Assembly (NCBI GenBank): GCA_919902045.1
Contig: CAKKSP010000031.1
Span: 1-43,640, forward strand
Origin: Omnitrophica bacterium GWA2_41_15
GTDB taxonomy: Bacteria; Omnitrophota; Gorgyraeia; Gygaellales; Profunditerraquicolaceae
Direction: 5' to 3'
DNA length: 43,640 nt
The first letter of the stretch is position 1. Each line of letters begins with the position of its first letter. This document shows positions 1 through 43,640 of the stretch, piece after piece. The translations under genes were made by a program, and so were the position numbers. The notes below the pieces were generated by a model. It saw only the letters and a program-made list of their open reading frames with translations. It did no database searches and was not told where the DNA came from.

Positions 1-395
1 GCATACCCGCCTAAAGGATCTTCTCTTTCTATGGCAATCAAGGCTCCGATTTTATTCTTTGAAAAATATTCTGCGGCATTGCTGATTTCTATTAACATCA
101 AGTCCATATCTTCTTGTTTAAGCGACGTACCAAAAAGATGGCGCTGCCCTAACCGCGCAAGCCCTTGGCGTATTTCAGGATGGAAAATAACAAGAATCGC
201 GATTACGGATATGCCAAAAAGCTTAGTCAGCACCCAATCTAAAGCAGTAAGTTCAAATCTCTGCACTAGGAGAAAAACTACCAGAAGCACAATTATTCCG
301 CGCAGAACCTGCACCGCGCGCGTTCCTTCAAAAAATAAAAGGATATGATAAATTACAAACCACAGAATAGCTATTTCAACAATCTCTTTCCACAT
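1..395 (-). CDS. cdaA: Diadenylate cyclase CdaA (DisA_N family), C-terminus cut off by window edge
   Basis: The first 131 residues can be read from the minus strand; the ORF track shows only a shadow on the plus strand. CdaA makes the second messenger cyclic di-AMP from two ATP at the membrane. The N-terminus has hydrophobic segments (about residues 7-30 and 33-75) ending in the family-typical VIFHPEIRQGLARLGQ, followed by the start of the cyclase domain (IGALIAIERED). The catalytic DGA and RHR motifs lie beyond the edge. The ATG is 3 bases after the folP stop, so it is cotranscribed with folP, an arrangement seen in many bacteria (folP-cdaA or ftsH-folP-cdaA). Identification is firm; completeness cannot be judged. 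Confidence 0.88.
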   Translation of the reverse strand, partial: MWKEIVEIAILWFVIYHILLFFEGTRAVQVLRGIIVLLVVFLLVQRFELTALDWVLTKLFGISVIAILVIFHPEIRQGLARLGQRHLFGTSLKQEDMDLMLIEISNAAEYFSKNKIGALIAIEREDPLGGY

Positions 396-398
396 AAT

Positions 399-1628
399 CT
401 AATCCGTAATTGCAGAAGATACCTTAAGCGCTTGAGAAACTGCTCCTACATCATGCACTCTTACTATTGATGCCCCATACATACGCGCTACTACGCTTGA
501 AGCCACTGTCCCGAAGATCCTTTCTTCAGGCAAAGCTCCCAGAATTTTTCCTATAAAAGATTTTCTTGAGGTTCCGACTAAAATCGGTAAGCCCAATATT
601 TTAAGTTCTCTAAGATGCTTAAGCACCTCTAAATTATGCTCTGTACTCTTTGCAAAACCTATACCCGGATCAATAATAATAGATTCTTTACTAACCCCTG
701 CTTCAATAGCATTACAAAACGCTTTCTTAAAATAGCTAATAAGTTCATCTATCAACGAACTATAAGAAGCAAGCTTTTGCATATTCCCGGGATTCCCTTT
801 CATGTGCATCATCACCACGCCTGCTTTAAAATTAGCGGCAACTTTACGCATTTTAGGGTTTCTCAAACCTGCAATATCATTAATAATAACTGCGCCTGAA
901 TTAAGAGCTGCTTTCGCTATTTCGGGCTTATAAGTATCAATAGAAATAGGAACTTTAATCTTATTTACCAAGGCAGCAATAACCGGAATAACCCTGTTTA
1001 ATTCTTCCTTTAGAGTAATTGATTTTGCGCCCGGACGTGATGATTCTCCTCCTACATCTATAATATCAGCGCCTTCTTTTACCATCTGCTGCGCTTTTGC
1101 TACCGCCTTTTCGACTGTCCCCCTGCCTGCCAAAGGCAGGCGTGCCCTATCACCTGTCACCTGAAGAACACCGTCTCCGCTAAATGAATCCGTAGTGAGA
1201 TTAACAATCCCCATAATCCGCGGTTTCTTACCCAAAACAAGTTTTTTATCAGCGCAACAAAAAATAAAATTATCTTTTTTATAATTGTTAAGCGAGAGCT
1301 CTAGCTCTTGACTGACATTCTGCAGCCCAAATGGCTGTTTACTTAATTTTTCACACAAACGGTTAAGCTGGGCCAAAGTACCGAATAAAAGGCAATCAGT
1401 TTTCTTAATTTTACCGCCGGTTAAAGCACCTTTAGAAAGAGCGGCATCCGCCCCAACCGAGAGCATCTCTTGTTTAATGATATTTGCTGCGATACATGGC
1501 AGGCCGTTAATTCGCAAGAGATAGCTTTGAGCTTTTAGCACCATTAGCTTGATGCCATAAGGATCAACGCCAATCTCCTGCATAAGATGAGCAACTTCTT
1601 GGGGCTGGCGTACTTCTAAAATTCTCAT
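399..1628 (-). CDS. folP: Dihydropteroate synthase FolP, long form with extra N-terminal domain
   Basis: Condenses 6-hydroxymethyl-dihydropterin pyrophosphate with p-aminobenzoate in folate synthesis. The TIM-barrel synthase occupies about residues 133-409, with MGIVNLTTDSFS (usual P replaced by T), DIIDVGGESSRPGA, SIDTYKP, INDIAGL, MMHMKGNPGNMQ, DPGIGFAKSTEHN and VGTSRKSFIG. About 130 residues precede it, an extension also found in other long FolP proteins, of unknown role. Between GDGV and VEKAV there are about 16 unexpected residues (QVTGDRARLPLAGRGT) encoded by a small palindrome plus two 7-bp repeat units, which looks like an in-frame repeat insertion at a surface loop. It lies between ftsH and cdaA. 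Confidence 0.93.
   Translation of the reverse strand: MRILEVRQPQEVAHLMQEIGVDPYGIKLMVLKAQSYLLRINGLPCIAANIIKQEMLSVGADAALSKGALTGGKIKKTDCLLFGTLAQLNRLCEKLSKQPFGLQNVSQELELSLNNYKKDNFIFCCADKKLVLGKKPRIMGIVNLTTDSFSGDGVLQVTGDRARLPLAGRGTVEKAVAKAQQMVKEGADIIDVGGESSRPGAKSITLKEELNRVIPVIAALVNKIKVPISIDTYKPEIAKAALNSGAVIINDIAGLRNPKMRKVAANFKAGVVMMHMKGNPGNMQKLASYSSLIDELISYFKKAFCNAIEAGVSKESIIIDPGIGFAKSTEHNLEVLKHLRELKILGLPILVGTSRKSFIGKILGALPEERIFGTVASSVVARMYGASIVRVHDVGAVSQALKVSSAITD
1121..1162. repeat. Palindrome plus heptamer repeat inserted in folP
   Basis: A perfect 7-bp palindrome (GCCTGCC aaa GGCAGGC, 1125-1141) is followed by the 7-bp units TATCACC and TGTCACC. It sits where other FolP proteins have a short loop and adds about 16 codons without breaking the frame. 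Related heptamers occur in gatA, tsaD and the racO-acsC spacer. Confidence 0.6.
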
Positions 1629-1641
1629 AATTTACCTACGC

Positions 1642-1675
1642 GACCTACGCGGTCGAAAATTTGACCGCGTAGGTC
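1642..1675. repeat. 34-bp palindrome, GACCTACGCGGTC family
   Basis: Perfect 13-bp arms GACCTACGCGGTC / GACCGCGTAGGTC surround an 8-nt AT-rich loop, between the ftsH stop and the folP start. A second full copy lies at 18818-18851 and a half-copy forms the end of the RACo gene (near 8524-8540). There is no T-run on either side, so it is more likely a dispersed repeat than a terminator. Confidence 0.8.
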
Positions 1676-1683
1676 TAGCAAAA

Positions 1684-3591
1684 CTAAATAATCACGTCCG
1701 GCTTACTAATCCCCAGAAGGGCTTTTACCTCTTCTCCATCAAGAACTTCTTTTTCCAGAAGTTTAGCGGTAAGAGTTTTAAGCTTATCTATATTCAACTT
1801 TAAAACGTCTTTAGCGTGGAAATACGCATCATCAACGATCTTTTTAATCTCATCATCAATAATGCGCGCGGTTTGCTCGCTGTAATTACGCTCTTCCATC
1901 ATATCACGGCCTAAAAATATTAATCCTTCTCTTTTACCGAGGGTAATATTCCCTAAAACATCTGACATGCCGAATTGCGTAACCATACGCCGTGCCATCT
2001 GCGTTGCCATCTCTAGGTCATTCTGCGCGCCTGTTGTGATTTCGTTTAAATTTAATTCTTCTGAACCACGGCCCCCAAGCATCATCGCAATCTCCGACTT
2101 AAGCTGAGATTTCGTCCAATAATGTTTATCTTCAAGCGGCGGAGTAAAAGTATAACCTCCGGCTATTCCCCTTGGAATAATAGAAACTTTTCTTAACGGA
2201 TTTACTTCGGGCAATAAAAGCGACAATAGAGCATGCCCTGCTTCATGAAACGCGGTGATCTCTTTTTCTTTCTGCGACATAATCCGGCTCTTTTTTTCCG
2301 GGCCCATTAAGACGCGCTCAACTGATTTTTCAAAATCAAGCGTTTCAATATTTTCTTTGTCAAACCGCGCAGCTAATAATGCTGCTTCGTTACAAAGATT
2401 AGCCAAATCAGCACCTGAAAATCCCGGAGTTTGGCTGGCAATAGCACGCAAGTTAATCCCGGATGAAAGTTTAAGTTTACGGGTATGCACTTTTAATATC
2501 TCTTCCCTGCCTTTTATATCAGGAAAATTCACTACGATATTACGGTCAAATCGTCCGGGCCTTAATATCGCCGGATCAAGTGTATCCGGCCGGTTAGTCG
2601 CAGCAATCAGTATAACTCCCTGCTGGCCGTCAAAACCGTCCATTTCAACTAACAAAGCGTTTAAGGTCTGTTCGCGCTCATCATGGCCTCCGCCGATTCC
2701 TGAGAAACGAAGCCGTCCCACAGCGTCAATTTCATCAATAAAAATAATCGCTCCCTTTCCGGAAGCTTTTGAAGCTTTACGGCCCTGCTCAAAAAGGTCG
2801 CGTACGCGGCTTGCACCTACACCTACAAACATTTCCACAAAATCCGAACCGGAAATACCAAAAAACGGAACATCTGCTTCACCCGCTACTGCCTTCGCAA
2901 GTAAAGTTTTCCCTGTTCCTGGAGGCCCGACTAACAGCACTCCTTTAGGTATTTTTCCGCCGAGCTTCTGAAATTTACGCGGGTCTTTTAAAAATTCAAT
3001 TACTTCTTTTAATTCTTCTTTTGCCTCATCTACACCAGCTACATCATTAAAAGTAACCTTTTCCCCGCCTTCTTTACCACCTTGGATTTTAGGGCGAATT
3101 TTACCAAAAGTCATTATCTTGTTGCCTAATTGCTCCCCGCGGTTTGCCATCCAAAGCCAAAAAATAATTAATAAAAGTATAGGGCCGAGATTAAACAATA
3201 ATCCGACTAAAAGTGTCTTCGGAGGCTTTACATCAAAATTTGGAACATTTTCCTTTATTAACTCAAGCAATCCTTGGTCATTATCAGGGATGTTCACTTT
3301 AAAAAAACGCGTACTTATAGTCTCTGTTCCTATAATAACAGTTACCGGGTCTACAAATTCACCCTTTAATTCGTTTTCAACTTTTGTTAAGACCAATGAT
3401 TTTATCTTACGCGGCTCTTCCTTTAAAATTTTATAAAAACTGCTGTAGGTCATTTCCTTTGGAACACCGTTTGCGTTCATATTAAGCGAACTGATTAAAA
3501 AATACAAAACAACAAGCGCAATGATCCAATTAAAAGGAACGCGTTTTAAAAATTTGTTTTTTTTATTTTTGAGCGGGTTTCCGTTTGCCAT
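1684..3591 (-). CDS. ftsH: ATP-dependent zinc metalloprotease FtsH
   Basis: Membrane-anchored AAA+ protease that degrades misfolded membrane proteins and short-lived regulators. The order is: transmembrane helix about residues 19-38, periplasmic segment, second helix about 126-146, AAA+ module with Walker A GPPGTGKT, Walker B IIFIDEID and second region of homology ([19 protein letters not shown]), then the M41 peptidase with HEAGH zinc site and the downstream acidic ligand in [11 protein letters not shown]. At 635 aa it is normal length. It lies between tilS and folP, a common neighbourhood. The C-terminus is short and lacks the long charged tail of some family members. Confidence 0.97.
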
Positions 3592-3630
3592 TAGTTTTAT
3601 CCTTTTTTTTTGTAAAAAATTATTATACCT

Positions 3631-4617
3631 TTATCGAATGCTAAAATCAAGCCCAGATTTACTTTTAGAAGCTTCTAAACCTTTGGGAAGATGCACGATT
3701 GATAAAACCGGGCGGTTAATTAACAAATCTTCAATTTCTGCCAGATGGCGGAATTCGATGCGCCGCGTATCTCCCTGGACTTTTGCAATAGAAAGCCTGA
3801 TTACCATGCGCCTCAAAGACACAGGCAATAGTTTCAACTTATTCAAATTAAGGCTGATTACAACGTTTTTTTTATTTCTAGCAATAGTACGAAAGATATT
3901 CCTTGCCTCCTCTTCAATAAAAAGATAATCTTGCCCTGAAACCTGGGCTAAACTCGCTAAAACAGCTTTTATATTTTTATTATAGTTTTTTTCAAGCAGC
4001 GGCAGCAGATATTTACGGATTCTGTTACGTAAAAATATATCTTCTTTATTCGTGGGGTCACTGCGATAAGCAGCATTTTCTTTACCTAAAAACCCATTGA
4101 TTTCATAACGGCTGGTTTCGATTAACGGCCTGATCACGCATAATCCGTTAATATCTCTTTTTGGTAAAATTGCAGAAAGGCCAGAAAGCCCGGCTCCGCG
4201 GATCAGCCTCATTAAAACGGTTTCTGCCTGATCATCCAAATTATGCCCTAATGCTAATTTATCCGCATTTAGTTTCTTAGAAAGTGCAGAAAAAAATTCA
4301 AATCGCGCCTTGCGCGCAGCCTCTTCTAAAGACCCAACAGGACAAAACCTGCGCACTTCTATTTTTTTGCTAAAAAATTCTATTTCTAGGTTACGGCAAA
4401 GTTTACGCACAAACTCCACATCTTTTCCGGAACCAGCCCGAAGCCCATGGTCTAAATGCGCGACATACAGTTTTAAGTTCCACGCCTCTTTGAGCTTTTG
4501 GAGCGCTAAACATAGCGCCACCGAATCCGGGCCGCCAGAAACTCCGACAATCACTTTATCAGCCTTGGCTAAAAGTGAATATTTTTTTATTGTGTTTTGA
4601 ATTTTATCTAAAAACAT
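3631..4617 (-). CDS. tilS: tRNA(Ile)-lysidine synthetase TilS, short form
   Basis: Attaches lysine to C34 of the CAU-anticodon isoleucine tRNA so that it reads AUA. The N-type ATP-pyrophosphatase P-loop SGGPDS is at residues about 27-32, followed by AHLDHGLRAGSGKDVEFV, LGHNLDDQAETVLMRLIRGAGLSGL and the RNRIRKYLLPLL element typical of the family. At 328 aa it has no extended C-terminal tRNA-binding domain, like the Aquifex-type enzyme. It precedes ftsH by 39 bases. A CAT-anticodon tRNA lies just upstream on the same strand. Confidence 0.93.
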   Translation of the reverse strand: MFLDKIQNTIKKYSLLAKADKVIVGVSGGPDSVALCLALQKLKEAWNLKLYVAHLDHGLRAGSGKDVEFVRKLCRNLEIEFFSKKIEVRRFCPVGSLEEAARKARFEFFSALSKKLNADKLALGHNLDDQAETVLMRLIRGAGLSGLSAILPKRDINGLCVIRPLIETSRYEINGFLGKENAAYRSDPTNKEDIFLRNRIRKYLLPLLEKNYNKNIKAVLASLAQVSGQDYLFIEEEARNIFRTIARNKKNVVISLNLNKLKLLPVSLRRMVIRLSIAKVQGDTRRIEFRHLAEIEDLLINRPVLSIVHLPKGLEASKSKSGLDFSIR

Positions 4618-4771
4618 AGCAATTTATGAACTTGTAAGGTGGGAAAAATTGATTGCCCCTTGCCTAAACGCTCGTAAATTTTGTCGCCAGTCTCGCCTTC
4701 GGCGGACGGCTCCAATATTTACTTCGCAGGCTTCGGGGTAATTTGTCTACGAGTAAATAAGGACAAATTAA
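4618..4771. other. Hairpin-rich spacer between tilS and tRNA
   Basis: No ORF is supported. The stretch holds small self-complementary pieces (CGCCTTCGGCG, and CTCGTA/TACGAG flanking about 85 bases). This looks like a degenerate dispersed repeat. I see no clear promoter or terminator. Confidence 0.35.
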
Positions 4772-4845
4772 TGGCGGCGACTGGATTTAAACCAGTGACC
4801 AATCGGGTATGAGCCGAATGCTCCATCGGGCTGAGCTACGCCGCC
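4772..4845 (-). tRNA. tRNA with CAT anticodon (probably elongator tRNA-Met; tRNA-Ile2 possible)
   Basis: The minus strand folds into a full cloverleaf: acceptor GGCGGCG/CGCCGCC, D stem GCTC/GAGC, anticodon loop CTCATAC, T stem ACTGG/CCAGT, discriminator A; CCA is not encoded. G1-C72 pairing argues against an initiator. The anticodon stem has a T27xT43 mismatch. The normally invariant G19 and C56 read as A and T, so the tertiary pair would be A19-U56. With tilS next door, an Ile2 identity (C34 modified to lysidine) cannot be excluded. Confidence 0.85.
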
Positions 4846-4890
4846 GTAATAAGATTTTTAATTTTACCACAAAATTACCAAAAATCAACC

Positions 4891-5616
4891 TTAACGCCTT
4901 TGAGAATTAGAAAAATTCTGATAATCAATGCGCTTTATATCTTCGTATGTCTCTGAAACAAGCACTTCTTTTAAATATAGCGCTGACCAGGTAGGTATAC
5001 TTAAAGTAAACTCTCGTATTTCCCCGGATTTTTTACGTTCTAATAACTTTTGGAATTCGTCAAATTCACTTTTAAATATTTTTTCAATCTGTTTAATCAA
5101 AGCTTTACGATCTTCTCCTTTAACCAAAAACGGAAGCGCTCCTATTTGCTCTGCATCATTTACTGGTTTAATTGCCACATACATTGCAAAAGTTGTCGCC
5201 TCAGTTATGCGATTCCAATTTTCATTTTGCTTTGACACGAATTTATTATATTCAACTTTCTTTCCGGAAAAATTCTTTTCATCAACCAAATACGCTATTT
5301 TATAAGCATTATCTTCCATAAGCAACAATACGCTGTAAATATAGCGGCTTACGGGTTTCATCGTAGTAGATTCCGACTCAAGAAGCGGTTTCTCCATCAA
5401 ATTTCTTGCTTTTTCAAAAAATTTTGCCTGTAAATTAAGGTTTTTAATAAGCGCGCTTGAGGGGAGATTTTCCGTTGGGACTTTGGCAGCATCCCTGAGG
5501 TAACCCAAAACCAAAGCGTAATCTTTAAGAAAATCAGAAGGTGTAATTTCCTTAGCCGCAAATCCGCAAACTGCGATAGATAAAAACAATATAACTAAAA
5601 CCGATACTTTTTTCAT
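4891..5616 (-). CDS. Secreted hypothetical protein, mostly helical
   Basis: I do not recognise this family. It begins with a clear signal peptide (MKKVSVLVILFLSIAVCGFAA), followed by about 220 residues predicted mostly helical by eye, rich in Lys/Glu, with no metal-binding or catalytic motif. There are no Cys after the signal sequence, so it is not a lipoprotein. It starts 13 bases after the dgkA stop and is probably the last gene of the acs-dgkA transcription unit before the tRNA. A periplasmic role is inferred only from the signal sequence. Confidence 0.7.
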   Translation of the reverse strand: MKKVSVLVILFLSIAVCGFAAKEITPSDFLKDYALVLGYLRDAAKVPTENLPSSALIKNLNLQAKFFEKARNLMEKPLLESESTTMKPVSRYIYSVLLLMEDNAYKIAYLVDEKNFSGKKVEYNKFVSKQNENWNRITEATTFAMYVAIKPVNDAEQIGALPFLVKGEDRKALIKQIEKIFKSEFDEFQKLLERKKSGEIREFTLSIPTWSALYLKEVLVSETYEDIKRIDYQNFSNSQRR

Positions 5617-5629
5617 ATTATTTTATCCT

Positions 5630-6031
5630 CTAACTTAAACTATGCAATAAATAAAAGATGCGTTTTGAAAAAAGCACATAACCTACGGCAAGAGAATTTA
5701 AAGAAGCAATCAATACAACCGCAGCCGCGATATCTTTAACCAGCTTTATCTTAATGTGATACTCATCGGTAAGGATATCCATCATAAGTTCAATCGCGGT
5801 ATTAAAAATCTCTGCCATAAAAACAAAGGTGATAGTTAAACAAAGAACAGCTAACTCTAATCCATGTAACCCAAAATGGACTCCTGCCAAAAATGCCAGG
5901 CTACCTAGAATAAAAATAATACGCATATTACGGTGGTATAAGAATAAGTAAGTTATACCACGAAAGGCAATATAAAAACTTTCCCTAAAACCGTGAAAAC
6001 GAAAAATGCTACGGATGATTTTTTTTGCCAT
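5630..6031 (-). CDS. dgkA: Diacylglycerol/undecaprenol kinase, DgkA family
   Basis: Small integral membrane kinase that phosphorylates diacylglycerol or undecaprenol, recycling lipid carriers. It is 133 aa with three hydrophobic helices (about residues 36-55, 58-80, 101-122). The family signature AEIFNTAIELMMD is at about residues 76-88, with the catalytic Glu and the following D..... VKDIAAAVVL segment. Family membership is clear, but which lipid is used cannot be read from sequence; the short form without extra helices resembles Gram-positive undecaprenol kinases. The start overlaps the acsE stop (TAATG), implying translational coupling. Confidence 0.88.
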   Translation of the reverse strand: MAKKIIRSIFRFHGFRESFYIAFRGITYLFLYHRNMRIIFILGSLAFLAGVHFGLHGLELAVLCLTITFVFMAEIFNTAIELMMDILTDEYHIKIKLVKDIAAAVVLIASLNSLAVGYVLFSKRIFYLLHSLS

Positions 6032-6819
6032 TATTTTTTCCTGTAGGCATCAAGGTATGAATCACAATATATTTGTTTATTTAATATTACTTCTGCGGCA
6101 ATCAATGCATCCATAAGTTCTTTATCTTTCGGATCAAGGATTGCTGCATCAAGGCCGCATGCTACTGCCATCGCAAGAAAAGTACGATTTATCAATGAGC
6201 GCGTACACGTCCCCTGAGAAACATTACTTAAACCAACTACGGTTTTTGGGCTGGGCTCGGAAATAATTTTAAATTCTCTGATACTTTCTAAAATTTCACG
6301 GATTTGGCTCTGGGCAACATTAACCGGTAAAACTATCGGATCAAGATAAAGATTTTCCACAGGAAATCCCTGATCGCAACAAAAAGAAACGATCATCGCC
6401 GCAAGTTCAAGGCGCTGGTCCTTATTTTGCGGGATTCCTTTAGCGCTCATCGTCAGGCCGATAAGCGAACTGTTATATTTTATAGCTAAAGGAACTATAA
6501 CGCTGAGTTTTTCTTCATCAGCGGTAACGGAATTGATAATCGATTTATTTTTTATCACCTTAAGCCCGGATTCGATAACCTGCGGCTTACTAGAGTCAAG
6601 CGCCAGCGGCTTATCTGTTACCTCCTGGACAATTTCTACAAGCCATTGGATATCTTCAACCGGTTTTCTTGATGCCGGGCCGCAATTAATATCAAGCGCG
6701 CTTGCTCCTGCTTCAAGTTGCTCTAGAGCGCATTTCTGAATAACGGCTTTATCTTTAGCCTTGATGGCATCGCCGATATTCTTATACATTCCGTTGATCA
6801 GTTCGCCGATTATAAACAT
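6031..6819 (-). CDS. acsE: Methyltetrahydrofolate:corrinoid/iron-sulfur protein methyltransferase AcsE
   Basis: Transfers the methyl group from methyl-tetrahydrofolate to the cobalt of the corrinoid Fe-S protein, joining the methyl and carbonyl branches of the Wood-Ljungdahl pathway. It is 262 aa, the usual size, forming a pterin-binding TIM barrel. Family landmarks include FIIGELINGM at the start, ALDINCGP, LALDSSKPQVIESGL, INSVTADEEKL and GLSNVSQG, with the pterin-contact Asp and Asn in place. It follows acsD with a 22-bp palindrome between, and its stop overlaps the dgkA start. Cytoplasmic. Confidence 0.93.
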   Translation of the reverse strand: MFIIGELINGMYKNIGDAIKAKDKAVIQKCALEQLEAGASALDINCGPASRKPVEDIQWLVEIVQEVTDKPLALDSSKPQVIESGLKVIKNKSIINSVTADEEKLSVIVPLAIKYNSSLIGLTMSAKGIPQNKDQRLELAAMIVSFCCDQGFPVENLYLDPIVLPVNVAQSQIREILESIREFKIISEPSPKTVVGLSNVSQGTCTRSLINRTFLAMAVACGLDAAILDPKDKELMDALIAAEVILNKQIYCDSYLDAYRKK

Positions 6820-6852
6820 TAATTTGCCTTCTTTTACTTGTATGGGAAACTA

Positions 6853-6899
6853 GGGGACGCTTCGGTAGTTTTGTCAAACAAAACTACCGAAGCGTCCCC
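6853..6899. repeat. Perfect 22-bp inverted repeat overlapping the end of acsD
   Basis: Arms of 22 bp (starting GGGGACGCTTCGG) are perfect and separated by 3 bases. The right arm encodes the last residues and the stop codon of acsD (MGTLR*). It has no U-tract. The outer GGGGAC/GTCCCC end is shared with the repeat at 40975-41019 and with short pieces near 12281 and 15310. Confidence 0.85.
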
Positions 6900-7780
6900 A
6901 TGTTTTTATTTATCATCTCGATTGCTTTCGGATGCCGCATAACTAACATATCCGCCCCTGCCTGTAATAACGCAACAGCTGTAACAAACTCCCAGGCTAA
7001 TCCACGCTCAGTCTCAGATCCCCATCCCGGAAATTCTTCCGAACTAATACGCGCTTCTTTAGCGCGCCAAGTTTCCTGTCCTACAAAACAAATAAAAGGA
7101 GAAGCAATAGTTCTATCTCCGGCTAAAGCCGCAAGCCGCGCGCGCTCCATTATAGAATAAGCATACTCTAAACCATAACCAAGCGAGCCGATCGTAGGAT
7201 TAATCACAATCCTTTCAAGCGGAAGGCCCATATCCGAAATTAAAATATTAAGCTGTTTTGCAATATTTATATCAATCGGAGATTCTGCGATAATATTATG
7301 CTCATCGGCAAGCACTGCGGCAACAAGGGTTTTATAATTATCCTGCACAGCACTTCCAATAAGGCAACGTTCATTTTTTGCGGCTTCACAACAAAGCGGC
7401 AGCACTAAATTATCTTTAGCATCATCCCCGCAACCCGAAATTATTAACGGAACATCGACTTTTTTAAGCAGCTGGCTGATAAATTTTGCGCAGGCTTCAG
7501 GAGGCTTATTCTCAAAATCAGGGTGCGCACCCTGTAGTTTTACGCATAAAATCTTTGCTTTATATTCATTAACGCATTTTTCTGCCCAACTAAAAGGATC
7601 TTTAAGGCTGCCGGCAAATACTTTATCAAATTCTTCCGGCCAATCAAGCGGAGCAGTATCCCAAACCTCAAAAGCCACTTGCGGCTTCTTCCCTATCTCT
7701 ATTTTATGCGCACGCGTTCCGCCTTCAGTCTTGGTTGCACCTACTGAAACTACGGAAACACTGCCTGCCTCTATTGCCAT
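6884..7780 (-). CDS. acsD: Corrinoid iron-sulfur protein small subunit AcsD (CODH/ACS delta)
   Basis: Small subunit of the corrinoid Fe-S protein that carries the methyl group to acetyl-CoA synthase. It is 298 aa and matches the AcsD/CdhD core: VAFEVWD, ILCVKLQGAHPD, PLIISGCGDDAKD, NYKTLVAAVLADEHNIIAESPIDINIAKQLNILISDMGLPLERIVINPTIG, ASPFICFVGQETWRAKEA and FPGWGSETERGLAWEFVTA. The last codons come from the neighbouring 22-bp palindrome, so the C-terminus has been reset by the repeat. Its start overlaps the cooC stop by 10 bases. The partner AcsC is encoded three genes upstream. Confidence 0.93.
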   Translation of the reverse strand: MAIEAGSVSVVSVGATKTEGGTRAHKIEIGKKPQVAFEVWDTAPLDWPEEFDKVFAGSLKDPFSWAEKCVNEYKAKILCVKLQGAHPDFENKPPEACAKFISQLLKKVDVPLIISGCGDDAKDNLVLPLCCEAAKNERCLIGSAVQDNYKTLVAAVLADEHNIIAESPIDINIAKQLNILISDMGLPLERIVINPTIGSLGYGLEYAYSIMERARLAALAGDRTIASPFICFVGQETWRAKEARISSEEFPGWGSETERGLAWEFVTAVALLQAGADMLVMRHPKAIEMINKNMGTLR

Positions 7781-8514
7781 ATTTTATCCCCCATCTTTCT
7801 TAATGCTTCTATTGATATACTATTCATATTTAAACTTTCAACGGAACTACCTTCACTACTTAACTTAATAATTTCTTCATCCCAGGGAATAACCCCGCAG
7901 AAATTAACCCCGTTTATTTCAGGAAATTCTTTTAGTTGATTCCGGATACGATTTAGCAAAAGATATCTTTTACCGATTTTAATTTTTAAATTATCTGCAA
8001 GCGCTAAAATTCTCTCTGCGCTTTTTAAACCGACAACAGTATCATCTGAAACAATAAGCAAACTATCGCAACTGCGCGTAGTACGCCGCGAAAGATGCTC
8101 TAAGCCTGCCTCATTATCAATAATGATATAATTATACTCCGTAAGCAGCTTATTGACAATATTTCTTAAGACATTATTTACGTAACAATAACAACCCGGT
8201 CCTTCGGGCTTTCCCATTGCCAGCAAATCAAACCCGTTACCTTCTGCTAAAGCGGTGCGTAGCTGATATTCAATAAATTTTTCCTTAGACATCCCGGCAG
8301 TAACGGATTCAGGATGCGCTGAGACCTTATCCAGAATCTCTCCCACCGTATCTTTAATTTCTACGCCTAAAGCTTCATTTAGATTGCTATTAGGATCCGC
8401 ATCTATCGCCAAGATAGATGATTTCTTATTTTCCCTTAATAATCTAACTAAAAGCGCAGCAATGGTAGTTTTTCCTGTGCCACCTTTACCAGCTAACGCG
8501 ATCACATAACCCAT
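7771..8514 (-). CDS. cooC: CooC/AcsF-type nickel-maturation ATPase for CODH/ACS
   Basis: MinD/SIMIBI-class P-loop ATPase thought to aid nickel insertion into CO dehydrogenase or acetyl-CoA synthase. It is 247 aa, with the deviant Walker A AGKGGTGKTT at about residues 8-17, the Asp-containing ILAIDADPNSNLNEALG, the PGCYCYVNNVLR segment with two Cys as in CooC metal-binding sites, and IIIDNEAGLEHLSRRTTR. It lies between RACo and acsD, as in acetogen acs clusters. CooC and AcsF cannot be told apart by eye. Confidence 0.88.
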   Translation of the reverse strand: MGYVIALAGKGGTGKTTIAALLVRLLRENKKSSILAIDADPNSNLNEALGVEIKDTVGEILDKVSAHPESVTAGMSKEKFIEYQLRTALAEGNGFDLLAMGKPEGPGCYCYVNNVLRNIVNKLLTEYNYIIIDNEAGLEHLSRRTTRSCDSLLIVSDDTVVGLKSAERILALADNLKIKIGKRYLLLNRIRNQLKEFPEINGVNFCGVIPWDEEIIKLSSEGSSVESLNMNSISIEALRKMGDKIWQ

Positions 8515-8523
8515 ATTTATTTT

Positions 8524-8540
8524 TCAACCGCGTAGGTTGA
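8524..8540. repeat. Half-copy of the GACCTACGCGGTC palindrome at the RACo stop
   Basis: TCAACCGCGTAGGTTGA gives, on the minus strand, codons for N-L-R-G and the TGA stop. The core ACCGCGTAGGT is the right arm of the repeat seen whole at 1642-1675 and 18818-18851. Confidence 0.6.
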
Positions 8541-10443
8541 ATTGGTTAAAATCCGTATGCGGGAAAAAAAGCGCGGCCATATACTCATCCATATAACCGG
8601 ACTCCGTAGAAAGTTCTAAATAACTCATCTTCTGGGCGATATCCTGCGCCTTATTTGCAGCCTGCTCTGAAAGTAACGCCTGCCGCGCGCCTATCAAAGA
8701 ACTATTTCCCATAAAAATAAAACGCTCAAGGGGAAAATTCGGCAATAGCCCGATCTTTATTGCGCTTTCAATATTTATACTTGTGCCAAATCCTCCGGCA
8801 ATAAAAAATTTTCTTATCTGGCTAAGCTTTATATCCATATGCCTGGTGAGAGTTGCAAACGCTGCGTAAATTGCGGCTTTTGCGCGTTTGATATTTTCAA
8901 TATCCGCCTCAGTAATAACAATATCCGCCACAGCATCTGCTTCTTCTTTATATGCCACTACAAATTCCTTGTCAATTTCACCATCTCTGACGCGATCGGA
9001 TTTTTTAGGCTCAAGCTTACCGTCTTTATCCATAATTTTCTCATGAAGAAGCTCGGCAATTATATCAATATAGCCTGAACCGCATATACCGCGAGCCTTA
9101 TCATTACCGATAGTTTCAAAACTAACTTTATTGTTATTAATTTTTACTTTCTGAATTGCCCCGCGGCTTGAACGCATACCACAGCTGACGCCAGAACCTT
9201 CAAATGCCGGGCCGGCAGATGCAGCGCAAGAAACAAGAAATTCTCTGCTTCCTAAAACTACTTCGCCGTTTGTTCCTATATCAATAAGTACTGATAGATC
9301 TTCTTCATTATCTATATTACATGCAAGCACGCCTGCTGTAATATCGCCTCCGACATAGCTTGCCACTCCCGGAACGCACCATAACAGGCCGCGAGGATTA
9401 ATTTTTATCCCTGCCTCTGCTGCGCGAATAACCGGAACAAAATTAGCAGTCGGTATATACGGATCGCGCCTGATATTGCTCGGGTCAATGCGCAGAAGTA
9501 GGTGTGTCATAGTAGTATTTCCCGAGCAAACAAAAGCAGTAAGATTATTTAAATCTATGCTATGTTCCTTTATTAAATCCTGAATTATCTGATTTATTCC
9601 GTCAATAACCGCATGATGAAGTTTCTCAAGGCCATCCTGTTTTTGCGCAAAAATAATACGCGTGATCACGTCGCTTCCAAAGGTAGCTTGTTTATTATAG
9701 GCTGCCATTGTGCCTAAAACCTTCTTATGATTAAGGTCTACAAGCTGGCCGGAAATTGTTGTTGTCCCGATATCAAAACAAACCCCGTAATTCCGTCCTG
9801 AAGTATTACCGGGTTCAATAAGCACTATTTCCGTAGTGCCGTTTCTCCTGCCAAGAGTGACTGTCACTTTCCAATCTGAATCACGTAACAACTCTCCTAG
9901 CTGGCGGATATTAGCTAAACCTGTCTGCATGATCGGTATATCTTGATGCATAATAATTTGCCGATAGATCCTATCAAGATCGCTTACAGAATCCTGCAGG
10001 CTAGGCTTAGGCAACTCAAGATAAATTTTTGTAGTAAGCGGTAAATACGCGAAAAGTTTCTCTGTAAGAACTGGTTTAGGTATCTCTATTTCTTCTGCCT
10101 TAGAAAACAAATCTTTCATGCGCAATTCTGTATCTTGCGCAGATTCTGCCCGTAGATCAAGCCGGGAAGTAGTTGGAATCTCAACCTCCAGGTCACTTTC
10201 TATTGAAGCAAGACAGGCAAGATAAATATTTTTCTGGCGTTCCTCTAAAGTAATTCTTCCGGTAGGCTGCGAATAAACATTACCGCTTTTTAGGATAACC
10301 TTACAACGGCCGCATACGCCATCTCCGCCACAGCTTGAATTAACAGATATACCGGCAGAAATCGCAGCAGAAAGTATCGTAGTCCCGCGCTCTACTTCGA
10401 CAGTTTTATTGTCTGGGAAAAATGTTACTTTAACCTTATTCAT
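8524..10443 (-). CDS. acsV: Reductive activator of the corrinoid Fe-S protein (RACo/AcsV), 2Fe-2S and ASKHA ATPase
   Basis: Uses ATP to re-reduce inactive Co(II) corrinoid protein back to Co(I). It is 639 aa. The N-terminal ferredoxin domain (residues 1-95) has the plant-type cluster motif CGGDGVCGRCK plus a distal Cys (YLACLAS), then a linker. From about residue 215 there is an ASKHA ATPase-like domain with CFDIGTTTISGQLVD, VSCAASAGPAFEGSGVSCGMRSSRGAI, GNGEV-like LIDIGTNGEVVLG, ICGSGYIDIIAELL and FIAGGFGTSINIESAIKIGLLP. The C-terminus NLRG* is formed by a half copy of the CCTACGCGG repeat. The gene sits between acsC and cooC. Confidence 0.92.
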   Translation of the reverse strand: MNKVKVTFFPDNKTVEVERGTTILSAAISAGISVNSSCGGDGVCGRCKVILKSGNVYSQPTGRITLEERQKNIYLACLASIESDLEVEIPTTSRLDLRAESAQDTELRMKDLFSKAEEIEIPKPVLTEKLFAYLPLTTKIYLELPKPSLQDSVSDLDRIYRQIIMHQDIPIMQTGLANIRQLGELLRDSDWKVTVTLGRRNGTTEIVLIEPGNTSGRNYGVCFDIGTTTISGQLVDLNHKKVLGTMAAYNKQATFGSDVITRIIFAQKQDGLEKLHHAVIDGINQIIQDLIKEHSIDLNNLTAFVCSGNTTMTHLLLRIDPSNIRRDPYIPTANFVPVIRAAEAGIKINPRGLLWCVPGVASYVGGDITAGVLACNIDNEEDLSVLIDIGTNGEVVLGSREFLVSCAASAGPAFEGSGVSCGMRSSRGAIQKVKINNNKVSFETIGNDKARGICGSGYIDIIAELLHEKIMDKDGKLEPKKSDRVRDGEIDKEFVVAYKEEADAVADIVITEADIENIKRAKAAIYAAFATLTRHMDIKLSQIRKFFIAGGFGTSINIESAIKIGLLPNFPLERFIFMGNSSLIGARQALLSEQAANKAQDIAQKMSYLELSTESGYMDEYMAALFFPHTDFNQFNLRG

Positions 10444-10468
10444 AAAAGTAAGGATTTTATCTGAATCT

Positions 10469-10497
10469 GGTCACAGGTCACTGGTAACATGTAACCC
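10469..10497. repeat. Degenerate 7-bp tandem repeat between acsC and RACo
   Basis: Four units GGTCACA, GGTCACT, GGTAACA, TGTAACC follow each other with a 7-base period. On the minus strand they fit the GTnACCn consensus of the repeats found inside tsaD, gatA and folP. It fills most of the 55-base spacer. Confidence 0.65.
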
Positions 10498-10498
10498 G

Positions 10499-11830
10499 TT
10501 AATTAATATTCTTCAAAAACGACGGTATGCCTGCTGCTTCTTTTGGCCCGACGATAACTTCCCATCCGGATTGCTCCTGAAGGTCACCGCTCATTACCGC
10601 CAGATATCCCGGAATAATAATGGATTTTTTTGATACCGAGGCCTCAACTTCAAACTTCTTCATTGCTTCGGTGATCTTTTCAGCGTTAAATTTTTCCGCT
10701 GCCCAGGCGGTAAGCACTGACATGCCTTCAGTATCTACGCTTAAAATATAGGAAGGAATTTTACTCGCCTCTACTTCTCCCAAAACCGTGTAATAAGAAA
10801 GTGAGAAGTTCGTAGTCACAAGTAACGGAGAGTTTTTATCGGTTTTGCCTATAGGATAAAGCTTTGGCTCAATTTGCAGGGGTTTCTGCGGATCAGTATA
10901 AATATTCTGACGCAACGTCAATAAAGAAAGAACGCACGCGGGATCAAAATGATTTAACAAAACAATTCCGGCATATTTAGAAATATAGGTTGCCGCTTCT
11001 TCTGTTTGCGCATAATTATCGGATTCAGAGGTTATGGTTAAAAAAGGATAACCCAGGCTGCGTTGAGATTTTTTTAAAGAAAGACTGCGCACTTGTGTTA
11101 AATCCAAGATTTTTTGCGCTACCGGTTTAAGGCCGGTATCAACTACTATCTCTTCAATTCCTTCTTTAGCAAGCGTCTGAGTCAACTCTGATAAAGAAGA
11201 AATATCATTACTCTCTGCAACTACCGGAACTTTAAACTCTTTAATCACTGGTAATAGGCTGGATAGATTCTCTTTTGTAATCTTATAAACCAGGGGCCTA
11301 CGGCCAGATGACAAAACAAGCGCTTCTTTAAGAGCAACCGGATCCTGGCTCATTAAAACTAAGTTAAGCTTTGTGTTTGCTAAAACAATTTTTAAGGCAT
11401 CAATGAATCTTGATTTAGCCTTCTCCTGTTTTAAGGCAATTAAATCTACGGAAAGATGCTGGCCAACACGCTCTAATTGGAAATTATTTATAAGAGCAAC
11501 TTTCTTTTTCAGCTCCTCGTCAGATAAACTATCCTTTAAAATAAAACCTATCCCGCAAGGATGGTGAAATTTCTCTTCATGGCGAAAAAGCACGGTCTCA
11601 TTACCTATTTGAAGTTTTGACTCACCCTCACCTACCGTTATTAATCTTATCGGGGGAAGGCTTGAAGCCTCAAGCCGAACTTTAGATTCAGGGCTCAGAT
11701 AAGGGCATTTTTCAATACTTATTGATTTTTTTGCAAGCTGCATGGCAAAAGCAAGACAAGTCGCAAATCCGCATTCACGGCAGTTTGTTTTAGGTAGAAG
11801 CTTATAAATGTCTAATCCGGAAAGTGCCAT
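10499..11830 (-). CDS. acsC: Corrinoid iron-sulfur protein large subunit AcsC (CODH/ACS gamma)
   Basis: Large subunit of the corrinoid Fe-S protein, which binds the corrinoid and a 4Fe-4S cluster. It is 443 aa. The N-terminal Fe-S motif (NCRECGFATCLAFAMQLAKKSISIEKCPYLS, residues about 16-45) is the family's four-Cys 4Fe-4S site. The middle is the TIM barrel (DLIALKQEK, LVLMSQDPVALKEAL, EIVVDTG), and the C-terminal corrinoid-binding part contains ILSVDTEGMSVLTAWAAEKF and VIVGPKEAAGIPSFLKN. At this length it is complete. It is the first acs gene in the unit, 15 bases after the FmdE-domain gene. Confidence 0.94.
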   Translation of the reverse strand: MALSGLDIYKLLPKTNCRECGFATCLAFAMQLAKKSISIEKCPYLSPESKVRLEASSLPPIRLITVGEGESKLQIGNETVLFRHEEKFHHPCGIGFILKDSLSDEELKKKVALINNFQLERVGQHLSVDLIALKQEKAKSRFIDALKIVLANTKLNLVLMSQDPVALKEALVLSSGRRPLVYKITKENLSSLLPVIKEFKVPVVAESNDISSLSELTQTLAKEGIEEIVVDTGLKPVAQKILDLTQVRSLSLKKSQRSLGYPFLTITSESDNYAQTEEAATYISKYAGIVLLNHFDPACVLSLLTLRQNIYTDPQKPLQIEPKLYPIGKTDKNSPLLVTTNFSLSYYTVLGEVEASKIPSYILSVDTEGMSVLTAWAAEKFNAEKITEAMKKFEVEASVSKKSIIIPGYLAVMSGDLQEQSGWEVIVGPKEAAGIPSFLKNIN

Positions 11831-11845
11831 ACTAGGTCCTCGGTT

Positions 11846-12271
11846 TTAAATACTGGCTATAGATTCAATAAATAACTCGCTAATCTTTTTTGTTTTATAT
11901 ATCTTTTTGGCAAGAAGCTCGCTTTCTTTATGCGTTTTAACCATCTCCAGAGAATTCAATAGATCTTTTGTAAGGTCGATACTGATTTTACGGCCTTTTT
12001 TATTTTCAATAATTTCAATATGTATATTCCTGGCATTAAATTTTTCGATATTTCCTTTTCCATAAGTAGCTCCGGTAGATAATTGCAAGCCGTCTATCAA
12101 GCAGGATTTGGGTTTTTTTGTTGCTCCCCAGACTTTAACCTGCATTCCAAAATATTTTTTTGCCTTTAATTTTTTAATTGCGTGCTCACCGGCTAATATC
12201 CCGATAACTAAATACGGGCCTAAGTGGCCGTGAAATTTTATTGCTTCGCTTAGTTTAATTTTATGTTCCAT
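11846..12271 (-). CDS. FmdE-domain protein (formylmethanofuran dehydrogenase subunit E-like)
   Basis: 141 aa covering only the FmdE fold, without the C-terminal zinc ribbon of archaeal FmdE. The signature is FHGHLGPYLVIGILAGEHAI near the N-terminus, then PKSCLIDGLQLSTGATYGKGN, with His and Cys residues suited to metal binding. Stand-alone FmdE proteins often sit with molybdenum, tungsten or nickel enzyme genes, but the reaction is unknown. Here it lies between larB and acsC. I infer a role in metal or cofactor handling for the corrinoid/CODH system, not a formylmethanofuran pathway, since no other fmd gene is present. Confidence 0.8.
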   Translation of the reverse strand: MEHKIKLSEAIKFHGHLGPYLVIGILAGEHAIKKLKAKKYFGMQVKVWGATKKPKSCLIDGLQLSTGATYGKGNIEKFNARNIHIEIIENKKGRKISIDLTKDLLNSLEMVKTHKESELLAKKIYKTKKISELFIESIASI

Positions 12272-12301
12272 TGGCTTACAGGGACACTTTTCGTATTATC
12301 C

Positions 12302-12327
12302 GTAGGGCAGGTTTAAACCTGCCCTAC
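12302..12327. repeat. 26-bp perfect palindrome, GTAGGGCAGGTTT family (copy 1)
   Basis: GTAGGGCAGGTTT is followed directly by its reverse complement. On the minus strand it encodes the last residues and TAA stop of larB (KVGQV*, the TAA lying in the central GTTTAAAC). Other copies are at 24429-24454 and 25473-25498. Confidence 0.9.
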
Positions 12328-12993
12328 CTTTGGCTTATTAATTAAACTCGCAAAATACCCTGCCCCAAAACCATTATCTATGTTCATTACTGCCACGCCG
12401 GGAGAACAGCCGTTTAGCATTGTTAGGAGCGCGGCCAGGCCCTTAAAACTTGCTCCGTATCCGCAGCTCGTAGGCACTGCAACAACCGGCACGCTTACTA
12501 AACCGCTCACGAGGCTAGCCAATGCCCCTTCCATACCAGCCACAACAATTACCACTCTTGCTTTGCGTATCTTTTCAATATGATGCATCAGACGGTGAAC
12601 GCCTGCTACTCCTACATCGTAAAATTTTTCTACTTGATTACCCATTGCCTCGAGCGTACAAACCGCTTCTTCTGCAATCGGCATATCTGCAGTTCCAGCG
12701 CTTAAAACCGCGACTAAACCACAAGGAGTATTCTTTTTTGCCAGGCGCCAGGCAATTTTAGCCTTAGGATTATATTTTAAGGAAGGAAAAAATTTTTTAA
12801 GATAACGTTGCGTATCTATTTCAAGTTTAGTCAGTAAAAGATCTTGTTTATTTTTAATAAATGCCCTGCAAATCTGTTTGAGTTGGCCTTTTTCTTTTCC
12901 CCGGCAATAAATTACTTCAGGATACCCTTTACGCTCTTGACGAGCAGTATCTATCTTGGCAAAACCTAATTCACAAAATCCTTTTTTTGCCAT
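12313..12993 (-). CDS. larB: LarB, pyridinium-3,5-biscarboxylate synthase (nickel pincer cofactor pathway)
   Basis: LarB carboxylates and hydrolyses nicotinate adenine dinucleotide to start synthesis of the nickel-pincer nucleotide. It is 226 aa: an N-terminal LarB-specific part (GFAKIDTARQERKGYPEVIYCRGK), then the PurE-like domain with VAVLSAGTADMPIAEEA, DVGVAGVHRLM, VVVAGMEGALASLVSGLV, PVVAVPTSCGYGAS and MNIDNGFGAGYFA. larC and larE are not in the window. The usual C-terminus is replaced by KVGQV* from a palindromic repeat. Its place directly upstream of fmdE and the acs genes suggests a link to nickel enzymes, but that is inference. Confidence 0.92.
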   Translation of the reverse strand: MAKKGFCELGFAKIDTARQERKGYPEVIYCRGKEKGQLKQICRAFIKNKQDLLLTKLEIDTQRYLKKFFPSLKYNPKAKIAWRLAKKNTPCGLVAVLSAGTADMPIAEEAVCTLEAMGNQVEKFYDVGVAGVHRLMHHIEKIRKARVVIVVAGMEGALASLVSGLVSVPVVAVPTSCGYGASFKGLAALLTMLNGCSPGVAVMNIDNGFGAGYFASLINKPKVGQV

Positions 12994-13002
12994 CGGGATT
13001 TT

Positions 13003-13335
13003 TTATGGGGATTGGCTGCCTTTGAATATGACAACGAGCAAAACAATTATCGTAATCGTACACAAAAGATAAAAATCATTAAAATAAATAAAATCAAACA
13101 GCTTATCGCCCAGAGGATATTTACCGGCAGTACCTTCTTTTGCCAGATCCGGGCGAAAATTCCGGCGGTACTCTTCAATCTGCTCTTTTTTAAAACGTAA
13201 GTATACTCCGGCAATTTTATAAGCAGGGATGGTCCCATTTTCTGAAAGATCCATTACTTCCCGTTCGGAAACCCCTAACATAAGAGAAACATCCCGTATC
13301 GTTATCAATTTTTCTTCTTTAGCGGATTTTGTCAT
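13003..13335 (-). CDS. MerR/excisionase-type HTH protein with C-terminal transmembrane anchor
   Basis: 110 aa. Residues 10-60 form a helix-turn-helix of the excisionase/HTH_17 type (ITIRDVSLMLGVSEREVMDLSENGTIPAYKIAGVYLRFKKEQIEEY). Residues about 85-105 are one strongly hydrophobic helix (FYLLCTITIIVLLVVIF). This is therefore a membrane-tethered small DNA-binding-type protein with a very short tail. It lies directly downstream of a bactofilin gene that carries the same kind of HTH domain at its C-terminus. The target is unknown. Confidence 0.72.
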   Translation of the reverse strand: MTKSAKEEKLITIRDVSLMLGVSEREVMDLSENGTIPAYKIAGVYLRFKKEQIEEYRRNFRPDLAKEGTAGKYPLGDKLFDFIYFNDFYLLCTITIIVLLVVIFKGSQSP

Positions 13336-13344
13336 AGATAAAGT

Positions 13345-13851
13345 TTAATGGCTGATTTTACCCTGTGCAATCCAGGTATCAATCGCCTTACGTTCAAATT
13401 TAAAATTTTCTCCCTCTTTAACCGAAGGAATGCGGCCGGTATTAGCCAGATCCATTAATGAATTAAGCTCTACTTCCAGATATCGCGACAGCTCATCCGC
13501 AGACATTAAATCATGCAACATCTGGCAATGACCTTCAAAGATGGCGCCCTCTGTAACATTAAGCCGCGCCGGCATTATTTCTCCCTCAACTATAGCAGTA
13601 GGTAGCAATGTCAGGCGCTCGCGCGCTATAATTCTACCCTTGACTCTTCCCCCTACAATTACATTATCTCCGATTATATCGGCATTTACTACTGCTTGCT
13701 GGCTTATAGTCAAATTACCGCGTGTTTCCAGGTTTCCTTCAAATTTTCCGTTGATACGTAAAGAAACCGGATCCCTAAAACTAAGGTTTCCCTGCATAGA
13801 GGCGTCAACATCCATAATCTTCTCGTCATGCTTTTTCTTACTGAATGCCAT
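13345..13851 (-). CDS. Bactofilin with C-terminal excisionase-like HTH domain
   Basis: 168 aa. Residues about 12-110 are the bactofilin beta-helix core (VDASMQGNLSFRDPVSLRINGKFEGNLETRGNLTISQQAVVNADI.. VKGRIIARERLTLLPTAIVEGEI), which polymerises into cytoskeletal filaments. Residues about 115-165 (LMSADELSRYLEVELNSLMDLANTGRIPSVKEGENFKFERKAIDTWI) form an excisionase/MerR-type HTH. The fusion is unusual compared with classic bactofilins. It is encoded 9 bases upstream of the HTH-membrane protein and 11 bases after the MgtC-like gene. Confidence 0.85.
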   Translation of the reverse strand: MAFSKKKHDEKIMDVDASMQGNLSFRDPVSLRINGKFEGNLETRGNLTISQQAVVNADIIGDNVIVGGRVKGRIIARERLTLLPTAIVEGEIMPARLNVTEGAIFEGHCQMLHDLMSADELSRYLEVELNSLMDLANTGRIPSVKEGENFKFERKAIDTWIAQGKISH

Positions 13852-13862
13852 AGGGGTTCCTC

Positions 13863-14294
13863 CTATCTTCCAAAAACCCTCGTTTCAAGATAGCGTAGGA
13901 AAAATAACGCCATTAATGTAAAAATAGTGGCTATAATTCCTCCGCTGTAAAACCCGCAACCTACTGCAAGGCCAATACCTGAAACCACCCATAAGCTTGC
14001 CGCGGTTGTTAACCCTTGGACACCTGCATTATTACGCATAATCGCTCCCGCGCCTAAAAAACCAATACCGGTAATCACTCCGGCGGCTATACGGGTAGGA
14101 TCAAGCGCTACTTTGTCTTTATATATATCAAAAACGTATAACGATGTCAACATAATAAGGCAGGAACCAACACTAACTAAGATATGCGTGCGTAATCCCG
14201 CATTTCTTCCGCGCCATTGCCGCTCAAGGCCAATAAGCCCGCTCAAAATAGTAGCAACCCCCATACGAAGAGTAATAGAAAATACGCTAAACAT
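13863..14294 (-). CDS. MgtC/SapB family membrane protein
   Basis: 143 aa and very hydrophobic, with four or five helices. The family core is clear: LRMGVATILSGLIGLERQWRGRNAGLRTHILVSVGSCLIMLTSLYVF, DPTRIAAGVITGIGFLGAGAIMRN and VQGLTTAASLWVVSGIGLAVG. It lacks the soluble C-terminal domain of Salmonella MgtC, so it is the common short housekeeping form, whose transport or regulatory role is not settled. It lies between tsaD and the bactofilin gene. Confidence 0.9.
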   Translation of the reverse strand: MFSVFSITLRMGVATILSGLIGLERQWRGRNAGLRTHILVSVGSCLIMLTSLYVFDIYKDKVALDPTRIAAGVITGIGFLGAGAIMRNNAGVQGLTTAASLWVVSGIGLAVGCGFYSGGIIATIFTLMALFFLRYLETRVFGR

Positions 14295-14313
14295 GTTTCC
14301 TCCAATCTTTCAA

Positions 14314-15309
14314 CTAATCTAAATTAACCCCCAGATCTAAACCGCTTCTCTTACCCTTACGAAAAAGATGATAACCAAAACCTGCTACCATAGCCGCATT
14401 ATCCATGCATAAAGATTTTGAAGGAAAAATTACTTCTATTCTACTTTTAACTACAGAAGCCTGAAATTTTTTCCGTAAATAATTATTTGCTGCTACTCCG
14501 CCGCCTACTACCAGGCGTTTTGTCTTTTTTAATTTACAGGCTGCCAGGGATTTTTCAACAAGAACATTACATACTGATTCCTGAAAAGACGCCGCAATGT
14601 CACGGGTAACGGGTAACGGGCAACGGGTAACGCACCCCGTATCCCGAACATAATACAACACCGCAGTCTTTATCCCGCTAAAACTAAAATCGAATATTCC
14701 TTTCGTATTGCTACAACGGAATTTTATCGCCTTAGGATCACCCTTAACTGCCGCCTGTTCAATCACCGGCCCTCCGGGATACCCAAGACCAAGAATCTTT
14801 GCCACCTTATCAAATGCCTCTCCGCAAGCATCATCATGAGTTGAGCCCAATAACTTTATTTTATCGTAATCATCTACTTCATAAAGGCTGGTATGCCCTC
14901 CTGAAACTAATAATGCCGTAAAAGGAAATTTAACAGTTACGCCTTCAAGAAATCCTGCAAAAATATGGCTCTCAAGATGGTTTACTCCGATGATTGGTTT
15001 ATCTAAAGCCATACTTAAAGATTTAGCAAAAGAAATTCCTACTACAAGCGAGCCTAACAACCCCGGGCCGCAAGTTACACTAATCAACCCGATATCCTTA
15101 AGTTTAAGCTTTGCTTCGCTAAGCGCAGATTCTACTACCGCAGTTATAGATTCAAGATGCTTACGCGAGGCAATTTCAGGGATCACCCCGCCGTATTTTT
15201 GGTGGAATTTAAGGCTTGAAGAAATAACATTAGAAAGGATCTTCTTGCCGTCTTTCACAACAGAGGCAGCTGTCTCATCACAAGAACTTTCAATTCCTAA
15301 AACATTCAT
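14314..15309 (-). CDS. tsaD: tRNA N6-adenosine threonylcarbamoyltransferase TsaD with repeat insertion
   Basis: Transfers threonylcarbamoyl to A37 of ANN-decoding tRNAs. It is 331 aa. ASKHA/Kae1 landmarks: MNVLGIESSCDETAASVV, GGVIPEIASRKHLESI, VTCGPGLLGSLVVG, NHLESHIFAGFLEG, LLVSGGHTSLYEV, GEAFDKVAKILGLGYPGGPVIE and VVGGGVAANNYLRK. Between AVLYYV and DIAASFQ is RDTGCVTRCPLPVTR, encoded by a tandem 7-bp repeat; other TsaD proteins have an unrelated variable loop there. The likely ribosome-binding site AGGGGACACTTATG contains a sequence shared with dispersed repeats. Confidence 0.94.
   Translation of the reverse strand: MNVLGIESSCDETAASVVKDGKKILSNVISSSLKFHQKYGGVIPEIASRKHLESITAVVESALSEAKLKLKDIGLISVTCGPGLLGSLVVGISFAKSLSMALDKPIIGVNHLESHIFAGFLEGVTVKFPFTALLVSGGHTSLYEVDDYDKIKLLGSTHDDACGEAFDKVAKILGLGYPGGPVIEQAAVKGDPKAIKFRCSNTKGIFDFSFSGIKTAVLYYVRDTGCVTRCPLPVTRDIAASFQESVCNVLVEKSLAACKLKKTKRLVVGGGVAANNYLRKKFQASVVKSRIEVIFPSKSLCMDNAAMVAGFGYHLFRKGKRSGLDLGVNLD
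14599..14636. repeat. In-frame 7-bp tandem repeat inside tsaD
   Basis: ACGGGTA, ACGGGTA, ACGGGCA and ACGGGTA in succession. On the minus strand this is GTTACCC repeated, matching the GTnACCn consensus of the other heptamer blocks. The reading frame of tsaD is kept. Confidence 0.8.
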
Positions 15310-15321
15310 AAGTGTCCCCTG

Positions 15322-16110
15322 TTAGCCTGTTATCTCCGAAACAAAAACAAACTTGTACCCCTCTTTTTCCATTGCCGGCAGCATCTCTTTAAGCACAGCT
15401 AATGTATTTTTACGGTCATGGCCAATACCTACGGCATTCCCATACATCCGGGCGCGCATTTTTAACTTATAAAGCTGGCCGCGGATATATTCCGGATCAC
15501 TGTTATTATCTAAAAATATATTCCGCTTTACAGCAGGCAAACCGGCAAGCCTTGCTTTCTCAATCACTACAGAATTGCCTGTAACATAACTATCTAAAAA
15601 ATATAATTTTCTTTTTTTAAGCTCCTTAAGAATCGTTTCCATCGTAGGCCCATCCGACGTAGCTTTTGAACCCATATGATTTGAAACACCCCTTGCAAAT
15701 AATACGCTATCCAGGTCATTATTTAATATCTCCAGGATCTTAGAACCGGGCATCGCAGTAAGTAAAGTATTATTTTCAAGCCGATATTTTTCATTCGGCT
15801 CCATAGGTAGATGTAGGATTATCTCTTTATTACTTTGATGCAAAAACCGCGCTACTTCCTGCGAATAAGGTAAATTAGGTAATATCGCTGCAGTAAACGG
15901 CTGGCGGATTGATTTTGCAATGGGGATATTATTAAGATTATACCCCCAATCATCAAGCACAATGGCGATTTTACCTTTTAAGACAGCAGCTTTTGGGGCC
16001 TTTATAGCAGGAGTGATCTTTTTTCGCTTTTGAAAAATTACAATCAATACCGTACTTTCAATTACAACTATTACAAGCAGAATAAAAATCGCGATCCAAT
16101 ATTTTTTCAT
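15322..16110 (-). CDS. Divergent polysaccharide deacetylase family protein (YibQ-like)
   Basis: 262 aa, membrane-anchored by an N-terminal helix (IAIFILLVIVVIESTVLIVIF), catalytic domain facing outwards. The family hallmarks of divergent polysaccharide deacetylase are present: KIAIVLDDWGYN, FTAAILPNLPYSQEVA, EIILHLPMEP, GVSNHMGSKAT, FLDSYVTGNSV and GNAVGIGHDRKNTLAVLKEML. The NodB-type metal site Asp is in the DDWG motif. The substrate is unknown; relatives are often encoded beside ctpA and murein hydrolase activators, as here (7 bases after ctpA), which points to envelope remodelling. Confidence 0.88.
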   Translation of the reverse strand: MKKYWIAIFILLVIVVIESTVLIVIFQKRKKITPAIKAPKAAVLKGKIAIVLDDWGYNLNNIPIAKSIRQPFTAAILPNLPYSQEVARFLHQSNKEIILHLPMEPNEKYRLENNTLLTAMPGSKILEILNNDLDSVLFARGVSNHMGSKATSDGPTMETILKELKKRKLYFLDSYVTGNSVVIEKARLAGLPAVKRNIFLDNNSDPEYIRGQLYKLKMRARMYGNAVGIGHDRKNTLAVLKEMLPAMEKEGYKFVFVSEITG

Positions 16111-16116
16111 CTATGG

Positions 16117-17379
16117 TTATTTGCTGCGATAAATCCTTATTGCCTTAATCGCATCTATGGCATGCATCAGCTGGTTATCCGATTTATAATCAAACGCATC
16201 TTTTTCTTTTGATTTCGTTTCCACCTTTTGAAAAGCTTCTTCTTTTATTTTTTCTTCTTCAATATCAGAAACTTTTAATTGCTTAATCAAACCATCCTCA
16301 ACTACGATATCCGGCATCACACCCTTACCATGGATCTCTTTACCGGAAGGAGTAAAATATTTACTGGTTGTCAGCCTTAATGCCGAACCATCGCTTAATG
16401 GCACTATCGTCTGCACTGATCCTTTACCAAATGATTTAATGCCAATAACCACGGCACGCTTGTAATCCTGAAGGCAAGCAGCAAGTATCTCGCTTCCGGA
16501 AGCAGACCCTTCATTTATCAATATTGCCACGGGTAAATCAAGAATAGGAGCATTTGCGTGGCTTACAAACTCCAGATTTTGAATCGATTTACGGCCTTTT
16601 GTATAAACAATAAGTTTTCCTTTTTCAATAAACTGCTCACAAATCTTTACTGCCGCATCAAGCAACCCCCCGGGATTACTACGCACGTCTATAACCAAAG
16701 CGCTCATCCCTTCTTTTGTCAGCTTATCAAGCGCCTTCTTAATATCTTCCGGGGTATTTTCGCTAAATTCAACCAACCTTATATAGGCAATCCCGTCTTC
16801 AAGTATACGCACATCCTTAATATCCTTGATAACAATTATGTCACGGGCAATCTTAAATTCTAGAATCTTACTTTCTGATTCACGCAACACAGAAATATTT
16901 ACAAATTCACCCGGCTTTCCGCGCAATCTCTTAATTGCTCCGGTCATATCCATATCACGGGTAATTTCGTCATTAATTTTTACGATCTTATCTCCGGGTT
17001 TAATTCCGGCTTTCCAGGCAGGAGTATCCTCAACAGGAGTTACCACTGTAAGCAGGCCGTCTTTCATTACTATTTCAATACCCAGGCCGCCGAATTTTCC
17101 TTCTGTATCAACTTTTAACTCATTATAATCTTCCGGCTCTAAAAACTGGCTGTGCATATCAAGCGATGATAACATTCCTTTAAGCGCGCCATAGATAAGT
17201 TTTTTGGAATCTATCTCTTCGTAATAATCAGTCTGAATAATCGCTAAGGCATCAGAAAATAGCCCAACTTGTTGATAGAGTTCAGCTTTCTTCTTTTTGT
17301 TGAGCACTTCCGATAAAGCAATGCCACTTACTGTAAAAATAACTATTAAAATTGTTATAAAAATAATTTTCTTACGCAT
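16117..17379 (-). CDS. ctpA: Carboxyl-terminal processing protease CtpA (S41)
   Basis: Periplasmic serine protease, 420 aa. The order is: signal/anchor helix (residues 4-24), N-terminal helical part, PDZ domain (about 90-175, GLGIEIVMKDGLLTVVTPVEDTPAWKAGIKPGDKIVKIND), then the S41 core with LVIDVRSNPGGLLDAAVKI, the nucleophile region NEGSASGSEILAACLQDY (Ser) and SFGKGSVQTIVPL (Lys). The active-site set is intact. The start overlaps the gatB stop by 8 bases, so it is coupled to the gatCAB unit, and it is followed closely by a deacetylase gene. Confidence 0.95.
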   Translation of the reverse strand: MRKKIIFITILIVIFTVSGIALSEVLNKKKKAELYQQVGLFSDALAIIQTDYYEEIDSKKLIYGALKGMLSSLDMHSQFLEPEDYNELKVDTEGKFGGLGIEIVMKDGLLTVVTPVEDTPAWKAGIKPGDKIVKINDEITRDMDMTGAIKRLRGKPGEFVNISVLRESESKILEFKIARDIIVIKDIKDVRILEDGIAYIRLVEFSENTPEDIKKALDKLTKEGMSALVIDVRSNPGGLLDAAVKICEQFIEKGKLIVYTKGRKSIQNLEFVSHANAPILDLPVAILINEGSASGSEILAACLQDYKRAVVIGIKSFGKGSVQTIVPLSDGSALRLTTSKYFTPSGKEIHGKGVMPDIVVEDGLIKQLKVSDIEEEKIKEEAFQKVETKSKEKDAFDYKSDNQLMHAIDAIKAIRIYRSK

Positions 17380-18805
17380 CTTTAAGTCTCCCCCGTAGAA
17401 GCTCCTGTAATATTTTAGGATTCGCTTTTCCTTTTGTCTTTTTCATTACCTGGCCAACTAAAAACATCAGGGCGTTTTCTTTACCATTTTTAAAATCCTG
17501 CACCGATTTATCATTCTCTTTAATTACTTCTTCAATTGAAATATTCAAACTTGAGGTATCGGAAATCTGAACTAAATTCTTTTCCTGGATTATTACAGAG
17601 GCCTTCTTTTTTGTATCAATCATTTCTGTGAGTACGATCTTAGCAGTAAGATGGGAAATCTTATTGCTATCTACATAATCTATAAGTTCAAGTAAATTCT
17701 CCGCAGATAAATCAAGCCCTACCAAGCGACAGTTACGGTTATTCGCCTCTGAAAGCAGCGGCCCGATTAATAAATTAGCTACTTGTTTTTTATTTTCTTT
17801 GGGATACTTACGCATGCAATCTTCAGAATATTCAGCATCTTTTTTAGAAAAAACCAGAATTCCTGCATCGTATTCACTAAGGCCAAAATCACGCATCAGG
17901 CGAACCTGCTTTTCTTTAGGTAATTCAGGAAGCGCTTTGCGGATCTCATCAACTTTTGAAAATTTAATTATAAACGGCGGTAAATCCGGATCCGGGAAAT
18001 ACCGATAATCCTTAGCTTCTCCCTTAGAACGCATAGAATATGTTTTTGATTCTTTGTCATCCCAAAGCCGGGTTTCCTGAATAATTTTTTCGCCTACTCC
18101 GAGCGCTCCAACTTGACGTTCGATTTCATAAGTTAAGGAATCACGCACAGCGCGGAAAGAATTTAAATTTTTTAACTCTGATTTTATTCCCAACTTTTCT
18201 TCGCCCTTAGGGCGCACAGAAATATTAGCATCGCAACGTAGAGAACCTTTTTCCATATCGCAGTCGGAAATATCAAGATAGCTAAGAATACTTTTTAAAT
18301 TATTCAGGTATTCGTATGCTTCCTGGGGAGAATATAAATCCGGTTCGCTTACGATTTCAAGTAACGGCATCCCGGTGCGATTAAAATCCACCAGGCTCAT
18401 CTTATCAGCGTGTATGAGTTTACCTGCATCTTCTTCTAAATGCACGCGCTTAACACGTATTCTTTTTGCGCCGCTTTCAAGTTCAATATCAACAAAGCCA
18501 TTAAGTGCAAGCGGCAAGTCATATTGCGAGATCTGATAGTTTTTAGGAAGATCGGGATAAAAATAATGTTTGCGGTCAAATTTAGTGAACTCCTGAACCT
18601 GGCAGCCCAAAGCCACTGCTACTTTAATCGCCGCATCAAGAAATGACGCATTAAGTACAGGTAAAGATCCGGGAAAACCTAGGCATACCGGGCAGACTTG
18701 TGAATTTGGCTCTGCGCCAAATTCCGTAGAACAGCCGCAAAAGGCTTTGCTTTTTGTTTTGATCTGAACGTGGACTTCTAAGCCAATTACTGGTTCGTAG
18801 TTCAT
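17372..18805 (-). CDS. gatB: Asp-tRNA(Asn)/Glu-tRNA(Gln) amidotransferase subunit B
   Basis: GatB holds the tRNA and the kinase/amidotransfer site that turns misacylated Glu-tRNA(Gln) or Asp-tRNA(Asn) into the correct amide form. It is 477 aa, the usual length: YEPVIGLEVHVQIKTKSKAFCGCS, VCPVCLGFPGSLPVLN, KNYQISQYDLPL, RVHLEEDAGKL, DFNRTGMPLLEIVSEPD, KGSLRCDANISVRP, KSELKNLNSFRAV, ETRLWD and MRSKGEAKDYRYFPDPDLPP, then the YqeY-like tail ending VGQVMKKTKGKANPKILQELLRGRL. It is preceded by a palindromic repeat in the 50-base gap after gatA. Confidence 0.97.
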   Translation of the reverse strand: MNYEPVIGLEVHVQIKTKSKAFCGCSTEFGAEPNSQVCPVCLGFPGSLPVLNASFLDAAIKVAVALGCQVQEFTKFDRKHYFYPDLPKNYQISQYDLPLALNGFVDIELESGAKRIRVKRVHLEEDAGKLIHADKMSLVDFNRTGMPLLEIVSEPDLYSPQEAYEYLNNLKSILSYLDISDCDMEKGSLRCDANISVRPKGEEKLGIKSELKNLNSFRAVRDSLTYEIERQVGALGVGEKIIQETRLWDDKESKTYSMRSKGEAKDYRYFPDPDLPPFIIKFSKVDEIRKALPELPKEKQVRLMRDFGLSEYDAGILVFSKKDAEYSEDCMRKYPKENKKQVANLLIGPLLSEANNRNCRLVGLDLSAENLLELIDYVDSNKISHLTAKIVLTEMIDTKKKASVIIQEKNLVQISDTSSLNISIEEVIKENDKSVQDFKNGKENALMFLVGQVMKKTKGKANPKILQELLRGRLKDA

Positions 18806-18817
18806 AAAATTGATTTC

Positions 18818-18851
18818 GACCTACGCGGTCGGAAATTCGACCGCGTAGGTC
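18818..18851. repeat. 34-bp palindrome, GACCTACGCGGTC family (second copy)
   Basis: Arms GACCTACGCGGTC / GACCGCGTAGGTC flank an 8-base loop (ggaaattc). They are identical in both arms to the copy at 1642-1675. It fills the gatA-gatB gap. Confidence 0.85.
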
Positions 18852-18855
18852 AATG

Positions 18856-20346
18856 CTATAATTTTGGTTCCTCGTTGTACCACGGTGTTGCCTGCTCATA
18901 CGCCGATGCCACCTGAAAAATCACCTCTTCCGCAAAAGGCTTAGCGAGAATCTGCAGGCCAACCGGAAGCTTACCTTTTGTAAAACCACCAGGAACGGAA
19001 ATCGCCGGAATTCCTGCAAGATTAGCAGAAATAGTATAAATATCTGAAAGATACATCTTTAAAGGGTCACTTGCTTTTTCACCGATCTTAAAGGCCGCAG
19101 TCGGCGAAACCGGCGCAAGTATAGCGTCAAAATCTTTAAAAACCGCGTCAAAATCATTTTTGATCAACGTGCGCACTTTTAAGGCGCGTAAATAATACGC
19201 GTCATAATAACCATGCGACAATGAAAATGTGCCTAAAATTATCCGTCGCTTTGCCTCTTCACCAAAACCTTCTCCGCGTGTTTTGTTGTACATATCGATT
19301 AATCTATTCTCTGCACTCTGTCCCCTGTCCCCTGCCACCTGTCCCCTGTCGCCTATGCGTAAACCATATTGCACGCCGTCAAATCGCGATAAATTAGAGC
19401 TTGCTTCGGCTGTGGCAACAATATAATAAACCGGCACGGCATATTTTGTATTCGGTAAACTTACTTCCTGATAAGTCGCGCCTAATTTTTTAATCTGCTC
19501 AAGCGCCTCAGAAAAAATATTTTTAATTTCCGGATCCATCCCCTCAACAAAATATTCCTTGGGGATAGCAAATTTCATCCCGCGGATATCCTTGCCTAAG
19601 CTTGCCGTGTAATCCGGAACTGCCATATTAACAGACGTGGAGTCCATCGGGTCATAGCCGGAAATAACATTCATGACCAGCGCGCAATCACGCACGTCTT
19701 TAGTCAAAGGCCCTATCTGGTCAAGGCTTGAAGCAAAAGCAATCAGGCCATAACGCGAAACCCTGCCATAAGTCGGTTTTAACCCCACTACTCCGCAAAA
19801 AGATGCCGGCTGCCTGATTGAGCCTCCGGTGTCTGAACCTAAAGCTGCAATTGCCTCATCAGCTGCCACTGCCGCAGCAGAACCTCCTGATGAACCTCCG
19901 GGAACACAGGCTAAATTCCAGGGATTGTGCGTTACTCCAAAAAAAGAATTTTCCGTTGATGAGCCGAATGCAAACTCATCCATATTAAGCTTTGTCTCTA
20001 AAATTAACGCGCCTGCTTCTTTTAATTTACGAATTACTGTAGCATCATAAGGAGGATTAAATCCTTGCAAGATCTTAGAGCAGCATTCAGTAGGCATTCC
20101 TTCGGTACAGATATTATCCTTTATGGATATCGGAATACCATTAAGTAAACCGTCTGTTTTTGCAGGAGTTTGGGAGGAAAATTTCAGGTTTTGGCCATTA
20201 AGCCTAACATAAGCTTTTACTTTGCTTTCAGTTTCGCGAATTCGCTCTGAAAGCGAAAGCAAAATATCTTCAGATTTAATTTCTCGGCTGTTTAATTTTT
20301 CACGCAGCTGATGCGCGCTGAATTTATATAACTTTTGGCACGACAA
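18856..20346 (-). CDS. gatA: Asp-tRNA(Asn)/Glu-tRNA(Gln) amidotransferase subunit A with repeat insertion
   Basis: The glutaminase/amidase subunit that supplies ammonia to GatB. It is 496 aa, with the amidase-signature Ser-cisSer-Lys set: Lys in GIPISIKDNICTEG, GGSSGGSAAAVAADEAIAALGSDTGGSIRQPASFCGVVGLKPTYGRVSRYG. Between YGLRI and ENRLIDMY, about 14 residues (GDRGQVAGDRGQSA) come from a 7-bp repeat block, so the ORF has expanded in frame. The predicted start is TTG overlapping the gatC stop by 23 bases; no better ATG lies ahead of the conserved LYKFSAHQLREKL, but the start is not certain. Confidence 0.95.
   Translation of the reverse strand: MSCQKLYKFSAHQLREKLNSREIKSEDILLSLSERIRETESKVKAYVRLNGQNLKFSSQTPAKTDGLLNGIPISIKDNICTEGMPTECCSKILQGFNPPYDATVIRKLKEAGALILETKLNMDEFAFGSSTENSFFGVTHNPWNLACVPGGSSGGSAAAVAADEAIAALGSDTGGSIRQPASFCGVVGLKPTYGRVSRYGLIAFASSLDQIGPLTKDVRDCALVMNVISGYDPMDSTSVNMAVPDYTASLGKDIRGMKFAIPKEYFVEGMDPEIKNIFSEALEQIKKLGATYQEVSLPNTKYAVPVYYIVATAEASSNLSRFDGVQYGLRIGDRGQVAGDRGQSAENRLIDMYNKTRGEGFGEEAKRRIILGTFSLSHGYYDAYYLRALKVRTLIKNDFDAVFKDFDAILAPVSPTAAFKIGEKASDPLKMYLSDIYTISANLAGIPAISVPGGFTKGKLPVGLQILAKPFAEEVIFQVASAYEQATPWYNEEPKL
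19317..19355. repeat. In-frame 7-bp tandem repeat inside gatA
   Basis: TGTCCCC, TGTCCCC, TGCCACC, TGTCCCC, TGTCGCC in a row, encoding GDRGQVAGDRGQ on the minus strand. It lies just before the conserved MYNKTRGEGFGEEAKRRI block. Confidence 0.85.
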
Positions 20347-20608
20347 AAGAAGTTCCTTCTTTATGCGGAGCGTTGTTTAGAACCTTCTCAGGCTTAAGTG
20401 AGGTTTTAAGTTCATCCTTGCGCAACACGTTATTTACCGTCAGAATATGGCTTGTCGGGCTTACCTGTGAAACATCCGCTTCTTTGAGTTTATCGATAAA
20501 ATTAAGGATACCTTCAAGTTGGCCGCTTAATCTTGCCAACTCTTCTTCTTTAAGCTCAATTCTTGCCAGCGCTGCCACATATTTTACGGTATCTTTAGTG
20601 ATTTGCAT
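20324..20608 (-). CDS. gatC: Asp-tRNA(Asn)/Glu-tRNA(Gln) amidotransferase subunit C
   Basis: Small subunit that wraps and stabilises GatA-GatB. It is 94 aa from the ATG at 20608 (MQITKDTVKYVAALARIELKEEELARLSGQLEGILNFIDKLKEADVSQVSPTSHILT...LRKDE, FVVPKVI), all typical of GatC. The ORF track starts further upstream at a TTG, but that longer start runs through a consensus promoter whose -10 ends 7 bases before this ATG. I therefore chose the inner ATG. No Shine-Dalgarno sequence precedes it. First gene of gatCAB. Confidence 0.9.
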   Translation of the reverse strand: MQITKDTVKYVAALARIELKEEELARLSGQLEGILNFIDKLKEADVSQVSPTSHILTVNNVLRKDELKTSLKPEKVLNNAPHKEGTSFVVPKVI

Positions 20609-20615
20609 AAAGTTT

Positions 20616-20643
20616 ATCATAACATCTTTGCCCAATTTGTCAA
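20616..20643 (-). promoter_or_regulatory. Sigma70-type promoter for gatCAB, predicting a leaderless mRNA
   Basis: TTGACA, 16-base spacer, TATGAT on the minus strand. The distance to the gatC ATG (7 bases after the -10) places the expected start of transcription at or beside the A of ATG. Confidence 0.65.
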
Positions 20644-20664
20644 ATACATCAGAACTAACTAGTC

Positions 20665-20895
20665 ATATAATCTCCTGCTAATTCTGCTCGCTCAGTTAGA
20701 TTTTGCCCTTCGGGCACGCCAATGATCTTTCGCAGCTCGGCGGCTGCAGAACTCACCCCGTCTTCTCTAGAAGCCGGGGTTCAGACAGCTTCGCCGTCCC
20801 AATATTACCCCTTCGGGGTATTGGGATACCCTCACTGCTCAAGCTGCTTTGGCTAAAATCTAAATTCGCTCGCTAGAATTGACACGAGATTATAT
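20665..20895. mobile_element. MITE-like element with about 40-bp terminal inverted repeats
   Basis: The sequence at 20665-20704 is, inverted, closely similar to 20855-20895 (both containing AAAATCTA....AGAATT....GAGATTATAT). The inside has further hairpins (GCCCTTCGGGC; CCCAATATTACCCCTTCGGGGTATTGGG). A third copy of the terminal sequence lies at 21077-21116. There is no coding capacity, so it would need a transposase in trans. Confidence 0.6.
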
Positions 20896-20904
20896 ATATT
20901 ACAA

Positions 20905-21071
20905 TCAACGGGTGCCTGGACAACTTTTGAGCGGGACGTGTAGGCAAGGAGCGGGCATGGTTCCCTTCGTTTTACTTATATAGGAGAGCGACGCAGCCTA
21001 CCCCGAGCGAAGCTTTTCCACGCTGGGGAAAAGCGAGCGTTCCCGAGCAAAATTGTCCAGGCACCCGTTGA
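20905..21071. mobile_element. 167-bp MITE-like element with 19-bp perfect terminal inverted repeats
   Basis: The ends TCAACGGGTGCCTGGACAA and its exact reverse complement bound the element. Inward pairing continues imperfectly (TTTTGAGCGGGA with TCCCGAGCAAAA). It lies between two copies of the 40-bp repeat, so the two families look nested. No gene is inside. Confidence 0.7.
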
Positions 21072-21076
21072 CTTAT

Positions 21077-21116
21077 AAAATCTACTTGAGCGAACAGAAT
21101 TGATAAGAGATTATAT
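21077..21116. repeat. Third copy of the 40-bp AAAATCTA...GAGATTATAT repeat
   Basis: It matches 20855-20895 in direct orientation and 20665-20704 in inverted orientation. With the first copy it encloses the whole 20.66-21.12 kb non-coding stretch. Confidence 0.6.
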
Positions 21117-21143
21117 AAAAATGATTTACTAAAACAGTTGGTG

Positions 21144-21202
21144 TTAGAATAACAAAAAATCATAGACAAAGACTATAAAAACGCTAAAATAGGTTATTCT
21201 AA
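21144..21202 (+). promoter_or_regulatory. Promoter with flanking 10-bp inverted repeat before the phosphorylase-like gene
   Basis: A plausible TAGACA (21163) - 16 bases - TAAAAT (21185) promoter is bracketed by TTAGAATAAC (21144-21153) and its perfect inverse GTTATTCTAA (21193-21202), which runs into the ATG. It could be an operator or a start-site hairpin. No Shine-Dalgarno sequence is seen, so the mRNA leader would be only a few bases. Confidence 0.45.
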
Positions 21203-24200
21203 TGACAACTAAATCTAAACGCGAAAATCCTAAATACTCTCTAAACAAATCCGGCGAATTTGTTATCAGCGAATTTGATAACGCAAAGCCGTTTGCCAGT
21301 TTCCTCCCCGGCATCGCCGGAAAATACGGCATTCCGATGTGGGCGTTTTATGTTAACCGCGGCCAGGCAATTGCCAGCTTCGGCACCAGAGATAAAGATC
21401 ACGCGATCATGGAATATTTCCCGGCTAATAAAAGCTGGGAATTCACTCAAACTTTAGGATTTAGAACTTTTATAAAGGTTTTCAAAGGCAAAAATTTCTC
21501 ATTTTACGAACCCTTTCGCCAAGACCTAAATAGCCTCAATTATAAACGCACTAATCGCATGGAGATCACCTCCTACGATCTGAAAATTACCGAAACCAAC
21601 CTTACCCTCGGCTTAGAAATTGAAGTCAAATATTTTACTATCCCGAATGAACCTTTTGCAGCCTTAGCAAGACAAGTTACTATTAAAAACCTCTCTTCAG
21701 CACCCAAAAAAATCCAGCTTCTTGACGGTATGCCGCAAATCGTCCCTTTTGGAACAAACAATTGGTGCCTGAAAAAAATGGGCCGCACAATCGAAGCCTG
21801 GATGGCAGTTGAGAATTTGGAAAATCACGCCCCCTTTTACCGGCTTACAGTTGATCCTGCTGATCGGCCTCAAGTAATCCACATCAAAGAAGGAAACTTT
21901 TATCTTGGTTTTACCGAAGAAGAAGATAAAAATACACTTATTAAACCTATCGTTGACCCGGAAGCAATCTTTGAAAATATAAGTGATTTTTCTTATCCAA
22001 AGTTATTCATTGAAAAGACAAATTTTCCTTATCCGGCCGGGCAATTTGGAAAAAATAAAATGCCAGCTGGATTTCTACTCTTAGATTTAACCCTCAATAA
22101 AGGCCAGACAAAAACTTTATCAGCTCTTGCCGGATATATGGACAACATGCCGGGTTTAAACGCTTCACTTAAAAAAATAACAACTCCTGGTTATCTTAAA
22201 CAAAAAGAAGAAGAAAATCGCAAACTTGTTGAAGATTTACAGCAAGAAATTCATACGGAAAGCGCAAAACCTGAATTTAATCTTTACGCAAAACAAACTT
22301 ATTTGGATAATATTCTGCGCGGGGGATATCCTGTAATTTTTGAAAACTCTACTACCAATAAACTCTTCTATCTTTATTCCCGCAAACACGGAGATCTTGA
22401 GCGCGATTACAACAGATTTCAGTTACAATCAGCGTATTTCTCACAAGGAAACGGTAATTACCGCGATGTAAACCAAAACCGGCGCTCTAATACCTGGTTT
22501 AATCCCAAAGTCGGCGATGAAAACATAATTACCTTTTTAAATCTTCTGCAAACGGATGGTTATAATCCCCTAATAGTCAAAGGCGTCCATTTCATTCTTG
22601 ATAATATCGATGGTTTTAAAAATGAGCTACTTAAAAACATCGACGGACAAATTGCAGAGATTATCCTCAAAGAATTAAAGAAACCTTTTACTCCCGGTGA
22701 AATCATTATTTTCTTAGAACAAAATAAGCTCCGTCTTAAAATTTCCCATGATGAATTCCTAAAAATCCTCATCTCTTTCTCTCACATGCAGCAAGATGCC
22801 GAACACGGTGAAGGATTCTGGATCGATCACTGGACATATAACCTTGATCTTATTGAAAATTACCTTGGGCTTTTTCCGGAAAAATTAAAAGAGCTTATTT
22901 TTGAGAAAAAAGTTTTTACTTACTATGATAACACGCATATAGTCAAACCGCGCAGCCAGCGCTATGTGCTCTGGGAAGGCCTGCCCAAACAACTTCATTC
23001 AGTTACCACAGATGAAGAAAAAAAAGAACTTATCTCGCAGCGTAATCATCTCCCCCACTTAATCCGCACACAATACGGCAAGGGCGAAATCTATTACACT
23101 ACTTTGGCAGAAAAACTTCTCTGCCTTTTAGCTAATAAAATCACCTCTCTTGACCCATCCGGATGCGGCATTGAAATGGAAGCAGATAAACCAAACTGGT
23201 TTGATTCACTTAACGGCTTACCTGCCCTCTCCGGCTCCTCACTTTGTGAGACCATTGAGCTTAAAAGGTTAATTCTATTTTTCATTAATTCTATAGAAAA
23301 AACAGGCGTTGAAAGTATCTTGGTAGCAGAAGAATTACATGACTTTTTAAAAGAAGTTGCTAAGCTCCTGAAAGATTGGCAGGCGCAAAATATAAATGAA
23401 AGAGATTTTATTTACTGGGATCAAAGTAATACCGCAAAAGAAGAATTCCGTTTAAAAACAAAACTAGGATTTAGCGGCATAACCCGTGAAATCAAACTTG
23501 AATGCCTGAAAGAACTCTGGCAAGCAGCAATTTTTAAAGTAGAAAATGCAATTAGTAAATCACAAAATAACGGCATATTTACTGCTTATTTTATGCATGA
23601 AATTAAAGATTATGAAAAAATATCCGCCTCGCATATTAAGCCTTTAAAATTTATCCAAAAGAAACTCCCGCTTTTTCTTGAATCACAGATGCATGCCATG
23701 CGGATCTATGACCAAAAAACAGCCAAAAACATTTATGAAAAAACAAAAAAATCATTACTTTTTGATAAGAAACTAAAGATGTACAAAGTCACTGCTCCGC
23801 TTGCCTCTATGCCTGAAGAAATCGGCCGCTGCCGGGTATTTACTCCTGGCTGGCTTGAAAATGAATCAATATGGCTGCATATGGAATATAAATATTTACT
23901 TGAAATACTTAAGCAAGGGCTTTACGAGGAATTTTATGCGGATATTAAAAACACGTTTATACCATTTCAACCTGCCAGTCGTTACGGAAGAAGTATCTTA
24001 GAAAACTCTTCTTTTATTGTCAGCAGCGCTTTTCCAAATGCCAAGCTGCACGGAACAGGTTTTGTCAGCCGCTTATCCGGCTCAACTGTTGAGCTTATTT
24101 CCATATGGTTAGCGATGAACGTCGGGAAAAACCCGTTTTACCTTGATAACGAAGGAAAACTAAATTTAAAATTTGCACCTGCTTTGGCAGGTTGGCTGTT

Positions 24201-24432
24201 TGTTCCTAAAACAAATACCTATTCTTTTAATTTTTTAAGCAATATCCGCGTTACATATCATAATCCTGGCCGCAAAAATACCTTTGGAAAAAATGGCGCA
24301 AAAATTCAGAAGATATCTTTTTCTGATGCAAACGGCTCACCCGTAGAGATCAATGGTGATTCTATCCCCTCTCCATACGCTCTACAAATCCGAGAACAGC
24401 TAATTAAAAAGATTGATATATATTTGAGGTAG
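21202..24432 (+). CDS. Glycoside-phosphorylase-like protein (GH94 clan; possibly GH161-type)
   Basis: 1076 aa, cytoplasmic (no signal peptide). The N-terminal beta-sandwich region (FASFLPGIAGKYGIPMWAFYVNRGQAIASFGTRDKDHAIMEYFPANKSWEF) and the later (alpha/alpha)6-type segments (DYNRFQLQSAYFSQGNGNYRDVNQNRR, GEGFWIDHWTYNLDLIENYLGLFP, YDNTHIVKPRSQRYVLWEG) resemble large beta-glucan phosphorylases of the GH94/GH149/GH161 group, which cleave glucosidic bonds with phosphate. I recognise the group, not the exact family or substrate, and have not pinned the catalytic Asp. Its stop codon TAG lies inside a 26-bp palindrome. It stands alone and is transcribed divergently from gatCAB. Confidence 0.7.
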   Translation: MTTKSKRENPKYSLNKSGEFVISEFDNAKPFASFLPGIAGKYGIPMWAFYVNRGQAIASFGTRDKDHAIMEYFPANKSWEFTQTLGFRTFIKVFKGKNFSFYEPFRQDLNSLNYKRTNRMEITSYDLKITETNLTLGLEIEVKYFTIPNEPFAALARQVTIKNLSSAPKKIQLLDGMPQIVPFGTNNWCLKKMGRTIEAWMAVENLENHAPFYRLTVDPADRPQVIHIKEGNFYLGFTEEEDKNTLIKPIVDPEAIFENISDFSYPKLFIEKTNFPYPAGQFGKNKMPAGFLLLDLTLNKGQTKTLSALAGYMDNMPGLNASLKKITTPGYLKQKEEENRKLVEDLQQEIHTESAKPEFNLYAKQTYLDNILRGGYPVIFENSTTNKLFYLYSRKHGDLERDYNRFQLQSAYFSQGNGNYRDVNQNRRSNTWFNPKVGDENIITFLNLLQTDGYNPLIVKGVHFILDNIDGFKNELLKNIDGQIAEIILKELKKPFTPGEIIIFLEQNKLRLKISHDEFLKILISFSHMQQDAEHGEGFWIDHWTYNLDLIENYLGLFPEKLKELIFEKKVFTYYDNTHIVKPRSQRYVLWEGLPKQLHSVTTDEEKKELISQRNHLPHLIRTQYGKGEIYYTTLAEKLLCLLANKITSLDPSGCGIEMEADKPNWFDSLNGLPALSGSSLCETIELKRLILFFINSIEKTGVESILVAEELHDFLKEVAKLLKDWQAQNINERDFIYWDQSNTAKEEFRLKTKLGFSGITREIKLECLKELWQAAIFKVENAISKSQNNGIFTAYFMHEIKDYEKISASHIKPLKFIQKKLPLFLESQMHAMRIYDQKTAKNIYEKTKKSLLFDKKLKMYKVTAPLASMPEEIGRCRVFTPGWLENESIWLHMEYKYLLEILKQGLYEEFYADIKNTFIPFQPASRYGRSILENSSFIVSSAFPNAKLHGTGFVSRLSGSTVELISIWLAMNVGKNPFYLDNEGKLNLKFAPALAGWLFVPKTNTYSFNFLSNIRVTYHNPGRKNTFGKNGAKIQKISFSDANGSPVEINGDSIPSPYALQIREQLIKKIDIYLR

Positions 24433-24454
24433 GGGAGGTTTAAACCTCCCCTAC
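24429..24454. repeat. 26-bp palindrome, GTAGGGSAGGTTT family (copy 2)
   Basis: GTAGGGGAGGTTT and its reverse complement. Compared with copies 1 and 3, one base pair is changed in both arms (C-G to G-C), a symmetric change that keeps the palindrome. It contains the stop codon of the phosphorylase-like gene. Confidence 0.9.
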
Positions 24455-24460
24455 ACTCTT

Positions 24461-24534
24461 GTCATTGCGAAGCCATGCGTAGCAGGGCTGAAGCAATCTT
24501 AAAGGATAGATTGCTTCGCTTCGCTCGCAATGAC
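24461..24534. repeat. 74-bp dispersed repeat with GTCATTGCGA inverted ends
   Basis: It begins GTCATTGCGA and ends TCGCAATGAC, with inner complementary GAAGCAATCTT and AGATTGCTTC. This type of sequence is a common intergenic repeat in many bacterial genomes. No coding sequence. Confidence 0.75.
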
Positions 24535-24578
24535 AGTTTAACTTGTTGTGCAATTTATAAATTTACCATTTGTGCACC

Positions 24579-24606
24579 TTGAATAGCTTATAAACTATGC
24601 TATACT
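24579..24606 (+). promoter_or_regulatory. Sigma70-type promoter of the riboswitch-led operon
   Basis: TTGAAT, 16-base spacer, TATACT. The predicted transcript would start near 24613, about 25 bases before the riboswitch core. Confidence 0.6.
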
Positions 24607-24624
24607 TAAATTAGAAAATTTGAG

Positions 24625-24760
24625 TTCCTACTGATAAAGGCAAACCAGCAGTAATGCTGGGACCCCGCCAAAAAGATTGGCGGGCCCGCCGAAGCATTGT
24701 GGCGGGGCAAAGTCATGAGCCCTTAAGAAGATTAAGGGTGGTCTGGCCGCCAAAGAGGTA
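24625..24760 (+). ncRNA. Cyclic-di-GMP-I (GEMM) type riboswitch with a 43-nt insertion in the core
   Basis: Class I landmarks appear in order: GGCAAACC (24639), a CCAGCA-GTAA-TGCTGG hairpin with a GNRA tetraloop, GGGAC, then after an insertion GCAAAGTC (24707), a P3 stem CCCTTAA/TTAAGGG, and GGTGGTCTGGCCGCC, which fits the 3' conserved GGTAGCCGGGTTACC. The canonical GGGACGCAAAG is split after GAC by 24664-24706, two tandem hairpins with identical CCCGCC/GGCGGG arms. Class I RNAs bind c-di-GMP around this junction, so function could be lost or changed. A terminator follows, as expected for transcriptional control. Confidence 0.75.
24664..24706. repeat. 43-nt double hairpin inserted in the riboswitch
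   Basis: CCCGCC-9 nt-GGCGGG is followed directly by CCCGCC-10 nt-GGCGGG. Removing it restores an uninterrupted GEMM core, so it is best seen as an insertion. Confidence 0.7.
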
Positions 24761-24771
24761 ATAATTTGATA

Positions 24772-24795
24772 CCCTAAGGCCAACCTTAGGGTTTT
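24772..24795 (+). terminator. Intrinsic terminator of the c-di-GMP riboswitch
   Basis: CCCTAAGG-CCAA-CCTTAGGG followed by TTTT. It lies 12-20 bases after the aptamer. GGCCAACCTTA in its 3' half could instead pair with the aptamer's TAAGG...TGGCC, a possible antiterminator. Confidence 0.75.
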
Positions 24796-24807
24796 CCATT
24801 TTAAATA

Positions 24808-24899
24808 CCCCGGCGATTGCTGATATCAGATATAGCAGATCGACCGGGGTTTATTGTGCAGAAAGCACACACCTGCCCCATTCCGATTGGGCAGGGTGT
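24808..24899 (+). ncRNA. Structured leader: long hairpin and paired-hairpin element A
   Basis: CCCCGG (24808) pairs with CCGGGG (24844), with more pairing inside. It is followed by GTGC-AGAAA-GCAC and by a stem ACACC TGCCC / GGGCA g GGTGT capped by ATTCCGA (24856-24899). A second element with the same plan and compensating base changes lies at 30846-30888. I do not recognise the motif. It ends 7-16 bases before the ribosome-binding site of the next gene. Confidence 0.5.
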
Positions 24900-24915
24900 A
24901 ATAAAAGAGGCAAAA

Positions 24916-25185
24916 ATGATTGCACAGACACACAAAATCCAGCGCGTAGTAACCTTCTTGAACCGTAATGAGATTGATTTTTTGGACAAATTCGGCAAGG
25001 ACGCGCTCTTCTCTACCGGATCTAAACTTTCCAGGGCCAAGCTTATTGCCTGGATGGTTGATATTTTAGATCAGCTTAAGGTCAGCGGTAAAGGTATCCG
25101 TTCTGAAAAAGATTTTGAGCAGAAAGTTATTGAACTTTTAAAAAAACAGAACCCACCTGCCACGGAAGGGTCCCCCCTGCCTTAA
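24916..25185 (+). CDS. Small ribbon-helix-helix-like protein
   Basis: 89 aa from the ATG at 24916, preceded by AAAGAGG; the longer ORF-track start runs through structured leader RNA and is not believed. RVVTFLNRNEIDFLDKFGKDALFSTGSKLSRAKLIAWMVDILDQL has the beta strand followed by two helices of a CopG/Arc-type DNA-binding protein, with the Ser-Arg start of helix 2. No partner toxin is seen next to it. Its last codons (SPLP) and stop are formed by a palindrome. It is probably under riboswitch control; the target is unknown. Confidence 0.6.
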   Translation: MIAQTHKIQRVVTFLNRNEIDFLDKFGKDALFSTGSKLSRAKLIAWMVDILDQLKVSGKGIRSEKDFEQKVIELLKKQNPPATEGSPLP

Positions 25186-25195
25186 TCGGCAGGGG
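25174..25195. repeat. Palindrome CCCCTGCC...GGCAGGGG containing a stop codon
   Basis: Perfect 8-bp arms around TTAATC. The TAA in the loop is the stop of the RHH-like gene. No T-run follows, so the next gene can be cotranscribed. Confidence 0.75.
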
Positions 25196-25230
25196 CAACT
25201 TTAATCACAGAGGTGAAAGGAGAAGAGATT

Positions 25231-25467
25231 ATGAAAAAACTTATCCTCGCAACACTTTTAAGCATGATAATTTTAAGCATGGCAGGCGGATTGGCTTTTG
25301 CTGAAACAAAATCATTGGTAGTTTCCTGCACTATTCCGGCAATTCCAGGTGTAAATGTTCCACTTATTGAGGAGCAGAGTGTAAGGCAAGCTGAAGTTAC
25401 TCAAACCGAGGTTATTGAAGAAGAAACTAAACCCATGCTGTTGGTAAAAACTCTTTATGATCGCTAA
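25231..25467 (+). CDS. Small secreted protein of unknown function
   Basis: 78 aa from the ATG at 25231, which has a good ribosome-binding site (GGAGAAG). The upstream GTG in the ORF track is inside that site. It has a signal peptide (MKKLILATLLSMIILSMAGGLAFA), then about 54 residues with SLVVSCTIPAIPGVNVPLIEEQ and an acidic middle (EVTQTEVIEEETK). One Cys remains in the mature part. I do not recognise the family. It is the second gene behind the c-di-GMP-type riboswitch and faces the usher-like gene tail to tail. Confidence 0.65.
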   Translation: MKKLILATLLSMIILSMAGGLAFAETKSLVVSCTIPAIPGVNVPLIEEQSVRQAEVTQTEVIEEETKPMLLVKTLYDR

Positions 25468-25472
25468 CCTTA

Positions 25473-25498
25473 GTAGGGCAGGTTTAAACCTGCCCTAC
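25473..25498. repeat. 26-bp palindrome, GTAGGGCAGGTTT family (copy 3)
   Basis: Identical to copy 1 at 12302-12327. It lies between the ends of two convergent genes and could serve as a weak bidirectional stem-loop, but it lacks T-runs. Confidence 0.9.
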
Positions 25499-25522
25499 AC
25501 AGCTTAATTGGTCTTTTCTTAT

Positions 25523-28354
25523 CTACTCAGTTTTCCTTACAGGGATATTATGCTGGTATATCGCCCCTTCGGAAATCTCCACTTCTTTATAGATAGGAAC
25601 GAGCGGTATATATTGCGCAGGTAAAGTTGCAATATCAAGCCTTAGAGTATGCTTACCTAATTTAGGCGCCTTAAAATAATACCTTCCGGAACTATCCGTC
25701 TTAGCTTTGCTTCCGTCTTCAAGCACCAAAACTACATTTCCAATGCCTTTTTCGCTTGAGCCGATCTTGCCGTCTCCGTCAATATCCTGAAAAACATATC
25801 CCGAAACCTCTGTGCGGCTTGCAATACCAAAATTTATCTCGGTTATTTTGCCGTTAGTTATCGAAACTTCCTGAACAGCCGGGCCGGTTAAGCTATACCC
25901 TCTTGGCAAAGAATCATTATCAATACTTACCGTTATTTTCCTTGCCCTTATCTTATGAAAACTATAGCAGCCGAAAACATCGGTAACTGCTGATTTCTTT
26001 TTGCCAAGCAATATTTTTACATTATGCACAGGAGCCTCATCACGCTGACGCAGGCCGTCTCCGTTTGTATCTTTAAAAACCATCCCCTGAATTACGCCAA
26101 CCGGATCCCAACGCAATCCGGTATCCCAGGAATAACGCATCCCGGCGTAAAAATTAGCATCCACGCGCTTTGTAACATCCGGATTATCCGCCCATACGTT
26201 ACGCACGCGCATATTCGCATAAATTTCCGTATCCGGCTTAGGCCGATATGTAAGTTCGCCAAAACTGTCTAAATAATCCTCTCCGGAAAGAAAACTAAAC
26301 GTGGAAAGCGAATCTTCCTCGTCTCTATACATCGAACGCAGGCTAAGATAAAACGGCGTTTTAGAGATCCTTCCTTGCCAATCTAACCCTGTTTGATAAG
26401 CTTGCGGGCTGCTCGTTTCATCGGTAATTAAACCTTTTGCCCAACTATATTCCTGGTCAAAGAAATAATTCAAATTATCTATCAGGTTAAACCTTATTCC
26501 GCCATAAAGTTTATTACTATAATAACTCATAGCAGGAGAGCTAAAATACTGATTATAATTATACCGGTAAGATATATACGTATTCACCCGCCTGATCCAA
26601 TCAAATCCACGGTATAACCCTAATCCGGCATTATGCGACCTAAAACCCGCGACTCTTCCCAGATCATTAAGCAAAGAATAATCCGCACGCACACTGGTAA
26701 GCGGATTGATCTGATAACTAGCATTAGTACTAAGATCTTCGTTTAACCGATTAAGATTATCGGGGCTTGCAAAAAGCCGGTCTCTGAATACGTCAAGGCG
26801 CGTAGAAATACTTAATTTTTCCGTGGGGTTATAATCAAAATTAGTCAACATCCCGATCTCTCCCTGCCTCCAGCCCATTCCGGTCATAGATTTGAATGAA
26901 ACAGCACTGCAACGAAATTCGTTACTTAGGCTGGCATGAGTAAAACCATAATTACTCTTTAAAAGATAGGCAAATGTATCGGAATCAAAACCCACCTCAT
27001 AACCAAGCTTCCATTTTTCCAAATTATTTTCACCCTTGAAATCATAACCATAGCGGTTAAGATCAACGGGGCGGTCGCGGCCTGAACCCTGGAACACGCT
27101 TCCTTCATAAAGCTGATTTTTGGTAGGGGTGAATTTGAGGTCAAATCCGCTAAGAAAAGAGTTATTTAGTTTGCCTAAACCGGGTGAAAGGCCAGCATAC
27201 CTGCCGCCTCCTTCCCTGCCCCAAAAAGTCGTATAATTAATTTTATTATTGAATGCCGGGGAGGAAAAATTTACTCCCCGCAGATTGGCTCCGGAAAAAA
27301 CGATATTACTTATTCCGGGTGAAACATCAAAACCATGCAGAGAAAAATCATTAAAACCCCAGAGTTTTCCCTTGGTAAGGCCCATACTAAAATAAGTTAC
27401 ATCCGTAGTAGTCTGTGAAGTACTTAAAGATAACCCGGAATCAAACAACCCGTAAGGAGTTTCTCCGTCAAGGTTAAAAGCATGCCCCCAGGAATAAGAA
27501 GTGCGTTTTAACGATCTATCGAATCTTCTGCCGGTTTCAAAAGAAGACCATTCCACATTATAACGCAGCCTGAAATTGCCCGCCCTTTTTTCTTCTAAAA
27601 GGTTCTCCTCTTCAACTGTCGGGCCAGCAGCTTTTTTAGGCATAGTCATTATCTCTACTGTCCAGCGCCCCTGGCTATCCCAGATATGAAGATAGGTATA
27701 TCCTAAATTCTCACCTCTTACCAGAAGCGTGTTGCTATCTTTACGCTGCACCGTGATAATATCCGGCTGGGTAACTAAAAAACGCTCTATACCCCTACCT
27801 GCAATATTTAAAGCATTTCCCTGTTCAATTTCAATTGGCTGGGTAATATTCTTAAAACTATCCCCTAATTCTATGGTGTATTTTGCTGAAGTTTTTACAG
27901 GGAAAGCCGGGCTAACTACTTCAGAAGGCGGCGGTAAAACAGAAGATTTTTTAATCTTAGGAGCAGTTACTTGCTCAGGTGGCGGGAGAATTACTGTTTT
28001 TTTAGGAGAAATCTTTTCTTGTCTGAATACGCTGGGTTTAGGCGTAGTCGGTTTAATTACAGGAGGACTTGAAACAGAAGACTCTGGTTGTAATTGAGGT
28101 TTTACTACGGAAGTTTCCTCAACAGGAGTTCCTCCTTCAAGCATCTGAATATATTGTTTGGCTAACTGGCTATCAGGATTAACCAGTAAAGCCTTATGAA
28201 ACTCATCTAATGCCATATCCTGCCTGCCCTGCTCGTGAAACTTCACTCCGAGCTGGCAAAGATATTCAACCATCATACTTTCAGCCCAGGCATAAGGCAA
28301 AATAGAGTTTAACAAAGCTAATGTCAAAATTAAGCAGGAAAATCTTTTTAGCAT
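25523..28354 (-). CDS. Usher-like outer-membrane protein: TPR, secretin-N-type domain, beta-barrel, two SdrD-like domains
   Basis: 943 aa with signal peptide. In order: one TPR (about residues 28-70), a Pro-rich linker (75-150), a pilus-formation/secretin N-terminal type domain (about 155-240: LGDSFKNITQPIEIEQGNALNIAGRGIERFLVTQPDIITVQRKDSNTLLVRGENLGYTYLHIWD), a long aromatic, strand-rich region likely to be a beta-barrel (about 255-760), and two SdrD/carboxypeptidase-regulatory-like domains with Ca-type loops (KDTNGDGLRQRDE; QDIDGDGKIGSSE). It is not a close relative of FimD. Its TAATG overlap with a chaperone gene suggests an export pore for chaperoned subunits (inference). Confidence 0.72.
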   Translation of the reverse strand: MLKRFSCLILTLALLNSILPYAWAESMMVEYLCQLGVKFHEQGRQDMALDEFHKALLVNPDSQLAKQYIQMLEGGTPVEETSVVKPQLQPESSVSSPPVIKPTTPKPSVFRQEKISPKKTVILPPPEQVTAPKIKKSSVLPPPSEVVSPAFPVKTSAKYTIELGDSFKNITQPIEIEQGNALNIAGRGIERFLVTQPDIITVQRKDSNTLLVRGENLGYTYLHIWDSQGRWTVEIMTMPKKAAGPTVEEENLLEEKRAGNFRLRYNVEWSSFETGRRFDRSLKRTSYSWGHAFNLDGETPYGLFDSGLSLSTSQTTTDVTYFSMGLTKGKLWGFNDFSLHGFDVSPGISNIVFSGANLRGVNFSSPAFNNKINYTTFWGREGGGRYAGLSPGLGKLNNSFLSGFDLKFTPTKNQLYEGSVFQGSGRDRPVDLNRYGYDFKGENNLEKWKLGYEVGFDSDTFAYLLKSNYGFTHASLSNEFRCSAVSFKSMTGMGWRQGEIGMLTNFDYNPTEKLSISTRLDVFRDRLFASPDNLNRLNEDLSTNASYQINPLTSVRADYSLLNDLGRVAGFRSHNAGLGLYRGFDWIRRVNTYISYRYNYNQYFSSPAMSYYSNKLYGGIRFNLIDNLNYFFDQEYSWAKGLITDETSSPQAYQTGLDWQGRISKTPFYLSLRSMYRDEEDSLSTFSFLSGEDYLDSFGELTYRPKPDTEIYANMRVRNVWADNPDVTKRVDANFYAGMRYSWDTGLRWDPVGVIQGMVFKDTNGDGLRQRDEAPVHNVKILLGKKKSAVTDVFGCYSFHKIRARKITVSIDNDSLPRGYSLTGPAVQEVSITNGKITEINFGIASRTEVSGYVFQDIDGDGKIGSSEKGIGNVVLVLEDGSKAKTDSSGRYYFKAPKLGKHTLRLDIATLPAQYIPLVPIYKEVEISEGAIYQHNIPVRKTE

Positions 28355-29214
28355 TAAAGCAGTTCTCCTACCGAAATAATTTTTCCGTTCTCTCCTATGC
28401 TGATCTCCGCTTCTTTAGTGATTGCCGGACCACGCCCGAGTTGAGCCTCTTCAAGCACTTTTCCGATATCAACTGTAATTACTAAATGATATTTTCCTTT
28501 TGGTAAGGGTTTTTTCCAGGAGCCGGTAAGTTTTGCGGAATCACCGGCAAAGGTATAGGCTTCGGCAAAACCTCCCCGCGCTAAAATCATCCCCGCGTCA
28601 TCCATAATATTAAATGATGAAGCAGTAGTAATATCGGTATTACCCGAGTTCTTGAAATCAAGGCTGATATTTAAAGGTGCATCTTTAGTTGAAGTAACGG
28701 AAAGATTGGTAATCTGCGCTTCACGGTTAATTGTTCCTGCCGGTTCAATATAAAATAACGCGCCTATGCGCACCAACATCCCCAGATTTGCGGTTTCTTT
28801 GACATTTGCCGAACCCATCAGGCTTTCAAAAAATAATACCGCATAATGCGCGCCTTTTGCATCCTGCGGCACACGCACAGTAAAATTTAAAATCTGCCTG
28901 CCATAAGAAGGAACAACAAAATCAGAAAGCGAAGTAGTTACCCAGTTTACGCAGGAATTTTTTGTAGAATCCGGAGGCAAAAATGCTTTGCTTCCGTCTT
29001 GAGGTGCTGTATATTTCCAATCTTCAAGATATACTTTTACAGTTACTGATTCTTCGGAAGAATTCTCAACTTCAATTGATCCGCTCTGCGATTGGCCTTG
29101 CGGAACTATCATGCGCACTTTGGTGGGATTTATACGCAAGGAGGCTGCTTCGACATTTGCAACACCAATCAAACATAACGCCGATACAAAAAAAACAGCA
29201 ATTATATTTTTCAT
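28354..29214 (-). CDS. Periplasmic fimbrial-chaperone-like protein (second of pair)
   Basis: 286 aa from the ATG at 29214; the track's TTG start overlaps the previous gene. Signal peptide, then an immunoglobulin-like domain resembling PapD-type donors: SLRINPTKVRMIVPQGQSQSGSIEVENSSEESVTVKVYLEDW, SCVNWVTTSLSDFVVPSYGRQILNFTVRVPQDAKGAHYAVLFFE, followed by a second beta domain (ITNLSVTSTKDAPLNISLDFKNSGNTDI). It is clearly paralogous to the preceding gene product (shared ST(K)xSCxxW, PxDAKGxxxAVLFFE). It probably binds secreted subunits in the periplasm. No Shine-Dalgarno sequence, so it is likely coupled to its neighbour. Confidence 0.75.
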   Translation of the reverse strand: MKNIIAVFFVSALCLIGVANVEAASLRINPTKVRMIVPQGQSQSGSIEVENSSEESVTVKVYLEDWKYTAPQDGSKAFLPPDSTKNSCVNWVTTSLSDFVVPSYGRQILNFTVRVPQDAKGAHYAVLFFESLMGSANVKETANLGMLVRIGALFYIEPAGTINREAQITNLSVTSTKDAPLNISLDFKNSGNTDITTASSFNIMDDAGMILARGGFAEAYTFAGDSAKLTGSWKKPLPKGKYHLVITVDIGKVLEEAQLGRGPAITKEAEISIGENGKIISVGELL

Positions 29215-29218
29215 CGTG

Positions 29219-29989
29219 TTATTCAATAGTAAATTCGCTTTCCTTAATTAACGCCGGCTCTCCTTCTAGATCAAAACTAACAACTAAATTATATTTCCCT
29301 TTAGAAATTTCTTTACTAAATTTAATTAACAGGGGCACCCAGGTTTGCTCCGGCATATAAACTTTTTTGATCTTACCTCTATCAACAACTATACCTGCCG
29401 CATCCATTACATAAAATGACGGCTCTGAAATTATAAATGTATCTCCGGCATTATGTAACTGTCCACGTACATTCTTGGAAGTAAAACTTAAATCTTCTAA
29501 AGCAATATTGTGCGTCTTGTTAATTGTCTGCACAAAAAACGGCACACCCATACGCAAAGTCAAACCCATGCCTTCCTGGCTTACTGCATCAGAAAGCTTT
29601 TCAAAAAAGAGTACAGCGTTATAACCACCTTTGGCATCAGCTGGGACTTTAATTTCACAATTTACGGTTTGGGTTGCACCCGGGCCAAGCTCAAATTCCG
29701 CAGGGTTAACTATCATCCATTTACCGCAAGAACGCTTTGTCGAACCTAAAGGCTTTAATTCTTTTAACCCGTCAAAAGGTTTAACATATACAAAATCTTC
29801 AAAAGACGCCTTTACTCTTATCGGAGTAGTCCCAATATTATCCACACTAACTTTATGTGTTACGGTTTCACCTGGTTTAACAGAAAATACTCTTGCCTCA
29901 TTCTGATCAGGACGAACTTGCGCAAAAACATATGAAGCCGTAGTAAAAAATAAAGTTGCAATTACTAAACCGATAATTGTCTTTTTCAT
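29219..29989 (-). CDS. Periplasmic fimbrial-chaperone-like protein (first of pair)
   Basis: 256 aa with signal peptide (MKKTIIGLVIATLFFTTASYVFA). The two-domain beta architecture matches the next gene: FSVKPGETVTHKVSVDNIGTTPIRVKASFEDFVYV, STKRSCGKWMIVNPAEFELGPGATQTVNCEIKVPADAKGGYNAVLFFEKL, LRMGVPFFVQTINKTHNIALEDLSF. It ends in SKGKYNLVVSFDLEGEPALIKESEFTIE, parallel to the paralogue's end. It follows the subunit gene after a 12-bp stem-loop. The chaperone role is inferred from fold-like motifs and from the subunit-chaperone-chaperone-usher order. Confidence 0.75.
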   Translation of the reverse strand: MKKTIIGLVIATLFFTTASYVFAQVRPDQNEARVFSVKPGETVTHKVSVDNIGTTPIRVKASFEDFVYVKPFDGLKELKPLGSTKRSCGKWMIVNPAEFELGPGATQTVNCEIKVPADAKGGYNAVLFFEKLSDAVSQEGMGLTLRMGVPFFVQTINKTHNIALEDLSFTSKNVRGQLHNAGDTFIISEPSFYVMDAAGIVVDRGKIKKVYMPEQTWVPLLIKFSKEISKGKYNLVVSFDLEGEPALIKESEFTIE

Positions 29990-30007
29990 TCAGGCCCCTT
30001 TTGTGTT

Positions 30008-30040
30008 AATCGCTCCGCCATATTTTGCGGCGGAGCGATT
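30008..30040 (-). promoter_or_regulatory. Stem-loop without U-tract between subunit and chaperone genes
   Basis: Perfect 12-bp arms AATCGCTCCGCC / GGCGGAGCGATT around a 9-base loop. On the transcribed minus strand no T-run follows, so it is better explained as an mRNA processing or 3'-protecting hairpin that would favour the subunit message over the chaperone and usher messages. Confidence 0.6.
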
Positions 30041-30062
30041 TGTTTATTATAACTTTAATAAA

Positions 30063-30671
30063 TTAATAAATATCAACTTTAATTTTTCCTTTATAATCGG
30101 TGCCTCCTGCTTGCGTTGCAGTAAAAGGCTTTGCACCTATAGCCTTACTAGCATCATCCCCAGTTGCAATTCCTACATAAACCCTCAACCAACCTTGATT
30201 TGCATAATAATCTGAATTGACAAGAAAACCATTCTTTAGCAATACAGAAGTTGCTGGTAGCAAGTCTTGGGTCTTTTTATCATCGTTAGGGTCGATAATT
30301 GTTTTCACATATGACAAAATTACATGCTCACCAAAATCAAGATCTCCTTCATAACTATAAGCTATAGTTTTTCCTGGAACATGCCCTCCTCCAGACCAAC
30401 CATTATCAATTGCAAAATAAAATTTTGGTAAGTAAATTCCCAAGGATTTGCCAGTCTGAGGATCTTTTGCTTCTTCTAAATTACCGAAAGCCAAATCAGT
30501 TGACTCTACCCAATCTCCGCCCGCTGCAGGAACCTTGCTTATTTTTGCCATAAGAGTTCCTGGAGGAAGGGAAGTTGTAACATCTATGGGTGATATTTGC
30601 GCCATAGACATTGACGACAACACAACCGTAAACCCTATTATTGCTAAAATTAGAATAAATCCTTTTTTCAT
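30063..30671 (-). CDS. Secreted subunit protein, candidate fibre subunit (paralogue of 40375-40956)
   Basis: 202 aa with signal peptide (MKKGFILILAIIGFTVVLSSMSMA) and a strong ribosome-binding site (AGGAGG). The mature part is beta-rich: KISKVPAAGGDWVESTDLAFGNLEE, IYLPKFYFAIDNGW, GWLRVYVGIATGDDASKAIGAKPFT and a C-terminal GTDYKGKIKVDIY. The same GWLRxYxGIATG...DAxGAxP block and an alternating final strand occur in the protein at 40375-40956. Chaperone/usher subunits typically end in such a strand. I know of no named family; subunit status is inferred from position before two chaperones and an usher-like gene. Confidence 0.7.
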   Translation of the reverse strand: MKKGFILILAIIGFTVVLSSMSMAQISPIDVTTSLPPGTLMAKISKVPAAGGDWVESTDLAFGNLEEAKDPQTGKSLGIYLPKFYFAIDNGWSGGGHVPGKTIAYSYEGDLDFGEHVILSYVKTIIDPNDDKKTQDLLPATSVLLKNGFLVNSDYYANQGWLRVYVGIATGDDASKAIGAKPFTATQAGGTDYKGKIKVDIY

Positions 30672-30695
30672 GTTTAAAACCTCCTATTAATGCTT

Positions 30696-30701
30696 ATTAT
30701 A
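30696..30701 (-). promoter_or_regulatory. -10 box upstream of the secreted subunit gene
   Basis: TATAAT on the minus strand, about 25 bases before the ATG, with the ribosome-binding site in between. No good -35 is seen at the right distance, so this may need an activator or be chance. Confidence 0.35.
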
Positions 30702-30760
30702 CTCTACACAACCAGAAAATAAATACTTTTTTATCCGAAAACCACCTCCTTAATGAGCAG

Positions 30761-30803
30761 ATAACTTATGGAGTTTTGTTTTACTTCATGCGACATAAGT
30801 TAT
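30761..30803. repeat. 10-bp perfect inverted repeat upstream of the subunit promoter
   Basis: ATAACTTATG / CATAAGTTAT separated by 23 bases. On the minus strand it lies about 60 bases upstream of the TATAAT box, a position suited to a regulator site or a leader hairpin. Confidence 0.5.
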
Positions 30804-30845
30804 AGTCTGCCTTCGGCAGACGTCTGCGAATTAATCCCGCAGCCT

Positions 30846-30916
30846 GTGCAGAAAGCACGCACCAGCCTATTCCAATAAGGCTGGGTGCTACGCAGTAAAT
30901 TTCGTAAGAAATTTAC
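30846..30916. other. Paired-hairpin element B and adjoining GTAA-capped hairpin
   Basis: GTGC-AGAAA-GCAC followed by GCACC AGCCT / AGGCT g GGTGC with an ATTCCAA loop (30846-30888), the same layout as element A at 24856-24899, including the bulged G. Next to it is a perfect GTAAATTTC-GTAA-GAAATTTAC hairpin. The similarity is in the plus-strand reading, although the flanking genes run on the minus strand. No ORF. Confidence 0.5.
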
Positions 30917-31018
30917 AAGTGCTCAGGCAAGGGAAATCCAATATTTTTGTTTTATCAAGTGACGCTTCTTAAATATCAATTTTAATTAGGCAAGAAGTGT
31001 CCCTAAAATATCCTTATT

Positions 31019-32755
31019 TTATTGCCCAAAACAATAAAGCTTGCCCTGTCTTGTTTGCGTATTATAGCCAAGAAAATACACCTTACCACTATATACAACT
31101 GGTGCACTTTCTTTACCACTCTCAAAATACGCTCCTGTTTCAACTGGAGTATAACTCCATTTTTCAATACCCGTGTTTGCATCAAGTACTAGCATTTTAT
31201 ACTGCTGAACAATGTATAACAACCCACTAGAAATCGTACAAATACTACCACCTTGGCCCAAATAACCACTTTGCCATCTTTCAACACCCGTATTTACATC
31301 TAAAGCACCGATATAAGTATTGCCCTTAAAGTAAAGCAACCCATTAGCAACCGCTGGAGTATCAATCGAAACAGCGCTGTATCTCCATTTTAAAGTTCCA
31401 GTATTAGCATCCAAAGCATATAACATATCACCCCATACAATATCTATCGTGCTAAGATAGAGAATCCCATTACTTACAACCGGGGTATCATTACTTTTCT
31501 GTTCCGGCATACTATATATCCACTTCACTGCTCCATTATTAACATCAAGAGCATAAATCTCTGGAGAAACTACAAAATACACCATTCCATTAAAAATTGT
31601 CGGTGTGCTAAAAGAAGCTCCTGGCCTAAAATTGTAAACCCATTTTAATGCCCCTGTATTAGCATCTAAAGCATAAAATATAGAATTCGGATCAATTAAT
31701 AAACTTTGACAACCAAAATAAACTATGCCATTATATACAATAGGCGACGTACAATATCCCTTAACATCATATTTCCATTTTAATAACCCTGTTACAGCAT
31801 CAAAAGCATAGAAAGCATTCCAGCCTCCGATATAAATAATATTGCCTACAACAGCTGACGATGAATAGAATTGGCATGTTGAACGATTACCTACATATGA
31901 CCACTTAACACTGCCAGTAGTAACATCAAATGCGTAAAGTTTGTTATTGCCACCTATATATAATACATTATTCACTATTGTGGGAGCATTTCGCACTATT
32001 GAGGTTTGAACGTCATCAATAAAATTATAACTCCATTTTAAATTCAACGGAAAAGTAGTCGGCCCATTTGGATAATTCCCGGTCCTGCCTAAATCATATC
32101 TATACATTGCCCCATCTGAAGAAATCACTACATTTGCAACAAAATTTAATCCATTACTTGTACGCGAATTTACATAAACCGTCGCTTTTAACGTTCCGCT
32201 TGTTATACCTGACGGAACATAAGCTTTTATTTGTGTATTAGACCAAAGAGTATATGATGTAGCTTTAACAGCTCCAACCATCACATAACTTGTGCCTTGG
32301 GTCGCGCCAAAACCATAGCCGTTGATAGTAACTAAAGTGTTTACTGTGCCGCTTGTAGGAGAGATTGAGCTTATATAAGGAGAAGTGATTACGGAAACCG
32401 TATAATTACTAGATGGATTATACGCGCCAAAAATACCCAAATGCATAATACCAGCGCTGCTTCTGCCATACCAAATCTGGTCTTTTGTTAATCCTGAATT
32501 TGTACTATATCCAACACGAGCAAAACCTGGATCAAGAAGATAAAGATTCGGATTTCCGGTTAAAGGCGTAACTGTTATACAATAACCCTTTCCTGCTTCG
32601 GCATTATACCTATACCATTGGCTCTGATTATAGGGGACATTACCACTGCTTGCTGATAAATCTACCCCTAACTGGGTATCCAACCCCGCCCATACTATAG
32701 TTACAAAACTAATGCCTATCCCGATACCAAGGATTAACCCGATTATCTTCTTCAT
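31019..32755 (-). CDS. Secreted protein with pre-peptidase, IPT/TIG and PQQ-type beta-propeller domains
   Basis: 578 aa from the ATG at 32755, preceded by GGAGGAG. Signal peptide, then a PPC-like domain (residues about 25-115: YNQSQWYRYNAEAGKGYCITVTPLTGNPNLYLLDPGF), an IPT/TIG domain (about 120-205: PYISSISPTSGTVNTLVTINGYGFGATQG) and a propeller with repeated LYALDANTGTLKWRY-type blades (about 215-578), as in PQQ/BamB-like repeats. No catalytic pocket residues are evident, so a binding or adhesive role is likelier than dehydrogenase activity. It lies between the Rhs immunity candidate and the subunit-chaperone genes. Confidence 0.8.
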   Translation of the reverse strand: MKKIIGLILGIGIGISFVTIVWAGLDTQLGVDLSASSGNVPYNQSQWYRYNAEAGKGYCITVTPLTGNPNLYLLDPGFARVGYSTNSGLTKDQIWYGRSSAGIMHLGIFGAYNPSSNYTVSVITSPYISSISPTSGTVNTLVTINGYGFGATQGTSYVMVGAVKATSYTLWSNTQIKAYVPSGITSGTLKATVYVNSRTSNGLNFVANVVISSDGAMYRYDLGRTGNYPNGPTTFPLNLKWSYNFIDDVQTSIVRNAPTIVNNVLYIGGNNKLYAFDVTTGSVKWSYVGNRSTCQFYSSSAVVGNIIYIGGWNAFYAFDAVTGLLKWKYDVKGYCTSPIVYNGIVYFGCQSLLIDPNSIFYALDANTGALKWVYNFRPGASFSTPTIFNGMVYFVVSPEIYALDVNNGAVKWIYSMPEQKSNDTPVVSNGILYLSTIDIVWGDMLYALDANTGTLKWRYSAVSIDTPAVANGLLYFKGNTYIGALDVNTGVERWQSGYLGQGGSICTISSGLLYIVQQYKMLVLDANTGIEKWSYTPVETGAYFESGKESAPVVYSGKVYFLGYNTQTRQGKLYCFGQ

Positions 32756-32841
32756 CCTAGCTCCTCCCCCATTTCTAATTACTTCTTTTTCCAAGACTTC
32801 AACTAGTAAACCAAATAGTCCGCAAAGTTTAGACTATCTTA

Positions 32842-33228
32842 TTACTTTTTATTATCATAACCATAAACTGGATGTGAAGTTTTTAACGAATATTTTCCGA
32901 CACACAAATACCACATAAAAAAAGCAGATGGAATTATTATGACAACCGAAAGTAACAAAACCAATCCAATCCGGGAAAAATACTTAAAACTTAAATACGC
33001 TAGAAATTGATATTGTAAAATATATAATATCAAAACTACAATAAAATTGTTCGTGAAACTAGAATATAACTTGTAAAACAGTAAATTCAAAAACGTAAAC
33101 GGAGCGCCAATAACTGATAAAATCCAGCCTGATCCAACCAGCCCATTACCTTTCCCATAGTAAAAAATAACAACTATTGCTACAGCAATACTTACTAATG
33201 AGAACAATAAACTTACTACAATCTTCAT
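32842..33228 (-). CDS. Small four-helix membrane protein, candidate Rhs immunity protein
   Basis: 128 aa with four hydrophobic helices (about residues 5-22, 30-50, 60-82, 86-108) and no recognised family. It starts 18 bases downstream of the Rhs gene stop on the same strand, with a GGGGG ribosome-binding site. Immunity genes usually sit directly after the variable C-terminus of Rhs toxins, which is the only basis for the call. If correct, the toxin would act at or across a membrane or be bound there. Confidence 0.45.
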   Translation of the reverse strand: MKIVVSLLFSLVSIAVAIVVIFYYGKGNGLVGSGWILSVIGAPFTFLNLLFYKLYSSFTNNFIVVLILYILQYQFLAYLSFKYFSRIGLVLLLSVVIIIPSAFFMWYLCVGKYSLKTSHPVYGYDNKK

Positions 33229-33245
33229 AAAACCCCCGCTGTATT

Positions 33246-36200
33246 TTATTTATTACTTCGATTATCGGCTTTATATTCAGCAATAGCTTTATTCATCAAT
33301 TCTGCTGCTTTTTCTTTGCAATTATTTGCAATTAAGAGATACCCTCCTGTTTCATTCCTAATTATTAAAAATTCATTATTAACATAATTATCTAATTTTT
33401 CATAACCCCATTTATCAACTCCTATTCCGGAATCAATAGCTTTCTGGGCACCTAATAAATCTTGCGCTGAATTATTATGCCAAGAACCCCAATTCTCACT
33501 TGTCCAGCTATAAGTATTGACAACGACTTCTTTACCGGTATTTGGATCGATATCAGTTGTTGCAATAAAACTATGAGATATAGAATTATCAGTTGGAGTA
33601 GATGAGTTGAATTCATTATTAATGTAGTACGTATCTAATCCCCATGGATCAGTAAAATTTACCGGATTATTTTTAACATAGCTGTAAAGATTCGGCCCAT
33701 CAACCATGCCTAATGGATCCCTCGTTATAAACCTCCCTATTTGCGGATCATAGTAACGGTTGCGGTAATAATACAGCCCGGTTTCCCTGTCATACTGTCT
33801 TCCCGTATAAAGCCATTGATTAGTAACAGTTCCTTCCTGAAAACGGATATTGCCAAAAGAATCATATAAATAGCTTGTCTGTTTAACACCAGAAGCATCG
33901 GTTAGATTAACCACGCTTCCTAATCCATCGTAATGATAACAATACCCCCTTGAATCGCTAATTATCTCATCTGTCCGAGGGCTGTGAATATAGTATATAG
34001 GCAATAAACCGTAACCCCAGGGCTTTTCTTTTACAATTTCATTGAAATCATACACATAATAATCAGTCGATGTTGTATACTTACGCATTGCCCGGCCGTT
34101 ATATCTAAACGTATTTATATTTGTTGGGCTTATGTAAGACTCAAGCCGATCTTCATCATCATACCAAAACTCTTCTTTATAGGTAGAGGTTTGCCTTTGG
34201 CTAAGATTTCCATTGTTATCATAAGTATAAGTCAACGCCCCAGGATCAAAAGTAATTTCTTCCTGCGCGGTTGAGCTATTACCTGCCATATCAACTGCCT
34301 CTGCTTTAATTGTATTTTGTCCTACTTTTAGAGGAACGTAATCTGCAATGAATTGCCCACCGTTTGCTATTGCGTCAATGCCGTTTACCTTTACCGAAAC
34401 AGGACCAGAAATCAAACCCGCTACGTCAGTTGCCACGCCTTTTACCTGTACCAACCTTTGCGTTGCTTTAGATTGCCAAATAAGCTGATTCAGATTGTTA
34501 TAAGTATAATCAATCAATAAGCCGTTATCGTTTAAGTTCATTCTATTGCCTACTGCATCATAAGTATAGTTTATAGATGAGGGCTTGCCATTAAACGCAC
34601 CTTCCTCTTTAACAAGCTGGCTTATTTTGTCATAGGTATAATTCATCGTGCCGTTAATTAAACTTACAGTTGTCCTGCGAGAAGCAGCATCATAAAAATA
34701 ATTAAATCTTGAAATATCATTACCTGAAGAATCCTTATTTATAAGCTGCGTAAGCCTGCCAATATTATCATAAGCATAAATAGCAGTTGCGGCATTTGGA
34801 TAATTAAGCTGTGTCCTGCGCGAGAGCTTATCATAGCTAAATTGAGTAATTTTTCCTTCAGGCGAAGCAATCCTAATCAATCGATTAAGGTTATCATACC
34901 AATAAGAAACTCTACCGAATCCCGTTATATATAAACCAGTGCGATTTCCGCTTAGATCATAAGTATAACTTAACACTGTGCCATCTGAAGTAGATTGGCT
35001 CTTCAACCGGTTTAGTTTATCGTAAGTTTTTATAATCGTATCAGTCGAGTAATTTTCCTGAACAATATTGCCTACTTTGTCAAAAGTGTATTGAAAATAC
35101 GTGCCATCAAGACAATCCATACGCCAAAGTCGGTTCAACCTATCATATTTATAACTAGCATTTTTACCTTTAGCATCCCTACGATAAGTCAAATTCCCTT
35201 GAGAATCATAAGTAAATTCTACTATATGACTTTGGGCATCGGTAATTGTAATTAACCTACCCATAGAGTCATAAGCGTAGGCTGTTCTATTTCCTTTCGC
35301 ATCAGTAACGCTCAATAAGTTTGCTTTATTCAAATGCATCTGATTTGCCGTATCATAAACAGAAGTCGTTGTATTTCCAAGCGCATTTGTTACCGTAAGC
35401 AAATTACCAAAACAATCATAAGTGTAACTAGTTTTATTCCCCAAAGGATCAGCTACCGAAGAAAGATTACCGTTTTTATTATAAGTACTAGTAGTGTTAC
35501 TCAAAAGAGCGTCTTTTACATTTAAAAGGTTTCCGTTTTTATCATAGTTGTATTCTGTAGAATTATTTAATGCATCTGTAACTTTTATAAGCCTTCCTAA
35601 GATATCATAAGTATATGATGTGTTATTACCTAGACTATCCGTCAAGATAGATAAATTACCATAGGCATCATAACTAAAATAGGTAGTTTGCCCATTTGCA
35701 TTAGTCGCAGAAATCACTTGGCCGCAAGAATTATACGCATAAGTTGTAACTGCGCTTTCAGGATTTACTGTTTGGATTAAGTTGCCTTTCGCGTCATAGC
35801 TAAAAACGGTAATATTGCCATTGGCATCAGTAGCAGAGATTGGTTGATTATAAGCCTGCTCATAAACATAAGTGGTTTGATTCCCTAATGCGTCTACAAT
35901 AATTGTACGGTTACCTTGAACATCATAGGTAAACGCAGTATGATTAGCGTTCTTATCATAAAAATCAACAATATTTCCATTGGCATCGTTATTGGTGCTC
36001 TCCATTGCTCCCCTTGCATCCGTAATAGACTGTAAAAAACCGTTTGCGTCAAAATTATATTTGTAGAGCTCTCCGCGCTTGTTTATTACATGCACTGTTG
36101 ACCAGAGATATTCAAAAGTTGTAGTATCCCCTTTAGGATCCAACTGATCATTCACACGGTCATTGTAAGCATAGTTATATTTAAAAATATTTCCTTCGGG

Positions 36201-38087
36201 ATCAACAAGCTCCTTAAGATTATGTGTTATCAAATCATAAGCGTAATTAGTGATATTTGCCTGCCTATCTATAATCTTTATAAGATGCCCATCAGTATCA
36301 TAGAGATATTGAAGGTAATTTCCGGAAGGGTCAGTTGCTTTTGAAACCATATTATTTGCGCCATATTCCAAAGAGATTTTTCTTCCCGCGGGCTCTGCTA
36401 TATTAACAAGCCGGAATTTTCCGTTTATGTAACCATAAGTAAGGTCAATACGGTTTGAATTTCTGTCTTCGATATATTGTAAAACTCCAGATAAATCAAA
36501 ACGGTAATGGACTCCGTATTTTGTTTTTAAGCTAAAACCTCCTGCGTCTTTAGTTAATTTAGAATAATAATTTACAGGCACAGAAAAATACGAACCATCG
36601 CCGTTTGGCACATAAATTTCCTTACTGTTATTTTCTCTATATAGCGTAACGTGATCTGAATACTCTTTAACCTTCATAGAAAAAGAGTGTGTCCAGCCAT
36701 AACCAAATATAAACTCATTATCATCGGCATCAAAAGCGTAATTATAAATTTGTGTTCCTGAAGTTATTTTTATATTATCAAAATGGCTATGTGAAAAATA
36801 TGATTCCAGAGCAATTCTACCTTCTAAAAGAACAGGATTATAAATATCCGCATAATCTATCTCAAGTGCGCCATTAACATAAATCTTTATATTCGAATCA
36901 ACTGCTTCAATTTTAATATGGTTCTTATTAACAGGTAAATAAGCAGTCTGTTTTCCCAGAAGATAATAATAGACCCCGTCTCTCCATTTTGTTAGTTCAA
37001 TTTTTCCATCTGTGTGTATTAAAAAATAATAGCAATCTTTAGGCTTACGCTGGTCATTTGGATCCTCTGCATAGCGAAAGTTTATCCAGGCTGTTTCCCA
37101 GCTATAATGATTTCCGGGCTGGATTGTCTGCATATCCAGTTCTAAAGTAAAATTTTTAAATTTTAAATCTGTAGCTGAACGATTGCCTTGCCCTGAATAC
37201 TCGCCATCCTCTATGACCCAGCTTCCTGCTCCCGGTTCAGGATGCCAACCAGGAATTTCGGAAACAATTTCTGCATTATAATAACGCGTTAAAGTTAAAG
37301 GACGAGTTACTGTTGGAATAGTTATATCTTCGCTAGTTAAAAATAAATTTCCGTTCTGGATAATAACCGGTTCAGTAGTTGAAGCAGCGGGCCTTGCAAC
37401 TGAAGAATCAGAAGTACTTTGACCGGAAGAATTGCCTATAGTCAATCTACCCGAACCACCGCTTCCTGTATAAGTATATGTATTTCCCGTAACATTCTCG
37501 CAAGGCTGTGCTCCAAGTATACGTTTAAGTTCATTCTTAGTAACAGATTTATATGTTAATTTATATTTATTAAGACGAATGTTATTCTTAGAAACCACCA
37601 GCGCTACGTTGTCCCAATATTCCAAGAATTGATTATATGTAAGGCTAAACCGCTCATAATTTAACCCCGGAATATACACGGAAATCTTATCTTCACTAAT
37701 ATCTTCAATAAGGCAAAAATGCCTATTTCCTGTAATATTCACAATAAGCTGGCTACCTTTAGGTAACAAACGTAAGTTTATCAAATCTGTTTTTAAAACG
37801 ATTGTCTTTAGCCCTGCCTTACGCGCAGAAAGCTCTATTTCATATAAAGAATTAAATCCTTTTTGCTGATCCGCCAGCTGATTTAATTCATTTATAGCAG
37901 AATCTTGCCTTGGTGTACTTAACTTAAGATTAACAAAAGCTTCTTTTAGAACTGCCGAGCCGCAATATGCTTTTAGAAGATCTTTTGTATTTACAGGTTC
38001 AGCAAAAGCCTGTACAAAAAAACTATTGCAAACTACCAGTGAGAAAATTAAACAAAACAAATGTATTTTCTTAAACTTCGCCTTCAT
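33246..38087 (-). CDS. Giant Rhs/YD-repeat protein with C39-like and concanavalin-like domains and variable C-terminus
   Basis: 1613 aa from the ATG at 38087, which overlaps the previous stop (ATGA) and begins a signal peptide; the track's earlier start is not needed. A C39-peptidase-like domain (about 30-165: YCGSAVLKEAF, GNRHFCLIEDISEDKISVYIPG) precedes a linker. A laminin-G/glucanase-like domain (about 285-450) interrupts the Rhs N-terminal region (TRYYNAE ... FGYGWTHSFSM). About 25 YD repeats follow, then an Ig-like insert (about 1230-1300) and the Rhs core ending RYYDPQIGRFITRDPLGMVDGPNLYSYVKNNPVNFTDPWGL. The last 120 residues (SHSFIATTD ... NNCKEKAAELM) are the putative toxin, with a His-then-Cys order as in permuted papain-like folds. 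Confidence 0.88.
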   Translation of the reverse strand: MKAKFKKIHLFCLIFSLVVCNSFFVQAFAEPVNTKDLLKAYCGSAVLKEAFVNLKLSTPRQDSAINELNQLADQQKGFNSLYEIELSARKAGLKTIVLKTDLINLRLLPKGSQLIVNITGNRHFCLIEDISEDKISVYIPGLNYERFSLTYNQFLEYWDNVALVVSKNNIRLNKYKLTYKSVTKNELKRILGAQPCENVTGNTYTYTGSGGSGRLTIGNSSGQSTSDSSVARPAASTTEPVIIQNGNLFLTSEDITIPTVTRPLTLTRYYNAEIVSEIPGWHPEPGAGSWVIEDGEYSGQGNRSATDLKFKNFTLELDMQTIQPGNHYSWETAWINFRYAEDPNDQRKPKDCYYFLIHTDGKIELTKWRDGVYYYLLGKQTAYLPVNKNHIKIEAVDSNIKIYVNGALEIDYADIYNPVLLEGRIALESYFSHSHFDNIKITSGTQIYNYAFDADDNEFIFGYGWTHSFSMKVKEYSDHVTLYRENNSKEIYVPNGDGSYFSVPVNYYSKLTKDAGGFSLKTKYGVHYRFDLSGVLQYIEDRNSNRIDLTYGYINGKFRLVNIAEPAGRKISLEYGANNMVSKATDPSGNYLQYLYDTDGHLIKIIDRQANITNYAYDLITHNLKELVDPEGNIFKYNYAYNDRVNDQLDPKGDTTTFEYLWSTVHVINKRGELYKYNFDANGFLQSITDARGAMESTNNDANGNIVDFYDKNANHTAFTYDVQGNRTIIVDALGNQTTYVYEQAYNQPISATDANGNITVFSYDAKGNLIQTVNPESAVTTYAYNSCGQVISATNANGQTTYFSYDAYGNLSILTDSLGNNTSYTYDILGRLIKVTDALNNSTEYNYDKNGNLLNVKDALLSNTTSTYNKNGNLSSVADPLGNKTSYTYDCFGNLLTVTNALGNTTTSVYDTANQMHLNKANLLSVTDAKGNRTAYAYDSMGRLITITDAQSHIVEFTYDSQGNLTYRRDAKGKNASYKYDRLNRLWRMDCLDGTYFQYTFDKVGNIVQENYSTDTIIKTYDKLNRLKSQSTSDGTVLSYTYDLSGNRTGLYITGFGRVSYWYDNLNRLIRIASPEGKITQFSYDKLSRRTQLNYPNAATAIYAYDNIGRLTQLINKDSSGNDISRFNYFYDAASRRTTVSLINGTMNYTYDKISQLVKEEGAFNGKPSSINYTYDAVGNRMNLNDNGLLIDYTYNNLNQLIWQSKATQRLVQVKGVATDVAGLISGPVSVKVNGIDAIANGGQFIADYVPLKVGQNTIKAEAVDMAGNSSTAQEEITFDPGALTYTYDNNGNLSQRQTSTYKEEFWYDDEDRLESYISPTNINTFRYNGRAMRKYTTSTDYYVYDFNEIVKEKPWGYGLLPIYYIHSPRTDEIISDSRGYCYHYDGLGSVVNLTDASGVKQTSYLYDSFGNIRFQEGTVTNQWLYTGRQYDRETGLYYYRNRYYDPQIGRFITRDPLGMVDGPNLYSYVKNNPVNFTDPWGLDTYYINNEFNSSTPTDNSISHSFIATTDIDPNTGKEVVVNTYSWTSENWGSWHNNSAQDLLGAQKAIDSGIGVDKWGYEKLDNYVNNEFLIIRNETGGYLLIANNCKEKAAELMNKAIAEYKADNRSNK

Positions 38088-38764
38088 CTTATAATTTCTC
38101 CGTTTTGCGGCGATGTTATCTGAATAACCGGCTTGACAGTATCTAAAATTGCGACAGTAAAAAACGACTCTGACCAATTTCCTGCAAAATCTTTATATTT
38201 TACATATATGAACTTTACGCCATCACCGGATAAAATCGTCCAGCTTTTTGTTGTACTATAATTTTCTGGAGCTGACCAGGCACTGTTATCATTTGAGAAT
38301 TGCATCTGGCTAACACCGCTTCCCAGCAAGCCATCGTCAGCTGATAAGCCTAAAGTAATAGTAGTAGTATTAACACATGGCGTAGTAAAATATAGATTAG
38401 CGTTCATTACTTTTATAGAACCGGTAGGCGGAGTTATATCGCTTTGTATTGTCCAAGTGCCTTTTTGCACCCAACCAGAATTAGCACCAGCAAAATCTTT
38501 AACATAGAGATAAACGTTCTTTCTGCCTAAAAATGCTGATTTAAAAGTTAGCTGCCAATTTAAGCTAAGAGTATTTCCAACAGCCGTAACAGTTGTCTTT
38601 GCGCAATCAAGCCGGCAATAAGTATTTTCTATTATTTGGGCTGAACCAGGATTAAACCCTCCTAACCAAGCAGTATTCGTATCATTCCTTAAATACAGTT
38701 TATTGGTACCCCTATCATAATAACCATAAAAACCATTTGCTCCAGAAACAGCTGTATTAATCAA
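38084..38764 (-). CDS. Downstream part of interrupted repeat adhesin
   Basis: 226 aa. The ORF begins inside a repeat unit (FLINTAVSGANGFYGYYDRGTNKLYLRNDTNTAWLGGFNPGSAQIIENTYCRLDC), which is the fourth copy of the domain repeated three times in the upstream ORF. It continues into an Ig-like end (PTGSIKVMNANLYFTTPC ... WSESFFTVAILDTVKPVIQITSPQNGEIIR). Codons 38926-38765 are in the same frame and encode the missing first part of this repeat (QNLTQKGNWVLPNQAPQIG), so only a TAA at 38929-38927 separates the two pieces. Independent translation is doubtful; it may be the remnant of one 761-codon gene. The stop overlaps the Rhs start. Confidence 0.6.
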   Translation of the reverse strand: MINTAVSGANGFYGYYDRGTNKLYLRNDTNTAWLGGFNPGSAQIIENTYCRLDCAKTTVTAVGNTLSLNWQLTFKSAFLGRKNVYLYVKDFAGANSGWVQKGTWTIQSDITPPTGSIKVMNANLYFTTPCVNTTTITLGLSADDGLLGSGVSQMQFSNDNSAWSAPENYSTTKSWTILSGDGVKFIYVKYKDFAGNWSESFFTVAILDTVKPVIQITSPQNGEIIR

Positions 38765-38926
38765 AAAATATGCATATTGGATATTTAAAGATGTATCGGC
38801 ATCCGAGTACGTAGTAGAAAAAGTTAAAATCTGTTCCGGAGATGAAATACTATTTATTGGCGTAATAGTGCCGATTTGCGGCGCCTGATTCGGTAATACC
38901 CAATTGCCTTTTTGGGTTAAATTTTG

Positions 38927-40369
38927 TTAAGTATTTACGTCGTCTCTTACATAAAGATAAGTTTTTTTTGCTCCGGTAAAAGGGGATTTTAAAGCTACTT
39001 GCCAGTTTATGGTAAGAGTAGTTCCTGATCCAGAAATTGTTGTTTTTGAACAATCAAGTTTTCCAAAAGAGTTTTCGATAATATTACTCGAACCCGGCGT
39101 ATAACCGCCAAGCCAGGTAGATGAGCCGTTATCGTCGCGTAAATATAAAAGATTAGTATTTTGGTTATAATAACCTTCAAAACATTGGGCAGCAGATGTG
39201 GAACTGTTTATCAGGAAATATACATACTGGATATTCTGCCAGCCGTCAGCATCAGTATAAGTGGTAGTAAAGTTTTGATAAACATTAGCCTGGCCTGTTC
39301 CTGAAGAAGGGGTAACTGTACCGTTTACTGGTGTAGTATTTACAGTAATGGTGCCTTTTTTAGTCAAAACAACAGTTTTGTCTACGTCATCTTTTACTGA
39401 CAGATAAGTATTATAAAGCTTACCTGAATAAGCTGGTTTAAAGGTTATACTCCATTTAATGGTCAGGGTATTGGTTGAGCCGGTAACAGTAATAGTAGCG
39501 CAATCCAATTTAATATAGCTATTCTCAAGAATACTAGCTGATCCAGGGGTATAGCCAGTACCCCAGGAACTGTTAGTATCATCGCGTAGATACAAGAGAT
39601 TTGCATTTTGGTCATAATACAGGTAGCAAGAATTTGTAAGCGCGGTTGTGGCTGTGCTGATTAATAGGTATGCTTCTTTGAGATTAGCCCAGCCATCAGC
39701 ATCAGTATAAGTAGTGGTAAAGCTTATAGAAGTACTGGGTAGCTTTGTTCCTGATGAAGGAGTGATTGTACCAAGTACGGGTGAATTGTTGACGATACAG
39801 GTGCCTTTTTTAACTAATGGGGCTACTCCTGCTGTATCATCTACTGCGGAAAGATAGGTATCGTAAATCTTACCTGAATAGGTACTCTTAAAGGTTATAT
39901 TCCATTTAACGGTTAAAGTACTGCTTGAGCCGGTTGCGGTAGAGGATGCGCAGTTTAATTTGACATAGGTATTCTCAATAGTATTGGCAGTCCCAGGTTT
40001 AAAACCGCCAAGCCAGGCAGTATTGGTGTCATTACGCAGATATAAAAGATTTAAATTTTGGTCATAATATAGGTAGCAAGAATTAGTAAGCGTAGTTGTG
40101 CTTGTGCTGATCAATAGGTAAGCTTCTTTAAGATTTTGCCAGCCATCAGCATCAGTAAAAGTAGTAGTAATGCTAAGAGCAACATTAGGAGCTGTAGTTA
40201 TATTTGAGGAAGTAATAGTGCCTACTGCAGGAGCTGCGGCAAAAACGTTTACCTGAAAAACAAAAAGAAATACCATTAAAAATATAATTTTCAAGAGGAA
40301 CAATGGATGTGGCAATAAACAGCCACATCCATTATCTTTTATGAAAACTTTATTAGTATGGATACCCAC
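38927..40369 (-). CDS. Secreted protein with three tandem beta-rich repeats (adhesin-like), ends at an in-frame stop
   Basis: 480 aa by the ORF. The first 25 codons run through a stem-loop and may not be translated; a TTG at 40294 would give a normal signal peptide (LKIIFLMVFLFVFQVNVFA), but neither start has a good ribosome-binding site. There are three repeats of about 140 residues, each starting GTITxSx and containing TTTYTDADGWxNLKEAYLLIST, CYLYYDQNxNLLYLRxDTNxxW, ENxYxKLxCA and LTIKWxITFKxxYSGK. A fourth repeat continues in frame past the stop. No known family is recognised; it lies between a fibre-subunit-like gene and the Rhs gene. Confidence 0.65.
   Translation of the reverse strand: MGIHTNKVFIKDNGCGCLLPHPLFLLKIIFLMVFLFVFQVNVFAAAPAVGTITSSNITTAPNVALSITTTFTDADGWQNLKEAYLLISTSTTTLTNSCYLYYDQNLNLLYLRNDTNTAWLGGFKPGTANTIENTYVKLNCASSTATGSSSTLTVKWNITFKSTYSGKIYDTYLSAVDDTAGVAPLVKKGTCIVNNSPVLGTITPSSGTKLPSTSISFTTTYTDADGWANLKEAYLLISTATTALTNSCYLYYDQNANLLYLRDDTNSSWGTGYTPGSASILENSYIKLDCATITVTGSTNTLTIKWSITFKPAYSGKLYNTYLSVKDDVDKTVVLTKKGTITVNTTPVNGTVTPSSGTGQANVYQNFTTTYTDADGWQNIQYVYFLINSSTSAAQCFEGYYNQNTNLLYLRDDNGSSTWLGGYTPGSSNIIENSFGKLDCSKTTISGSGTTLTINWQVALKSPFTGAKKTYLYVRDDVNT
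40302..40333 (-). promoter_or_regulatory. Stem-loop without U-tract after the second subunit gene
   Basis: Perfect 12-bp arms AATGGATGTGGC / GCCACATCCATT around an 8-base loop, 41 bases downstream of the subunit stop on the minus strand. It is not followed by Ts. It mirrors the stem-loop after the other subunit gene at 30008-30040. Confidence 0.6.
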
Positions 40370-40374
40370 AATAA

Positions 40375-40956
40375 TTACGGCGTAAGTGAAATCGTTACCT
40401 GGCCTGAATACTGGCCATAAGCCTTCAAATTAGTAATCGGAGACGCTCCCGTAGCATCATCAGCAACCTTTCCAGTAGCAATACCATAATAAATCCTTAA
40501 CCATCCACCAGCTAAATATGCTTTATTATAAGCTTTGCTATTACTGTTAGCATAAGTTACTTTTTCTATTTGGGTGCCGGCAGTGCTGCTAGTCTGCTTC
40601 ATAAAAGTAACATTTATGTTACTATCCAAGTTGCTTGTTCCGGTTGTGTTTACCATACTAGTTCTGGTATGTGTTACTGTGTAATCTGTTGCGTTTGAGT
40701 TGATCCCTACATCTACCGCATAATAAAAAGGGGCGGTAAAAATACCTAAAACAGGATCAAAACTAAGGTTACCAAATTCTAATCCTCCAGCTGCCGCTGT
40801 CCATACCGTTCCGGTAACTTTTGAAACTGTGACATTCAGCGCATTCTGCTGCGGGATATATGCTTTTATAGCTAAAATTTTACTTTCCGCGGCAAAACAA
40901 ACTGATGTTATTAACACCAACACCACCACACTTAATACTTTTATTACATTTTTCAT
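40375..40956 (-). CDS. Secreted subunit protein, candidate fibre subunit (paralogue of 30063-30671)
   Basis: 193 aa from the ATG at 40956, with GGGAGG upstream; the track's start lies in that site. Signal peptide (MKNVIKVLSVVVLVLITSVCFAA), then a beta-rich mature part: AYIPQQNALNVTVSKVTGTVWTAAAGGLEFGNLSFDPVLGIFTAPFYYAVDVG, GGWLRIYYGIATGKVADDATGASPI and a terminal YGQYSGQVTISLTP strand. The order of blocks and the GWLRxYxGIATG motif match the other subunit. A 17-bp palindrome precedes its ribosome-binding site and a 12-bp stem-loop follows it. No chaperone gene is adjacent, so it may use the pair 11 kb downstream. Confidence 0.7.
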   Translation of the reverse strand: MKNVIKVLSVVVLVLITSVCFAAESKILAIKAYIPQQNALNVTVSKVTGTVWTAAAGGLEFGNLSFDPVLGIFTAPFYYAVDVGINSNATDYTVTHTRTSMVNTTGTSNLDSNINVTFMKQTSSTAGTQIEKVTYANSNSKAYNKAYLAGGWLRIYYGIATGKVADDATGASPITNLKAYGQYSGQVTISLTP

Positions 40957-40974
40957 TTTTCTACCTCCCATTTT

Positions 40975-41019
40975 AGGGACATTTCTTAACAGGAAAACTG
41001 CTTGTTAAGAAATGTCCCT
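40975..41019. repeat. Perfect 17-bp inverted repeat upstream of subunit gene
   Basis: AGGGACATTTCTTAACA and its reverse complement around 11 bases. It belongs with the AGGGGAC-ended repeat at 6853-6899 by its outer ends. It lies just before the ribosome-binding site of the subunit gene and could form a leader hairpin there. Confidence 0.8.
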
Positions 41020-41088
41020 GATTCAGTTGTTTTTACTTAATTCACCTTAAATCTTTTAATACCCCCTTTCGCTACTTTAAAATTATAA

Positions 41089-42435
41089 TTAAATCTCCGA
41101 AATCGTATAAGTAATACGCGTTGCATAATCTCCTGCTAATACATCTTTTGAAGTAGTAAGCTCATAAATCACTTTGAATTTATCAGGAGCCCCTTCTTTA
41201 TCTGAAACAAAAATCACAGTGTCGTTTGCCCTGATCTCTGTTGCTTGTAAAAACGGCAAAGACCCCTTAGTCTCTAAAGATTCCTGCCGCATCTGAAAAA
41301 ATTTCTCCGGGATCGCTTTGCCTTCCTTATTTACTAACCCCGAAGGCAGCTGCTGGCTGACCTGATAGCGGCGTCCGGTATTATTTTTTATTTCAATGAC
41401 AGCTTCGGAATGCCTTGGCGCCTGGCCTATTTTAACATCGCGGAACTCTATATTTCCTCCGCTTTCCGGGCTTACCTTCAATTCAAAAACCGGAGCAATT
41501 TCAACCTCTAAAATAAAATTTTCTAAAATATGCTGCCCCACCGAATCTTCAAGCAGATATTTAAGCCCTGTGCGGGATTTTCCGGATTTAAGCATCTCCG
41601 GATTAATCAAACCGTAAGTAACCGTAAAATTAACAGAATCACTCGATGAAGACGTATAAATTGCTTCCTGGCGTAACGATAACGGAAGATTCTGATTCTG
41701 CCCGATTACACTGCAACTTACTGCTTCAAGCCCAAGCTCATTTCCGGATAACACTTCAAAAGGCGCTTCGATTGCCTGCAGAATTTTATACGGTTGGCCG
41801 CCTCCGCGGGTAATCGCAAAGTTAACATCAAAAGTTTGAGACTGTGGCCTGTTTGTATCAAGCGTAATAAATTTAGCTCCGGAGGAAGTTTTTATATCTA
41901 CTCCCCAACCACCTTCAATCTCAACAAAAATATTCATCATTACCTTAACTGATTGTTGACTAGAATCAATCGGCTCTAAAACAAAAGCAATTCTGCCGCG
42001 ATAATTACCAGAAGGAACCGTAAGCGGAGGTTTGATCAAATATACTAACTTGAAAGAATCGTTTGACCCTGAAGTATTTGAAGTATAGACGATGTTACGG
42101 TTTAAAGTCACCACACTTTCATTCTCGGCAGAAAGTGTCCCGAAAGAGTTGCTTCCGCGCAAACCGTAAACAGCAAAATTTGCCGTAGGTAAGACAACTC
42201 CTTGATCATTAGTAAGAGGATCAAGCAACATTTGAACTACCTGATATCGTTTTCCGAGGTCGCTTGTAATACTTAAGATAAGCTCTTTACTGACGGGCTT
42301 TGTAATACCGCTTACTTTACCAAAACGCAGGTCATTACCGCCGTCATAAGGGGTGGCGCTGAAGCTAAAAGCAGCAAAACAATTCGAGGCGGGTATGATC
42401 AGAAGCAGAGCTAACACCAGGAGAATCTTTTTCAT
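41089..42435 (-). CDS. Secreted three-repeat beta protein, possible fibre tip or minor subunit
   Basis: 448 aa from the ATG at 42435 with AAGGAG; the longer ORF start coincides with a promoter -35 box. Signal peptide (MKKILLVLALLLIIPASNCFA). Three divergent repeats of about 140-150 residues share an IxFxxVxxG opening, an (V/I)xxxQxLxxP segment, YTSxxxxSxxFxVxYxL, and an xGxYxxRIxYxL ending. The last unit closes the protein with GDYATRITYTISEI, like a terminal subunit strand. I do not recognise the family. It has its own promoter and precedes the subunit gene by about 130 bases. Confidence 0.65.
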   Translation of the reverse strand: MKKILLVLALLLIIPASNCFAAFSFSATPYDGGNDLRFGKVSGITKPVSKELILSITSDLGKRYQVVQMLLDPLTNDQGVVLPTANFAVYGLRGSNSFGTLSAENESVVTLNRNIVYTSNTSGSNDSFKLVYLIKPPLTVPSGNYRGRIAFVLEPIDSSQQSVKVMMNIFVEIEGGWGVDIKTSSGAKFITLDTNRPQSQTFDVNFAITRGGGQPYKILQAIEAPFEVLSGNELGLEAVSCSVIGQNQNLPLSLRQEAIYTSSSSDSVNFTVTYGLINPEMLKSGKSRTGLKYLLEDSVGQHILENFILEVEIAPVFELKVSPESGGNIEFRDVKIGQAPRHSEAVIEIKNNTGRRYQVSQQLPSGLVNKEGKAIPEKFFQMRQESLETKGSLPFLQATEIRANDTVIFVSDKEGAPDKFKVIYELTTSKDVLAGDYATRITYTISEI

Positions 42436-42457
42436 TTCAATCTCCTTTTTTGATTTT

Positions 42458-42486
42458 AATATACATCTGCTCTCTCGCATTGTCAA
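42458..42486 (-). promoter_or_regulatory. Sigma70-type promoter for the three-repeat protein
   Basis: TTGACA, 17-base spacer, TATATT, ending 23 bases before the ATG. A 13-bp direct duplication (CCCTTCCTTTTAT twice, plus strand) lies immediately upstream. Confidence 0.65.
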
Positions 42487-42509
42487 TCCCTTCCTTTTAT
42501 CCCTTCCTT

Positions 42510-42761
42510 TTATGACGGATCTCGCTCTTGCCTATCTGAACCCATAAGGTTCCACAAACCTCTATCTTCAGAATCAACAGCCGAAATATTACCACCAGCA
42601 ACATTAGTACTTTTATCTGTAAACGACTCTGAAGGTTTTAGCCAACCGGATGCGCCGCTTTCCATCGTTTTCTGAGTTCCTGCCTCTTGAATAGCATATA
42701 CCGTTGTAACAACGATGATAACAACGATTATTAATAGTATTATTATTCCTGTTTTTTTCAT
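42510..42761 (-). CDS. Small single-helix membrane or exported protein
   Basis: 83 aa from the ATG at 42761 with GAGGAAAG upstream. Its N-terminal hydrophobic helix is MKKTGIIILLIIVVIIVVTTVYA, and the polar tail (QKTMESGASGWLKPSESFTDKSTNVAGGNISAVDSEDRGLWN) has no known motif and no Cys. It could be a bitopic protein or a cleaved small exported protein. It is the first gene behind the strong promoter and the candidate riboswitch at 42794-42915, so its expression is likely conditional. Confidence 0.6.
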   Translation of the reverse strand: MKKTGIIILLIIVVIIVVTTVYAIQEAGTQKTMESGASGWLKPSESFTDKSTNVAGGNISAVDSEDRGLWNLMGSDRQERDPS

Positions 42762-42793
42762 TTTTCTTTCCTCGCGCATATATTATAAGCCTT

Positions 42794-42915
42794 AAAAAAA
42801 CAAAAAGCCGGCCTGACCCTTTTTTAGTCATCCGGCTCGAAACAATTCCGTGGCAGCTCTGACAATTACCTCCATAATTATCAGAAATGCCGGATTTAAG
42901 AGTTTATAAATACTT
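42794..42915 (-). ncRNA. Candidate riboswitch/attenuator leader with mutually exclusive stems
   Basis: Reading the minus strand, ATCCGGC pairs with a later GCCGGAT to close a domain that holds a strong hairpin (CTGATAATTA-TGGAGG-TAATTGTCAG) and a single-stranded GCCACGGAATTGTTTCGA segment. The same GCCGG can instead pair with CCGGC to make a terminator (see 42800-42837). I do not recognise the aptamer; it lacks the GGCAAACC and GCAAAG of GEMM RNAs. Confidence 0.6.
42800..42837 (-). terminator. Rho-independent terminator within the leader
   Basis: AGCCGG..GAC / GTC..CCGGCT stem followed by TTTTTGTTTTTTT on the minus strand, ahead of the 42761 gene. Its 5' arm is shared with the closing stem of the leader domain, the layout of a transcriptional riboswitch. 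Confidence 0.7.
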
Positions 42916-42921
42916 TGTAAA

Positions 42922-42950
42922 AGTATAATCTATTTCTTCCCTTTTGTCAA
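42922..42950 (-). promoter_or_regulatory. Consensus sigma70 promoter of the leader and small-protein operon
   Basis: TTGACA, 17-base spacer, TATACT on the minus strand. Transcription would start near 42914 and run into the structured leader. It is among the best promoters in the window. Confidence 0.75.
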
Positions 42951-42958
42951 GGGAACAA

Positions 42959-43306
42959 TCATTCTAAGTTAGGCTGCGCCTTCAAGTTCTCTTTCAGCCA
43001 TAAAGTCCGCGCCAGGCCAATTAGCTTTTCATGTATAAGATGAATCCCGACCTGCTTATAGTTTCCTTTTCGTTCCGGCCTTATCCACGATACCTCCCCT
43101 TCTACCGCAAGAGGCTCATGATGATCAGGTATATCAAGCCACATTTTAAGGTTATTTTCCATGGGGATATACCCACTTGTTACAAAACAAATGCCGTTTG
43201 CGCTGATATTCAACGTCTGTGCCACATCTTCAGTGCCGTTAAGAGGATTCTGGTACCGCAAAGGAATTTTTACTGCAATTCTTTCAAAATACCTTCGGTC
43301 GTTCAT
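42959..43306 (-). CDS. PilZ-domain protein (cyclic-di-GMP receptor type)
   Basis: 115 aa from the ATG at 43306, which has GGAGAG upstream; the longer ORF start has none. A single PilZ domain fills the protein: the N-terminal c-di-GMP-binding RxxxR (RYFER) in MNDRRYFERIAVKIPLRY, the second motif NISANG (N/DxSxxG), then GEVSWIRPERKGNYKQVGIHLI. Both ligand motifs look intact. It has no output domain, so it acts through a partner. It overlaps the preceding partial gene by about 23 bases and stops just before the promoter of the surface operon. Confidence 0.88.
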   Translation of the reverse strand: MNDRRYFERIAVKIPLRYQNPLNGTEDVAQTLNISANGICFVTSGYIPMENNLKMWLDIPDHHEPLAVEGEVSWIRPERKGNYKQVGIHLIHEKLIGLARTLWLKENLKAQPNLE

Positions 43307-43640
43307 TTTCTCTCCATATCTGTGGCTGGGATTTATGTTCAGATAACGCAAAAAGCGTGATCTTAAGAGAATGCATAAACCGCACCATATATAATTTATC
43401 TCCGGAAGTAGCGTAAATATTTGCTTTCATCCGGCAGAAGAATTTTTCAACTTGATCTTTATCATTATGCTCTTTTCGTACGTAAAGATAAGGCAGAGGT
43501 TTTGCTTCTTTAAAGTTAGGATCGATTTCTTTTACGATACAAACCATATGCCGATTAATAACCCTGCGCACTCCTTCTTTGTCGGTAATTTCTGAAGAAG
43601 AAATTATCTTTCTTCGTTTTCCAATTGAAGTCAGGTTTTT
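43284..43640 (-). CDS. Hypothetical protein, N-terminus beyond the window
   Basis: The frame is open to the edge (KNLTSIGKRRKIISSSEITDKEGV before the first track residue), so the gene starts outside. The visible 118 residues (GVRRVINRHMVCIVKEIDPN, LPYLYVRKEHNDKDQVEKFFCRMKANIYATSGDKLYMVRFMHSLKI) show no motif I recognise. It is translationally overlapped with the PilZ gene and probably part of the same unit. Confidence 0.5.
   Translation of the reverse strand, partial: KNLTSIGKRRKIISSSEITDKEGVRRVINRHMVCIVKEIDPNFKEAKPLPYLYVRKEHNDKDQVEKFFCRMKANIYATSGDKLYMVRFMHSLKITLFALSEHKSQPQIWRENERPKVF

Follow-up and report, generated by a model that had tools for sequence, protein, structure and literature searches.

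Does the DNA between a PilZ gene and a block of predicted surface-protein genes in Omnitrophica bacterium GWA2_41_15 encode a regulatory leader RNA, and of which kind would this RNA be? The window, i.e. the whole stretch of DNA that was analysed, comprises 43,640 nt (assembly GCA_919902045.1, contig CAKKSP010000031.1; the genome is labelled G000 below). Within the window the gene for an uncharacterised protein of ~110 aa is followed by the PilZ gene, the RNA, an open reading frame (ORF) of 83 aa and then a second promoter. The 83-aa ORF had no clear homologue in 147 related genomes. Directly beyond the window end (G000:C31 about 43640-43740) lies a run of Ns that is flanked on either side by a copy of the ~110-aa gene start and marks an assembly gap. 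An earlier note, made from the sequence alone, had described the leader as an unrecognised structured RNA. This description holds, since a promoter matching 11 of 12 consensus positions, a leader and a terminator are all present, relatives keep the RNA, and the Rfam scan proposed in that note matched no known family.

Table. Features of the leader RNA locus (window coordinates).
Feature	Position	Strand	Basis or remark
Sigma70-type promoter TTGACA-17-TATACT of the leader	42922..42950	-	11/12 match
Leader RNA	42794..42915	-	start inferred from -10 box; family model match 42801-42898
5' switching strand AUCCGGC, used by P1 or, extended by one A, by P1'	42889..42895	-	sequence and folds
P2 hairpin with conserved GGAGG loop (loop G's 42873-42869)	42857..42886	-	covarying stem
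P1' 3' strand UGCC-AC-GGA, partner UCCGGCA 42894-42888	42847..42855	-	covarying helix
P1 3' strand GCCGGAU, also terminator 5' arm	42830..42836	-	sequence and alternative fold
Intrinsic terminator AGCCGG-A-UGAC / GUCA-GG-CCGGCU with U-tract	42794..42837	-	covarying helix
Small protein of 83 aa, predicted to be exported; first ORF past the terminator	42510..42761	-	ORF list
Second promoter TTGACA-17-TATATT before the 448-aa gene	42458..42486	-	11/12 match
448-aa predicted exported protein, Ig-like domains	41089..42435	-	BLAST clustering and structure model
PilZ-domain protein, upstream context and not part of the RNA	42959..43306	-	Pfam PF07238, E 2.6e-11
~110-aa 'MRDLLFK' gene, 3' part, continuing past the window end	43284..43640	-	alignment A3

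On the minus strand, ATCCGGC (42895-42889) and GCCGGAT (42836-42830) form an exact 7-bp stem, here called P1. The GCCGG of the P1 3' strand can alternatively pair with CCGGC (42811-42807) in the terminator, the stem of which consists of AGCCGG (42837-42832) with CCGGCU (42811-42806) plus UGAC (42830-42827) with GUCA (42817-42814), followed by the U-tract TTTTTGTTTTTTT. The terminator was absent from the output of a simple pattern scan for terminators because of the stem and loop rules of that scan. For the whole leader (126 nt) the folding energy is -41.9 kcal/mol (z -4.6), a stability that none of 200 shuffles reached. The part before the terminator 3' arm, in which the P1 stem closes, has a folding energy of -26 kcal/mol (z -3.9). 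Two rival structures thus emerge from folding, namely P1 in the truncated RNA and P1' together with P2 and the terminator in the full-length RNA. The double duty of GCCGG in stem and terminator, as claimed in the earlier note, is confirmed by sequence and folds; P1', the helix that holds the covarying partner of the 5' strand, had been overlooked.

Rfam 15 returned no match to the leader at the gathering threshold, and a permissive search yielded noise only. BLAST searches of the leader against the 147 related genomes recovered homologous stretches at about 70-90% identity, in which promoter, hairpin, GCCACGG and terminator follow each other as in the window, and all named records with the terminator pattern belong to Candidatus Omnitrophota. 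Two covariance models were built, the first from 14 and the second from 58 sequences. The first matched 74 of the 147 relatives at E<=0.05 (up to eight copies per genome) and 41 at E<=1e-5, many of these with more than one copy, where matches weaker than about 1e-4 are untrustworthy. With the second, 37 of 384 genomes of the phylum were matched at E<=1e-5, 34 of which fall into the same family or order. With the family model the window site reaches 66.3 bits (E 7.7e-14), the window sequence being among the model's own 58, and this score together with homologues carrying the same parts in many genomes indicates that the leader is more than a chance structure. The genome of the window encodes a single copy, and a BLAST search of the leader against this genome did not find a second one. 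Two weak matches were removed, one of them (L135) a cyclic di-GMP-I (c-di-GMP-I) riboswitch and the other (L132) apparently spurious. Two copies on the same strand, 2-3 kb apart, were observed in G023 (L109; 650-735 and 2584-2672) and in G063 (L125; 2014-2113 and 4997-5084, the latter a weak match with E 2e-4). Like riboswitches and cis-acting attenuators, the RNA is structured, is conserved between species and lies in the 5' leaders of genes that are related to each other. The family appears to be new and specific to Omnitrophota, and its kind, an attenuating leader RNA, is already known.

P1', the P2 hairpin and the terminator covary strongly. Over 58 sequences 88.7% of the cells in these three elements are paired, 24 of 25 pairs show two-sided changes, and covariation amounts to 0.396, compared with 0.201 for shuffles and no more than 0.146 when the structure is slid. 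These pairing and covariation figures are inflated, as the alignment had been fitted to this structure. The two helices of P1' are paired to 77% and 88% with two-sided changes in all six pairs, and its fourth pair varies between AU (20), UA (13), GU (7) and GC (3). The terminator helix is paired to 96% over the 58 homologues, with two-sided changes in 11 of 12 pairs. The sequence of the P2 stem varies freely and its loop is conserved, reading GGAGG in 61 of 70 members and AGAGG, GGGGG or GGAGA in the remainder. Unpaired conserved bases are few, namely the GGAGG loop and the AC in GCC-AC-GG.

P1 is a different matter. When the 70 members were folded at full length, 69 contained the terminator, 47 contained P1' and one contained P1, and when the RNA was cut before the terminator 3' arm P1 formed in 47 and P1' in 19. 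At a slightly different fold setting P1 was found in 49 of 70, versus 18 after shuffling of the 5' strand and 41 after 5' strands had been exchanged between members, and because of the latter value P1 conservation could partly reflect that of P1'. P1 is 82.7% paired, which is not above shuffles (61 of 500 shuffles reach the same pairing). A permutation test on duplexes gave p 0.03 for P1 and p 0.15 for P1', where cutting the segments at P2 is the probable reason for the higher value. A clear P1 is missing in about a quarter to a third of the members; five members have P1 intact and P1' broken, and about ten have neither. As far as sequences can tell, it is therefore the consensus of P1 that is conserved, and there is little covariation specific to single members. 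The earlier note had proposed P1 as closing stem and had looked to relatives for conservation of the pairings: the RNA itself and P1', P2 and the terminator are conserved there, as is the sequence of P1, but the covariation of P1 is not significant. Predicted energetics and sequence conservation speak for terminator and antiterminator excluding each other; the covariation of P1 does not.

In nearly all loci where this could be called, the gene downstream of the RNA is close and co-directional. Three exported families account for most of these genes: large proteins (21 loci) with N-termini like IFQQ-GFAQIA-ELNLA, homologues of the 448-aa protein (19 loci) and TPR-containing proteins (5 loci). 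In four extended loci of the large-protein class the longest nearby ORFs measure roughly 1000-2500 aa. The 448-aa protein was predicted to be a chain of Ig-like domains (pLDDT 80), and the best match of its model in the PDB was a CfaB pilin fusion with an E value of 8.8e-19 and a TM score of only 0.28. A neighbouring gene at locus L139 encodes TPR repeats and a pilus-formation (secretin-type) N domain, which suggests a fibre or secretion operon. That the leader precedes surface-protein genes, as the earlier note had it, is thus seen across homologous loci.

Of 70 homologues, 57 have a promoter with at least 10 of 12 matches in the position of the leader promoter, where about 1.7 would be expected from shuffles. 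A conserved LacI-type palindrome, GAAANCGCTTTC, occurs near the promoter; it lies between promoter and RNA in L104, L075, L106 and L128, and upstream of the ~110-aa gene in L219, L221, L222, L226-L229, L232 and L235. A trivial explanation of the locus would be an ordinary terminator of the PilZ operon next to a chance promoter, both unregulated. The RNA does separate PilZ from the following gene, which has the same orientation, but conservation of promoter, P2 loop and P1' extends across many genera and to loci without PilZ upstream, and we regard this explanation as very improbable.

The loci fall into two classes with respect to promoters. Of the 19 loci in the 448-aa class, 14 have another promoter past the terminator, where 0.3 would be expected, so that control of the 448-aa gene by the leader alone is doubtful. 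In the large-protein class no second promoter was found (0 of 21), and all 21 loci have a close co-directional gene. The statement that the leader controls the first gene of the surface-protein block accordingly stands in part: the leader precedes the 83-aa ORF, but the 448-aa gene has a promoter of its own. The RNA of the 448-aa class may also be a self-terminated transcript, and either a terminated product or a second regulated input is possible there. This leads to the question whether the RNA might be a stand-alone small RNA that acts in trans, for example via the GGAGG loop, and merely lies upstream of surface genes. Most members do form a full unit from promoter to terminator, the P2 loop is far more conserved than the P2 stem, and the strong promoter after the terminator in the 448-aa class would fit a separate transcript. 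Yet the 21 loci of the large-protein class lack such a promoter, co-directional downstream genes of few families are not needed for an action in trans, and the conserved competition for the terminator arm would have no obvious role. A small RNA acting in trans is hence unlikely in our view, and a stand-alone small RNA as the only explanation for all loci was dropped when splitting the downstream genes into two classes reversed the picture for the large-protein class. Attenuation is the best fit for this class, with its single promoter, single terminator and a 5' strand that is predicted to be able to block or release the latter.

Upstream of the RNA, the usual neighbour is the gene for the ~110-aa protein (17 loci). 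Adjacency to PilZ, which the earlier note had singled out, is found here and in three other loci but is not the usual arrangement, and in the large-protein class neither PilZ nor the ~110-aa gene adjoins the RNA. The ~110-aa family (MRDLLFK) is basic and present as a single copy in 103 of the 147 relatives. No match was found in Pfam, NCBIfam or PDB, nor did its predicted all-beta fold yield a significant match in the PDB. As a dedicated RNA-binding partner it was rejected, because searches did not find it in two RNA-rich genomes, G024 with eight RNA matches and G064 with four. A second conserved leader RNA was observed just upstream of the ~110-aa gene (L218-L236, and beyond the window at G000:C31:43948-44043). 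Its layout is CCCCACCAGCCACG ... GGGGAUAGCCGGGUUGCC ... AGGAGGAA in a loop ... GGCAACCCGGC, and it scores as a weak c-di-GMP-I type in G000 and L234 and has no Rfam match in most others.

The PilZ gene in the operon, abundant c-di-GMP-I riboswitches and a nearby weak c-di-GMP-I match provide a link between c-di-GMP and the RNA that is contextual only, and the nucleotide ligand which the earlier note found attractive stays hypothetical. It is conceivable that the RNA is a derived relative of the c-di-GMP-I riboswitch (RF01051) that senses c-di-GMP or a related dinucleotide. Both occur in the same genomes (c-di-GMP-I riboswitches in 137 of the 147) and with surface-related genes, both have terminators that reuse the 3' strand, and by eye their 3' halves have the words GCCACGG and AGCCGGRUUGMC (AGCCGGRUUG in the shorter form) in common; in addition, the match at G000:C31:43948-44043 (33 bits) lies on the same strand, upstream of the gene before PilZ. 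Against such a relationship, neither RF01051 nor related families matched the RNA in the window or at 20 homologous loci, even at permissive thresholds, and the RF01051 and RF03167 covariance models gave no match at the RNA at gathering score. Unlike the c-di-GMP-I riboswitch, the RNA has a continuous helix in place of the ligand-holding A-rich internal loops, and it lacks the second helix with tetraloop receptor. Furthermore, the genes after the c-di-GMP-I sites covered in five of these genomes belong to other families, the one exception being the weakly matching site ahead of the ~110-aa gene. A derived c-di-GMP-I riboswitch is consequently a highly unlikely explanation. As a separate observation, c-di-GMP-I riboswitches are very abundant in Omnitrophota, with up to 17 per genome, and precede pilin-like, haemagglutinin-like and glycosidase genes in the relatives.

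Attenuation by a leader peptide, with translation starting from the GGAGG of the P2 loop (NUG CCA CGG stop), was also considered. UUG, AUG or CUG does occur 9 nt past GGAGG and opens a three-codon ORF in some members, e.g. AUG CCA CGG UAA. But ATG, GTG or TTG is in range in only 30 of 70 members, ORF length is not conserved, and the UG is accounted for by P1' pairing and is gone where P1' uses another pair, so that a leader peptide seems scarcely credible. Leaders bound by CsrA/RsmA likewise have GGA in a hairpin loop, but the loop here can also read AGAGG or GGGGG. Regulation by CsrA was rejected since CsrA was detected in only 7 of 147 relatives (above cut-off in 5), with no strong RNA carrier among them; G000, G007, G018, G019 and the other strong carriers had none. 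Processive antitermination leaders (LoaP, RfaH/ops, UpxY) share a leader hairpin before surface-gene blocks, but the relatives studied here have one NusG and no paralogue in all but one case (a single copy in 135 of 136 genomes with a match), and antitermination by a NusG paralogue was discarded. Target RNAs of ANTAR proteins are defined by two hexaloop hairpins with A1 and G4, of which one is seen here, with the loop UGGAGG.

We consider it probable that the RNA is a transcription-attenuating leader of a new, Omnitrophota-specific family, and the family is best read as a riboswitch-like attenuator. Transcription would begin at the RNA's own sigma70-type promoter, and the P2 hairpin with its GGAGG loop would fold first. 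If the 5' strand AUCCGGC paired with UGCCACGGA, P1' would form and leave the terminator free to stop transcription; if it paired with GCCGGAU instead, P1 would occupy the terminator 5' arm and allow read-through into the surface gene. A factor recognising P2 or its loop, be it a small molecule, a protein or a ribosome, probably biases the choice between P1 and P1'. The RNA family is conserved, its P1', P2 and terminator covary, it is placed before genes of exported proteins, and both states are energetically feasible; the role of P1 as antiterminator, control by a signal and the sign of this control are inferred. With orphan riboswitch candidates and riboswitches that act on intrinsic terminators the RNA shares the 5' leader, a structured domain, stems that are predicted to be mutually exclusive, an intrinsic terminator and several copies per genome before functionally related genes. 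Differences are that covariation of the antiterminator is not significant here, that conserved unpaired bases are few, and that one class of loci has a second promoter past the terminator. The more specific proposal of an orphan riboswitch class of one Omnitrophota order, which would respond to a surface- or host-contact-related signal by turning on genes for fimbria-like and large exported proteins, is possible but rather doubtful.

Omnitrophota are uncultured and mostly ultra-small, and they are believed to attach to other cells by means of large surface proteins and pili (PMC10066038). Our literature search found no regulatory RNA described for Omnitrophota and no paper dealing with their riboswitches or with cyclic di-GMP in them. 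A leader RNA family that marks surface-protein genes would offer a handle on an Omnitrophota regulon, and its signal might be identified by a simple assay on the RNA, with no need for a culture.
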